A stretch of DNA of 64,000 nt, taken from contig CAJNOJ010000243.1 of the NCBI GenBank assembly GCA_905250025.1, forward strand, positions 68,912-132,911, read 5' to 3'. The DNA is from Adineta ricciae (lineage: Eukaryota > Rotifera > Eurotatoria > Adinetida > Adinetidae). A model generated the notes under the pieces. It searched no databases. It had not been told where the DNA came from and saw only the letters and a list, made by a program, of their open reading frames with translations. Shown here piece after piece: positions 1 through 64,000 of this stretch (the first letter of the stretch is position 1; each line of letters opens with the position of its first letter). Position numbers and translations under genes: made by a program.

Positions 1-498
1 GATAAAATACGTTGGAGATTGAGTTCCAAAATATGTACATCAGGTGAAACTGTACCATCGAATTGTAGTTCTCAAGAAATCTACGTTCCCAGTGAAGGTC
101 GTACTTATAAATTTCAACTCACTACCGCAAATCCATGTATTGTAAATCGAGGTGCATTTCTGAAATACATTGATATTTGGCCTGGTATTGTCGAGTCTTT
201 TGGTGGAGAAAATAAAACATATGATAAAATTATTTTTGATAAAGATTGTGATGGACCTTGTTTGACTTGGTTTATTTCATATAATGAAACTGTTTATTCA
301 TTTATGCATTATGAACGTCGATTATATATTAGACAAGCAGATTCAAGACCAATTAAAACTACTTTAGCATGGTATGATCTCAAAACAGGACAATTAGTAG
401 CAGAAACTGAAAGTAAAATTACTTATTGGAATTTAGATGAAATACCAGATTCAAAATTTCAATTTCCAATGGATATTAAGAAATGTTATTATGCATAA
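1..498 (+). CDS. Small secreted six-cysteine protein, copy 1 (5' end outside window)
   Basis: This is the 3' part of an orphan gene found three times in the first 16 kb. The frame is open from base 1, so the start and signal peptide lie upstream of the window. Aligned with the copies near 7.2 and 15.6 kb, the mature part shares six cysteines (motifs SSKIC, SNCSS, NPCIV, KDCDGPC and a terminal KKCY), consistent with three disulphides, plus two N-glycosylation sequons (NKT, NET). It stops TAA after CYYA. I do not recognise the family. The copies differ mostly by conservative changes, which suggests protein-level constraint. A secreted role is inferred from the signal peptide of the other copies. 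Confidence 0.75.
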   Translation, partial: DKIRWRLSSKICTSGETVPSNCSSQEIYVPSEGRTYKFQLTTANPCIVNRGAFLKYIDIWPGIVESFGGENKTYDKIIFDKDCDGPCLTWFISYNETVYSFMHYERRLYIRQADSRPIKTTLAWYDLKTGQLVAETESKITYWNLDEIPDSKFQFPMDIKKCYYA

Positions 499-1498
499 GA
501 AAATTGTCATTTTTTCTCTTTAAACATCAGAAATGACAATTTAAACTTTTAAAATTCATCAGAAATAAATATTTCGAAGTTATAATTCAATATATTTTTT
601 TAATCTTTTCAAATAAATCAATTTGAAAAGTTTTCTAATGGTGAACAGGAATATCATTTAAGTAAAATTGAAAAGGAAACAATTTGCTTTTCTATCTTAT
701 TTATCGTTAATCAATTTCTTGTGTATTTCAATAGAAAACAAATATTTGATTATTTATTTCATATCTTTTGATTTTCAATGAACATGATTTAGTCAAGTTT
801 CTATAATGAAGAAGACTTGAACTACATGACACATTTTGATTTTTCGATACGTAACAACTTGTATAGAATATGTAACATCAATGATACCATCTCTAAGATA
901 ATATCAATTAATAAAATTTTATAGAAAATATATGAATAGACAAAGAGAGAAATAAAAGAAAATCCGTTCTTCAATTGAAAAATTCATGTTTTTTCATCAT
1001 ATGAGAATTGTCTATAGTTTAAAAGAATAGATCTTTTTTTTGGCATCATTGATGTAAGAGTCTTTGCGTCAAAGGTCAATAGATAATTGATTTGATAGTT
1101 TACTAAATCACTTTCGATCAACAAAGTCATAATTTGATGCACTTTATTCTGAATTGTTTCTCAAAATAATGTGTTATGTAACAGACTCAATAGAACGAAC
1201 GACAAATACAAAGAGATGAGAGTTGGAATGTTATGTTCTCGTGATCGATGTCAATTTGATAAAACTTCTCAGAAATTTTTATTGAAATATTTATTTCAAT
1301 TAAATAGTTTTTTAAAGGTTTTTTTACAAGATTTTTATCAAATATTCAATATATGAGTTGTTTTAATATAAAAGGTCAATAGATAAAATGAAACCAATCA
1401 AACAAGAAAATGAGAGATGTTGCTTGATAAATTTTTATTTATTTCTTGATGATCATTGATAGAATAGTTATTTGTTAAACAAGAAGAAGAAGAAGAAG
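499..1498. other. Intergenic, duplicated upstream region of the kinase unit
   Basis: I see no gene here. The part from about 895 to 1430 recurs, diverged, at 1630-2110 and partly at 16500-17036. It carries a run of AGAGA-rich purines and ends in the sequence that precedes the kinase start in each copy. Confidence 0.5.
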
Positions 1499-1593
1499 AT
1501 GTATTCGGGAAATGATAATTGGTCGTATGAAGAATCAAATAACAATGAAAAAAAGAAAAGTCGTTTAGAAAATAGTTCAATAAAACGTGAAAA
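1499..1593 (+). pseudogene. HIPK-type kinase, N-terminal fragment running into an assembly gap
   Basis: The ATG and the first 31 codons ([13 protein letters not shown]...) match the N-termini of the kinase copies at 2187 and 8893. The reading stops at a run of 36 Ns. The preceding AAGAAG-rich leader is the same as in the other copies. It could be a real extra copy cut by the gap, or an assembly duplication of the 5' end of the next gene, because the sequence after the gap restarts in the upstream region. Confidence 0.5.
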
Positions 1594-1629
1594 NNNNNNN
1601 NNNNNNNNNNNNNNNNNNNNNNNNNNNNN
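1594..1629. other. Assembly gap (36 Ns)
   Basis: A run of N inside a repeated segment. The sequence on the right repeats the region left of the gap (about 895 onward), so the gap lies within a local direct duplication or a misjoin. Confidence 0.95.
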
Positions 1630-2147
1630 AAGATAATCTCAATTAATAACATCAGATAGAAAATATATCAATAGACAAAGAGAGAGAGAGAGAGAGAGAG
1701 AGACAAAAGAAAATCTGTTCTTCAATTGATAAATGAATATTTTTTTCATCATAATTATATAGAATTGTTTAGTCTATTGATAGTTTACTAAATCATATTT
1801 GATCAGCAACGTCGTCATTTCACGCACTTTGTTCTGAGTTGTTTCTCAAAATAATGTGTTATGTAACAGACTCAATAGAACGCGAACGAGAAATACAATG
1901 AGATGAGAGTTGGAATGTTGTTCTCGTGATCGATGTTAGTTTAATAAAACTTCTCAGAAATTTTTGTTCAAATATTTATTTCAATTAAATAGTTTTTTTA
2001 AAGGGTTTTCACGAGATTTTTATCAAATATTTTATATATGAGTTGTCTTAATATAAAAGGTCAACAGATAAAATGAAACCAATGAAACTGTCTAGTGAGA
2101 GATGTCGCTAGGTGGATTTTTATTTATTTCTTGGTGATCATTGATAG

Positions 2148-4301
<2,154 letters not shown>

Positions 4302-4472
4302 CCGAACTTTCATAAGGAGCGATAATGTTTATTATTTCTTTCGGACGAAAAATTTATCTCGAACTGTCATGTCACAACATAATGTTTTCTTTTTCGTCCG
4401 CGGCTACACATTTATTTATGTGTATATGCACATCTTCTTTTACATTTAGTGAAATCAACCAGTTGAGAAAGG

Positions 4473-5494
4473 ATGTCTGACCAAGAATTAATTCGTAAAT
4501 TCTATTTTGGATTTTATAAAACTAGTGAGATTGAAATCTTTGTAACAAATCGATAGATTTCTTTATGTACTCAGGTTATTATGGCACGGTCGGTTCCGGC
4601 CGTTTAGGTTCGTTTTCCGACCATTTCCTGCAAACTTCGAGCTGGAATCGGCGAAAACTGTGCCGGAACGGACTCAGATTTCAACGGATCCAGTCGCCGG
4701 AATGATCGACCTGGGTAGATTCACATGGTAATTTCACATGTCCAACTTATGACGAAAAGAAAAGCGATAATGAACAATGTTGTCATTTTTGCGTTGAGAA
4801 CGAAGCGGACGAACTTACCATTGACAAATTCAATGAATTTTGGTCTCATGTTCGTGATAATCACAATGAGAAGTACAACGAAATTCTGAATACATGTTGA
4901 TCAAGAATGTCGAATGTTTCAAAATCATGTAACGTGCGTATAAGCTGTTTACATATGAAACCAAATCTGAAGTAGTGTTGAAAAGAACAAAGATACCTGT
5001 TTTTGCTGATGAACAGTATTACCAATTACATCTCAAGCATAGATGTCGATGATAGATTATTTCTATTGTAACCATCATTGCTGACGTCTAAGAATAATTT
5101 CCACCGTCATTTTTTGCGATTCAGTTTTGCCTTTTCTTTCGATGAGGGCATTCTTTTTCTTTCTCCGCCAGACTGCAATTCATTCTTCTATATTTCTATT
5201 CCTGGACAACATTCACCGATCTAGATGGCTATAGGAGTCAATAAAGTGATCTTTCTTTCACGTGAATCTGTATGTACTATTTCTATTTTTACTTTTTAGA
5301 CTGAAGAAATGTACACAACAGTTGGAGCTACGCTTGAAAAGATGAACTCATTAATTAACGTGTGGAATGTTGGAAATGTCAATAACGAACAATTTATCAA
5401 CAAATTTAAAGAAGAAATTCTATCATTAGAGAAGAAAGTGATCAATATTGCTCAACCCTCACCAGGAAATTCTTCCTCAGCTATGAGTTTGTAA
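4473..5494 (+). pseudogene. Decayed two-part gene, unit 1 (small Cys-rich and coiled-coil protein)
   Basis: An orphan gene shared with 12212-13944. Recognisable pieces are MSDQELIRKFYFGFYK, then a Cys-containing stretch (CPTYDEKK...CCHFCVENEADEL), and a final exon at 5300-5494 (TEEMYTTVGATLEKMNS...) of coiled-coil character. Lesions in this copy are an out-of-frame stretch after the first exon, a nonsense TGA at 4898-4900 where the other copy has CGA, a changed donor (AAC|GTGCGT against AAG|GTACGT) and a 146-bp element inserted at 4570. The splice acceptor TTTTTAG at 5298-5299 is intact here. Function unknown. Confidence 0.55.
4570..4715. mobile_element. Short CTCAGG...CCTGGG element (146 bp), private to unit 1
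   Basis: A GC-richer block (CGGTCGGTTCCGGCC...) ending GATCGACCTGGG. The empty site is visible in unit 2 at about 12300 (TTATGTAGATTC), so the insertion happened after the units duplicated. It belongs to the same subfamily as 37442-37571 (direct) and 47165-47282 (inverted). Confidence 0.75.
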
Positions 5495-5830
5495 ACACGA
5501 AAATATTGATGTAAACATATTATTGAATGAAAGAAATAAAACAATTCTTTAGTCAAAATAATAAACAAACGTTTTCATCTATGCTTTGACTTTTTTTTGT
5601 TTCAAGTTGCGAAATTTTGCAAACAAAACATTCAACGAATGGGGAAAATTCTGAGCTATATCAATTGATTCATACGATGATTGTGATGTCAGTATTGTTC
5701 CTCCTCAAGAACAACTATCTCTTGCTTGTTGATGATTTTGACTCAAATCACTAGGAATAAGCTACACCAACATGGCAAAACCTGAGTACTAATAAATAAC
5801 TAAAGATAATGTTCAAACTTTTCTCTTCCG
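5495..5830. other. Intergenic, conserved between tandem units
   Basis: Nearly identical to 13945-14281. It includes an AATAAA-like polyadenylation context just after the preceding gene. I see no further coding exon. Confidence 0.5.
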
Positions 5831-6157
5831 TTATCTTCGTTTGTTGTTTAAATCGATTGACGATCTCAAGTGTACGATGTTCAACGAAAACATTTTTGAA
5901 AGGTTTTTTATATTATTCAGAAGAAGCAAAGGAGTACTACTCGAAAAACGATTATTCATATCAAAGAATGGAAAGCGATTTGAAATAGAATCTAGACGAT
6001 TACCAATAAATAGAAGCGAATAAGCTAGGCATTGTTGATAATTATTTTTAAAATGATCGAGTAAGCAGTCAAGTAATTGTCGATGATCTTGAAAACTTCG
6101 ATCAATTTCATCCATTGTTATATATGAAGAATAGTTTAATACTGAACGAATATGATA
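5831..6157 (-). pseudogene. Interrupted coding fragment of unknown function, unit 1
   Basis: On the minus strand a frame reads NYSSYITMDEIDRSFQDHRQ and onward (LLDHFKNNYQQCLAYSLLF...). It is protein-like, and the duplicate at 14282-14605 differs by a few substitutions and small indels. Its upstream (5') side is cut in both units by a CCCAGG element at 6158, so only an internal or 3' piece remains. The unit 2 copy has a CAA to TAA nonsense change. Family not recognised. Confidence 0.4.
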
Positions 6158-6369
6158 CCCAGGCTCACAAATCCTACAGGACTTTTGGTGACAGATTTGC
6201 ATTGGACTCCGTCCGCAAGATTTCAGTCAGTTACTGCAAATTTGATGAGGTTTATTTTTAGCTATGTTCTACTAGATGCACTTGCGTACCTACTCGATCC
6301 GTCTAACGGAAACTAGGAAACTCGATATTGTATATGATCGGATCCAAGTATGGGATTGGTGGACCTGGG
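6158..6369. mobile_element. CCCAGG...CCTGGG element (212 bp), shared by units 1 and 2
   Basis: It starts CCCAGGCTCACAAATCC and ends TGGACCTGGG. The interior carries GATCCG-rich motifs like those in the elements at 35632 and 53044. The same insertion at the same site is present at 14606-14819, so it predates the tandem duplication. Confidence 0.75.
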
Positions 6370-6512
6370 TAGATAAATTAGTGAAAAATAGCAATTTTTT
6401 GAAGAATGTACTTCGATGGATGTTCAAAAACAGACGAATATATATATATATGTCACTAGGTAGTGTTTCATTTGATTGTTTTCTAGAGGAATCGATAATG
6501 ATGATACAATGG

Positions 6513-6832
6513 ATCGATGCGAAGTTAACACCATGAAACTAAAAATTTTGTGAAAACGAATTCCCGTCGAATGGACACGTTTATATGGACGGGAATTCAT
6601 TCTGTGCAGAGAAATTGCGTGCCGAATGTCGTATAATGATGCGTATACATACATAGAAGACAAACAAACATTTTAAAAAACTTTTCACGCTCTCACTCTC
6701 CCATAAATAAAAATATCCGTCTTCGACTGAGAATTAAATTCTGCGTCTAATAGACTCGGTTTTATCGACGGTAATTCATTTTCACAAAATTCTTAGTTTC
6801 ATGGTGCTAACTTCACACCGACATAACAGTGT
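6513..6832. mobile_element. Foldback MITE with GTGTGAAGTTAGCACC termini (about 320 bp)
   Basis: The left arm (GCGAAGTTAACACCATGAAA...GAATTCCCGTCG) is the inverted complement of the right arm (CGACGGTAATTCATTTTC...CATGGTGCTAACTTCACACCG). The arms are about 60 bp. The unit 2 copy (14944-15127) has lost its left arm. It is related to the larger foldbacks at 42645 and 47094 by the shared GCTAGC/GTTAGC-TTCACACCG end. Confidence 0.7.
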
Positions 6833-7159
6833 CAGTTCTCATTATACTATAACAGTCTATTCGAACGTTTAATCAGTCATGAGAAAATATTCAATCCGAT
6901 TTAGCCGTTATATGTAAAAATCGTTTGTGTTAGATCGTCTGTTTGAAAACTCTTTCAGGGATTGACCATTGCAATTTAGTTGAATACAAAATACTTCGTC
7001 ATTCAGCTTAAATTATGCCATAAGCTATAGTAAGTTATTTATTTAGACTTAAGTTTAAGCCTTTCCTCATTATTGCACTTTTATATACTATGTGTTTCAC
7101 TAAAAATACTTAGTCTTAGTCAGGGGTACTTGTAAATTTTTTGAAATAGCTTCTGCAGC
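6833..7159. other. Upstream region of secreted-protein copy 2
   Basis: No gene seen. Highly similar to 15128-15480, so it is part of the duplicated unit and probably contains the promoter. No motif can be assigned with confidence. Confidence 0.45.
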
Positions 7160-7918
7160 ATGATAAAGCATTTATTCATCATGTGTAATCTCGCGTCTGA
7201 AAACTGCGAAAAAATATCTATAAATGAAATTGTAGATAAAGCTCATTTTTCTATCAACACATCAATTGAAATGAATACGATATCTATCAAAGTCATCCAA
7301 GCAATAATGATTATTACACTTTTGCTATTGATTATTCCATGGATCGGTTTAACAACAAGTCAAATTCCCAATCCTATGCGATATCAAGTTAGTTTTGAAG
7401 GTGGTTCCCATTATGCCGTTGATAAAATACGTTGGAGATTGAGTTCTAAAATATGTTCATCACACGAAACTCTGTCATCGGGTTGTAGCTTTCAAGAAAT
7501 CTACGTTCCCAACGAAGGTCGCACTTATAATTTTCAACTCACTACCGCAAATCCATGTATTGTAAATCGAGGTGCATTTCTGAAATACATTGATATCTGG
7601 CCTGGTATTGTCGACAAATATGGCGGAGAAAATAAAACATACGACAAAGTTATTTTCGATAACGACTGTGATGGACCTTGTTTGACTTGGTTTACTCAAC
7701 ACAATGAAACTATCTATACATTTATGAATTATCAAAGTCGGTTATATATTAGACAAGCAGATTCAAGACCAATTAAGACTACTTCGACGATATATGATCT
7801 CAAAACAGGACAATTATTCTCGCAGACCGAAAATAAAATTACCTATTGGAGTTTAGACGAAATACCCGATTCGAAATTTAAATTTCCAATTGATACCAAG
7901 AAATGTTATTTTGCATAA
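7160..7918 (+). CDS. Small secreted six-cysteine protein, copy 2
   Basis: A single-exon gene of 252 codons from the first ATG, or about 203 from the ATG at 7308. The shorter start puts the hydrophobic signal sequence (MIITLLLLIIPWIGLTTS) at the N-terminus, with likely cleavage before QIPNP, and this is the start most consistent with copy 3. The mature domain carries the same six cysteines, NKT and NET sequons and the terminal DTKKCYFA. Many silent and some replacement differences from copies 1 and 3 show that this duplicate is not recent. Extracellular or secretory-pathway location follows from the signal peptide. No known domain is recognised. Confidence 0.8.
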   Translation: MIKHLFIMCNLASENCEKISINEIVDKAHFSINTSIEMNTISIKVIQAIMIITLLLLIIPWIGLTTSQIPNPMRYQVSFEGGSHYAVDKIRWRLSSKICSSHETLSSGCSFQEIYVPNEGRTYNFQLTTANPCIVNRGAFLKYIDIWPGIVDKYGGENKTYDKVIFDNDCDGPCLTWFTQHNETIYTFMNYQSRLYIRQADSRPIKTTSTIYDLKTGQLFSQTENKITYWSLDEIPDSKFKFPIDTKKCYFA

Positions 7919-10169
<2,251 letters not shown>

Positions 10170-10186
10170 NAATGACTGATGACAGG

Positions 10187-10560
10187 TAATCGGGGTCGAG
10201 GATCACGAATCCGAGGTTAGTTTCTCGAAATTCTAATTAACTCATTAGCTAATTAGCTAATTAAGTAATGTAAATTTTCTTCGTTGTCAAGTAAGGGTCG
10301 ACCGAAGGGTAATCAGGGTCGAGGATCACGAATCCGAGGTTAGTTTCTCGAAATTCTAATTAACTCATTAGCTAATTAAGTAATGTAAATTTTCTTCGTT
10401 GTCAAGTAAGAGTTGACCGAAGAGTAATCAGGGTCGAGGATCTCGAATCCGACATTAGTGTTGCTTAATTAACTATTAATTTTTCATTAACTAGCCACGA
10501 CTTATTAACATCCATTGTCAGAGTAGACCGAAGGATTTCTGGCGTCGGGAAATTCGAATT
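10187..10560. repeat. Tandem repeat, about 123 and 115 bp units
   Basis: The block starting TAATCGGGGTCGAGGATCAC recurs at 10310 and 10425. The second period is 8 bp shorter through loss of one TAGCTAAT. A more diverged partial unit follows to about 10560 (TCAGAGTAGACCGAAGGAT). The array begins just after the N at 10170. Confidence 0.85.
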
Positions 10561-12060
10561 TGAGGGTGAATTTCGTCTTATTCGCTGAGCCTGGGCTTGT
10601 TCCTTCCTATTTACAAAGGAGATATTTTTTCTGTATCTATTCGAAAATCTTTTGTAGAAGATAGTGAGCTGAATGCTATTCACGGACGTCATGCGTACAA
10701 AGATAGTAGGTCAAGAACTTACACGAAAAGATCTAATGCATTGTACATAATGATGTTTCTAATTGAAGAAATCCGAAAAAGTGATATGAGCTTAGTATCA
10801 TCTTTGTTTTGTAGGCTACATCCATCATGCTCTTTCATGGGAATTTAGTAGAAGTGGTTCGCAAAGCGATATACCCGTCGGTGGAATTCCATCTTAGTAA
10901 CTACAGACGCGTGGACTGTAGAAACAGTATCCTGAACACCTGCAGCGCTATGAAAGATGTTCGTTTCGAAACAAATCATACAATAAGACTTTCTTATCTA
11001 GTTTCTTTGGGTAGTCGAATGAATAGAAGATCATGACTGTTGAAGCGACAATAAAGGAAAACCCAGTCATTCAGTTTGAAAGTTGATCAAAGGCGAAAGG
11101 AATAACAGAGACAACATGGTAACGGCTAGCCGTGAGTGACCGACCGGAGGGAGGTCGACGAACGACTAGACGTTTGTTTTGAAAATTAATTGAAAGATGA
11201 GATTTATCACCGTCTCAACTAAAGCCAATGGTTTTTGAACGAACATAATTGATGTGCTTTCGAGCTTCGAGAATAGGGATTGCACATTATCAGCGCTTCA
11301 AATTGAACAGAGTAATAGAATATGCACTGTAAACTACACAGTTACGAAGGGTTTTGATAGCTTCGATCACAGATCGACTCAGTATCAACAAGCTACTTCT
11401 TTATATGGAAAAACTATGAAAACTGATCATGTGTGTCAACGGCTAGCCGTGAGTGACCGACCAGAGGGAGGTCGACGAACGACTAGGTGTTTAAATGCTA
11501 GATTAATCCTAAAGTGTACGCTTAGAATAACCTTGCCAGGCTTCAGATAATTTGGAAATGGATTTGACGAATGAATATTCCTCAATGAAAATATTCGACA
11601 AGGTATCATTTTGTTGACAGGCGAGAAAAGAATCGGTTTATCGCTGGAAGACACAGGCGAATGTTGACACTTTTCAAGCAGTCTACTGTATATCGTCCGT
11701 CGATGAGTGACTTAGTAAAGCATTTATGAAAATTTCCATGCGCGTGATGTGAAAATAGAAAAACAGATGACAAAGGTCAATGGTTGGCCGTGAGTGGCCG
11801 ACTGACTAGCCGTTGAGCGATGAATTTTTCAGTCAACATAGTTAGTGCTGGAGAATTATCCAGTGACAAATGGCTAATCGGTCTGATTCCTAGAAAGACC
11901 TCTGTATCCTATTTATTCTAGTTCTAGAGGGTGACATAGTACCATGATTCAGTTGAGCACTAGTAGCAATCGCAGTGCGTTTTTTCTCTTTCGAAGTCTC
12001 TGAATGTGTTCAGCATTCGGAAAAGTCTTTCAGAAAAGGGTCAGCGAATCCAAAGGATGA
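10561..12060. other. Unique insert in unit 2 with a dispersed GGCTAGCCGTGAGTG motif
   Basis: This stretch has no equivalent in unit 1. A block ACGGCTAGCCGTGAGTGACC followed by GGAGGTCGACGAACGACTAG appears at 11121-11179 and 11438-11487, with a weaker form at 11779-11820, spaced about 320-340 bp. Short open frames here (60-98 codons) show no protein features. It is probably old transposon or satellite DNA. Confidence 0.5.
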
Positions 12061-12211
12061 GCGTTACTTGTTATTTCTTTGGGACGAAAAATTTATCTCG
12101 AACCGTCATGTCACAACATAATGTTTTCTTTTTCGTCCGCGGCTACACATTTATTTATGTGTATATGCACGTCTTCTTTTACATTCAGTGAAATCAACCA
12201 GTTGAGAAAGG

Positions 12212-13944
12212 ATGTCTGACCACGAGATAATTCGTAAATTCTATTTTGGATTTTATAAAACTAGTGAGATTAAAAAATCTTTGTAACAAATCGACAGATT
12301 TATTTATGTAGATTCACATGGTAATTTCACATGTCCAACTTATGACGAAAAGAAAAACGATAATGAACAACCCAGGACGAACGTTCTGGCCTCCGGATAC
12401 AATCGGAGCCGAAGGGAAAGCAGTCCTTTTCCGGCTCATTCCGACCGGTTCCCCCTCATATCCTCATGGAAAACATTAGTGCCGCAAAAATCCGATTAAA
12501 AATAACCTCATATAAAACAGCCGGGTCAGGACATAACCCTACGGAAACATACAATACTACAGTCGCCAAAAAGTTTCCCGCATATTTCCTAAAAGATCCT
12601 TGCTCTTCCCGCACCACACCCAGTATCCAACCGTTTCCTTAAACTAAGAACCGCCCATAGCTGGAAAGTATCCATCTGAACCGGCGAAACGTAACCAATC
12701 GTGAACAAAGATAAGACTACAGATCCCATTTTTTCCAACTTCTTCCCGCTTTTAATATCGAACTTCCTACAAAAACTAACCTAAAAACTACACACCCTAG
12801 ACACCCCAGTTTCAAGGATTAGCAATCCGATTACAATCGAGATTGCAGCCCATTGGTAATCCTGCAATTCAGGGGAATCCATTGGCAATGTTGCAATCCA
12901 CTGTGTAAACCATCATGCAGTCCTGCGTTCTGTTGCCCAAGTCGATCGGAATCTTACAAGACAAGGTGAAATCCTGGATCGAAGTGTAATTCGATTGTCG
13001 GTAGTGTATGTTTTTATGGTATTCACGGTGGGCTTGTTTCAAACGCTCGGAGGGTTTTTACTAGTTCCTCTCTTCGCTGTTAGTAGAATGGATTCGTATA
13101 GGGTCTTTTTGTGGGTTTTTGGTAGTATGCGATTATGTTTCTTTTTAGCGTGACTGGTGTTTTGAGGGATTTTGTTGGATTGGCTCGGTTTTGGCGGTTC
13201 CCGCGCCGGATTTTTCGACCTGGCAAGATTGTCATTTTTGCGTTGAGAACGAAGCGGACGAACTTACCATCGACAAATTCAATGAATTTTGGTGTCATGT
13301 TCGTGATAATCATAATGAGAAGTACAATGAAATTCTGAATACATGTCGATCAAGAATGTCGAATGTTTCAAAACCATGTAAGGTACGTATAGGCTGTTTA
13401 CATATGAAACCAAATCTGAAGTAGTGTTGAAAAGAACAAAGATACCTGTTTTTGCTGATGAATAGTATTACCAATTACATCTCAAGCATAGATGTTGATG
13501 ATAGATTATTTCTACTGTAACCATCATGGCTGACGTCTAAGAATAATTTCCTCCGTCATTTTTTGCGATTCAGTTTTGCCTTTTCTTTCGATGAGGGCAT
13601 TCTTTTTCTTTCTCCGCCAGACTGCAACTCACTCTTCTATATTTCTATTCCTGGACAATATTCACTGATCTAGATGGCTATTAGGAGCCAATAAAGTGAT
13701 CCTTCTTTCAGGTGAATCTGTATGTACTATTTCTATTTTTACTTTTTAAACTGAAGAAATGTACACAACAGTTGGGACGACGTTTGGTAAGATGAACTCA
13801 TTAATTAACATGTGGAATGTTGGAAACGTCCATAACGAACAATTTATCAACAAATTTAAAGAAGAAATTCTATTATTAGAGAAGAAAGTGATCAATATTG
13901 CTCAACCCTCACCAGGAAATTCTTCCTCAGCTATGAGTTTGTAA
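12212..13944 (+). pseudogene. Decayed two-part gene, unit 2, split by an 853-bp element
   Basis: Paralogue of 4473-5494. MSDHEIIRKFYFGFYK and DSHGNFTCPTYDEKK are followed by a CCCAGG element, after which CHFCVENEADELTIDKF resumes. The codon that is TGA in unit 1 is CGA here and the donor AAG|GTACGT is good, but the last intron's acceptor has changed from TTTTTAG to TTTTTAA (13748-13749). A stop (TAA) also follows the first exon. The final exon (13750-13944) remains open. The two copies carry different lesions, so the lost ancestral gene was probably functional. Confidence 0.55.
12371..13223. mobile_element. Long CCCAGG...CCTGG element (853 bp), private to unit 2
   Basis: It interrupts the coding frame between GATAATGAACAA and TGTCATTTTTGCG. 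The empty site is present in unit 1 at about 4768-4795. It starts CCCAGGACGAACG and ends TTTCGACCTGG. It has a higher C content than its surroundings and no long open frame. It is the longest member of the family in this window and may be closest to a parent element. Confidence 0.75.
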
Positions 13945-14281
13945 ACACGAAAATATTGATGTAAACGTATTATTGAATGAAAGAAATAAAACAATTCTTT
14001 AGTCAAAATAATAAACAAACGTTTTCATCTATGCTTTGACTTTTTTTGTTTCAAGTTGCGAAATTTCGCAAATAAAACATTCAACGAATGGGGAAAATTC
14101 TGAGCTATATCAATTGATTCATACGATGATTATGATGTCAGTATTGTTCCTCTTCAAGAACAGCTATCTCTTGCTTGTTGATGATTTTGACTCAAATCAC
14201 CAGGAGTAAGCTACACCAACATAGTAAAACCTGAGTACTAATAAATAACTAAAGATAATGTTCAACTTTTCTCTTCCGTTA
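13945..14281. other. Intergenic, conserved with unit 1
   Basis: Near-identical counterpart of 5495-5830. No separate gene seen. Confidence 0.5.
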
Positions 14282-14605
14282 TCTTCGTTTGTTGTTTAAA
14301 TCGATTGACGATCTCAAGTGTACGATGTTCAACGAAAACATTTTTGAAAGGTTTTTCTATTATTCAGAAGAAGCAAAGGAGTACTACTCGAAAAACGATT
14401 ATATTCATATCAAAGAATGGAAAGCGATTTGAAATAGAATCTAGAGAGTACCAATAAATAGAAGCGAATAAGCTAGGCATTATTGATAATTATTTTTAAA
14501 ATGATCGAGTAAGCAGTGAAGTAATTGTCGATGATCTTGAAAACTTCGATCAATTTCATCCATTGTTATATATGAAGAATAGTTTAATACTGAACGAATA
14601 TGATA
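14282..14605 (-). pseudogene. Interrupted coding fragment of unknown function, unit 2
   Basis: Duplicate of the minus-strand fragment at 5831-6157. The frame carries a stop (CAATAATGCC on the coding strand, where unit 1 has CAACAATGCC) and small indels, and its 5' side is cut by the element at 14606. It is not functional as it stands. Confidence 0.4.
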
Positions 14606-14819
14606 CCCAGGTTCACAAATCCTACAGGACTTTTGGTGACAGATTTGCGTTGAACTCCGTCCGCAAGATTTCAGTCAGTTACTGCAAATTTGATGAAGTT
14701 TATTTTTAGCTATGTTCTATTAGATGCACTTGCGTACCTACTCGATCCGTCTAACGGAAACCAGGAAACTCGATATTGTATCTGATCGGATCCACGTATA
14801 TGGGATTGGTGGACCTGAG
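14606..14819. mobile_element. CCCAGG...CCTGAG element, unit 2 copy
   Basis: Orthologous to the insertion at 6158-6369, in the same flanking sequence on both sides. The right end has degraded from CCTGGG to CCTGAG. Confidence 0.7.
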
Positions 14820-14943
14820 TAGATAAATTAATGAAAAATAGCAATTTTTTGAAGAATGTACTTTGATGGATGTTCAAAAACAGGCGAAGATATATGTCAC
14901 TAGGTAGTGTTTCATTTGATTGTTTTCTAGAGGAATCGATAAT

Positions 14944-15127
14944 GATGCGCATACATACATAGAAAACAAACAAACATTTTTTAAAACTTTTCACGCTCTC
15001 ACTCTCCCGTAGATAAAAATATCCGCCTTCGACTGAGAATTAAATTCGGTGTCTAATAGACTCGGTTTTATCGACGGTAATTCATTTTCACAAAATTCTT
15101 AGTTTCATGGTGCTAACTTCACACCGA
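14944..15127. mobile_element. Foldback MITE remnant, right arm only
   Basis: Matches 6640-6832. The left arm present in unit 1 is absent, and the junction falls exactly at an ATAATGATG direct repeat that flanks the missing 138 bp in unit 1. Confidence 0.65.
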
Positions 15128-15617
15128 CATACAGTGTCAGTTCTCATTACACTATAACAGACTATTCGAACGTTTAATCAGTCATGAGAAACTATTCAAT
15201 CCGATTTAGCCGTTATATGTAAAAATCGTTTGTGTTAGATCGTCTGTTTGAAAACTTTTTCAGAGATTGACCATTGCAATTTAGTTGAATACAAAATACG
15301 TCGTCATTCAGCTTAAATTATGCCATAAGCTATAGCAAGTTATTTATTTAGACTTAAGTTTAAGCCTTTCCTCATTATTGTACTTTTATATACTATGTGT
15401 TTCACTAAAAATACTCAGTCTTAGTCAGGAGTACTTAGAATATTGTCGAAATAACTGATGTACCATGATAAAGCATTTATGTGTCCTTTATTGTAATTCA
15501 ATATGAGAAAACAATGCAGAAATACTTAAAAAAAGATATTGTATATAAAGTCTGTTGATTAACAAAAAAAACCCAATTCAACCGAATACAATATTTATCA
15601 AAGTCATCCAAGCAATA
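15128..15617. other. Upstream region of secreted-protein copy 3
   Basis: Counterpart of 6833-7307. The N-terminal extension that is open in copy 2 is broken here (the ATGAAT context has become CCGAAT), which supports the downstream ATG as the true start. Confidence 0.45.
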
Positions 15618-16229
15618 ATGATTGTTACACTTTTCTTATTAATTACTCCATTGATCGGTTTAACAACAAGTCAAATTCCCAATCCTATTCGATATCAAGT
15701 TAGTTTTAGCGGTGGATCACATTATGCTGTTGATAAAATACGTTGGAGATTGAGTTCGAAAATATGTACATCAACTGAGACTGTACCAGCGAATTGCAGT
15801 TCTCAAGAAATCTATGTTCCTAGTGAAGGTCGTACTTATACATTTCAACTCACTACCGCAAATCCATGTATTGTAAATCGAGGTGCATTTCTGAAATACA
15901 TTGATATCTGGCCTGGTATTGTCGATTCTTTTGGCGGAGAAAATAAAACATATGACAAAATTATTTTCGATAAAGACTGTGATGGACCTTGTTTGACTTG
16001 GTTTATTTCATATAATGAAACTGTTTATTCATTTATGAATTATCAACGTCGATTATATGTTAGACAAGCAGATTCGAGACCAATTAAAACGACTTTGGCA
16101 TGGTATGATCTCAAAACAGGAAAATTAGTAGGAGAAAGCGAAAGTAAAATTACCTATTGGGATTTAGATGAAATACCCGATTCGCAATTTAAATTTCCAA
16201 TTGATACCAAGAAATGTTATTTTGCATGA
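15618..16229 (+). CDS. Small secreted six-cysteine protein, copy 3
   Basis: A single-exon gene of 203 codons starting at the first in-frame ATG. The signal peptide MIVTLFLLITPLIGLTTS precedes QIPNP. The mature chain of about 185 residues is closest to copy 1 (shared SSKICTS, DSFGGENKTYD, LAWYDLKTG) and ends DTKKCYFA TGA. The six cysteines and the NKT and NET sequons are conserved. The upstream in-frame TTG start was rejected. No family is recognised. Retention of an intact frame in all three copies, while neighbouring genes decay, points to selection. Confidence 0.8.
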   Translation: MIVTLFLLITPLIGLTTSQIPNPIRYQVSFSGGSHYAVDKIRWRLSSKICTSTETVPANCSSQEIYVPSEGRTYTFQLTTANPCIVNRGAFLKYIDIWPGIVDSFGGENKTYDKIIFDKDCDGPCLTWFISYNETVYSFMNYQRRLYVRQADSRPIKTTLAWYDLKTGKLVGESESKITYWDLDEIPDSQFKFPIDTKKCYFA

Positions 16230-17036
16230 GAAATTTGTCACTTTTCCTCTTAACATCACAAATGACAATTTGAAGTTATTATCGAATATATTTTCATCTT
16301 TTCAAATAAATCGGTTTGAAAAGTTTTCTAATTGTGCACGAGAATATCATTGAAAAGGAAACAAACTTGCTTTTCTATCTTATTTATCGTTAATCAATTT
16401 TTTGTGCACTTCAATAGAAAACAAATATTTGATCATTTATTTCATATCTTTTGATTTTCAATGTACATGGTTCAATCAAGTTTCCATCATGACGAAGACT
16501 TGAACTACATGACACATTTTGATTTTTCGATACGTAACAACTTGCACAGAATATGTGACATCAATGATACCATCTGTAAGATAATATCAATTAATAAAAT
16601 CTGTCAGAAAATAAATAGACAGACATAAAGGGAGAAACAAAGGAGGATATTGGGACGAATTATGGGAGTGACTGCCTATTCCTTTCAGCATAATGGTGTC
16701 TTGTGTCATCTGCACACTCACAATCGTATCTTTTCCATTATTGATAACAACTTATATAGGAGTCATCGCGGATGAGATAACAAAAACGAGGACAAGATCA
16801 CTGTCTGGCGAGTAGGTCGCATACGGAATTATAGGTATACATTAACTATTACATATATGCTCTTCAATTGAAAAGTCAACATCTTTTCATTATATTATGG
16901 TTATGTAGTCTAGCACAGTAAATCATTTTTTGTCATCATTGACGTAAGAGTTTTTTCGTCAAAGGTTAATACTAGATTGATTTGATAGTTTACTAAATGA
17001 TATTCGATCAACAAAGTCGTCATTTCATCCACTTTG
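16230..17036. other. Intergenic, partly homologous to 499-1160, with a private insertion
   Basis: The first 400 bp and the last 190 bp match the kinase upstream region of unit 1. The piece at about 16640-16850 (GGGACGAATTATGGGAGTGA...) has no counterpart there and looks like an insertion of about 200 bp. No gene seen. Confidence 0.45.
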
Positions 17037-17133
17037 TTCTATGGACGGGAAATCGGGAATTCACTTGAGCATAAGGTTTTACATGATTTTTCGTATTCTG
17101 GTGCTAGCTCGATGATGCTCGCTTCACACCGAT
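17037..17133. mobile_element. Fragment of the TTCACACCG foldback element
   Basis: ATGGACGGGAAATCGGGAAT through GGTGCTAGC...GCTTCACACCGAT matches the right end of the element at 47094-47583. It abuts kinase exon 1 directly, replacing its first two-thirds. Confidence 0.6.
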
Positions 17134-18549
17134 TGTTGGAACAAGGAAAAAAAACTTCGAAATTTTTCTATTTTAATAATTATCAATGGAAATTAAAATC
17201 ACCTGAACAATATGAAAGAGAAACGGGAATTAAATCCAAAGAAGCAAGAAAATTTATTTTTAAAAATATCGATGATATTCAACATATTCATTTAAAACAA
17301 GATTTTCTCCCAAATCAATTACAAGCAGAAAAATTAGATCGATTGTTTTTTGTTGATTTACTTAAAAAAATGATTCATTTGGATCAAAATTTACGAATTA
17401 CTCCTAATCAAGCATTAAATCATCCATTCATCACAATGGATCATCTTGTTGATTATGCCAATTGCAATAAGTATGTCAACTCTTCTCTCTTTCTTTTTAA
17501 TATTTCTTTGGATTTAGTGTTCGACAAAGTGTTCAAATGATGGAAGTTTGTAAAAAGACTCCAAACTATCCGATCAATCACTTTTCAAGCCCTGTTCGTC
17601 CACCAGGAAATGAAATTTTAGTTTCATATCCATTGCCACCAGCTGCGTATTTTATTCCACCATATCAAGGTTTGCTTTTCTTTTTTCTCTTTTTGTTTAA
17701 AATTCATTTGTGATTTAGTTGGAACACCTTTATTTGTTCCTGTTGGTCCAACTGATCGACCATTTTTAATTAATGTAAGAAATTGGTTTTCTTTCCAAAT
17801 GCATTCTTTTTTTCTTCTTTAAAAGAATCCCACAACATGGAGTCAATTATTAATTCCTCCGTCATTTGTTGGTTTGTTTAATCGTCGTTTAACAACGAAT
17901 GATTTTCCAAATCAACATTATTTACCTGGATCTGAATCTTTTCAAATCAATTTAAATGAAAATACAAGAAATAATCTTCAACAACCTCAACCAGTTCAAC
18001 CTCAACCTCAACCTCAACCTCAACCTCAACAACAACAGCAGCAACAACAAGCACGATCAGTTTCAGTAATAACTTTATCATCAGATGATGATGAAGAACA
18101 ACCACCAAGGTAAATGAAAACAGATTTTCATATATATTATATAAAGATTTGTTTTCTCTTGATGAAAAGAATTGCTCCACCACCTCCTCCAGGAATGTCA
18201 TCTCAATCAATTAATCCTAATTTAACAAATCGATCAAATATCAAAAGAGAACGAATAAGTATCGATCATCGAGTACAAGTTAGTGGAATTTTCTCACAAA
18301 AAAAATCAAGTCTTATTTTCTTTTGTTTCATTAAGAATTCTTTAAATCCTTCATTATACGTCGATCGTTTAAATTCGGATGAAAATTTGTTTAATGGATT
18401 TGTTTCAAATGATCCTCGGTAAGATAAATCTCATTTTGTCTTATGTCATTTTTCATGTTTTTCTTTTTGAAAACAAAAAAAGATCAATTGAAATGTTCAT
18501 GTATGGTGTAAATGGTCAAATCGATCGAAATGACATTCGTCTCTACTAA
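17134..18549 (+). pseudogene. HIPK-type protein kinase, 5'-truncated copy with the intact 3' end
   Basis: Begins mid-kinase at LLEQGKKTSKFF, right against an element end, so the ATP-binding and catalytic loops are missing. Downstream exons are intact: 17134..17470, 17518..17669, 17719..17774, 17826..18109, 18170..18278, 18336..18418 and 18483..18549, ending RNDIRLY TAA. This copy shows the native C-terminus that the 2187 copy lacks: a PQ/Q-rich run, acidic SSDDDEEQPPR, PPPPPGMSSQ and a final basic and polar stretch. It lies tail-to-tail with the bZIP gene, with about 100 bp between the stops. Confidence 0.7.
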
Positions 18550-18652
18550 ATTCTTTTTTTTGTAAATAAAATGATGTTTAATACAAGATATACAAATAAA
18601 AGAGAAAAAAAACGCAAAAGAAAAAGAAAAAAAAGCCAAAGAAAAGTTGGTG

Positions 18653-20168
18653 TCACTGTTTAATTGAAGATTCATATTGAATTAATTTCATTTTCAATTT
18701 TTGATTTTCTCTTTTCAAATCTTCTAATTGTTTTTTCAACAAATCGCTTTCTCTTTCTAAGAAATCAGCTCGTAAAGCAATTTGATTTTCTTTCATTCGT
18801 CGAGCATCTCGTGATCTTTTCGCAGCTAAATTGTTTTTTCTTCGTCTTGCCCAATATTTTTCATCTTTAAGTTCATCTGGAACGAACTGCTAAACAGAAA
18901 ACCAAATATCAAGATAAGACTCAATTGAACTTTTGTCTATGAACGAACTTTAGATTGATGTTGAGCCTTTCGAGATTTTTTCGATTGTTTTCCATTTGAA
19001 TTTTTTGTTGAAACTTCATCTTGGGAATATTTTCGTGATGAACTTGATGATTGACGACCTATTCAAAGAAAAAGATTTCAAATGAAATGAAAAGAAAAAG
19101 AAAAACTTACTAATCGAATCATCCGCAGGTGATTTCGCAGGTGCTGCTTGCATTGGTGAATGAAGAATTAAATTATCTTGATTTTGATTTGGTGAATTCG
19201 ATGTTGTTTGTTCAACATGTTCAAAATGATTTGAAAATGATTCCATATCATTTAAATTTAAATTATTTTCGCAAAGAAATTCATCGATATCGATATTTTC
19301 CACTTTAAAATTTCCATTTGTTGTTGAATTTATTGTTGTTTTATCTGAATGTAATGTTCCATTCCCATTTGCACTATATAATTGATCTTTATCCCATAGA
19401 TTTGGACCAAGAAATGCCGAAGAATTCCAAGCGACTTTAGATGATAAATCATTTGATAAACCTTGTTTATCCGATTTCACTACAAAAGAAAAAAACAAAG
19501 AGTTTTTATTTGGTTTTTTTCTTTGTCAAAATTTCCATATCCTACAATCGTTTTCGTCGTCTAAAAGAGGAAAACTTTTTAGTAAAAGATCGGCTATTTC
19601 AGTATTTTCCAATAAACATTTTAATGTTGAAGTTGGAAATGTTGACGGAGTCTGTAACATCTTTCTTTTAGACTTTGGATCTCAAAGTAAAATAATAACG
19701 ACGTAAATGTTGTCTTCGTCGTTTTTTTCTCTTTATTATATATATTCTTGTTTTTCTCTTTTCTATTAAAAGAGCACTGAGTGCGACAGAGTCGAAGCTT
19801 TAGAAAGAACGAGAAAGAAAAAAAAGGTACTTTAGCTGGTTTTGTTCTTATTCGTTATTTAACGAGAAAATAAATAAAAGTTTCCTTTCCTTTAAGGAAA
19901 GGAATATTTCCTTACGATCGAGATTATTTATTTGTTGCTGTTGCTGCTGTTGTTGTTGTTGTTGCTGATATGGATAATGTTGATTTCTTTGTTGATGTGA
20001 ATGAATTGAGGAATAATTTGAATGTTGAGAATAAAAAGGAACTTGTTGATGATGAATTGAATTTCCATAGATTTGTTGAACTTGTTTTATTCCAACATTA
20101 TTTCCAACATATGTTGAACCTACAAATCCATAATGCGGATGCATCTCTCTACATACAACTACGTTCAA
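18653..20168 (-). CDS. PAR-domain bZIP transcription factor (TEF/HLF/Pdp1 type)
   Basis: A nuclear sequence-specific DNA-binding factor. The most likely transcript uses exons 19660..19546 (start [19 protein letters not shown]), 19479..19111, 19058..18949 and 18889..18653, giving 276 residues in phase. Diagnostic features are the PAR segment ([11 protein letters not shown], then [10 protein letters not shown]) and the C-terminal basic region and zipper ([36 protein letters not shown], then leucine heptads). An alternative first exon at 20168..19916 encodes a His/Tyr/Gln-rich N-terminus with poly-Gln and also ends in phase 1, so it could splice to the same second exon. Animal relatives act in circadian and metabolic gene control. 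Exon boundaries are mine. Confidence 0.85.
19916..20168 (-). CDS. Putative alternative first exon of the PAR-bZIP gene
   Basis: An open frame [18 protein letters not shown]... with about twelve glutamines near the end and a clear donor (GATC|GTAAGG). The exon ends in phase 1, matching the acceptor at 19480. There is no acceptor in phase before the MLQTPS exon, so the two starts look mutually exclusive. The exon could also extend further upstream. Confidence 0.5.
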
Positions 20169-22996
20169 CGACGCAGTTACGTATTATTTTCGTAATGTTG
20201 TTGTTGGACGAGCATCGTTCACTGCCCGCGACGAGAGAGAGAGAAGAGAGAAAAGAGAGAAAAAATGAGGAGAAAAAGTAGTTGGTGTTCCCTTAGCTGC
20301 AACAATTGTACCCGTTGCGATGGCCGATATATAACGTCCATCCATCGGTCGGTCGAGCTTTTTTTTCTTTTCTTTTATGTCGACCGATAGAAAAAGAAGA
20401 AGAATTATGAAATGTTTATGAACGATTCTTCTTTTTTTTTTCCTCTGACGTGAAAAGAAGGTTTGTTAACTATAGAATATATGTTGCCCGTTTGTTGACC
20501 TATGTTTCTTTCTTTATTCGGTCTCGGTCGTTTTTTTCTCTTTTTCTTCATCTAAATATGTTGCGTCGTCATCCCGCCGTTGTTGGATGTGTAATGTCCA
20601 CAATTATTATCGAACTCTCGACATAGACCGACCACTCTTATGGCTCGTCACTTTTTTTTCTTCTACCAATAGACTTTTATTCTGATCAGAACAATTCTTT
20701 TTTCTTTCTTTTTCTACATATACACTCAGATATGGACATTTGTATGTACATATACCAATATTTTGCGAGACAATTCAATACGATACTGTGTAATAACCAA
20801 AATTTCTCGAGAAAAATATTCTCTTTAACAACAAAAAGGAAAAATAAACTAATCGATATGAAAGTTTAAAAGAAGTTTTATCTTTGGAAAAAGAGTCAAA
20901 TATGACATAACTGTTTCGACTTATTTACCTTGAAAAATAATTTAAGAAAAGAAAAACAAAGAATTTTCGACTAAATGCAGCAAGAGAATATCTCGAATTG
21001 TGAAATCTGTTGATTGTCAATGATTTAACGATTTCTATGACTGAGAAATTTTCAAAACATTGTTAAAATTGCAATTTTTGATGTTCATCATCGATATTTT
21101 GAATACAGATGGACAGTCTTAACTATTACAGAGCAACACATTCTTTTCTAAGACAATAAATAAAGATAAAATTCATTAGTTTGAATATCGTTGAAACAAT
21201 TATTTTCTCGTAGTGTCTTTTTTGCTATTTTCATCGAAAATTCGTAAATTTATCAATTGAAATTTGTGTCAGAGTGACTTCAAAAACTCTTTGTTTTGAG
21301 AATGGTACAATTACACAGTCGGTAAATACGATGCAGAGATTCTATATCGATCAATTTCCAGTGCGTTGGACACATTGAATAATGTGTCATTTAAATCTCA
21401 ATCGATGTTTGAAATTGTCTGTGTAATGTTACAAGAGTGAGAAATTGTTTTTTTGTTGTTGTTGTTGATGATGATGAGTTAGTTATCTTGCTTGTCTATA
21501 TATGTATCGTTATCTTTGTCATTTTCAAGATAAATTCTCTAAATATGAGAGATTTTTCTAATGTTATTTCTTCTGAACACATATCGAAACTTTTAAATTG
21601 ATTTCATTTTTCATTTGAACGATTTTGACTACTTTAAAGGTAAATTTCATGAAAATAAAAGAAAAAACGCATTTCTACATAGAAGAATTTGTGCAAAAGG
21701 AAAACATTTTGATTGGAAATATTCGTAGATTAACATAGAAAGTCTGATTTTCATTTTCTACTATGAAAACAAGTGATCTCAACGATTTTTATATATTTTT
21801 TATCTAAAAAAAATATGGAATAAGCAGTACATTGGACGTGTATACATGAAAAAAGAAAAAGACGGAGGGGATTTTTCTAAATAAATATACGATGTGATCC
21901 ATTTGTTCTTTCACAATTCACCTAAAGCGTATTTGCAAAAATAAAGAAATAAAATCTTATTATCGAATTTTCATTATTCAAATGAAACTTTGAATTTATT
22001 TGAGAATTCATTTGTATTTATTAGTTGATCTTCATTGTCAAGAAAATAAAATAAAGTTCGATTCTAATTTTAGTGAAATGATTATTTTATCTATTGAAAT
22101 GCAAAATGAATCAATATCTTTTCTGCTTATTAGAATTGATCATCAGATGTTTACATCGATTTTAAAGACTTTTCTTTGACAAATTTTACTCAGAAATGAC
22201 ATTTTTCCCCGTTTATATTAATTGGAACTTCATGGAATACAATTTCAAAAATCATTGTCTTATATTTTGTCACACAGTGTTCACTGTTCGTCTATTTTAT
22301 TATTATAAAAAGGAATATTTTTGATAAATAAGAAATTGAGAAAATTAATTGAACAATAATTATGAAGTAATATGAATTTCAATGGTGAAATCTTTGAGTT
22401 CAAATGTACTTATTGGAATTCGTTCTTTTGTTGTAAATATGAACTTTTTTTATTTCTTATATTATTTCACATTCTTATTGATAATCGAATACGAAAGAAA
22501 TAATTGGAACGATCATTGATTGATTATTTGACGAACTTTTATCTTCTGTTTGATCTTGTTCATAAAAAATCGATTTGAAAATAAAAGCAACTCTTAGATC
22601 TATTTCAGACATTTCAAATATGTGTTCATTCACTTTTTCTTCTCTCATACAAACACATTTGGATTTTGCTTTCAATTGAGTTTCATTTCAGGAATTCAAA
22701 TCGAACAAATTAAATCTACAGAATTTCTGTGAAATATCGTGAGAGAGAGAGAGACTTCTTTTTATTTGACAGTTTTATATTTTTTTATAAAAAAAAAGAA
22801 ATTTGAGAGGAAAAAGTTGTTTTTTTGATGTTGAATTGATTGCTTTGTTAATTTGAGATTGAATAAAATGGAAATGTTTGAATTTCTTTTCGTTCAAAAA
22901 TAAATTCTCCTAATTTTTATCATTAAATGATAAATATTTGTTTGTGAAATGTTATACCGATGTCATTGTATAATGTTTTGTCTAAAAAAAGAATTG
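20169..22996. other. Long intergenic region
   Basis: No coding exon recognised on either strand. It contains poly-pyrimidine and purine runs (GAGAGAGAGA near 20235), TG and GTTGTTGTT microsatellites (about 21450) and AT-rich sequence. It probably holds 5' regulatory sequence for the PAR-bZIP gene, whose PAR-bZIP relatives have large promoters, but no site can be named. Confidence 0.4.
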
Positions 22997-24141
22997 TTAT
23001 TTGAAAAAGTTATTGAAAACGACGAATTCTTTTACTTTATTTGTTCCATTTTTACTTTTCGATTTCTTGTCACTGACTTCAATTTGATACGATGTTTTCG
23101 ATTTCTTTTTCTTTGTCAATAATCTAAAAGAGAAAATGGAATTTCGATCATTTTGATTTGATTTCTGACTTTGGTGGATTTGAAGATGAAAATATTCTTG
23201 AGCAATTAAATAAACATCCATAATCAAACTAAAAGTTCAATGAAAACAATTCGAAAAAGAAAAGAAAAAGAAAGAAAGAACTCAACTGGATTGATATTTG
23301 ATTTAAATTTTCCTGTTACTTGTTCATTTGTTGTTCTTCCTCGACAAATTAACATTAAATGAAATGTTGTTAAACCACCAATTGGAATTATAAGTACAAC
23401 GATAAATACGATTAAGATTATTGAGATTATTGACGAAACATCCGAAAGATTTTCATGATTTTTATATAAATAATAAACTGACAATGATAACACAACTAAC
23501 ATGTGAATCAATACACTCAATAGAAAACTTATAAAATATCGATAATTTCGACGACCTAGAAAACATCGAAATGTTCAAATTGAATTCCAATTGATCATCA
23601 TGAAACTCACCAACACAATTATTCAACCAAGGACAATGATGATCAAATGTCTTTAAAAGAACAAAGTCAGTTCTTTCTTATCGAAAAGAAAAAACAAATG
23701 TTTGAACTTACATCAATACAAAAGTCACACACTGAACAATGAGAACATCTTGGTGGTCGATAAAATCCACATGTTTGACACCATTTCATTCGACATTGTG
23801 TTCCGTGAATTTCAACTAAAAAGAAAAATATTTGAAAAGAAAGCCAAAGAAAATGACGAACCTGTTTTATGAAAAGTTGTTTCTGAATCGTCATTTTCAT
23901 CGGGTGGTGCTCGACTATATCTTCCTGGATCAGTAAATGTTGCTAAGAAAAAGTTTTCAATAACAAAAAAGAGAAAAACTCCTTGTAAAATTGTTAAATA
24001 TTTCCATAAATGAATAGTTAACCATGGAGAAAGAAATAAAAAATAAATTGTTGATAAAACAATTAATAAACTCCAAGCAATAAAACAAGGAATACTTTGA
24101 GATAATCGACGAAAAAATTCACGACTTCGATTTGAACACAT
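22997..24141 (-). CDS. DHHC palmitoyltransferase, ZDHHC5/8-like
   Basis: An S-acyltransferase that attaches palmitate to cysteines of membrane proteins. Six exons: 24141..23862, 23815..23712, 23650..23611, 23555..23287, 23228..23170 and 23123..22997, totalling 292 residues with all phases consistent. Order: two N-terminal membrane segments ([37 protein letters not shown]), FTDPGRY, the zinc-binding Cys-rich domain ([20 protein letters not shown]) and the catalytic [17 protein letters not shown]. Two more membrane segments follow, then the TTxE-like [13 protein letters not shown] and [14 protein letters not shown] of the ZDHHC5/8 group. The C-terminal tail is short and basic, much shorter than vertebrate ZDHHC5/8. 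The penultimate intron is inferred from phase and length (47 bp) because reading through would stop at once. Confidence 0.88.
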
Positions 24142-25871
24142 TGAACTTTGGGGAAAAACAAAAGATTTTCATTTTCCGTAAACGACATTTTTCTATTCTA
24201 ACTTTCTCCAATCCTCTAATGCACTTTGTTACTTATCATAGATGTCACTTTATTTCTCTTTTCCTTCATTTATTTCGTCAATTGAAAGCAAAGAAATTGT
24301 TTTTCATTGAATTTATTTTTTTTTCAAAAACAAATTTTCTGTCGCAAAAAATTTGTTTATCGAACAAGTTTATCAGAAGAAAAAACAAATCAGTTTTCAT
24401 TTCATTTGTCAAAAGGGTAAGTAAAAATATGTTTTCTTTCAAAACCCGCAAATATTTTCTTCTTTCTTAACCACAAAATGAATGATTTCTTCATCAATGT
24501 TTTTCTTCAATTGACTAATTAACACAAAAGTCGTTTCTTATCTTATCTTTAATTAGAAAGAATTGCCTCTTTTTGTACTGAAACAAATCTTTGTTCGTTG
24601 TTGAGTTAATTGTAACGACTGACACGAGAAAAAGATAAATAAAGTAATTTGATCTGATTATTTATATAACATTGAGAGTAAAAGAATAAATAATGATTAA
24701 CAGATAAAATAATATTATTGTTTATTGAGAAGTTTTCTTCGAAGAAATTTATCTTTTGTTTAAAGAAAGGAAATTTCTATGATTTCTTTAAATAAAACCT
24801 TTATTTTAGTTTATTTGATTATCAGTTAAGAATTATGACATGATTTGTCTAGACTGATGATATAATTTAATTTAATTAGAAATTAGTTTAGAGAATTTCA
24901 TTTTCTTTTTTTTTTCTTTTTTTCATCTAAAATTTCTCTGATGAAATCGAAGTATATGAATAATAAACGAAGAGGGCGAGGGCAAATCAATAGGGCACAT
25001 TCACTATGTGCAAATAATAGGCAATGAATAACACACAGAGAGAGAATAAGAGAAAGAGAGAGAGAGAAACAACATAGTTAAGTAACATCCATTGATCAAT
25101 TGGAAAAAGAGAACAAGTTAAATCTTTATTCAGTTCAACGAAAAGTAAGCGAATTTCATCATGATCTTTTCTTTTTATTCAGAAAGTAAAATTTCATATG
25201 AGATTTATTAAGATTAACATTCATAAATTCACCTGAATAAATTGTCGAACAACATCAACCGACATTTACATATGCTTTTTTCTCATAAACAGATTTCATT
25301 TATCCTTCAATTGAGTCCTTCATGTCAAATTTTGTTTTTTATTTTTCAAGAAATTCTTTTGTTTTTTTCGTCTTTTTCGATCCGATCTCATAAATAAGTG
25401 TGTAGATAGTTCGAATATGTATCTGATGAAATCTGATTGGTTGTTTAAAAATATATGTATAAAACACGCAGAGAGAAAGGGAAGAAAAGGGTAAAACAAC
25501 TGATGTTGTTTCAACCACAAAGAAATATTCAACGAGAGAAAAAAGAACGACAAAGATGGTTGCTAACATTTACATTCGAAGAAGAGAAGAGAAAAAAAAA
25601 GCCACAGATTGTTTCTCATCGGTCGTTCTCTTTCTTTTCTTTTTACTCGATGTCTATCGTTTATTTACCTAGTAGACATTTTTCTCTCCTTCTCTGTGTC
25701 CCTTTCTCTCTCTCTCTCTGTTTTATTATCGAGGGTGAAGAATAACTTAGTAAAGATATAGAAAAGGACAATCGAACATTCAACACGTTGATTTCTCATG
25801 AAAGTTTTTGTCTTCTCATCTTTATTTTAGAAGAAAGATCTTTTATTAAATTCTTATAAGAAGAAGAATCA
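24142..25871. other. Intergenic between divergent ZDHHC and intermediate-filament genes
   Basis: The two genes diverge, so both promoters should lie here. I see GAGAGA tracts (about 25040-25070) and TC runs (about 25710), which could be GAGA-type or simple repeats. No convincing exon is present, and the open frames at 25320-25745 overlap on both strands and lack protein features. Confidence 0.4.
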
Positions 25872-27721
25872 ATGACAAGTCGAACAATACGTCGTACAGT
25901 TGAACATGGAATTCGTCAAGTGTCAGATATTGGTGGTGGAGGTAAAGGTGAAGCTTTAGCATTGATGCGTCAACAACGTGATCATGAAAAAGAAGAATTA
26001 ATTCAATTAAATGATCGATTTTCATCTTATCTCGATCGAGTGAAATATTTAGAACAAACAAATAAACAATTACAAAATACATTAGATCAATTAAGATCCA
26101 AATGGGGTTTAGATTCTGATCGTTTTAAATCTCAATATGAACCACAATTAAATGATTTAAGAAAAACGATCGATTTAGCGACAGTTGATAAAGCAAAAGG
26201 AGAAATTCGTGCTAAACGAGCTGAATTTGATTTACTTTATTATAAAAAATTAGCTGATGATATTAATCAATGGACAAATCAAGATAAATCGAAAATCAAT
26301 TCACTTCAATCGACCTTAGAAGAAAATCAACGAGAATTAGAACATCTTCAACGTTTAATGGGTGATTCAATGAGTGACATTGAAAAATATCGAAATGAAA
26401 TGAAACATTTATATGAAGAAATTTCTCGTCTTTTAATTGAATTAGATCAAGAAACAATGGCACGAATTAAAATTGAAAATGAAAAACAAACACTTGAAGA
26501 ACAAATTCCTTTTCTTTCAGCTATTCATGAACAAGAAATGAATGAATTAAGAAATTTATCTTCACCAAACATTGGTATTGATCCAACAACATTTTATAAA
26601 AATGAATTACAAAGAGCAATACGAGAAATTCGAAATGATTTTGAAAATCTTTCACGTTCACAACGAAGTGAATTAGAAGAATATTATCGAATTAAAACAG
26701 ATGAAATCGTTCAACAAGCACAAAAACAAAAACAACAACAAAATAATCAATTGGTTAATCAAGAAAATTCCAATCAACTTCGAATTAATATAAATGAAAC
26801 GAAAAAAGAAATGTTCGATTTACAACAAGATTATAATAATTATTTACAAAAAATGTCCGAATTAGAATCGAAATTAGAATCACTTAAACGAGGTAATTTC
26901 TTTCGTGTTGTTTTCTTTTTCCATTCCTCTTTTTCTTGATATTGTTTTGTAGAAAATGGAGATGTTATTGATGCACGTGAACGAGAAATCTTAGAACTTC
27001 GTTCTCATTTAAATGAATTAATGGCTTCATATGATGAAATTGTTTCAAATAAATCTTCATTAGAATTTGAAATCAATACATATCGTCGTTTACTTGAATC
27101 AGAAGAAGGAAGAATTCGTGAAAGTAAACATACAATTAAAACCACAACACATATTTCTCAATCATCATCTCATATTCAACAACATCAACCACCACCACCA
27201 CCACCTATTCGTCATCCATCACCACCACCAACACAAATCACTAAAACAGTTACTAATGAAAAAATTATTAATCAAACTGAAATGCAAGCGAAAACAACTT
27301 TTCAAAGATCTGCTAAAGGTTTGCTTCTTGTTTTTCTTCTCGTTTCCAACAAATTCATTTTCGATCTTTGTTTTCTTTTCAAGGACCAATTAATATTGAT
27401 GAATGTTCACCTGATGGCAAATATATTCAATTGGCGAATACATCAAAAAATAAAGATATTGATTTAACTGGATGGCGTCTTTTGAGAAAAGTGGATAATT
27501 CTCCTGAAATAACTTATTCACTTCCATCAGGTTTAAAATTATCATCAGGAAAATATTTAAAAATTCACGCACGTGGTCATGGAAAAGAAAAATTACCTTA
27601 TGATCTCGTTTTACCTACACATGATTCATGGGGTGTTGGAGTTAGTGTTGTTACACGTCTTTTAAATGAACAAAACGAAGAAAAAGCAACACATATACAA
27701 AAAACTGTTTATGCTTCGTAA
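25872..27721 (+). CDS. Intermediate filament protein with lamin tail domain (cytoplasmic type)
   Basis: Exons 25872..26892, 26953..27318 and 27384..27721 give 574 residues. A short head is followed by an alpha-helical rod that starts at the helix-initiation motif (LNDRFSSYLDRVKYLEQTNK, about residues 46-65) and ends at the helix-termination motif (EINTYRRLLESEEGR). The linker is Pro/His-rich, and then comes a lamin-tail immunoglobulin-fold domain (GKYIQLANTSKNKDIDLTGW, YSLPSGLKLSSGKYLKIHA). No CaaX prenylation box and no clear nuclear localisation signal are present, so it is a cytoplasmic filament of the invertebrate type rather than a nuclear lamin. The long coil 1 (the 42-residue lamin-length insert) fits invertebrate cytoplasmic filaments. 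Confidence 0.92.
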
Positions 27722-29030
27722 ATTTATTTCATTTTTACCAACAACAACAAAATTAGAATTTAACATTTAATCTTCTTCTTCTTCTTCTTCTTCTTCTTTT
27801 TTTCTTTTTTCTTCTTCTACTTCATTTGTTTTTGTCATTCAACGTGTGTTTAACTACTTTATAAAACATTGCTTCAATCGAAAATAAATTTCAGTTAGAT
27901 TAACAATTCACATTTTAACTTCATCTCAAAGTAAATCAAAGCGAATCTTCGTTTTCTTTTCCCTTTTGTCTTCTTCTTCTTCTTCGTCTTTTATTTGATC
28001 AAATGAATGAACATTTGTTTTTCTTCATTCATTTTCTTTTGCTTATTAAATATATACTTTTTTTTCAATTTTTCATCGAATTATCAATTCATAATTGAAT
28101 CGTCTTTTTTCTTTCATCAAAATTAATCAATTGAAAACTCATTTTACATCATCATTCATATCAAAGATTCTTTCTTATACAATCAATGATTTTTATCACT
28201 TCAACGACAAACTCGAATTCAATTTTACACTTTTGAATTTCTTCCGGAAAAAGAAAGAAAGAGAAAGAATTGTTTCTTTTATTTTTATAAATAACAAAAG
28301 AGAAACGAATACTTAAACATCTGTGACCCTTGATATGTTCTTTAATCAATCGACCTTGATCAATTGTTTGAGAATGTTAATAGATTTAATGAAAAAGTTT
28401 CTTGTGAAAGAAAGATACAAATGGTTGTCATAACAAAATATGAAGTTCAATGTGATGAGAATTGATCTATTTTGATCATTGAGAAAGAAATTTTATTTGT
28501 CAATAAGTTAATCAAATCAGAGAGAAATAAAAAGTCATGAAGACCTATGTTCTGCTTTTCTTTTTCTCTTCTTAGTTAGTCGATGTTGTCTTTTCTTATT
28601 TTGTTTGATAAGAAATCTTTGTCGATAGCTCCATTAGTGTCGAAAGAATTCGATAAAGACAAGGAAAGAAGAAGAAGAAAAAACGAGGAAAAGGAAAGAA
28701 CTAAGATTAGTTTCTTCTTTTTTTTCCATCGTCTACTATGAGTCCATTGACATCGATAGAGACAAATCCAAGAATAGAGAAGAAAAAAAAAGACTGGCTT
28801 GATGATTTCCTTAGATATATATTTTTCTCTTTTCTATTCGATAGAACTGAATGTGTCTTGATCCGTCTGGAAGACTTTTTTTCTTCTTCTTTCATCATTG
28901 ATATAAAGATATATTGGAGACGATGTTCTAAACAAGAAGTACTCTTCACAATTCGTCGAGAAAAGAACTCTTTTCTCATATTCTTTCTTTCTCATATTGA
29001 TTTATATTTTAGATATTTCATTTGAAAAAC
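27722..29030. other. Intergenic with a CTT microsatellite
   Basis: A (CTT)n-type tract lies at about 27773-27800, with further pyrimidine-rich stretches after it. No gene recognised. The 95-codon frame at 28738 overlaps an antisense frame and has low-complexity composition. Confidence 0.45.
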
Positions 29031-30304
29031 ATGTCATTCAATTCCAATCAAAGTTTCCTCAATGAAAATGTTTCATCAATCGAATTAACAATTTTATATG
29101 GAATAACAATTGTTGGAATAATTGTTAATATTTTTATTATGATTTATTTAATGTTAATTGCAATTTATCGAATGAAATCATCATGTTTTCTTTTTCATCA
29201 TTGTTTAATTTGTTTAGTTTTATCAATTTTATGTTTTCCATATCGATTAAGTTATTTAAATTATCAAATTCGATGTGATTATTTAGCAAATATTCAAGTA
29301 ACATGTGTTACAGCTCAATTATTAAATATTGCTGCAATGGTCGCAAGTGAAGCTTATCGATTTGAAGATTTAATTCATCAAGATATCTCAACAACACATA
29401 ATCATTATGAATATCAATTAAAACAAACGAATTCATCGACAATATCATGTGGTTGTCTTTCTTTTGGAATTCTTATTATTTGGTTTTCGTCAATTATTCT
29501 TCATTTAGGAATCACAATGATCGGAAGTGAAGCGAAATCTTATTTTATAAATGAAAAAAAATCTTGTAATTTTTTAATTCGAGATATTCGTGGTTATGTT
29601 TTAACATTAATGTGGATTATAATCATTATATTTAGTTTAATAATAACATTAAGATATATTCATAAAATGTTAAATGAAGTTTCATTAAAACGACGTCATA
29701 ATCAACCATTATTATCTTTAGCAATTCTTGGTCAATGTCATGGAGAAAGAATTGCTTCCAAAGATATTCTTATGCAACAAATTGAACAAAGAATTAAATT
29801 AAATATTTTATTAATTATTCTTTTTATTATTTTTTGGTTTCCATTATTTATTTCAACTTTATTTGATATTAAATTTAAACTTAATAAACAACTTTTAAGG
29901 TAAAACTTTTCTTTTTTTCATTCAAATTCAAATCTCTTTTCAATATTTTCTGTTTCTTTTAAAGGTATTTATTATTATTTGCCTGGTCAAATTCTTCTTT
30001 ATCCTCCTTAACATATTTATTATTTTTATCTCGTTGTAATGATATGTGTTTTTTGTGTTTGAAAAAAGATCGTGAAAGTACATATGATTCATTAACATCA
30101 TATTATAATCGTATCGGTGATCGATTTCATGATATTGGAAAATGGGATGAATTGAAAAAAGAAAATTCTTTCAAATTAAATCAAATACAAAACAATTCAC
30201 AAAATGATCTTCATACAAATTCAAATTCAATTCTTGTCAAAGAAATTCCATCAGATCATCATCTTTTAACGAATGGTTTAATTGTTACAACGAATAAACG
30301 TTAA
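29031..30304 (+). CDS. Rhodopsin-like GPCR, atypical orphan
   Basis: Exons 29031..29899 and 29965..30304 give 402 residues, counting from the first ATG. N-terminal NQS and NVS sequons precede seven hydrophobic segments: about residues 20-48, 56-75, 90-110, 145-165, 190-212, 255-275 and 290-310. Conserved cysteines appear before TM3 (IRCDYL) and in loop 2 (KSCNFL). The usual DRY is replaced by SEAYRF, and TM6 has FWFPLF where CWxP is common. TM7 has no NPxxY. The C-tail (NRIGDRFHDIGKWDE and onward) is cytosolic. I do not recognise the ligand class. Confidence 0.75.
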
Positions 30305-31199
30305 ATTAAATACATTCTTCTTCTTCTTCTTTGTATTCTTAACTGATTTTATTCGCTTCTTCTTTTTCTTCTTTTTCATTTCAATAACATTCATTTATTA
30401 AATCATTTCAATTCTCTTCGACAAAGATTAACTGTATAATTAAAAAGAAAAGTTCTCTGTTTATTGTAAATGTCATTTCTAACTGATTCTATTGAAGAAC
30501 AGATGGTTAACATTATTTTATATCTGACCAAATGTTTTGCTTATTTTTTTACACAAATGTCAAGTGATATAGATGAGACTTCACATCTTTTCTCGACAAT
30601 GAATATTTATGATTCCAATCACATATGTCAAAACTTCTTCAATACAAACACTTGTCTCTTTCATTATAACTAATCATCACATGGAAAAGATTTAAATCAA
30701 CTGAAAATGCTTTTTATCTCAATTCCGATCTTGATGAGAAATGACAAAAAAAGAACAGACAACTGTTCTTTGTCGTCTCTAAATGTGTTATGAAATCATC
30801 TCGAGTTATTCAAATCTTGTTTCACCAAAAAAGATTTCATTTGGAAAAGAAAATGATGTCGCTAGTTGATTTTTTTGTTCTGAGCATATCCAATAGATAA
30901 CTCTCGATGACATTTCATTCATTCATATCTGATTTATTGAAGTGTGAATTCAACAGAAAGACATTTTAATTGAAAACGAATGTGTTAATCTTTTCCTTCC
31001 TTGTCTCTCTCTCTCTGTTCGAGTCACAGTGGGTGTTAATGTAAAATATGACACGGAAAGGGAAAAGAAGAATAATGAAGTTTATTGGTTGAATATGTTG
31101 TTTTGTTTCTTTGTTTTTCTTTGACCTTAAAATGAACTGAAATAGAATTGTTGTTTTAGATTTCTTATCGAATTGATATTTGTAATTGAAAACTGGTGA
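30305..31199. other. Intergenic between GPCR and pocket-protein gene
   Basis: Pyrimidine-rich at the left, then AT-rich. A 67-codon frame at 30470 has no splice context or homology I can see. The promoter of the pocket-protein gene should lie toward the right end. Confidence 0.4.
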
Positions 31200-34139
31200 A
31201 TGTGTTCGTCAATTTCCGTAAAGTAAGAAAAGTTTAGTAAAAGTCGAATGAATTGTTTGTTTTGTTTTTTAGAAACGAAGTGTTGGATCGATATAATGAG
31301 TTATGTTATGATTTAAATATGGATAATGAAACAAAAGAAGAAGCAATGAAAAATTATGTTGAAGTATTAAAACATTATGTGTTAGAAGGTGATGAAATTC
31401 ATTGGTTATCGATTTCATTATATATTTCATGTCGAGAAAATAAATTTTTATTGAAAAATCAAAATAATCCGATCTCGTTAACACGATTATTAAAAAGTGC
31501 AAATAATTTGTCAATTTTAAAGTTTTTTTCGAAATTACATCAATGGGAAAATATGAGAAATCTTCCTGAAAATCTTCGAAAAGAAATTAATCAAATTGAA
31601 AAATCATTTGAAATTTCTTCAATAATTTTTGAAAAATATTTACAAATCTTTTTTTCAATTTTTCATGGAAATCTGGAGAAATTCAATTGTAAAAATGAAA
31701 AGAAGAAAAATTTAAAATTACAAAAAGACGAAAAATATTCGTTGAACGATTTTTATTCGATAATTTGGACAATTTATTCTTTATCGAAAACGATTTATCC
31801 GTCGACATTTAATAATTTAATGAATTCGTTTCATTTACTTTTGGCTTCATTTGAATTTATTTATCAAATAATGAAGAAATTTCAATTGAATTTCTTCTTC
31901 AAGGAAAATCTTCGTGAAAAAGAAAGTTTAATCGAAATCTTCTCGGAAAAATATTCGTGTTCATTTGAAATCATTGAAACAATTTATTTTGAACATTTGG
32001 AAAAAGATTTGATTGAAATGAAAAATTTGAATTTGTTCGAAATGAGAAATTTCATCACAAAAAAATACGATGAAATTATTTTAACAAATTGTATTATCGA
32101 TGAAAGAATTTTCTTAGAAAATCAAAATTTCTTTTCGGATTTTCTCAATTCTTTAAATGAAAATCGAAATTCGAAGACTCATCTCAATAAAACACCTTTA
32201 ACTGCAAATCAACATTTTCTTTCTTTCAATTCCAATGAAAAACAACAAAATTTAACTCCAATTTCTCAAGCAAATCAATTAATCGACATTTTATTTCAAA
32301 TTTCCAAAAATCAAACGACAAAACCTTCGAAAAATCTTCTCATTCTCATTGGTCAACAACGTTTCTTAGGTAAGAAGATCTTTTCTCTTCTCTTCGCATA
32401 GAAAACATCGATTTCTTCTGTTTAGACGATTTAATTGAACGAATTTCCGAATGGAAAAGATTATTTTTAGAAAATTATCAAGAAAATCATTTCATTTCTT
32501 CCAATGAAAGAAATTCGTGTGAAAAACATTTTGATTTTTCATTGAAATTATTTTATTCTGCATTGGAAAATATTTTAATTATTGAAAAATCACGTTTAGA
32601 ATCGAATCAAATGACAAATCAACAAATTCAACAATCATTTCAGTGAGTTTCTCTTCTTTTCTCTTCTCGAAGAAAAGTTTTTCTTTTAGAAAATTAATTT
32701 TCAACAATGAATTTCTCAAATCTCTTCTTGGTTTATGTTTATTATTGAATTTCTATGCTCATGGTGATCATTATCATGATTTTCAATGGATTTGTCATTT
32801 ATATTCATTACAAGGATATTCGTTTCTCAAAATGATTCAAATTTATTTGAAAACAAATAAAGAAATCTCGAAATGTCGATTCTTCATTAAATATTTGTCA
32901 TCAATTGAAGAAATGATTTTGTCTTCATTGGCTTTTGAAGAAAAATCTCATTTGTGGAATGAAATTCAATCGAAAGGAATTTTAACTTATGAACAAATTC
33001 AACAAATTCAACACAAATCTTCTTTAATCACACCAACAAATTTAACAAATCTTTTTCTTCATTCTCCATCATCTTCAAATCAAGTCAAAAGAAAATTATT
33101 TGATTCAACACCAATTATTCGAACACAATCAGATCCTTTAAGAGAAAATCTCATCAAAGAATCTCCATACACAATGTTTTATCGAAAATATTATCAATTA
33201 GTTTTTACTCGATTAGATTTATTATGTTCAAGATTATTTGGAAGAAATTCTAATGAAATTAAAAAAACTATTTGGAATTTTTATTTATTTTTATTTGAAA
33301 ATTATACAAAAAAGTTATTTTGTCAAAGAGATTTAGATCAAATCTTATTATCAACAATTTATTTCATTGCTCAACGAGAAAATTTCAATTTCACATGGAT
33401 TTCGCTTCTTCAAGCGTATAAATCAATTCCAAATTCGAATTTAAAAACGATTCGAAGTGTCTTTATTAAAACAATTCATTCCAATGAAATTATCAATGAA
33501 AGAAATCCAAATCAACTTTGTTTAACTCCATCGAAACCAGCGGGAACAATTCATTTATTTGACGATAAATTCATTGGAGATATTCACAGTTTTTATGAAG
33601 AAATCTTCATCAAAATTGGCAACTTTGACGAGTTTTTTGCAAAAAAACATCTCATCGATCTTCCAGTGAAAATCAAAGTGAATGAAAATCAAAACGAAAA
33701 GATTTCGATTAATGTTGGAGAAAATCTTTTTGTGAAATATTCATCGAATTTCATCAAATCAAATTCATCTAACTCTGTTCATCAACAAAATCCAAATGAT
33801 TCGTCGAGACAATTTTATCCGAATTCTTCAGCAAATATTTTATCTTCATCAATTCAAGCTGGAGTTCACAATCGAGTGAAAACAACAACGACGAGAACTG
33901 AAGATGGAAAATTTTTGACAACGATTTCCACTGTTCAAGATAATCTCAATCAGAGAAATGAAAATCAATGCAATAATGAACACAAAGAGACAAGTCTGCT
34001 CTTTGGTCAATCATCAACTTGTTCGTTGAAAAGAAATTTTCAAAATTTTACCAATTCAAATACAGATTGTTTGACAAGTTTAACGAAAAAGGTTTTACAA
34101 ATCGAAAATGATCGACAAGTCAATTCAACTAATAATTAG
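31200..34139 (+). CDS. Retinoblastoma-family pocket protein (p107/p130-like)
   Basis: Transcriptional co-repressor of E2F/DP and cell-cycle regulator in the nucleus. Exons 31200..31222, 31273..32369, 32426..32642 and 32690..34139 give 928 residues with consistent phases. The tiny first exon (MCSSISV) is inferred from its ATG, donor and phase. The N-terminal domain starts NEVLDRYNELCYDLNMDNET and continues LEGDEIHWLSISLYISCREN, matching p107/p130. Pocket A spans about residues 330-560 (TPISQANQLIDILFQ onward) and pocket B about 640-800 (YRKYYQLVFTRLDLLCSRLF; LDQILLSTIYFIAQRENFNF). The section RSVFIKTI...IHSFYEEIFI is characteristic of this family. The tail is Ser/Asn-rich and should carry CDK sites (TPSKPAG, LTPSK). 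Confidence 0.9.
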
Positions 34140-35190
34140 TTTATTTTTTCCAAAGACAAAAGCTGAATCCAGTGTGATTTCTTGTTTAGAAAATATTTCT
34201 GTTCTCTTTTTGGTCTGATATTCGATTGAGTTTGTTTTGTTCGTTGGTAATCTATGTTAGATTTTAATTTCGAATAAAAAGAAGAACTTTTTAACTTTCA
34301 CTTTTGCACTACAAACCTTTTAGCAGTTTATAAGTTCATGGATATGTTCACAAAAAAAAGATTTACGATAATATCTCTTAATGCATGTGAAAATCATTCA
34401 TCTAATGTGAAAAGTACTGATCCTCCGGTTTCGCAACTTCCGTTCACGTTTGCCATCATTGAATTCTTCAAGTAATGTCGCAAATAAATGATACGGTCAC
34501 TCACATTCAAAATCACACAGACTTTCTCACATCATATCTTTGATGAAGTCCGAGGATATTAAAAGTTCCATTGGATTTTTATACTCACCATCATTGAGAT
34601 TAGAAATGACCCCTGTCAGCAATACTAGACTAGAGTGAAATGTATTTACATCATCAACGAGATCGAATGAATTCAACGGTTTTAATATTATAATGGAACC
34701 AATGGATAAAAATCTTCGTCAAGTTATATACAAATAGATTTCAATCGTGAAAGAATATCTTATGTTGGAGAAAACATTTTCATTCAACTGAAATAATCGA
34801 TCGAGACTGGAACTCTTGTTGTAAAGTCTGATTGTGCGAATTTTGGAAGCGAAAGATACAAATAACACCAATCAGCCTCTGTAGCCGAATACTTTATTCA
34901 ATCTTCATCAACAGTTAATAGCAATAAAGTACGATAAAGATGGCAGGAAAAGAATGATAAAGTATATATTTCTCTTTCATGCGAGCAGTAGTGGAATTTT
35001 TATGAGATCTAGTCAATATCCTCATCATTTTCTCGATTTCATTGTTAAAATTAACCACTGAGATAACTGTATCTTGACTTGGTTAAAAGTTTCGATCGAT
35101 TGACTCGAACAATTTGAGAAATGATCGCCTACTATTATGTAGTACATATGTGAGCTGCCCATTCGTAGTCACTCATCCACAGTGACATCT
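34140..35190. other. Intergenic
   Basis: A putative polyadenylation signal (GAATAAAAAG) at about 34272 fits the pocket-protein 3' end. No other gene recognised. Confidence 0.4.
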
Positions 35191-36060
35191 TTCTGTTCTG
35201 TGCAACGCTGGTCATTCGATGTCCATCATGAACAAATGAAAGAACGTACAAATCCAAGAATTACAATTCTTTGTTATTTTCATTTTATATCTAAATAAAG
35301 AAGGAAATGCAAAACTATGCTGATTTTCGAAAATCAATCCGAGATTTTATCGTTTCGAATCCATCGCCATCACCAACTGATACATTAAATATCCTAGAAC
35401 GATTAGAAAATCAAGTATTCGATATTTGTTCGTCTTTGGGTTCAAAAATCGATGAAAAAACGACGATCTAATCAAAACGCTCAAAGAACGTATTGATATT
35501 GGTGATCAATTAAATACAACGAAAGAGTCAACAAGTAAAATCATAAAATGATACAATATGTCCATGAAAACTGCATCATGTACGATATTGCACGAACAAT
35601 TATAGAAATGACTGCACGTGAACATGCACAACCCAGGTGAACAAATCCGATACTGGATCCGACAAAATCCGATCGGATTCCTGGAAACGGAATTGCATTG
35701 GAATCCGACTAGAAAAATTCCGTCGGTTGTTGCAAATTTTATGAGCGATCTTTCTAGCTATGTTCTATGATGACTCTTAGGAAATCCATGTTTCGGATCC
35801 AACGAGATTTGATCGGATCTGAGACCGTCGGAATCCAATGCGATCCCGTCACCAGGATTTCATTGGATCCGTCGAATTCCTGTAGGATCTGATAAAATTC
35901 TGTATTGGATCCGATGGGATCCGAGTATGGGATTGTTCGACCTGGGCTCAACACGAAAAATATCCATGTCGAATTTGATTATTCTCAAATATCAGTATCA
36001 AACATACTCGATGAACTTTCTCGCTTCGGAATAGAACCGCAGTTGGAAAAAATCAAGTAA
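35190..36060 (+). pseudogene. Decayed coiled-coil gene, paralogue A, interrupted by an element
   Basis: Pieces of a frame are visible: a Cys/His stretch near 35190, then SNPSPSPTDTLNILERLENQ and VFDICSSLGSKIDE. A broken stretch KTLKERIDIGDQLNTTKEST follows, then, beyond a 315-bp element, SQISVSNILDELSRFGIEPQ. Frameshifts (after KIDEK) and in-frame stops show that it is dead. The paralogue lies at 37280-38610. The ancestral protein resembles a coiled-coil, perhaps B-box-type, protein, but I cannot name a family. Confidence 0.5.
35632..35946. mobile_element. CCCAGG...CCTGGG element (315 bp)
   Basis: Starts CCCAGGTGAACAAATCCG and ends TTCGACCTGGG. It contains many GGATCCGAT-like motifs. Flanks ATGCACAA and CTCAACACG form an imperfect 5-6 bp target duplication. 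It lies within a coding frame of the decayed gene. Confidence 0.75.
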
Positions 36061-36321
36061 ATTTCAGTTTCTTTTTTTTTGGCTGATGCTGTTTTTTCCT
36101 TGTTTTGTTCACTCCGTTGCAAAGAGGATTTTTGTTGTTTTATTTTTATTTTGTTTCAAGCAAATAAAACACCATGCTTCGTAGGATATCTATTGATGAT
36201 TTATTTTTCAAATAAAAACAACATGCTTGATCTATTGATTTTATTTTAATTCAAAATGGCTACTTGAAAATATTGTGATAGTCAAAAAAAAACAGTTTTT
36301 CCATCTCTTAAACAAAATGAG
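36061..36321. other. Intergenic AT-rich
   Basis: No feature recognised beyond several AATAAA signals. Confidence 0.3.
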
Positions 36322-36820
36322 TTACGATTTGCAAATAAAGCATTTGATGCTAGATCGAAAATTAGTTTCCTTTGTACTACAATAAGCACATATTCTTCCT
36401 TTTCCTTTTACAGACAAATGCATATCATTGACAAATTTAAGCACCGTTGTGGACGATGCTAGTTTAGGCTTGTTTTCAGAGGGAGATCTTCTGCGGCTCA
36501 CTCGTTTAGTATCGAAACAGAGAGACTTCGCCAATGAAATCATATAGTTCAAGTATGTTAACTTATCTTGAACTAACTAATATAACAAATGAGTGGGTTG
36601 CAAATTGCTGCATTCAGAAAATAAATAAACATTCGCAATCAATTCCTTTTAGACTTGCGGTCGAGATTATAGTATGATATTGTTTGATTGAGTCGATCAG
36701 CTCTGTGTGAAAATTGATTGCAATCTCATGTCGTGTTAGTTTCTTGCTTGGTGTGAATTGTGGGAGTAGTTTCTGTGAGAATTCGCTACGTATTCTGTGG
36801 GTGCGTTTGTGTAGTAGCAA
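36322..36820 (-). pseudogene. Possible transposase remnant with C-terminal zinc-ribbon
   Basis: Minus-strand frames 36820-36614 (TRHEIAINFHTELIDSIKQY) and 36552-36322 (NYMISLAKSLCFDTKR; GKGRICAYCSTKETNFRSSI, then KCFICKS) resemble the last part of a piggyBac-like transposase, whose C-terminus carries a CxxC...CxxC cysteine-rich domain. Stops separate the pieces and no N-terminal catalytic part is visible. The assignment is tentative. Confidence 0.3.
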
Positions 36821-37441
36821 AACATACAGTTAGAGTTTTGGTAGTCGTTTGCTGATGATGAAAATTATTACTATTGTGTACGGATGGACTTTGGGAGTTG
36901 AATGAACTCTTTTTATGATCGGAATTTGTTTTTGAAAAGTATTTAAATATTTTGTTGTTTTGTTCTATTGACTCTGTAGCGACAGTTGAATATTGGTTCG
37001 AATGAGTAAATATAGTTGTCTACGAATGGATGAAAAATATATTCGCTTGTTGAAATGTGGAATTGATTTGTCAGATGTGAAACTAAGACGTTTACATAGG
37101 TTTTCTCTCTGGGACGATTAATGTCGTCGCTAAGAAACCATATTCTAATTTCGTGGCTCGGTAATGGTGTTTTAAGGCCAATAGTTGTTTTCTATTTCTC
37201 GTGCTTATAGTTTCACACCGATAAAAAATCGATCCTCAAAGAGTTAACAAGATGATAAGATTTTGTGGCATGCACAAGTGACATCTCTCCATTCGTTGTA
37301 AAGCTGGTTATCCGATGGTCATCACGAACAAAGGAAATTACCATCACTGGTCATTCTCATTTAACCTCATCAAAAGAATGCAGCAATACGGAGGTTTTTG
37401 AAAACCCATTCAAAATTTTATTTCTTCAAATCCATCATCAT

Positions 37442-37571
37442 CCCAGGTTATTATGGCAGGATCTGTTCTGGTCGGTTAGGTTCATTTTCCGACCATTTCC
37501 TTGCCGGAGAAATCCGGCGGCAAGGAACCTGCTGGAATCGGCAAAAACTGCGCCGGAATGATCGACCTGGG
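37442..37571. mobile_element. CCCAGG...CCTGGG element (130 bp) with clear ends
   Basis: Perfect terminal inverted repeat TCCCAGGT/ACCTGGGA. It is flanked by TCATCA on both sides (37435-37440 and 37573-37578), a 6-bp target duplication or a 3-bp one in a TCA repeat. It disrupts a coding frame between Pro-Ser-Ser and Ser-Pro codons, as the paralogue at about 35370 shows. Confidence 0.8.
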
Positions 37572-37848
37572 ATCATCACCCGATATAGTCGCTTTTCTTG
37601 ATCAACTGGAGAATCAGGTATTCGACATTTGCTCGGCTTCAACTTCGAAAATAAATGAATGGCGTTCAAAACTCGATGGAAAAAATAACGATATGATTGA
37701 AACGTTGAAAGAACGCAATAACATCTTCAGTGAATTAAGTAAAACGAAAGAGTCCATCAACAAGATCATCAAATGTTACAATATGTCAATGAAGGCTGCA
37801 TCGTGTACAATTGCACGTACAATTATCGAAATGATTCCACGTGAACAT

Positions 37849-38337
37849 CCCAGGTCAATAAATCCGATGCTGGATCCGATCGGATCTGACTGGATTCGAC
37901 TAGAAAAATCCCGTCGGTTGTTGCAAATTTTATGAGCGATCTTATTAGCTATGTTCTATCCCAGGTCGAACAATCCGGCACGGAAACGGGCGGCTCCATG
38001 GTATTCCCGATGAGCGGATCCGGTGACCGGACTTATCGGGTTTCGATCGGAACCGACAGAAACATGTCAAAACCAGTAGCCGGAAATGGTTACCGCTTTT
38101 CTCCATCGGATTCCTGGCATTTTCCGCTCAGAAATGGCGAGTTTCCTCAGGGATTTTGTCGAAAATTCATGGAATCCTGCTTCAGGAACCATCGCCCTGG
38201 GTTTGACATGTTCCTATTGGTTCCCGCCCAATCCAGATAAATTCGGTCACCGGATCCGCTCATCGGGAATACTGCTTCCATGAAATCTCCGGAATACCAC
38301 GGAACCAGCCCTTTCTGTGCCGATTATTCGACCTGAG
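37849..38337. mobile_element. Composite of nested CCCAGG elements with hairpin
   Basis: A left remnant 37849-37959 resembles the left part of the element at 35632. A second element starts CCCAGGTCGAACAATCCGG at 37960, and its first 120 bp reappear in inverted orientation at 38199-38337 (GGTCACCGGATCCGCTCATC). The unit could fold into a long hairpin. An internal CCTGGG lies at 38196-38201. A close single copy is at 52676-52904. Confidence 0.7.
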
Positions 38338-38610
38338 TATAAAGACGATAAATTACCAATTCCAGATATTGCTGATGGTCAATTCAATCGTTCTGATGCC
38401 TTGGCTCTCGGTAAGTTACAATCTTTCTCTTTCTCATTTTCCTTTTCTTTTTATGATCTAGCTTCATTCTATAAACTGACATTGCCCAATACTGAATTTG
38501 AATTCGTCACAAACATCGTTCATTTCTCTGCTGATTCAACAAATCTATTTAACTGCATGGATTCAAACAATGGTTTGAACATGTCCACTACTATGATGAA
38601 TGAATGAATC

Positions 38611-38990
38611 AAACGAACAATCCCTGAAACGAAAATTATCTGATGAAAATCAAGAAAATGAAATTCAGCAGATCTCAACTCCAAACACTTAATTAATCTT
38701 CACACTACTTCAGCGTTCAGTCATCCAAATAACTAAACACTTCTTAATTTGTATTGTCGTCATTTATTTTGTGAATATTGAGCCTGACTGCAACGGTTGG
38801 GTCGCCATTTCATGTACTATGATCGATGATAGAGTCGGATTTTTATGTCACTGATGAAAGAATTTTATTTTCTTATGAAAAAACGTCGATGTTATTGACA
38901 ACAAAGAAAAGAAATACTGAAAGTGACAAGTGAAAAGTTCTTCTTTTTTGATTATTGAATAAATGGAAGAAAATCACAATGAAATGCTCA
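38611..38990. other. Intergenic
   Basis: 3' flank of two convergent transcription units. No gene seen. Confidence 0.35.
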
Positions 38991-39826
<836 letters not shown>

Positions 39827-40017
39827 TTGTATGTCTTTGATGAAAAAACAACGAAAGTTATCTGAAAAAGAAAACGAAAAAAGCAAATGAAACAATTATT
39901 TGACGAACATTGTTACAAATACAAAGAAGAAAAAGAAGAAAAAGAAAAGATGTATATCGAACAACAGAAAAAAAGAAGAAATGAGAATTAAAATAAAATG
40001 AGAAATATTTCTTTTTT

Positions 40018-41767
40018 TTAAATAAATTGTTGCATTCTTGATGCAACTAACGCTGCACTAATACGTCCTTCTGGATATTGATCCCAACATTCTTCCATTG
40101 TTGAACAAATTTTATTGAGTTTGGAATTTTCTTTCCAAAATTTCTTTGTTAATGGACGATTATTCGGTTGTTCTAAACTGATGATTTGAAACATTTCATT
40201 GATTGATGGATTTAAACTGAAACCACGTTGACGTAATTGACTTTCAAATGGTAATTCATATTCGGTAACAGTTTGATCTAAAAAAACACAAGAAAACTTT
40301 TTTTTGGAAGGAAAAACTTCGATAAAAACCTTGAAATCTTGATAAAATCTCCCAAAAGATAATTCCCAGTGCGTAAACATCACATTTGAGTAGTGCACTT
40401 GTTTCATAACCAATAATTCCTGATAATAATTCAGGTGACATGTAACGTGGTGTTCCAATTTGTTGTTGTTCATTGGGATAATTTTGATTTTGATCAAGTT
40501 TAAGTGACATAGCAAAGTCACAAAGAACAACTCTTTCATTGTTTACATAAAGAATATTGTCGGATTTTAAATCTCGATGTGCAATGGGTGGATGGGAGGC
40601 TTTTATGGAAGGAAAATCATGATGAAGATATGCAAGACCATTTGAGATTTCTTTACATAAAAATATCAATTCATTTTCATCATTTAACATACGTGAACGA
40701 AGAACATCACGTAATGATCCATTGAAACTCAATTCGATTAATAGATAATATTTATTCATATCCATTGAATAACCGTAATATCTATATGAGAGAAAAAACG
40801 ATTTTTTCAAAAGAATAAAGAAAAGAAAGATTTACTTGAGAAGATTTTGATGATTCATAAAAGGTAACGAATAAATTTGTTTTTCATTTAAAAATAATTT
40901 TTTCCCTTCATTGTTGATTGATGAATCAGATAAAATTTTAATTGCAATTGGTGTTTGTTGATAAAAACCTCGATAAACCATAGCAAATCTTCCTTCTTTG
41001 ATCAAATCGCCCAATTGAATTTCATTAAATGAAATTTTTCGATCATCAATTGGTTCTTCTAAAATCTTCTGTTTTTCTTCAATAAATTCGTTTGTATGTT
41101 TTGTCTTTAATGTAAAAATGCCAAGAATTTTCTTTGAACGAGTTAAACAATTTCGATAAATAAATAAAACCAAGATTAAGAACGCAATGATTCCAATGAG
41201 AATCATTAATAGAAATATCCAATGTGATTTTAATTGATCCACCAATGAATTTGCTTTTGTTTTGTGATCAGCTTTGGTTTCTATGTCCGACCATTTTTGT
41301 CTAAAAAGATCAAAAAAATAAATAGATTTGAAAAGACAAGAAAATTTCTCTTTACATAATGAAATTTCGATTACAAAATGATTGATCACAACAACAATGC
41401 AGATATGAATCATTTTTTCTTGTTAATTTCATTTGACACCGTGATTGGTTTTTACATGGTTTTGTTGTTTCTTGATCGAACATACAATCCATATCACCAA
41501 TCAAAATTTCATTATTTTGAATTTTGATCAATGTTGAACAAAAAGTTCCTCCACGAACATTTGATGAACCATCTTCTTTACATTCTTTTTCTTTGTACAA
41601 ACATGTTGAATTATAAATACAATTTGATGGACTTGATTTCATACATTTCAAACTATGTGTTTTATTTACTTAAACAAAGGAAAACAATGTACGATGAATT
41701 TTCCAAAAAATGAATAGTTTTATGTATTCTTACTTAATAAAAGAAATAAGATAAATTTGAAAAACAT
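40018..41767 (-). CDS. TGF-beta superfamily type II receptor serine/threonine kinase (activin/BMP type)
   Basis: A single-pass membrane receptor for activin/BMP-class ligands. Exons 41767..41734, 41668..41356, 41300..40836, 40781..40330 and 40277..40018 give 507 residues. The signal peptide MFFKFILFLLLINKTHS is split by the first intron. The short ectodomain is Cys-rich and ends YLHCCCDQSFCN, the three-finger-toxin-fold signature. The membrane segment is FLLMILIGIIAFLILVLFIY. The kinase has a glycine loop GRFAMVYRG, AIKIL lysine and HRDLKSDN catalytic loop. GTPRYMSPELL and LLKCDVYALGIIFWEILSR follow. No GS box precedes the kinase, so it is type II. The DFG motif reads DFA. It lies head-to-tail with NACA, about 190 bp apart. 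Confidence 0.85.
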
Positions 41768-42644
41768 ATTTTGATATTCTTCAATTAAATCATGAAGAAA
41801 ACAAATCAGTCGGCAGTCATTGTTTAACCTTCACAGATCAATTTATCAAATGACTCTACAATAAACACTTTTTACAGTTTTTTCTTCCCAACCATTTTGT
41901 TTGTAAATTATCCTCCGAAGATTTTTTTCGAAATGTTTATTTGAGAACAATTTTTTTATTTCAATTTTGAAAAAATAAAATTATTCTGAAAAGAAATTGA
42001 TTTTATATCAGATAAAGTGACATCTATCGTCATCACACTATTTTTATTTAAGAGAAACAGAAGTTCTTTTCATACTTATTTTTTTTCTCATTTTCCAAGA
42101 AATATTTCTTTTATTTCATAGTTTATTTTTTCATGCAAATAGAAAAGCAACGACAGACATGTTCCATGTTCAAGAGCAATGGTTCATCTTGTATTATCCA
42201 TTGAACATCAAAATACCCGAAGAAAGGCTTTCTCTTCGAGATCGAGATAACTCTTTCGAATAATCCGTACAACGACTTTAAAGCTTTCGTTTTATTTATT
42301 TAATAGGAAATGAGCTTTATATTTCACTTTCTTATCGTTCTATCATACACAGTATTTCTTGTCAGAATCAGAACATTAGAACATCGTTTTACTACGCCAT
42401 CTATCGATAAAAATACACAAGTTTTTTTTTATGAATATTGGAAATATTTGCTTTAATCTCGTAGATCAAAATGAAATAAAGATATTTATCTTTTATGATG
42501 TAGAAATTCTGTTTGATGCTTTTATGGTTTAATCATCTGACAGAAATACTTTGTAATTATTACAATTTAACCGAGTAGAGAGAGAGAGAAAGTTCTGTTT
42601 GAAAATAGTTATCGTGAGAAATTTACGGATTTTGGGTAGAAAAA
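41768..42644. other. Upstream region of the receptor gene
   Basis: AT-rich with no coding exon recognised. It ends at an isolated N at 42645, where a truncated foldback element begins. Confidence 0.4.
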
Positions 42645-42974
42645 NAAAGTTTTTTACTAAGTATGCCCCGTCCATGAAAACTACACCATTCGACTCAGAA
42701 TTTAATTCTGCATCGAATGGTGGTACTTTATTCACCGGACAAACTTTGGAAAAATTCTATCTGAATTATAAATAGACCTAAAGGAAACGAACAAAGATAT
42801 AGATAGAAAATTTTCCAAAGTTCGTCCGGTGAATAAAAGTGCCATCATTCGATGCAGAATTAAATTCTGAGTCGAATGGTGTAGTTTTCATGAACGGGAC
42901 ATACTTAGTAAAAACGTTTTTAGCTAACACATCGTTTGTTCGCGCTAGCTCCTTCGTGCTAGCTTCACACCGAT
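42645..42974. mobile_element. Foldback element, left end lost at N 42645
   Basis: Two arms of about 110 bp are inverted repeats: 42647-42757 (GTTTTTTACTAAGTATGCCC ... CACCGGACAAACTTT) and 42806-42921 (AAAGTTCGTCCGGTGAATAA ... GACATACTTAGTAAAAACG). They surround a short spacer (AAATAGACCTAAAGGAAACG). The right arm continues to GTGCTAGCTTCACACCGAT. The matching outer left arm, present in the copy at 47094, is missing precisely at the N. Confidence 0.75.
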
Positions 42975-43355
42975 CATCAAATCAATCGATGATGAAAGCC
43001 ATCGATCGATTGTTGCGAATGTAATCAACCATGAAGCAGCAGTTCGTGAAGTAAACAAAACGAAAATACGAATTTTACAGATCCAGTTATTCGTGTCGGT
43101 TAAATCAGCGTTCCAACCTGCTAACAGACGAATAGCAACACCGGAAATTAAAGTTATTAAATTACTAAACGATGACGCCAGAAAGAACGACGCACATGGA
43201 TTCGAACGGAGAGTTCGTTGAGATAGTGCAAGACAATTTAAAATATTACCAACGGTACCCAATAGAAAAATTAGAATCGGGAAATAACGATTCATTTCAG
43301 TTGAGATCGAAAGTAGATTTGCAATCAATATCGCATCGGATGAGTTCGATGACAT
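42975..43355 (-). pseudogene. Rhodopsin-like GPCR fragment (TM1-TM3), cut by the foldback element
   Basis: The frame starts MSSNSSDAILIANLLSISTE, with an N-glycosylation sequon. TM1 is FPILIFLLGTVGNILNCLAL (GN motif), TM2 is SFFLASSFSNLITLISGVAI, and TM3 has the disulphide Cys in NWICKIR and ends ATIDRWLSSS (a DRW variant of DRY). After IDLMI the host sequence stops and the element's TTCACACCG end begins. TM4-TM7 are absent on the other side of the element. It resembles the lineage-expanded peptide-receptor-like GPCRs, but no ligand can be stated. Confidence 0.65.
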
Positions 43356-44870
43356 TTGAACTCTAAGAATACCTGCTACTTGATACGTTGATATATGTGT
43401 TATGAAGTCTAATCTCGTAAGAAAGATGCAAAAGGAAAAGGGAGAAAATAACGTGACATCTAATTAAAGAAAAGACATATAGAGTTCGGAAAAGATATGC
43501 ATTTCTAGAAAATGCAATATGTGCACTCACGACAGTACAAAGGCTTTGTGTTGATAATTAAACATTATGCCTCAAGCTGAGATAATATGAAACCCCCATT
43601 GATATACATATTACATGTCTGGCATCACTTATATAAAAAAAACAAAATCATATAGATGATTTTTAGTAAGTACAGGGTGGTAACACTACTATGATCTCAA
43701 GTCGGAGCAGGATTACCAACTGTACCCCATCTCGATATTCTTCAATAAACTCTTACGAGGAAACAATACGTAGTGTAGCATCTTTTTATTAAAAACTAGA
43801 GCAGCCTTTTTGCTACAATTTCTCTCCTGAATTTCGCGCAGATGAGAAATGTAAAACCACGTCGTCCAAATTGCTTAAAACTTCACAATCTTGTCGTGGG
43901 CTTTGCTCCAATTGTTAAAGAGATGATTTCGCAAGTTATTTCCAGGATCGAGAATTTTCTGAAACTCTTTCAACAAGGTGGTGACAATTAACCGATCACA
44001 TCACTTTAGTTAAACAAACTGACCGTATTAAACTATTCTGTCTCATCAGTTAAAAAAAGAGTCGATGGCTCTACTGCAAGTGAGTAATTAGACTAATGAT
44101 AAAACTATGAATATATATGTTGCTAAAGCTGATGACTTTCATTGATTTTCACTACAAGATCGTGGACGGTGTACGATTTTGACAGTGGAAATACTGATTG
44201 TTGATGATTATAGCAAAAAATTTTAAAAAGAGACCGTGATTCTCTGGCAGTATTATCGTAGTTGTGACGATACGGGAATTTCATTATCTGATGAGTGAAC
44301 TATATATAAATAAAGCATTGTCGTTTGTCAATAACTAGTCTTCTTAGTTTACATTTCTCACGACGTCCTGGGAGTCACAGTCGATCTTGAATCGATTAAA
44401 CTCCTTGCATTTGAGAAGTTTACATGCTGCTATTTTAACTGGTTTGAAGAAAATCGAAAAATCATTGTGCATTCCAGTTTTTTCATTAAGAAACATATTG
44501 AAACTGGTTTTATTTATATGACTTTTTTGTCTGAAAACAAATATCTCACAACATATCTTACAGAGAGAGAAGATAAAATGATTTTCCGGTAATAATAAGT
44601 CTTTTGTGGGTTGCTTCGAATAGATCTGATATATTTCCGAAGAAATTTTGTACCTCACGTCTGTACCCTATTTGGAGGAAATCTGTACCTCTCGTGCACC
44701 CCATTTCTCATCTCCGATACCCCATTTGAGACCTGAACAGTTGGTAACCCTGGGGCCAAGAGTGAATTTCAGTTCATAAAAACGAGATGTATGAACTCTC
44801 CTTTCATAGCCATTCGCCAGTACTAAGTACTGACAGTTCTCTGTTCGTTGCAAAGTTGGTTAGACAAAAA
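43356..44870. other. Intergenic, possibly containing an old DNA transposon
   Basis: CAGGATTACCAACTGT at 43708-43723 and its near-inverse ACAGTTGGTAACCCTG at 44737-44752 could be ends of a roughly 1.05-kb element. CAGGGT-type ends recall hAT transposons, but no matching 8-bp duplication is visible and no transposase frame remains. Nothing else is recognised. Confidence 0.3.
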
Positions 44871-45108
44871 GACTTGATGAAAATCTGTGCAACAACCTGA
44901 TTGAATTGTTATTATTTCTGCAAAATTCAAGACGAAGAAAATCGAAATGTTGTGCAGAATATTGAAATTTTATTTACATAGGAAAAAAAGAAAAAGATCA
45001 TTTCATTTTCGGGAAGAAGATGAGAATAATAAGAACCGGATAACTGCTACTAAAATGATATCTAAAAAGAACGTGGTCAACTGACGCTTTCATAAAACGT
45101 TTCAACTA

Positions 45109-45600
45109 TCAACTCACTGGTCCAAAATAACCGATTTAATCGCTTCATCGCTTCGGCGAGTGATTTTTCCAAGTTTACGATTGTCCGACGCTGATTGTTG
45201 ATAGTTTCTAAAAGATTTCCCTAATCGTTTGCTAAATCGTTTAGTTGTTGTCGAAGAGCACCGATTGTTGCATTTGCTGTGGCTAACAAATCTACAGGTG
45301 GAATCCGATTCTAGAAACGATAAAGATTAATTCGTTAAATCGCGAGCATGAGTATCGAAATCATGGATATTTCAATCGTAACATTTTTTTAAATTGTTAT
45401 TGTTAATAAACAATTTAGCATGCAATCAGAATCACGATATAAGAAACGACAGAGTATTGAAACGGAGCTCACTCCTTTTTCACGTCGGTGAAGTTAGCAC
45501 CATATTCGAGTAAAAGCTTTCCATATTCGTTTAGGAATGCGTTCCAACCGTTCCAATCAGCGTTCCAAGTAGAACTCGGCGAGCTCTATCTAGTGGTATG
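45109..45600 (-). pseudogene. Possible remnant of a small coiled-coil gene
   Basis: Minus-strand pieces NAFLNEYGKLLLEYGANFTD (about 45550-45480) and, after an apparent intron, DLLATANATIGALRQQLNDL, a stop codon, then LLETINNQRRTIVNLEKSLA (about 45290-45130) read as heptad-rich coiled coil. The in-frame TAG and the phase mismatch at the presumed intron argue for a pseudogene. Its right end meets the N at 45629. Confidence 0.3.
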
Positions 45601-45629
45601 CTCAGTGGCGAGATAGTGAGAATTTTGGN

Positions 45630-46837
45630 AATATTTTTGAATTTCGAAGGGTTTTATCAACAATAAGTATTTATGCTCCATTAACCAGTGTTGATTTTCA
45701 TCCAAATGGTTCATTAGTTGCTGTTGGAACAATGGGACAAAATGCATCTGTTTATGATTTACGTGATCCAAAGAATAAATTAGCACATTTAGTTAATGCA
45801 GATCATGGAAATGTTTATTCTGTTCGATATGAAACATCACAATCATCTACTCTTCAAAGACCAACAACACTTTCACAAGAAGTTCGAAATACTTTTTTTT
45901 TTCTTGAAAATCGATTTAATTTCTCTATAGACAAGCAAAGGAATGAGTACATTTGCTCAACAGACAACACGTTCTCGTCATACATCATCATCCTCTATTC
46001 AATCACCAACAACAACGATCGATTCAGTGACAACAAATCGATCTTATGGGACACAACCACGAACAGGACAATCGCGTGAACGAACACTTTCTTCACTTTC
46101 ATCAACAACAACGAAATCAAATACACCAACAATTACATCGAACAATACAACTATCAATGATCAAAGTAAAAGATTTCTTTGTTGAAAATGAATTCGTCAC
46201 CTTTTTTTTTCTCTTTTTCTTCAAGGTTCATCATCACCACGGCAACGTAAGTTGTTTATTCATTTCTTTGTTGTTTGTCTAAATTAATCTTCTATTTAGA
46301 TCGTAATGATCGTTCTGAGCCAATAGTAAGCAGTTTCTAATTTATCTCTTTTACTTAACAATGGATTCGTATTGTAGTCAACTTCAAGTGGAAATACGAA
46401 TGATTGTATGAGTTTCGAAGATTTCGCTCAATTATGTGGCGTTTCTTCGCGCACTCCAATTGAGAATGGTCACAGTAAGTTGAGATTCTTCGAACAGGAA
46501 ACGATTTTCATTATTTTAATAGAACCAGATAGAACAAATGAAATGAGCGAATCATTAAAAACTTTGTTGGATAATCGAGTTGATTGTTTACGAGAAGATT
46601 TCAAAGATGATCTTGCTCAAACAAAACTTTCAATGCAAATGAATTTCATCGTTGAATTGGAAAAACTTCGAGTGAGTGAAAACAAAAAATTTCTTTCTTT
46701 ATCTTCTCGTTTCATTCTTGTAGAATGATTTAATGAAACAAATTGAATCACATTCATTGAACGCACAATTAATCGATGAAATCGAACGACTTCGAGCAGA
46801 AAATAAACGCTTACGACAACTACAACCTCGAATCTAA
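45630..46837 (+). CDS. NEDD1: NEDD1-like gamma-tubulin targeting protein, 5'-truncated
   Basis: A WD40 protein that recruits the gamma-tubulin ring complex to centrosomes and spindles. The visible part starts directly after an N at 45629. Exons are 45630..45882, 45931..46165, 46226..46246, 46300..46325, 46378..46474, 46523..46671 and 46724..46837. The last WD repeat reads IYAPLTSVDFHPNGSLVAVG and QNASVYDLRDPKNKLAHLVN. A Ser/Thr-rich linker follows, then the C-terminal helical region ending LIDEIERLRAENKRLR, closely matching the gamma-tubulin-binding tail of NEDD1. Most of the WD40 propeller is missing upstream, probably through an assembly join. Identification rests mainly on the C-terminal signature. 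Confidence 0.75.
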
Positions 46838-47093
46838 TCTATTCCGATCATTGACTGATAAACGAAACAAATATTTTCTCTTTTCTTATTTTGTATATAA
46901 AATATATTTGATAGAAGAATAAAACATCCAACGAATGACTATTTCCTTTGTCAACGATGGATAAATATTAATAAAGGATATGTCAGAAATGAGTGCATCA
47001 AAGCTTGAAAAACTATCATGTGTATTTATTTTGCTAATTAATGTGATCAACTTTTATTACATGTGTTAAGAACTTTCCATGAAAATACAAGTC
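46838..47093. other. 3' flank of NEDD1
   Basis: AATAAA signals at about 46919. No gene seen. Confidence 0.35.
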
Positions 47094-47583
47094 ATCAGTG
47101 TGAAGCTAGCACGAAGGAGCTAGCACAAACAAACGATATGTTAGCTAAAAACTTTTTTACTAAACCCAGGTCGATCATTCCGGCGACTGGATCCGTTGAA
47201 ATCTGAGTCGGTTCCGGCGGCAAGGAAATGGTCGGAAAACGAACCTAACCGGCCGGAACCGACCGTGCCATAATAACCTGGGAATATGTCCCGTCCACGA
47301 AAACTACACCATTCGACTCAGAATTTAATTCTGTATGGAATGATGGTACTTTTATTCACCGGACAAACTTAGGGAAAATTCTATCTGGATTCTAAATAGA
47401 CATAAAGGAAACGAACAAAGATATAGATAGAAAATTTTCCAAAGTTTGCCCGGCGAATGAAAGTATCACCATTCGATGTAGAATTAAATTCTGCGTCGAA
47501 TGAGTCTATTTCCACGGATGGGAATTCATTTGAACATAAGATTTTTATGATTTTTCGTTATCTGGTGCTAGCTTCACACCGAT
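47094..47583. mobile_element. Complete foldback element with nested CCCAGG insertion
   Basis: Outer ends are ATCAGTGTGAAGCTAGCAC (left) and GTGCTAGCTTCACACCGAT (right, inverted). The inner arms and spacer match the copy at 42645-42974. The left arm is split at ACTAAA by a 118-bp CCCAGG element. The uninterrupted arm is visible at about 42650 (ACTAAGTATGCCCCGTCC), which proves that the insertion is nested. Confidence 0.8.
47165..47282. mobile_element. CCCAGG...CCTGGG element (118 bp), inverted relative to 4570 and 37442
   Basis: CCCAGGTCGATCATTCCGGC ... CGTGCCATAATAACCTGGG is the reverse complement of the 4570-4715 element, with internal deletions. Confidence 0.8.
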
Positions 47584-47652
47584 ATACAAGTCGAACAAAT
47601 GAAAGTGGCCAATATCATTTGTTCGAATTCACCAGCCACTAGCCCACCATTT

Positions 47653-48119
47653 CTAATGATGCTCATCATATTTGTCGCCGTCAACTCCATCTGGATCTTC
47701 ATGGACATTGCTATCTTGTACATTTTCGTCTTCGTCCACTCCGTCTGGATTTTCATATTCACCATCTTGTAAATCCAAAGAATGATGTACAGTAGCTGCT
47801 GCAACATTTCCACATTTTTGTTCGATATGTTTTGAATCGTTCGCACATTCTTCTGTTTCGTGACGATTATCCATGGCGAGGAGGCGTTTCACGATTGACT
47901 TGAGCTCGTGTGCTTTTTCCGCACATTTGATAATTTCTATTGCCTTTTGTTCGTGTTTGGCTTCAGCTTCACGTAATTGTTCAGATAAGCTAGCTGATTC
48001 TGCTCGTGTTTCGATTTCTAATCGCGCCAGTGCTAATAGCTATAAATGAAATATTTCAGTAAATGACTTGAAATGAAATGTTATGATATTTTACATACTG
48101 TGAAACTTATCGAGGACAT
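47653..48119 (-). CDS. Small coiled-coil acidic protein, unknown function
   Basis: Two exons, 48119..48099 and 48039..47653, give 135 residues. The ATG is followed by SSISFT, a donor GTATGT, a 58-bp intron and an acceptor TTTATAG. A helical coiled-coil section (LARLEIETRAESASLSEQLR; HEQKAIEIIKCAEKAHELKS) precedes an acidic tail with a repeated ENPDGVDEDEN/EDPDGVDGD motif. No family recognised. It sits between two mobile elements and may belong to the small coiled-coil genes seen as remnants at 35-38 and 45 kb. Confidence 0.5.
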
Positions 48120-48391
48120 TTTTTCATAATTCCCGGACTCGGCCATATATTCTGGTTAATACGAAGACGTAATGGCGAATTCTATACCCGAGTGGGCTAT
48201 ATAAACGTGTTGTGCTGACGAGAAAGAGAACGCGGATGAATGGAGAACGTGATCAACGAAGAAAATGGAAACGAATTCGTTGATTCTAGTCAAAGAAAGT
48301 TCGTTTGATGTTGTGTTTACCAAAACAAAACACGTGGTTCTATCGTGAATATCATCCAAAAAATGCATACGGATACAAAAGTGTGTACATA

Positions 48392-48864
48392 CAGTAAAAC
48401 CTCTCGTAGTGGGCACTCCTATATAGTGGACACCTCCTTATAGTGGACGCTTCGTGGTCCCACGGAGCATTTTTTGCTGGAATTGAACCTCTACATGGTG
48501 GACACTCCCTTATAGTGGACAGTTCTGGAGGTACCAAATGTTAATTTTAGCAGGAAATGGACCTCTCTACAGTGGACATTTGAATATAATAATGTACGAT
48601 GAAGATTTTGGAAAAAGTTTGTTGGTGCTCATAAGAGAAATTCGACTAGATTTTGTCAAGTATTCAGTTTTTGAGAGCAAAAATGAATGTAGGAAGAAGT
48701 AACGATACACAGTAGCATCTTGTACTATTCACTAGCAATGTTTAAGTAGCTATACAACAGGTGTATTCTATGTCAGAAAGAGCTGTTCTACAGAATACCT
48801 GACGTCTATATAGTGGACACTTTTGAATGGTCCCGGGAGTGTCCACTATAGAGAGGTTTTACTG
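48392..48864. mobile_element. pogo/Tigger-like MITE (473 bp) with internal TATAGTGGACA repeats
   Basis: Ends CAGTAAAACCTCTC and GAGAGGTTTTACTG are inverted and flanked by TA on each side (48390-48391 and 48865-48866), the Tc1/mariner-superfamily target. CAGTAAAACCTCT-type ends are typical of pogo-like elements. The interior repeats a TATAGTGGACACYTCC motif about six times, including an inverted copy near the right end. No transposase frame. Confidence 0.75.
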
Positions 48865-48866
48865 TA

Positions 48867-49526
48867 CTCAGTTTCCATTTTTTGTTTGGATTTCAACTAG
48901 GTCTGGGGAGCAAGTGTAGCGATACGATCTTACATGGATCCTTCAATAACGCGTTTCTAGATCCAGGAGATGGCTGAGATCAAACATGAGAGTGAGAATG
49001 ACAATGATGGGCAAACATGTGAACTTGATAATGAATATCAGTGAAGAAATTAGCTGTGGTTGCTTTTTTGCTCAAAGAGACACAACCGAATACCTGTGCT
49101 TTCCTGCGATGTATAAGATACAACACATAATGGTCAACAGATGTCGCTCTACTTTAAAAAATAATGTATTTCTTCGAAAAAAAAGAATTAATTTTTTTAA
49201 ATGAAGAAATATTTTACATAATGAGAAAATTTTTCCCAAATAGAGAACAAAATTTTATAAAATTAAATAATTTATGGATATTGGATCAAATCGATTGAGA
49301 GTTGAGTCATTAGAAATGAAAAACGAAGACGAATGATCGTCGTGTATAGTAATCTTTTGCAATCATAAAACAGTCGGAAGTATGGATTTGCCAGTGAATT
49401 TGGTCATCATTTTTCACCACGAACAGATAATATTCATATAATTACATATCGACAAATAGAAAATGTTTCATTTCAGGATATCAGAGTCAGAGAAGATCTT
49501 TTCTTGTGTTCTAGATCTTTATTGTA
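48867..49526. other. Intergenic
   Basis: No gene recognised on either strand. AT-rich toward the right. Confidence 0.35.
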
Positions 49527-49679
49527 ATGGAAACATATGTTCCCGAAGATCATGTTATTGAATCCGAAATAACTGAAAATGATCTATCAGAAGAAGATGA
49601 AGAAGAAGCTGAAGCTCCATTAGTTACACTTCCACCAATAACAAGTTATGATAATTTCATCAAAGCTGAACCGATACCA
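49527..49679 (+). CDS. 5' fragment of an unidentified acidic protein, cut at an N
   Basis: ATG followed by ETYVPEDHVIESEITENDLS, then EEDEEEAEAPLVTLPPITSY and DNFIKAEPIP, running into an isolated N at 49680. It is open and protein-like but acidic and low-complexity. The sequence after the N is in a different context, so the rest of the gene is missing or lies beyond an assembly join. Family unknown. Confidence 0.4.
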
Positions 49680-50099
49680 NTTCGTCACAATCGAAATTCT
49701 TAAAACGACAAAAAAAAAATATTTTTTCAAATTCAAAATCATTTTCACTTACGAATTGCGAATGGGAAAGACTTCGATGAAAAAGATCCATTTTTATAGG
49801 AAAAGAAAATGTGTTTTCATCGAAGTATGCCGATCAACCTCACTGATTGAGTTATTTTGTCGAGAGACACATTGAGGTAAATTATTGCATATGGAGAAAG
49901 AAAGAAAAAGAAAAATTATCGAACCGATCATTTATGAAAAGGAAAAAATCTTTTTTTTTTCAACTCGACTTGAGATATTTTCTATCCCGAACAATTTCTT
50001 TCGCAAGAAAAACCTTGAAAAGCATCGACATGTTGACAAACTGATTTGTCACGATAAATGTCCGCTAACAAGGTAAAAGTTTGTTTTTTTTTCAAAATA

Positions 50100-50740
50100 C
50101 AAAAAAAAGAAACGAAGTTCTATCCAAAAGATATTGACGATGAATATAATTCAACAATGAAAACAATTCAAGCAGAACGGTCAACGAAGATGTTCATAGT
50201 AATACGTTTTTCTTTCGAGTTCGGTTAAAAAAATCAGAGAAAAAATTCTTGGAGATTTTAATCTATTCATTTACATGAATGATTTCATATGATTTCGATG
50301 TTATTCAATAAAATCCAGAAAAGAGGAGAAAATATAACATTTACCTATCATTCTCTTACCGATATACTTACTTTTCATCGATAGAAAAGGTTTCGTACAA
50401 ATAAATGAAAAAGATGAGAAGAAATACGAATTATTGGGAGTGACTCGATTTCATTTGAATTTATATGTAGCTCCATCTTCTGTGGAAGTTTTTATTTTAT
50501 TTCAATTACATTTGAAAATCATTAACTTGAAAATCTAGTTTTTACATTCCTCGATAACTGATTGATACATAGAATGCACCAATGATAACATCTTTTTCTT
50601 CTCTTAGTGAATCAGTCAGTGATTTAAATCAATTACCAGATTTAATTTCTGAATTAATTGAAGATCCAATTTATCGAAAACATTTATCTTTTCGTGGAAA
50701 ATTCATTCCAATGATTGCTAAAAGTGATACAAGAAATGTT
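50100..50740 (+). pseudogene. Truncated duplicate of the PEPC locus
   Basis: From about 50100 to 50605 the sequence matches the upstream flank of the PEPC-like gene (about 55190-55705). It then jumps to the gene's interior: SESVSDLNQLPDLISELIED and IYRKHLSFRGKFIPMIAKSD correspond to 57113-57240. About 1.4 kb of the 5' coding part is missing, a small deletion follows SDT, and homology ends near 50740. It is clearly non-coding as PEPC. Confidence 0.75.
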
Positions 50741-51224
50741 CGAGGTGCATCCGTCCGACTGCTTCCTCGGCGGACACTTGTTCCCTATATCACCCCGTTG
50801 ATCCATTCTGTCCGTCATTCTTTGGTCAAAATACATCTACCCTACTATTCGAGAGAAGAAACAGACTAGGAAATGACAACCCGATAACAATTTGATCGAA
50901 CGATTAGTGTCACCTCACTAGTTCTACTAGTCGACAACCGACTCTACCTTCTCTTTTTTTAAATAACTTTTCATTAAAACAAGAAAGAAAACCAACATCT
51001 TGAGAGGTATCAAACAACATGAACCAAAGAAAGTAAATCAATATGTAGATAACGCAAGTGTAGAAATGAAAATGTCCATTGTTGTAGACAAATGGCGCGC
51101 GAGTATTAAGCAAAACAAATGTCCGACAAACTATAGCTGTTGCTTTTCCAGAGCGTTTACATTTCACCATCCATAACCAATAAATTCTTCAGTTCTTCTT
51201 TCAAACGACTAAATTCTAGTTCTA
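50741..51224. other. Intergenic between PEPC pseudogene and mariner-like MITE
   Basis: No gene recognised. The left portion carries a frame continued from the pseudogene but has no homology I can see. Confidence 0.35.
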
Positions 51225-52107
51225 CATAGGGTGGTCAATAAGTTCTCGGAATTTTCTATATCTCTCTCGAACAATTGTAATTTCTCCGTTTTTTTGCATT
51301 ATATATTCGAGTTAGTTGGTGTGATATTATATAGAAAGTTTCATCATTCTAGCTGATTCTCTTGATATCCTAATGAGATAAATGTTGAGTAAAAAAATGG
51401 CTCCTTGGTTATTGACATTTGACAAAAAGATACAGCTGGCTATTCGCTAGTCTCTCTTTTACTCGTTTTACGGCCTAGTATACTGAATGCTTAGTTCAAG
51501 GTGAATATACTGCATTAGCCGTAGTTTCATTTGATTGTGTTCAGAGAATATGACAACGCTACTTATTACGTTGTTTAAAAGCCACTAAGTAGCCTCATGC
51601 ATAAAAATACGGTTTTATGAAGATAAATTTGATCTCGGTGAACTTTCGTACATTTAAATACTATAAATAGTTTTCTTAGCTGCTTTACAAATCATGCATA
51701 CCCAAAACCGGTCTAATGAACATAGACTGTTAACGCATTCTACGGTAGTTCGTACTATAGTCTACAAAACTCGTTTGCGAAAAGTTAGTTTCTCTCGCAA
51801 TAATAATGATGTTGAAGTTCGGTCGGATGTATATGAATTCTATCACACTAAATCTGTTTACTTTGTGATGGATTTATCAAGATTTCATGACCGAAAAGAT
51901 TAGTAAAATTTCACCAATAACCAAGGAGCCATTTTTTTACTCAACATTTATCTCATTAGGATATCAAGAGAATCGACAGCTAGAATGATGAAACTTTCTA
52001 TATAATATCACACCAACTAACTCGAATATATAATGCAAAAAAACGAGGAAATTACAATTGTCCGAGAGAGACATAGAAAATTCAGAGAACTTATTGACTA
52101 CCCTATG
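51225..52107. mobile_element. Mariner-like MITE (883 bp) with about 190-bp terminal inverted repeats
   Basis: Left arm 51225-51414 begins CATAGGGTGGTCAATAAG. The right arm 51915-52107 is its inverse, ending CTTATTGACTACCCTATG, with few mismatches. TA lies on both sides (51223-51224 and 52108-52109). The central 500 bp has only a short frame (51694-51903) without transposase motifs. Non-autonomous. Confidence 0.85.
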
Positions 52108-52109
52108 TA

Positions 52110-52675
52110 ATTCATAAGCTTGTTGTCTTTCAGCCGCTGTCAATAAATAAACCGGCGTTGCTTTCAGTGCGTCCAGTTTAATGGCGTGTTTGACGATATC
52201 GAAAGCCAGTTCATTTTTCTAAATGAAAGAAATATGAAAAACAAACAAGTGAATTCACGTGAAACATACGGAGCGAGTTGCAATAGCCATTTTAAAAATA
52301 TATACGGAAATCTTTTTCTATCAAATAGGCCTAATACATGTTGCAATGATAAACTATCGGCTATTTTTATTGAAAGAAAAGTAGTCTAATTTTCATGAAG
52401 AAAAGAAAACAATGGGAATAAAATATGAACGGACGTCGGTCACGGTTACATTTATAGAAAGACATCGTTTTAACACTTTCTGTAGAGAAAGAACGGCTGA
52501 GTCTTTTTTCTAACAGACTAATTAATCTAATTATCACGGGAGAGACAACTTCCACATAATCACTTAGATATGGCATCACAAGTAACGTTTCTACTAAAGG
52601 GACTCAATCAATAGTAATTTACCTACGATTACACGGTTTTGCTGACTAGTATGTTGGATAATCAGTAATGTGTTA
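52110..52675. other. Intergenic
   Basis: No gene recognised. Its short overlapping frames on both strands are typical of non-coding DNA. Confidence 0.35.
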
Positions 52676-52904
52676 CCCAGGTCGAACAATCCGGCACGGA
52701 AACGGCCAGTTCTGGTGACCGAATTTATTTGGTTTGGGCTGGAACCGACAGGAACATGTCAAAGCCAGTAGCCAGAAACGGTTGCTGCATTTCTCCATCG
52801 GATTTCTGACATTTCCAGGGCGGGTTCCGCTCAGGAATGGCGAGTTTCCTCAGGGATTTTGTCGGAAATTCATGGAATCCTGCTTCAGGAACCATCATCC
52901 TGGG
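52676..52904. mobile_element. CCCAGG...CCTGGG element (229 bp)
   Basis: CCCAGGTCGAACAATCCGGC ... AACCATCATCCTGGG. Close relative of 37960-38201, sharing AGGGATTTTGTCG, ATTCATGGAATCCTGCTTCA and the GAACATGTCAAA motif. Confidence 0.75.
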
Positions 52905-53043
52905 TTGAGAGATAGTATTATTATTCATGATGACATATTTATACTGTTTTGTTGAAACAGGTAAGAACAGATAACGATCCGTACTGCCGATGTAGAATTA
53001 ATGAGCACATAGATAAAAAAAAAAAGAAGAAATGATTGTCTTT

Positions 53044-53237
53044 CCAGGTCGATGAATCCCATACTCATATCCAACATAGGATTTTATCGAATCCTACAAG
53101 AATTCGGCGGATCCGAAACATGGATTTTCTAAGGGTCATCATAGAATATAGCTGAAAAGATCGGTTATAAAATTTGCAATAACCGACTGAATTTTTCCAG
53201 TCAGATCCGATCGGATCCAGCATCAGATTTGTCGACC
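53044..53237. mobile_element. Degraded member of the CCCAGG family
   Basis: Starts CCAGGTCGATGAATCCC and ends TTTGTCGACC. The interior (GATCCGAAACATGGATTTTC ... CAGATCCGATCGGATCC) matches 35632-35946 in inverted orientation. The outer CCTGGG is lost. Confidence 0.6.
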
Positions 53238-53239
53238 GA

Positions 53240-55190
53240 GAGCTATTTTCTTTCGAGATATCGCTCTCTTCTTTATTTTATTCGCTCTTCTGGAAATACC
53301 GATGAGCTTCGAGTTTACTGTAAGATAGATTCTAACCAAATCCAATCGTGAAGGAAAATACATTCGGTTACTGATGGATATCACTGAGTTTTACATATGA
53401 TACACGTTGCGAACGATTAGCTTCTAATCGTGAACTAGACGAAAATCATCAGCTGTCAAGTGTGATAAACATCTCATGTGGCGTTCAAGAATAATTCTGT
53501 GATTGTCATTTTATACTGAAACTCTGATCAGTTGCTAAGTTTTACCACTGTCACACTTCTCTTGTCTTTTAAAACATATTGGAAAAGAGATCTTTTCTGC
53601 ATGAATAAAAACTTCTTTCCTTTGTCTACTTTTGCTATATGTCCACTTTATTTATTCAAAAACGATGAAAGTGTTCATATTTGACTAATCCTCAAGACTT
53701 TCAGGATAGTTAATATACGCAATTGTTTCACTTCAAGATAGAACTGTAACTTGAAGGGCTATCCATTTCTGTCACTTATAGAAAGACTGATCACAAGCAT
53801 AGGGAAGAAATTTCGAACGTCCATCTCATTGTTCAGGAAATTTCATGATGCTTAATCACCGATACGTAAGTAGAAAATTGTCTCTATGTGGTTTATAGAC
53901 AGACGTCTGAGACATCTCCTCCAGTGTTATTTGGATCGGACAAGGAGAGAGAGTGAACCGAACATCGATGATCTCAATGAGCAAATATGGTTTATATCTG
54001 TTTTTCATCGATCCTCTACTTGTCCGAACTGTGTTGTATCGGATGCATCCAAATGTGTACAGATTGAATAAAGAAATAAGTAAGAATATCAATAAAGAGC
54101 ATCGTTGTCTAGAGATTTTTTTGAGGGTGAAAATGTGAAATCAATCACCTGAGCATGTCATCGAAAAGAACACATATAAATACAACCTTATGGTGTGATT
54201 TGTTGAGAAATCTAATCGATCTTTTTTTCGTATTCGTTGAATGGGCATCACATGTAGAGAATCTATAGTTGAAACTTTGACGATGATTGTTCTGAAGAAG
54301 ATGATTCTTCAACAATGTCGTGACAGTAGGCACTTGGTAAATCACATCCGAATAACAAGTATTTGCCTTAATTCTTCAATTTATACTGAGTTGTCATCAG
54401 TCCCAGCGTGTCGAAAGCAGAAAAGAAACATATTGATGAGAATCGATGCTATATTACTGTGCAAGAGAAATGTTATTATAGATGTAATATCCAAATATGT
54501 CTACAGAAATCCTCACAATGACATTACTGTTTAAGAAAGAGAGATTATTTGATACAATTACTCGAAAGATAGGTTCCATGTGATGTTAAACTGTTACGGA
54601 CTCATTGTTAGTACTATGCAGCCGGAATAGTACTGTTATCATCTAATCAAAAAGCTCAATATGACCTGTAGATAACTTCGAATTACCTGCAATTAGCAAA
54701 ACGAATCTTCTAGGTAGTGGTCGGTGTGGCCCCAATTAAACGACTTTCATCGATTGGGGATGAAGATTTCCTGTTAATTTCATCAATAGTGAACTATGAT
54801 TGGGATCTAAATCAATGAGACAAACGTACAGTTGCTGATTGAACCAAACTCTTTTTTCTCAGATCGAAAAATTTTGTGAATATTCACGGATTTTGAATTT
54901 CACTTTTCTGTGGACAAAGGATCGCTGTTAATCAATTCACTGATGTCGTGGAATAAGTCTAGGGGATGACTTACACCTTTTGCAGGGTAGAGTAGGGTAT
55001 AAGGTTACGAAAATTTTTAAAGGGCAGGTTGCATGTTAGGAATGTCATAACCTGTCAACTACGACGAATTTTGAACATAAAGTATTATCGACATCTGTTG
55101 TGAAGTTGTACACATAAAGAAAGAGAGTTTAAAAATACATTGTGTTCTTTTCTTTTCCTTTGTGATCGAAATACATTGAATGAAATTGAA
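53240..55190. other. Intergenic
   Basis: I find no exon with splice context or recognisable protein. Short frames up to 97 codons (for example 54241-54534) lack domain features. Confidence 0.35.
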
Positions 55191-55760
55191 CAGGAAAATA
55201 ATATATACGAAAGCGAAGTTTCGTATGAAAGATATTGATGATAAGTATAGGTCAACAGAAATTTTCATACCATTGGTTTTTTTAAAGTTTGGTCAAGAAA
55301 ATGAAAAGAAATTCTTGAGGATTTTGATTGATTAATCTGTGCATGAATGATTTAATATGATTTCGATGTTATTTAACGAAATCCAGAAAAGAGAAGAAAA
55401 TATAACATTTACCTTTCGTTCTCTTATCGATATATATATACTTTTCATCAATAAGAAAGGTTTCGTACAAATAAATAAAAAAGGTGAGAAGAAACACGAA
55501 TTATTAGGGGTGACTCGATTCCATTTGAATTTATATGTAGCTCCATCTTCTGTACAAGTTTTTATCTCCATTACATTTGGAAATCAAACGAATTGTTTTG
55601 ATTTGAAAAGAATTTTTTGTTTGTTGGAACGTGAATAAATGAATTACATTCCTCGATAACTGATTGATACATCGAATGCGCCAATAATAAAATCTTGTTC
55701 TTCTCCTTACACTCGGTAAACTTTGTTTGTTCTTCTTCTTATTTTTAGATAAGATTGATC
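55191..55760. other. PEPC upstream region (duplicated at about 50.1 kb)
   Basis: Contains a frame 55357-55638 that reads FHLNLYVAPSSVQVFI, partly conserved in the duplicate at 50.3-50.5 kb (with stops there). It could be a 3' exon of another gene or leader sequence. An acceptor-like TTATTTTTAG lies just before the PEPC ATG, so a non-coding first exon may be spliced on. Confidence 0.4.
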
Positions 55761-58529
55761 ATGGAAGATGAAATTCTTGAATTGTCCGATGATCAAAAAA
55801 CGATTCGATATCGATTTATTAGTCAAATCGCGAAAGAAAACAATAAAATCGCCGGTTATTTGAGAAAGATCTTTCATATTTCAACAAATGGTGATCGAAA
55901 AAAACGAATTGATGTTTATCAAAAGATTCTTGATGAATTACCATTTGGAAGTGTTGATCGAGAAAAATTATTGGAATATTATGCAAAAATTATGGATTTA
56001 GAACGTCGTGTTCGAAAATTCGTCAATGCAAAGATTTACAATGAAAAAATTGAAAATCCTCAAAGTACGGCAACTGCTGATCAATTCGATTATGTTCTCA
56101 AACGAATGTTCGAAGAAAATGTTGAACCAGAAATCGTGAAAAAATTCTACGATGAAAATGCTTTTGCTATTTTTAGTTTAACAATGCATCCAACAAATCC
56201 AACATCAATGGAATATACAATTAAAGGTGGAATTCGATTTGATAAATATTTAGATGATCAACAAGATTATACAGAACATTTAAAAATCATTCAAGATTTA
56301 CCTTTAGCAGGAAAAAAGAAAACAATTGAAGATGAAGTAAATGAAACAATTGCAATTCTTGATATGATTTATGAAACAGCACCAAAATTAAGAGAACAAC
56401 TTATTGATACATTGAAAAATTATCCAACTTATGAAAAAGTTCTTGATGTGAATATTCCGAGAATTCAAGCATCAATTTGGCCAGCAGGAGATGGTGATGG
56501 AAATGAAAATGCTGATATTAAAGCTCTTAAAAAAGCCATTCAACAATTAAAACAAAGAATTAAAGAATTATATTTAAATGATATTCAACAATTATCTTCA
56601 CAAAATAAAAATCATATTGAACAAAAATTAATTGAGAATTCTTATGAAACACCACAACAATTAATTGAAGATTTACAAAAACTTGAAAATACTGATGATT
56701 TAATTTATAAAGTTCGAACATTTCAATTTTATTATGCACAAATTGATATTCGACATAATGCCATTGATATTATGCAAACTTTACAACATTTATTAAAAGT
56801 CAATCAATTACATGATGATTTCTTATCTCTATCGTTGAAAGAACAAAAAGATTTGATTAATAAATGGTTAAATGATGAGAAAACCATTGACAAGTTAAAA
56901 TCAACGAATCAAGATGAATTAACGAAAAGTAATAAAACAGCTGGAAGAATCTTTGGTCGATTGAAATTAATTCCAAATGATTTGGATATTTTTAATAAAT
57001 TAATCATTGCAGAAACGAAATCGATTGTCAATGTTTTAGGTGTTTTTCTTCTTTTAAAAGCCACGGGAAATTGTGTTGCTGAAAAAGGAACAGTTCTCGA
57101 TATTGTCACATTAAGTGAATCAGTCAGTGATTTAAATCAATTACCAAATTTAATTTCTGAATTAATTGAAGATCCAATTTATCGAAAACATTTATCTTTT
57201 CGTGGAAAATTAATTCCAATGATTGCTAAAAGTGATACAGTAAGAAGAAATGGTCGTGGTGCTGAATCATCTCAAGAAGAAGCATTAGGAAAAGTTTATG
57301 CAATGGTTGAAGAATTTCGTTCAAAATATCCTGAATTAAAATATTTAACAATTAATGGTTTTAGTGGTGGTGGTGCTGCTTTACAACGTGGTGGTGGTCG
57401 AGTCACTGAAGTTCCACATAATAATGGACGTGTTGCACGATATTTTCATGCGAAAACAATTGGTCCATCATTATTAACAATTCAAGGTCATCAAATGCAA
57501 ATTCTTTTTTCTCCAACATCAATTTGTTTACATATGTTAGAATCTTTAATTGCACAAAATCTTCATGCTCGTGTTCAAACTGAATTGAAATCTGATGGAA
57601 CACATTATGTTCCACCACGACGTGCACCTGATGGATATGATCAAAATCATCATATTAATAATTTTCATCAAGCTTGTCAACAAATGAGACAAACTTATAC
57701 AGAATTTATGGGAAATCTTGATGATGATGAAAATCCTGAATCGGGAAATAATAGTTTTAACCAATTATTTGCAAATGCACCGTGGGTTTCGGTTATTTTA
57801 GGAAATCTCAGTTCGCGTCCATCGAAACGTGGTGCAACTGGATCGAATACAGATGAAATAACTGTAAGAAGTATTCGAGGTGATCAACCAAAATTATTAA
57901 ATAATCGAGCAATTACTGTTGAAAGAATTTCAGCACATAGTGGAACACATTTTTTAACTTATTTAAGTGTTTTTGAAGGTTTAAATTCAATTAATCGCAC
58001 AGAATTACATGATATGTATATTTGTGGCAAATCAGCACGAGATTTTATGAGAAATACAGCTTTATCATTACATATGACTGATTTTGATTTAGCTTGGGAA
58101 ACAATGATTGGAGAAAAAAGACCAAATAAAGAAGAATTAATGAAATTAGCCAAACAATTTGATCGAAAACAAAATACAAACAATTCTAATAAATCAATTT
58201 TAGCTTGGCTTGAATTTTATGCATTAGATGTAGCGAAATTAGTTCATAAATGTATTCTTGGTGAAGATCCAAAAGAAGATTTTAATTTACAAACACCATT
58301 AAAAGCAAGTTTTTCTAATTTAGCACAACAATTAGCAATTCGAGAAGAATCTGATGAATTTGGAAGATATGCTGAAGCTCAAATGACCAATTTTATTAAT
58401 CATAATTTAGATCATGTTTTAACAGAAAGAGAAATGATTACTTTACAATCATGTTATGCAGCTGCTGATGTTGTCAATGCACCAGAAGGTGGTTTAAATA
58501 TTGAATTAACAAGAAAAAAAATCAACTAA
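55761..58529 (+). CDS. Phosphoenolpyruvate carboxylase-like protein, intronless, probably horizontally acquired
   Basis: An uninterrupted frame of 922 codons, the length of bacterial and plant PEPC (about 880-970). Classical PEPC adds bicarbonate to phosphoenolpyruvate to make oxaloacetate. Aligned motifs: LTMHPTNPT (family LTAHPTE, catalytic His kept), WPAGDGDGNENAD (family WIGGDRDGNPNV), GKLIPMIAKSDT (family VMIGYSDS, Asp kept) and NGFSGGGAALQRGGGR (family FHGRGGSIGRGG). GNLSSRPSKRGATG matches the SRPAKR region. In the loop motif the family His and first Arg are Ser and Gly, while the second Arg remains. The PWIFAWTQ segment and the C-terminal RNTG are not recognisable. Catalysis is therefore uncertain. 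No introns and host-like AT-rich codons suggest an old transfer. The in-frame TTG at 55755 was rejected as start. Confidence 0.8.
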   Translation: MEDEILELSDDQKTIRYRFISQIAKENNKIAGYLRKIFHISTNGDRKKRIDVYQKILDELPFGSVDREKLLEYYAKIMDLERRVRKFVNAKIYNEKIENPQSTATADQFDYVLKRMFEENVEPEIVKKFYDENAFAIFSLTMHPTNPTSMEYTIKGGIRFDKYLDDQQDYTEHLKIIQDLPLAGKKKTIEDEVNETIAILDMIYETAPKLREQLIDTLKNYPTYEKVLDVNIPRIQASIWPAGDGDGNENADIKALKKAIQQLKQRIKELYLNDIQQLSSQNKNHIEQKLIENSYETPQQLIEDLQKLENTDDLIYKVRTFQFYYAQIDIRHNAIDIMQTLQHLLKVNQLHDDFLSLSLKEQKDLINKWLNDEKTIDKLKSTNQDELTKSNKTAGRIFGRLKLIPNDLDIFNKLIIAETKSIVNVLGVFLLLKATGNCVAEKGTVLDIVTLSESVSDLNQLPNLISELIEDPIYRKHLSFRGKLIPMIAKSDTVRRNGRGAESSQEEALGKVYAMVEEFRSKYPELKYLTINGFSGGGAALQRGGGRVTEVPHNNGRVARYFHAKTIGPSLLTIQGHQMQILFSPTSICLHMLESLIAQNLHARVQTELKSDGTHYVPPRRAPDGYDQNHHINNFHQACQQMRQTYTEFMGNLDDDENPESGNNSFNQLFANAPWVSVILGNLSSRPSKRGATGSNTDEITVRSIRGDQPKLLNNRAITVERISAHSGTHFLTYLSVFEGLNSINRTELHDMYICGKSARDFMRNTALSLHMTDFDLAWETMIGEKRPNKEELMKLAKQFDRKQNTNNSNKSILAWLEFYALDVAKLVHKCILGEDPKEDFNLQTPLKASFSNLAQQLAIREESDEFGRYAEAQMTNFINHNLDHVLTEREMITLQSCYAAADVVNAPEGGLNIELTRKKIN

Positions 58530-58737
58530 ACAATTTTATTTGGATTTTTATCATAGAATTCAAACAAATGATCAAACATCTTTTTTTTTTTCTTCTTCTC
58601 TTCTTTCATTATTCCAATCATAGTCTTATAGAGATTGTATTGAGATACCTTTACATAGATCTAGTTTCATATCTTTTTATGATTATTTGAAGAAAAGAAA
58701 ACCAATAAAAATCGATTTATTTTCCAAATCTTTGATT
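58530..58737. other. 3' flank of PEPC-like gene
   Basis: CAATAAAAATCG near 58703 may be the polyadenylation signal. The next gene converges on it. Confidence 0.4.
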
Positions 58738-58896
58738 TTAAAATAAAGAATTTCTTTCTCCACAAATATTTTCCAATTGATTTAAATGATTTAATTGATC
58801 AATATTACAAACATATAATAAACGTTTACCTGCATGTTCACTCACAGTCCATAATCCACCTGCTTTTCCATCGATTGTTGGCCAATGTGATAAATC
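58738..58896 (-). CDS. C-terminal coding fragment beyond an N, origin uncertain
   Basis: On the minus strand, left of the N at 58897, the frame reads LSHWPTIDGKAGGLWTVSEH, then AGKRLLYVCNIDQLNHLNQL to a stop. Reading frame relative to the MINDY-3 part can be kept through the N, but these residues do not match the MINDY-3 C-terminus as I know it. It may be the end of the same gene after a collapsed gap, or another gene. Confidence 0.35.
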   Translation of the reverse strand, partial: DLSHWPTIDGKAGGLWTVSEHAGKRLLYVCNIDQLNHLNQLENICGERNSLF

Positions 58897-58897
58897 N

Positions 58898-59441
58898 AAT
58901 TTCTTTTTTTAATAAATCAATTGTTTTTGTCATTAAACATGAATAAAGAAAAAAGTAAAACACCATAAGAATTTTTCCACATTTGAAGACGTGAGAAAAT
59001 TTGTTGTTTCAAATCAATATTGGATTGACAAAGAGAAAATTGAATTTTCTCATGAAATTCTTTAACTGTATAAGAAGGTTTATCATTGGAGAAATTTGCC
59101 AAATAGATTTTTTTATTGGATGATGATAATAAATGAAGAATTGATACAAGTGCATTTAGAAAATGAAGATCGATTTCATCTGATGATGCTTGTCGCCAAT
59201 TTTCATTACATCGTGAACAAAAGATTAATTCATTTAATAGATGTGCTTGAACTGTTGTTAAAACAGAACAAGGTCCACCTTCATGTTGAATAAATGCTGA
59301 TGGTTCATCAATAGAAAATTGAAATGATTGAGACCATCGTTCAAATATCGACATTTCAATATCATTTCCCCAGACAATATTAATTAATTCAGATGGTAAT
59401 TTAATCAATTCATTCGACGAACTGTTGATGTTTGTTACCAT
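58898..59441 (-). pseudogene. MINDY-3-like deubiquitinase, N-terminal half, with frameshift and N break
   Basis: MINDY enzymes are cysteine proteases that cleave Lys48-linked polyubiquitin. The start ELIKLPSELINIVWGNDIEM is followed by FERWSQSFQFSIDEPSAFIQ, the catalytic-Cys block HEGGPCSVLTTVQAHLLNEL and LQMWKNSYGVLLF. After this the family continues LYSxLxTKxIxxxKxEI. Here that continuation (LYSCLMTKTIDLLKKEI) exists only one frame over, because a run of six T on the coding strand (58949-58954) has one T too many. This could be a sequencing error in a homopolymer or a real frameshift. The rest, including the catalytic His region, is missing at the N (58897). Confidence 0.65.
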
Positions 59442-61810
59442 TCTAAATCCAGAACAAACGGAAGAAATTTTATTACTTGAAATGATTCAAGATTTTTTCC
59501 CCCTCTTTTCTTTTCCCGTATCGCAATCCTCTCGTCAAAGGTCGAAATTTCCACCAATCAATTTTCACTTACCAACCATTATTTAGTTATGAAATCTTTT
59601 GAAAATATTTTTATTTCGAAGTTTTTAATACTTCCAGTAGAATTCGAAAGAAATCTCATTTCTTTGATAGATGTCACTACATTCAAACAAACAATATATG
59701 ATGAGATAAATACATGTGAAAATGGTTTTAGTTGAAGAACTATTGAAATTGAAAACGTATAAAGACTTGATATATTTTATGTCGAACGACTAGAAACATT
59801 TTCATTCTTACATTACGCATCAAAGTGTTAGGAGAAAACTTGTCGTCTCTGAATAACAACAAATTTTCTAGGGTTTAAATTCAGGTAATCCATTATTATC
59901 TTCCCGATTCCTATTTATTGAAGGATTATCAAATCATATATGAAAAGACAAATCTTTTTGTTTATAGAAAAATGCGAAATAGTTATAGTAGATAAAAGAA
60001 AAAAAGAAATTTTTTGAAAAGATATTTACGTGATATTAGTAAAAAGAAGCGTATTTTTCTTATTATATCTTGTTGTTACCTGGAAACTATTCTCGTATTT
60101 ACGGATGGTTTAGTGTGCAACTTAATTACGCATCTCATTTTCTCTAATTAACAAACACAAAAGAAAGAACCGATGTTCCCAATAGAAATATTTTTCAATA
60201 TGATTTTTTGTTGATTATTACGGTAGGTCGATTGGTATATTCATGTAATAATTATATATAAAGACACTATATTATTATCTGTCGACTTTATTCGTTGTTA
60301 TTTATCTTCTTTAGATAGTAACATGAGTTTTATTCAAATGACATTCATCGAAGCAAGTATTAACTATGTCTTATGTATATATCTGTCTTGGTAATTTATT
60401 TTACAACTTTGACATGACATATTGTTGTCATGTTTTCGAGTATAACGAACGAATGAACGAACAACATTAATAATATTAATTATAGTTAGATATTGAAGAA
60501 AGAGATGTTATTATTTAGTATAGAATTTAAAGAACTGTTTGTAATTGATATTAGAATAGTGTGATACAACAGAAAAATTGATTTCTATTTAATTTAAGAT
60601 AATTTATGCATGATCAATGAAATGTAATTGGTATTTGTCAAAATAGTAATCGATTAAAATGAATTTTTTTTCTATGAGAAAACGTCAAGTACTTTGATTA
60701 AATATTAAAAAGAACGAGAATGTGTTTAATATGAAAGATGAATCTGTATATTATTTAATTGAATCATAGCATAAAAGATTTAATCTGGTTGAATGGTAAA
60801 GTATAAAGAATATTCTATATGATCTCGAATAATGTCAATGGTTTCTATAGATGAATGTCAAATTTAGTAATGAAACAAATTATTTTTATTCTGATGACAC
60901 TTTACAAGACAAAAAAATCTGTCATTTCAAATTGGTGATGATTTTAATTATTTCAAAAAATAGATTTTGTCAATTAATGACAAAAGATTTTCGAGGTTTC
61001 TGAGATTATTTAATTTGAAAACAGACATATATTCTCCAGGGATAATGTCATCTACTTGCAAGTAATCGTTATCATGTTCAAAAAAAAAAGTTTAACAATA
61101 AACAGAAATATTCCTTCTTTATCGTTTCTAACCATGTCAATTTTAAACATGAAATGCCATCAACATCCTCAATTATTTTCTCCTATTTTTTAATTATCTT
61201 GTCGAAGTCGAACAGAATCCGTGACAAACATACGATATTCTACTGATATAAATTGAAATCTTTTTTCCTTACTGTACTTATTAATTGAGATGAACTTCTT
61301 TGGAATCTTTTATTCTTTACAATTCTTTTCAGTTTATAAATAAAATAAATGTACCTGATTACATTTATATCTTAATCAGAATGATATCTTTTAGTCACGG
61401 AATCAATTAGAATAAGTATAAGTTACATTCTCGTTCACGAATAATTATAATGTTGAGAAAAAGAACAAAAACAATCATTAGAAAATGTTTGTAAATGAAG
61501 AATTTTTCGTAATATTATAGTTATTAAGTTAAAAAAATAAGGATAGTTCTGATGTGATTTTATTTGAATATAAAAGATAATATATTCAGTCTGAAATGAA
61601 TAAAATTGTTTCGTTATTGACAAACAATGAATATTTTTAGAATCTTCGAAAATGTCATTATTAGTCAATATATAAATTGTTATAATAGAAGATTTACAAT
61701 GAAAATAAAATCTGTAATTTATTGTCGAAATAAGAATTGAATTTAAATGGAGAAAAACAAGGAAAATATCACAAAAGGAGAAAAAAAAGAGAATAAGAAA
61801 TATGAATTGA
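59442..61810. other. Long intergenic AT-rich region
   Basis: No coding exon recognised. The 143-codon frame at 61435-61866 is composed of hydrophobic and Tyr-rich low-complexity residues and partly overlaps the 3' end of the next gene, so it was not taken as a gene. Confidence 0.4.
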
Positions 61811-62961
61811 TCATCTTGATGAACGTGTTTGATATCCTGATATATTTGGACTTCCATTATTAACAATTTTTAATAGACGTATACTTGAACTATCTGTTTG
61901 TGTATTTCTTCGTTGATGTTGACTCATATGTAAACCCAATGATCCAAGTGAATTTCGATGTTCAACTGTTAAATATGGTAAAAAGATATGAAAATGATGT
62001 AAACCAAGCATTTGAATAGCTGCTGAACGATAATGATTAACACCTAAGATGTATAAGAAAAAATTAATTCCCAATGCTGCGATATTNACGTCAATGATAC
62101 AGATGTTAATGTTCGAGTTAAGTTCGATTTTAAATGTTCATTTTTTTGTCCAACAATTTGTCGTGGTGCATGAATAACTTGTAAAATAGCTAAAAGAAAT
62201 ATTTATTATTTATAATAAAAGAATTCAAATTATTTTCTTAATTTACCTGCATTACTTGCAATTAAGATAACACCTGGTAAAAGTGTATAACAAAGTAAAT
62301 GAAAAATATAAATTTTCCATTGAACATATAAGAGAACAGTGAATTGTTTGTGAGAAGGTGAAATTCGACATTGACAATTAAAATGATCTGAAGTATTTTG
62401 TGTTTCATTTGAATAAAATTTGCCTGTAAATGCTGCACTATAACGATAACCCGATTTACGACAAATCCATTGTTGATAAATTAAATGTGGAATATTAATT
62501 ATAAGTGAAAAACAAATTAAAAAATAAATAATTCGTTTTGCACATTGTAAATTACAAATTTTTCGTGATAAATTTGGCCATTGTTTAGCCCAAGGATCAC
62601 ATAATAAAATTAAACGATCAAATGTTAAACCCACAATAGTCCAACATGCAAGTAAAACAGTAACATGACTTGAATATTCATAAATTTTACAAAGTATTGT
62701 TGATCGAAAATTTAAAATATTTATTGCAAATAAATAAACAAGTAAATTATTTAATGATTGTAAACATTCAAATAATAAAGAAATAAAATCAAATATAGCC
62801 AATGCACGAAGATATTGAACAAATGAATGTTGAGGTAATGCAAAACGACAAACAACCAAAAAACATATCAAATTTCCAATTAAACCAATCACACCAAAAC
62901 ATAATGTACCTAAAGGATTTTTCAAAAGACATATGAAACTTTTGATTAGTTCTTCCGTCAT
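61811..62961 (-). CDS. Rhodopsin-like GPCR with TM6 missing at an N
   Basis: Exon 1 (62961..62247) encodes TM1 (LCFGVIGLIGNLICFLVVCR), TM2 (YLRALAIFDFISLLFECLQS), TM3 with the disulphide Cys (TILCKIYEYSSHVTVLLACW) ending LTFDRLILL, TM4 and a long glycosylated loop 2 (NET, NTS). TM5 (HLLCYTLLPGVILIASNAG) follows. The exon from 62189 continues AILQVIHAPRQIVGQKNEHL and LTRTLTSVSLT up to an N at 62087. Right after the N the frame shifts and TM7 follows (IAALGINFFLYILGVNHYR), then a Ser/Arg-rich tail ending YQTRSSR. Most of TM6 and loop 3 are lost at the N, so the break looks like a collapsed gap. Ligand class unknown; it resembles invertebrate neuropeptide-type orphans. Confidence 0.75.
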
Positions 62962-64000
62962 TTCTTCTTCATCATCTGTTACGAGGACATATGTTAAACA
63001 GACATGCTTGATGATTAGAATATCTTGGCATATGCTTAAGGCACTGCTAAATCAAATAATAATGTCAATTACTCAGACAGACTTCTCTTCTGTTTTTCTA
63101 CTAATTATATTAGAAAAGATAAATGAATAGTAACTTTGAAATTTGAAAAACAAAAAAATTCCTATTTTTTCTTTCTTTGTGAAAATATTTCCATAGAGAA
63201 ATCTGTTTGAAGATGTTTTCTTTTTTTTTTCCGAAAAATCGATCATGAATATTTTGTTATTGGTGAAATCAANAAATACAGGAGTATGACGAGTGCTTTA
63301 CTTCCTTTTTTTCTTCTTCTTCTTCTTCTTTTTCTCGAAGAGGAAAAAAAAAGCGACTGTCAGAACAATAAGAACCCATTTCTTTTCCTTTCATCCATGC
63401 CTTTCGCTCTCTGTCTATCTTTTATTCCAACAATCCCACTTCGACTCATAAAGTTCATATCTTTCTACTCCTCTATCAACTAGAAAATGAAAAGACATTG
63501 TGATAAGAATGTGTTATTTCGAAACATTTCTATTGTCATTTGTATTCAATGTTGTTTTCTACTTAAAAGAACACGATGAGTATCTGATGTTTTTATGTTA
63601 ATCATTTTAGTCGACTTGTCGTTTTTGCCTCTCATCTTGTCCTCAATTAATTTTAATGACGAAAATATTAATCATATTTAGAAAATATCCTGCCGACAAA
63701 TGTTTTTTTTCTAAAAAAGAACTCAACATGAGAAATCAAAGATGAAGAGAAAGATCTATTTTCAGCTAAAGATTAAGAAAACATCGCAAAATACACACAC
63801 ATTGAATAACATGTTGATGGTTTTTTCTTCTGATAAAAACAGGATTTTTTATACATTGATGTCAAAAGAGAAAAAAACAGAAGGAAAAATCTGTCAGTTA
63901 GATGTTGCACCGATTCCAATATCTCTGTTTTTGTTATTCTCATTGAAAACAATAGTCTTTCTATTTTTATCTTTCTTTTGTTAACAATCTTTTGTATATA
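62962..64000. other. Intergenic to window end
   Basis: Contains CTT/TTC microsatellite (about 63310-63340) and an isolated N at 63273. No gene recognised. Confidence 0.4.

Follow-up and report, generated by a model that had tools for sequence, protein, structure and literature searches.

Does a bdelloid rotifer possess a working PEPC of bacterial origin, or does the locus analyzed here encode a PEPC-derived protein with another role? The question is raised by a gene in a stretch of 64,000 nucleotides from the Adineta ricciae genome (hereafter the window). A sequence-only reading of this DNA had stated that animals normally lack PEPC. This fits the available part of a 2012 survey, where only two animal hits were given, from tick and platypus and both doubtful (PMC3521007), but not the foreign PEPC transcript reported from A. 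ricciae in the same year by Boschetti et al., who proposed CO2 fixation (PMC3499245). Because of that transcript the mere presence of a PEPC in an animal is no novelty. The published transcript shares species and annotation with the window gene, but the accessible text of the report does not state which of two PEPC genes was meant and does not mention active-site changes (PMC3499245).

The window gene is an uninterrupted frame of 922 codons with ordered PEPC motifs. Its features are as follows, with replaced and retained residues in E. coli numbering.

55740-55748, forward strand: TATTTTTAG, a possible splice acceptor identified by eye, 12 bases 5' of the ATG, with a pyrimidine-rich stretch before it
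55761-58529, forward strand: intronless gene for a divergent PEPC-family protein of 922 aa, stop codon included
56184-56198, forward strand: MHPTN, residues 142-146; catalytic His retained (H143 = E. coli His138), Glu141 replaced by Asn146
57219-57248, forward strand: MIAKSDTVRR, residues 487-496; Met538 and Asp543 retained, Tyr541 replaced by Lys490 and Lys546 by Arg495
57360-57395, forward strand: mobile loop FSGGGAALQRGG, residues 534-545; His579 replaced by Ser535 and Arg581 by Gly537, Arg587 retained as Arg543
57813-57830, forward strand: SRPSKR motif, residues 685-690; Arg686 = E. coli Arg699
58074-58076, forward strand: Met772, replacing Lys773 of what we take to be the aspartate inhibitor site
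58476-58526, forward strand: C-terminus NAPEGGLNIELTRKKIN, replacing RNTG

The TATTTTTAG before the ATG is possibly the putative acceptor of a 5'UTR intron or of a spliced leader. In PEPC we take Glu506 and Asp543 to be the metal ligands and Trp248, Leu504 and Met538 to form the CO2 pocket. Arg396, Arg581 and Arg713 presumably contact the PEP phosphate, and Lys773, Arg832, Arg587 and Asn881 presumably make up the aspartate site; a role of the C-terminal tetrapeptide is assumed likewise. In the window protein His138, the two metal ligands and Arg396, Arg587, Arg699 and Arg713 are retained as H143, E453, D492, R331, R543, R686 and R716. Mapping of the E. coli residues thus gave a divided result: His138, Arg587, Arg699 and Arg713 are in place, and His579 and Arg581 are replaced. 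The last two are the loop His and Arg whose loss had been noticed from the letters, and the missing RNTG end was also correctly read. The available part of one paper reports that His138, His579 and Arg587 matter for catalysis (PMC11832675).

The protein has the PEPC fold across its full length, with pLDDT below 50 in mobile-loop residues 539-545 and C-terminal residues 906-922. It matches Pfam PF00311 with 111.7 bits (gathering score 22.4), the family matched by 23/23 rows of set A1. The frame and the motif order first described are confirmed. Against NF000584, the NCBIfam equivalog model for PEPC with a cut-off of 815 bits, it scores only 104.3. Four related proteins (P0034, P0040, P0068 and P0078) score 108-125 bits and the canonical P0103 scores 985. 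Compared with canonical PEPC (EC 4.1.1.31, PF00311; E. coli Ppc, maize, Arabidopsis), the window protein is 14-18% identical to the solved structures, carries Gly581, Ser579, Lys541, Arg546 and Met773, and has no RNTG end. It also differs from archaeal-type PEPC (PF14010; 3odm), whose listed chain has 530 residues, and no PF14010 match was found at E 0.001.

The divergent subfamily and the origin of the rotifer gene

Residues were counted in a subfamily set drawn from proteins P0001-P0087. Four proteins shorter than 700 aa (P0028, P0029, P0030 and P0044) were removed beforehand, and P0045 was taken out of the remaining 83 for its canonical residues, leaving 82. The 51 canonical sequences used for comparison consist of 46 from the tail of the divergent-profile search, P0045, E. 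coli Ppc and loci L018-L020, and are not a fair sample of canonical PEPCs. In the best 120 of 429 matches of the profile search, the score falls from 525 bits at P0087 to 145 bits at P0088, and proteins are canonical from there down. The branch between the divergent subfamily and canonical PEPC is fully supported in three trees. The subfamily may be larger than counted, because scoring in the two broad protein searches was limited to the candidates with the most shared words (7991 and 7997).

The Arg581 column holds Gly in 80 of the 82 members (Phe in P0036, His in P0087) and Arg in 51/51 canonical sequences, and Lys occupies the Tyr/Phe541 column in 82/82 members versus 0/51. Lys546 is replaced by Arg and Gln397 by His in all 82, and Glu141 by Asn in 80. 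Met is found at the Lys773 column in 74/82 (Lys in only 33/51 canonical sequences), and Pro at the terminal Gly883 column in 79/82 (Gly in 29/51). At the His579 column the members have Asn (47), Ser (30), His (3) or another residue (2); this His is not invariant outside the subfamily either, because 21/51 canonical sequences have Asp. His138, Arg396, Glu506, Trp248, Leu504 and Met538 are retained in 82/82 members, and Asp543, Arg587, Arg699 and Arg713 in 81/82. When all E. coli-numbered columns were scanned, these ten catalytic-core residues were all among the 35 positions at least 95% identical in subfamily and canonical group alike. Only four positions are fixed differently at 95% in the two groups (Gly540Ala, Lys546Arg, Arg581Gly and Gln723His), the first three of which lie in two active-site loops.

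Besides the bdelloid proteins, the other named members are bacterial, mostly from uncultured Alphaproteobacteria. Among the matches listed, the proteins named by source include two from Pseudomonadota and Rickettsiales and one from Myxococcota MAGs. The genome-contig relatives belong to the subfamily at 15 of 18 loci, under the titles Micavibrio, Alphaproteobacteria, Proteobacteria, Rickettsiales and Rickettsia typhi MAGs; the other three, L018-L020, were rejected as members since their residues are those of canonical PEPCs. Viral contigs scanned with A2 gave 161 pattern matches and no relative.

Named relatives of the window gene occur in three bdelloid genera. The closest match among those listed is an A. 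ricciae protein (97%), followed by Adineta vaga (84%) and by Adineta steineri, Rotaria species and Didymodactylos carnosus (66-75%). One quick tree of 84 rows and two careful trees of 41 rows each, with a mixture model, were constructed. All three recover a single, fully supported bdelloid clade within the divergent subfamily and keep canonical PEPCs separate. This clade has 13 rows (five assigned by identity), eight rows (one by identity) and six rows (all named or from the animal's own genome), respectively. Its sister is a pair of JGI metagenome proteins, P0026 and P0027, which are the nearest sequences at 53-54% identity; a bacterial identity of this immediate sister is not proven. The nesting among bacterial sequences and the presence in several bdelloid genera support the proposal that bdelloid rotifers acquired the divergent PEPC from a bacterium by an old horizontal transfer; the exact donor branch is unsure because long branches and uneven composition were flagged in the trees. 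The sequence-only reading had proposed such an acquisition, and protein search and trees agree with it in placing a single bdelloid clade, common to three genera, within an otherwise bacterial-named subfamily. A change of the protein after domestication is not supported, since the same replacements are already fixed in non-rotifer relatives. The changed active site was, by this comparison, acquired as such: the altered residues were inherited with the gene and mark a subfamily, and were not made in the animal.

We consider it very improbable that the window gene is contaminating bacterial DNA or an assembly error. The closest non-rotifer relatives are indeed metagenome proteins without organism name, but named orthologues 66-97% identical exist in Adineta, Rotaria and Didymodactylos, and the codon use of the gene is rotifer-like. 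Although no animal-kind gene was identified immediately beside the second copy on contig C301 (described below), the two homologous genomic copies lie on contigs of 140,132 bases (window) and 121 kb and are collinear over 4.7 kb at 93%, and animal genes are found elsewhere in the window. Among twenty neighbouring ORFs scanned, the well-matched ones are animal-type genes (NAC/HYPK, retinoblastoma, intermediate filament and protein kinases). A MINDY-3/4 fragment is over its cut-off, and rhodopsin-type receptor and WD40 matches are below theirs. A single N near the gene also speaks for an assembly problem:

58897, no strand: single N, at which collinearity with the C301 copy stops

At the matching point C301 has an ORF of 453 aa, which gave no Pfam match, and the window seems to keep only its last ~50 codons. 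The MINDY match lies on the other side of 58897 and covers profile positions 12-159 of 344. An assembly join at this base is likely.

Gene copies and a second PEPC in the same animal

Three PEPC loci were found by searching the 130.5-Mb assembly of A. ricciae: the window gene on C243, a copy at C301:57041-59806, and C18:717048-720234 on the reverse strand. The C301 copy is intact and identical to P0001, and its protein is 97.0% identical to that of the window. Between the two copies dN is 0.0135 and dS 0.145, with dN/dS of 0.09 (NG86), 0.04 (YN00) or 0.11 (LWL85), and judged from these ratios the divergent PEPC is evidently under purifying selection in the rotifer. A total of 26 sequences were taken as bdelloid, 13 named or from the window and 13 assigned at 68-77% identity. 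His138, Arg396, Glu506 and Arg587 are retained in 26/26 of them, and Asp543, Arg699 and Arg713 in 25/26. P0006, from a second A. vaga copy and 885 aa long, departs from this: Asp492 and Arg686 are replaced by His and Arg716 by Thr, and a stretch after the Arg716 motif is missing; this protein is probably a decaying duplicate, judging from its sequence.

The third locus (L032) encodes P0134, a canonical PEPC of 930 aa after splicing of seven GT-AG introns of 52-59 bp, which is fully identical to a deposited A. ricciae protein. It shares 438 of 876 aligned residues with E. coli Ppc, agrees with it at 19/19 checked positions and has the RNTG end. Like the window gene, P0134 is found in an animal, is of bacterial origin and is also present in Adineta and Rotaria, with named orthologues at 75-85%; none from Didymodactylos was found among the 120 matches listed. 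Unlike the window gene, it has Halomonas-like relatives (the nearest bacteria among the matches listed, 63%), seven introns, all canonical residues and the RNTG end, and its GC3 is 0.25 versus 0.11. In a joint tree the two rotifer PEPC clades lie on opposite sides of a deep split, the canonical one together with Halomonas-like rows (100/99). This position of the two clades indicates that bdelloids took up bacterial PEPC-family genes at least twice. The P0134 gene is a clean case of introns within a foreign gene.

Bacterial carriers and proposed function

We propose that the window gene encodes a working PEPC of this subfamily, acquired from a bacterium and kept by the rotifers, with a rebuilt phosphate clamp and insensitive to aspartate and malate, which would join PEP and bicarbonate to oxaloacetate; we regard this as moderately probable. 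Oxaloacetate synthesis is most likely kept because the protein retains its catalytic His, its metal ligands, the residues of the CO2 pocket and four important Arg residues. In the clamp Arg581 is lost, and the charge for the PEP phosphate would probably be supplied by Lys541 (Lys490) and by the Arg replacing Lys546 (Arg495). With the Lys773 inhibitor contact and the C-terminal tetrapeptide lost, insensitivity to aspartate and malate would be expected.

The bacterial carriers also support this reading. Fourteen genomes were analyzed, the holders of L003-L014, L016 and L017 (L015 was left out), all of them MAGs that may be incomplete. The divergent gene is the sole PF00311 gene in 14/14. Pyruvate carboxylase over the cut-off was found in 0/14 (the control passed in 3/14 known genomes), and ATP-PEPCK, GTP-PEPCK and archaeal PEPC in 0/14 each. 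Citrate synthase is present in 14/14, malic enzyme in 12/14, and the PEP-producing PPDK in 13/14. In cells that have citrate synthase and a source of PEP but no further carboxylase of this kind, the variant most likely forms oxaloacetate. Two points weaken the argument. Malic enzyme run backwards is a possible alternative for replenishing the cycle, and the pyruvate carboxylase model gives weaker, partial matches of a biotin-carboxylase-like kind in 14/14 genomes, with coverage that resembles other biotin-dependent and acyl-synthase proteins.

At five loci (L010, L011, L013, L014 and L017) the PEPC gene is directly followed, on its own strand, by argG, the gene for argininosuccinate synthase, named by family search in L011 and by BLAST cluster in the others, and argH is over the cut-off in 6 of 7 genomes asked. 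Oxaloacetate is converted to aspartate, which is used by ArgG, and this neighbour favors a working PEPC, but it is confined to one branch. The same five loci and L016 carry, upstream and on the opposite strand, folC, a BrkB-family gene and a GNAT-like ORF (narrowly below the Pfam cut-off at 20.5 bits), with families named from L011. The L016 contig ends inside the PEPC gene, L015 ends inside or near it, and L012 has other neighbours. L003-L009 have no adjacent neighbour in common, only two clusters of three loci some kilobases off. A gene neighbourhood common to the whole subfamily was thus rejected.

The working PEPC is further supported by the separateness of the subfamily, with the catalytic core among the 35 positions common to both groups, and by the low dN/dS between window and C301 copies. 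Against it, Arg581 (51/51 in canonical sequences) and His579 are gone, the latter reported to matter for catalysis in the available part of PMC11832675. With the pocket reshaped by these two losses, the subfamily might instead convert PEP or a similar acid in another way, for instance by hydrolysing PEP or by carboxylating a different enol phosphate. Of the four completely switched positions, three are in active-site loops; Glu141Asn (80/82) and Gln397His, Lys546Arg and Tyr541Lys (82/82 each) are fixed next to these, and NF000584 gives 104-125 bits against 815 in 5/5 subfamily members tested. However, the CO2-pocket and metal residues are unchanged, and the 14 bacterial genomes gave no other PEPC, PEPCK or over-cut-off pyruvate carboxylase; we consider a different reaction rather unlikely. 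The rotifer itself keeps both a canonical and a divergent gene, which also speaks for a different reaction. With a canonical PEPC already present in the animal, the divergent enzyme would not have to duplicate its role, and may add a feedback-insensitive route or do other work.

Another alternative is a protein derived from PEPC that has lost catalysis or is regulatory; it might pair with the canonical PEPC of the rotifer, in the way known from certain plant PEPC types. The loss of Arg581, His579 and the C-terminal tetrapeptide is in line with this, and P0006 of A. vaga has further lost Asp492, Arg686 and Arg716, but P0006 looks like one decaying copy and not a rule. A canonical partner is absent in 14/14 bacterial genomes, and the remaining catalytic residues are retained in 81 or 82 of 82 sequences. 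We consider a dead or regulatory protein improbable.

Novelty and minor features of the window

The acquisition is real, but events of this class were known before and it is partly in print. A description of the divergent PEPC subfamily was not found in the open-licence literature searched. We give an even chance to the full picture: an unrecognised PEPC class, its phosphate clamp rebuilt and its aspartate/malate brake gone, that is the sole carboxylase making oxaloacetate in many uncultured Alphaproteobacteria and was captured by an animal lineage alongside a canonical PEPC, so that the animal would hold two bacterial PEPCs of separate origin and different control. A conserved natural family without Arg581 illustrates a way of rebuilding the PEP site, and the subfamily might be a ready-made feedback-insensitive PEPC. 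The published idea of rotifer CO2 fixation needs re-testing gene by gene, because the variant and an ordinary bacterial-derived PEPC coexist; the idea now concerns two genes, each open to testing and each from a separate bacterial source. The foreign PEPC with seven introns and the foreign PEPC with none also make a matched pair for the study of intron gain.

A truncated duplicate was found 5 kb upstream of the PEPC gene:

50179-50731, forward strand: truncated duplicate of 5' flank and coding sequence

It copies 55250-55565 (84%), 55644-55709 (91%) and then coding bases 57114-57239 (98.4%), so that the 5' flank is fused to a 126-bp coding piece, codons 452-493. The flank (84-91%) and coding (98.4%) parts differ in apparent age.

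Further isolated single Ns occur in the window at 10170, 42645, 45629, 49680, 62087 and 63273. The intermediate-filament gene at 25860-27464 consists of two ORFs in the same frame, split by one stop codon (26937-26939) and matching profile positions 2-255 and then 264-312; the interruption may be a short intron or a real stop. Two protein-kinase ORFs (2148-3563 and 8857-10176) on the same strand have very similar family matches and are perhaps a tandem duplicate.
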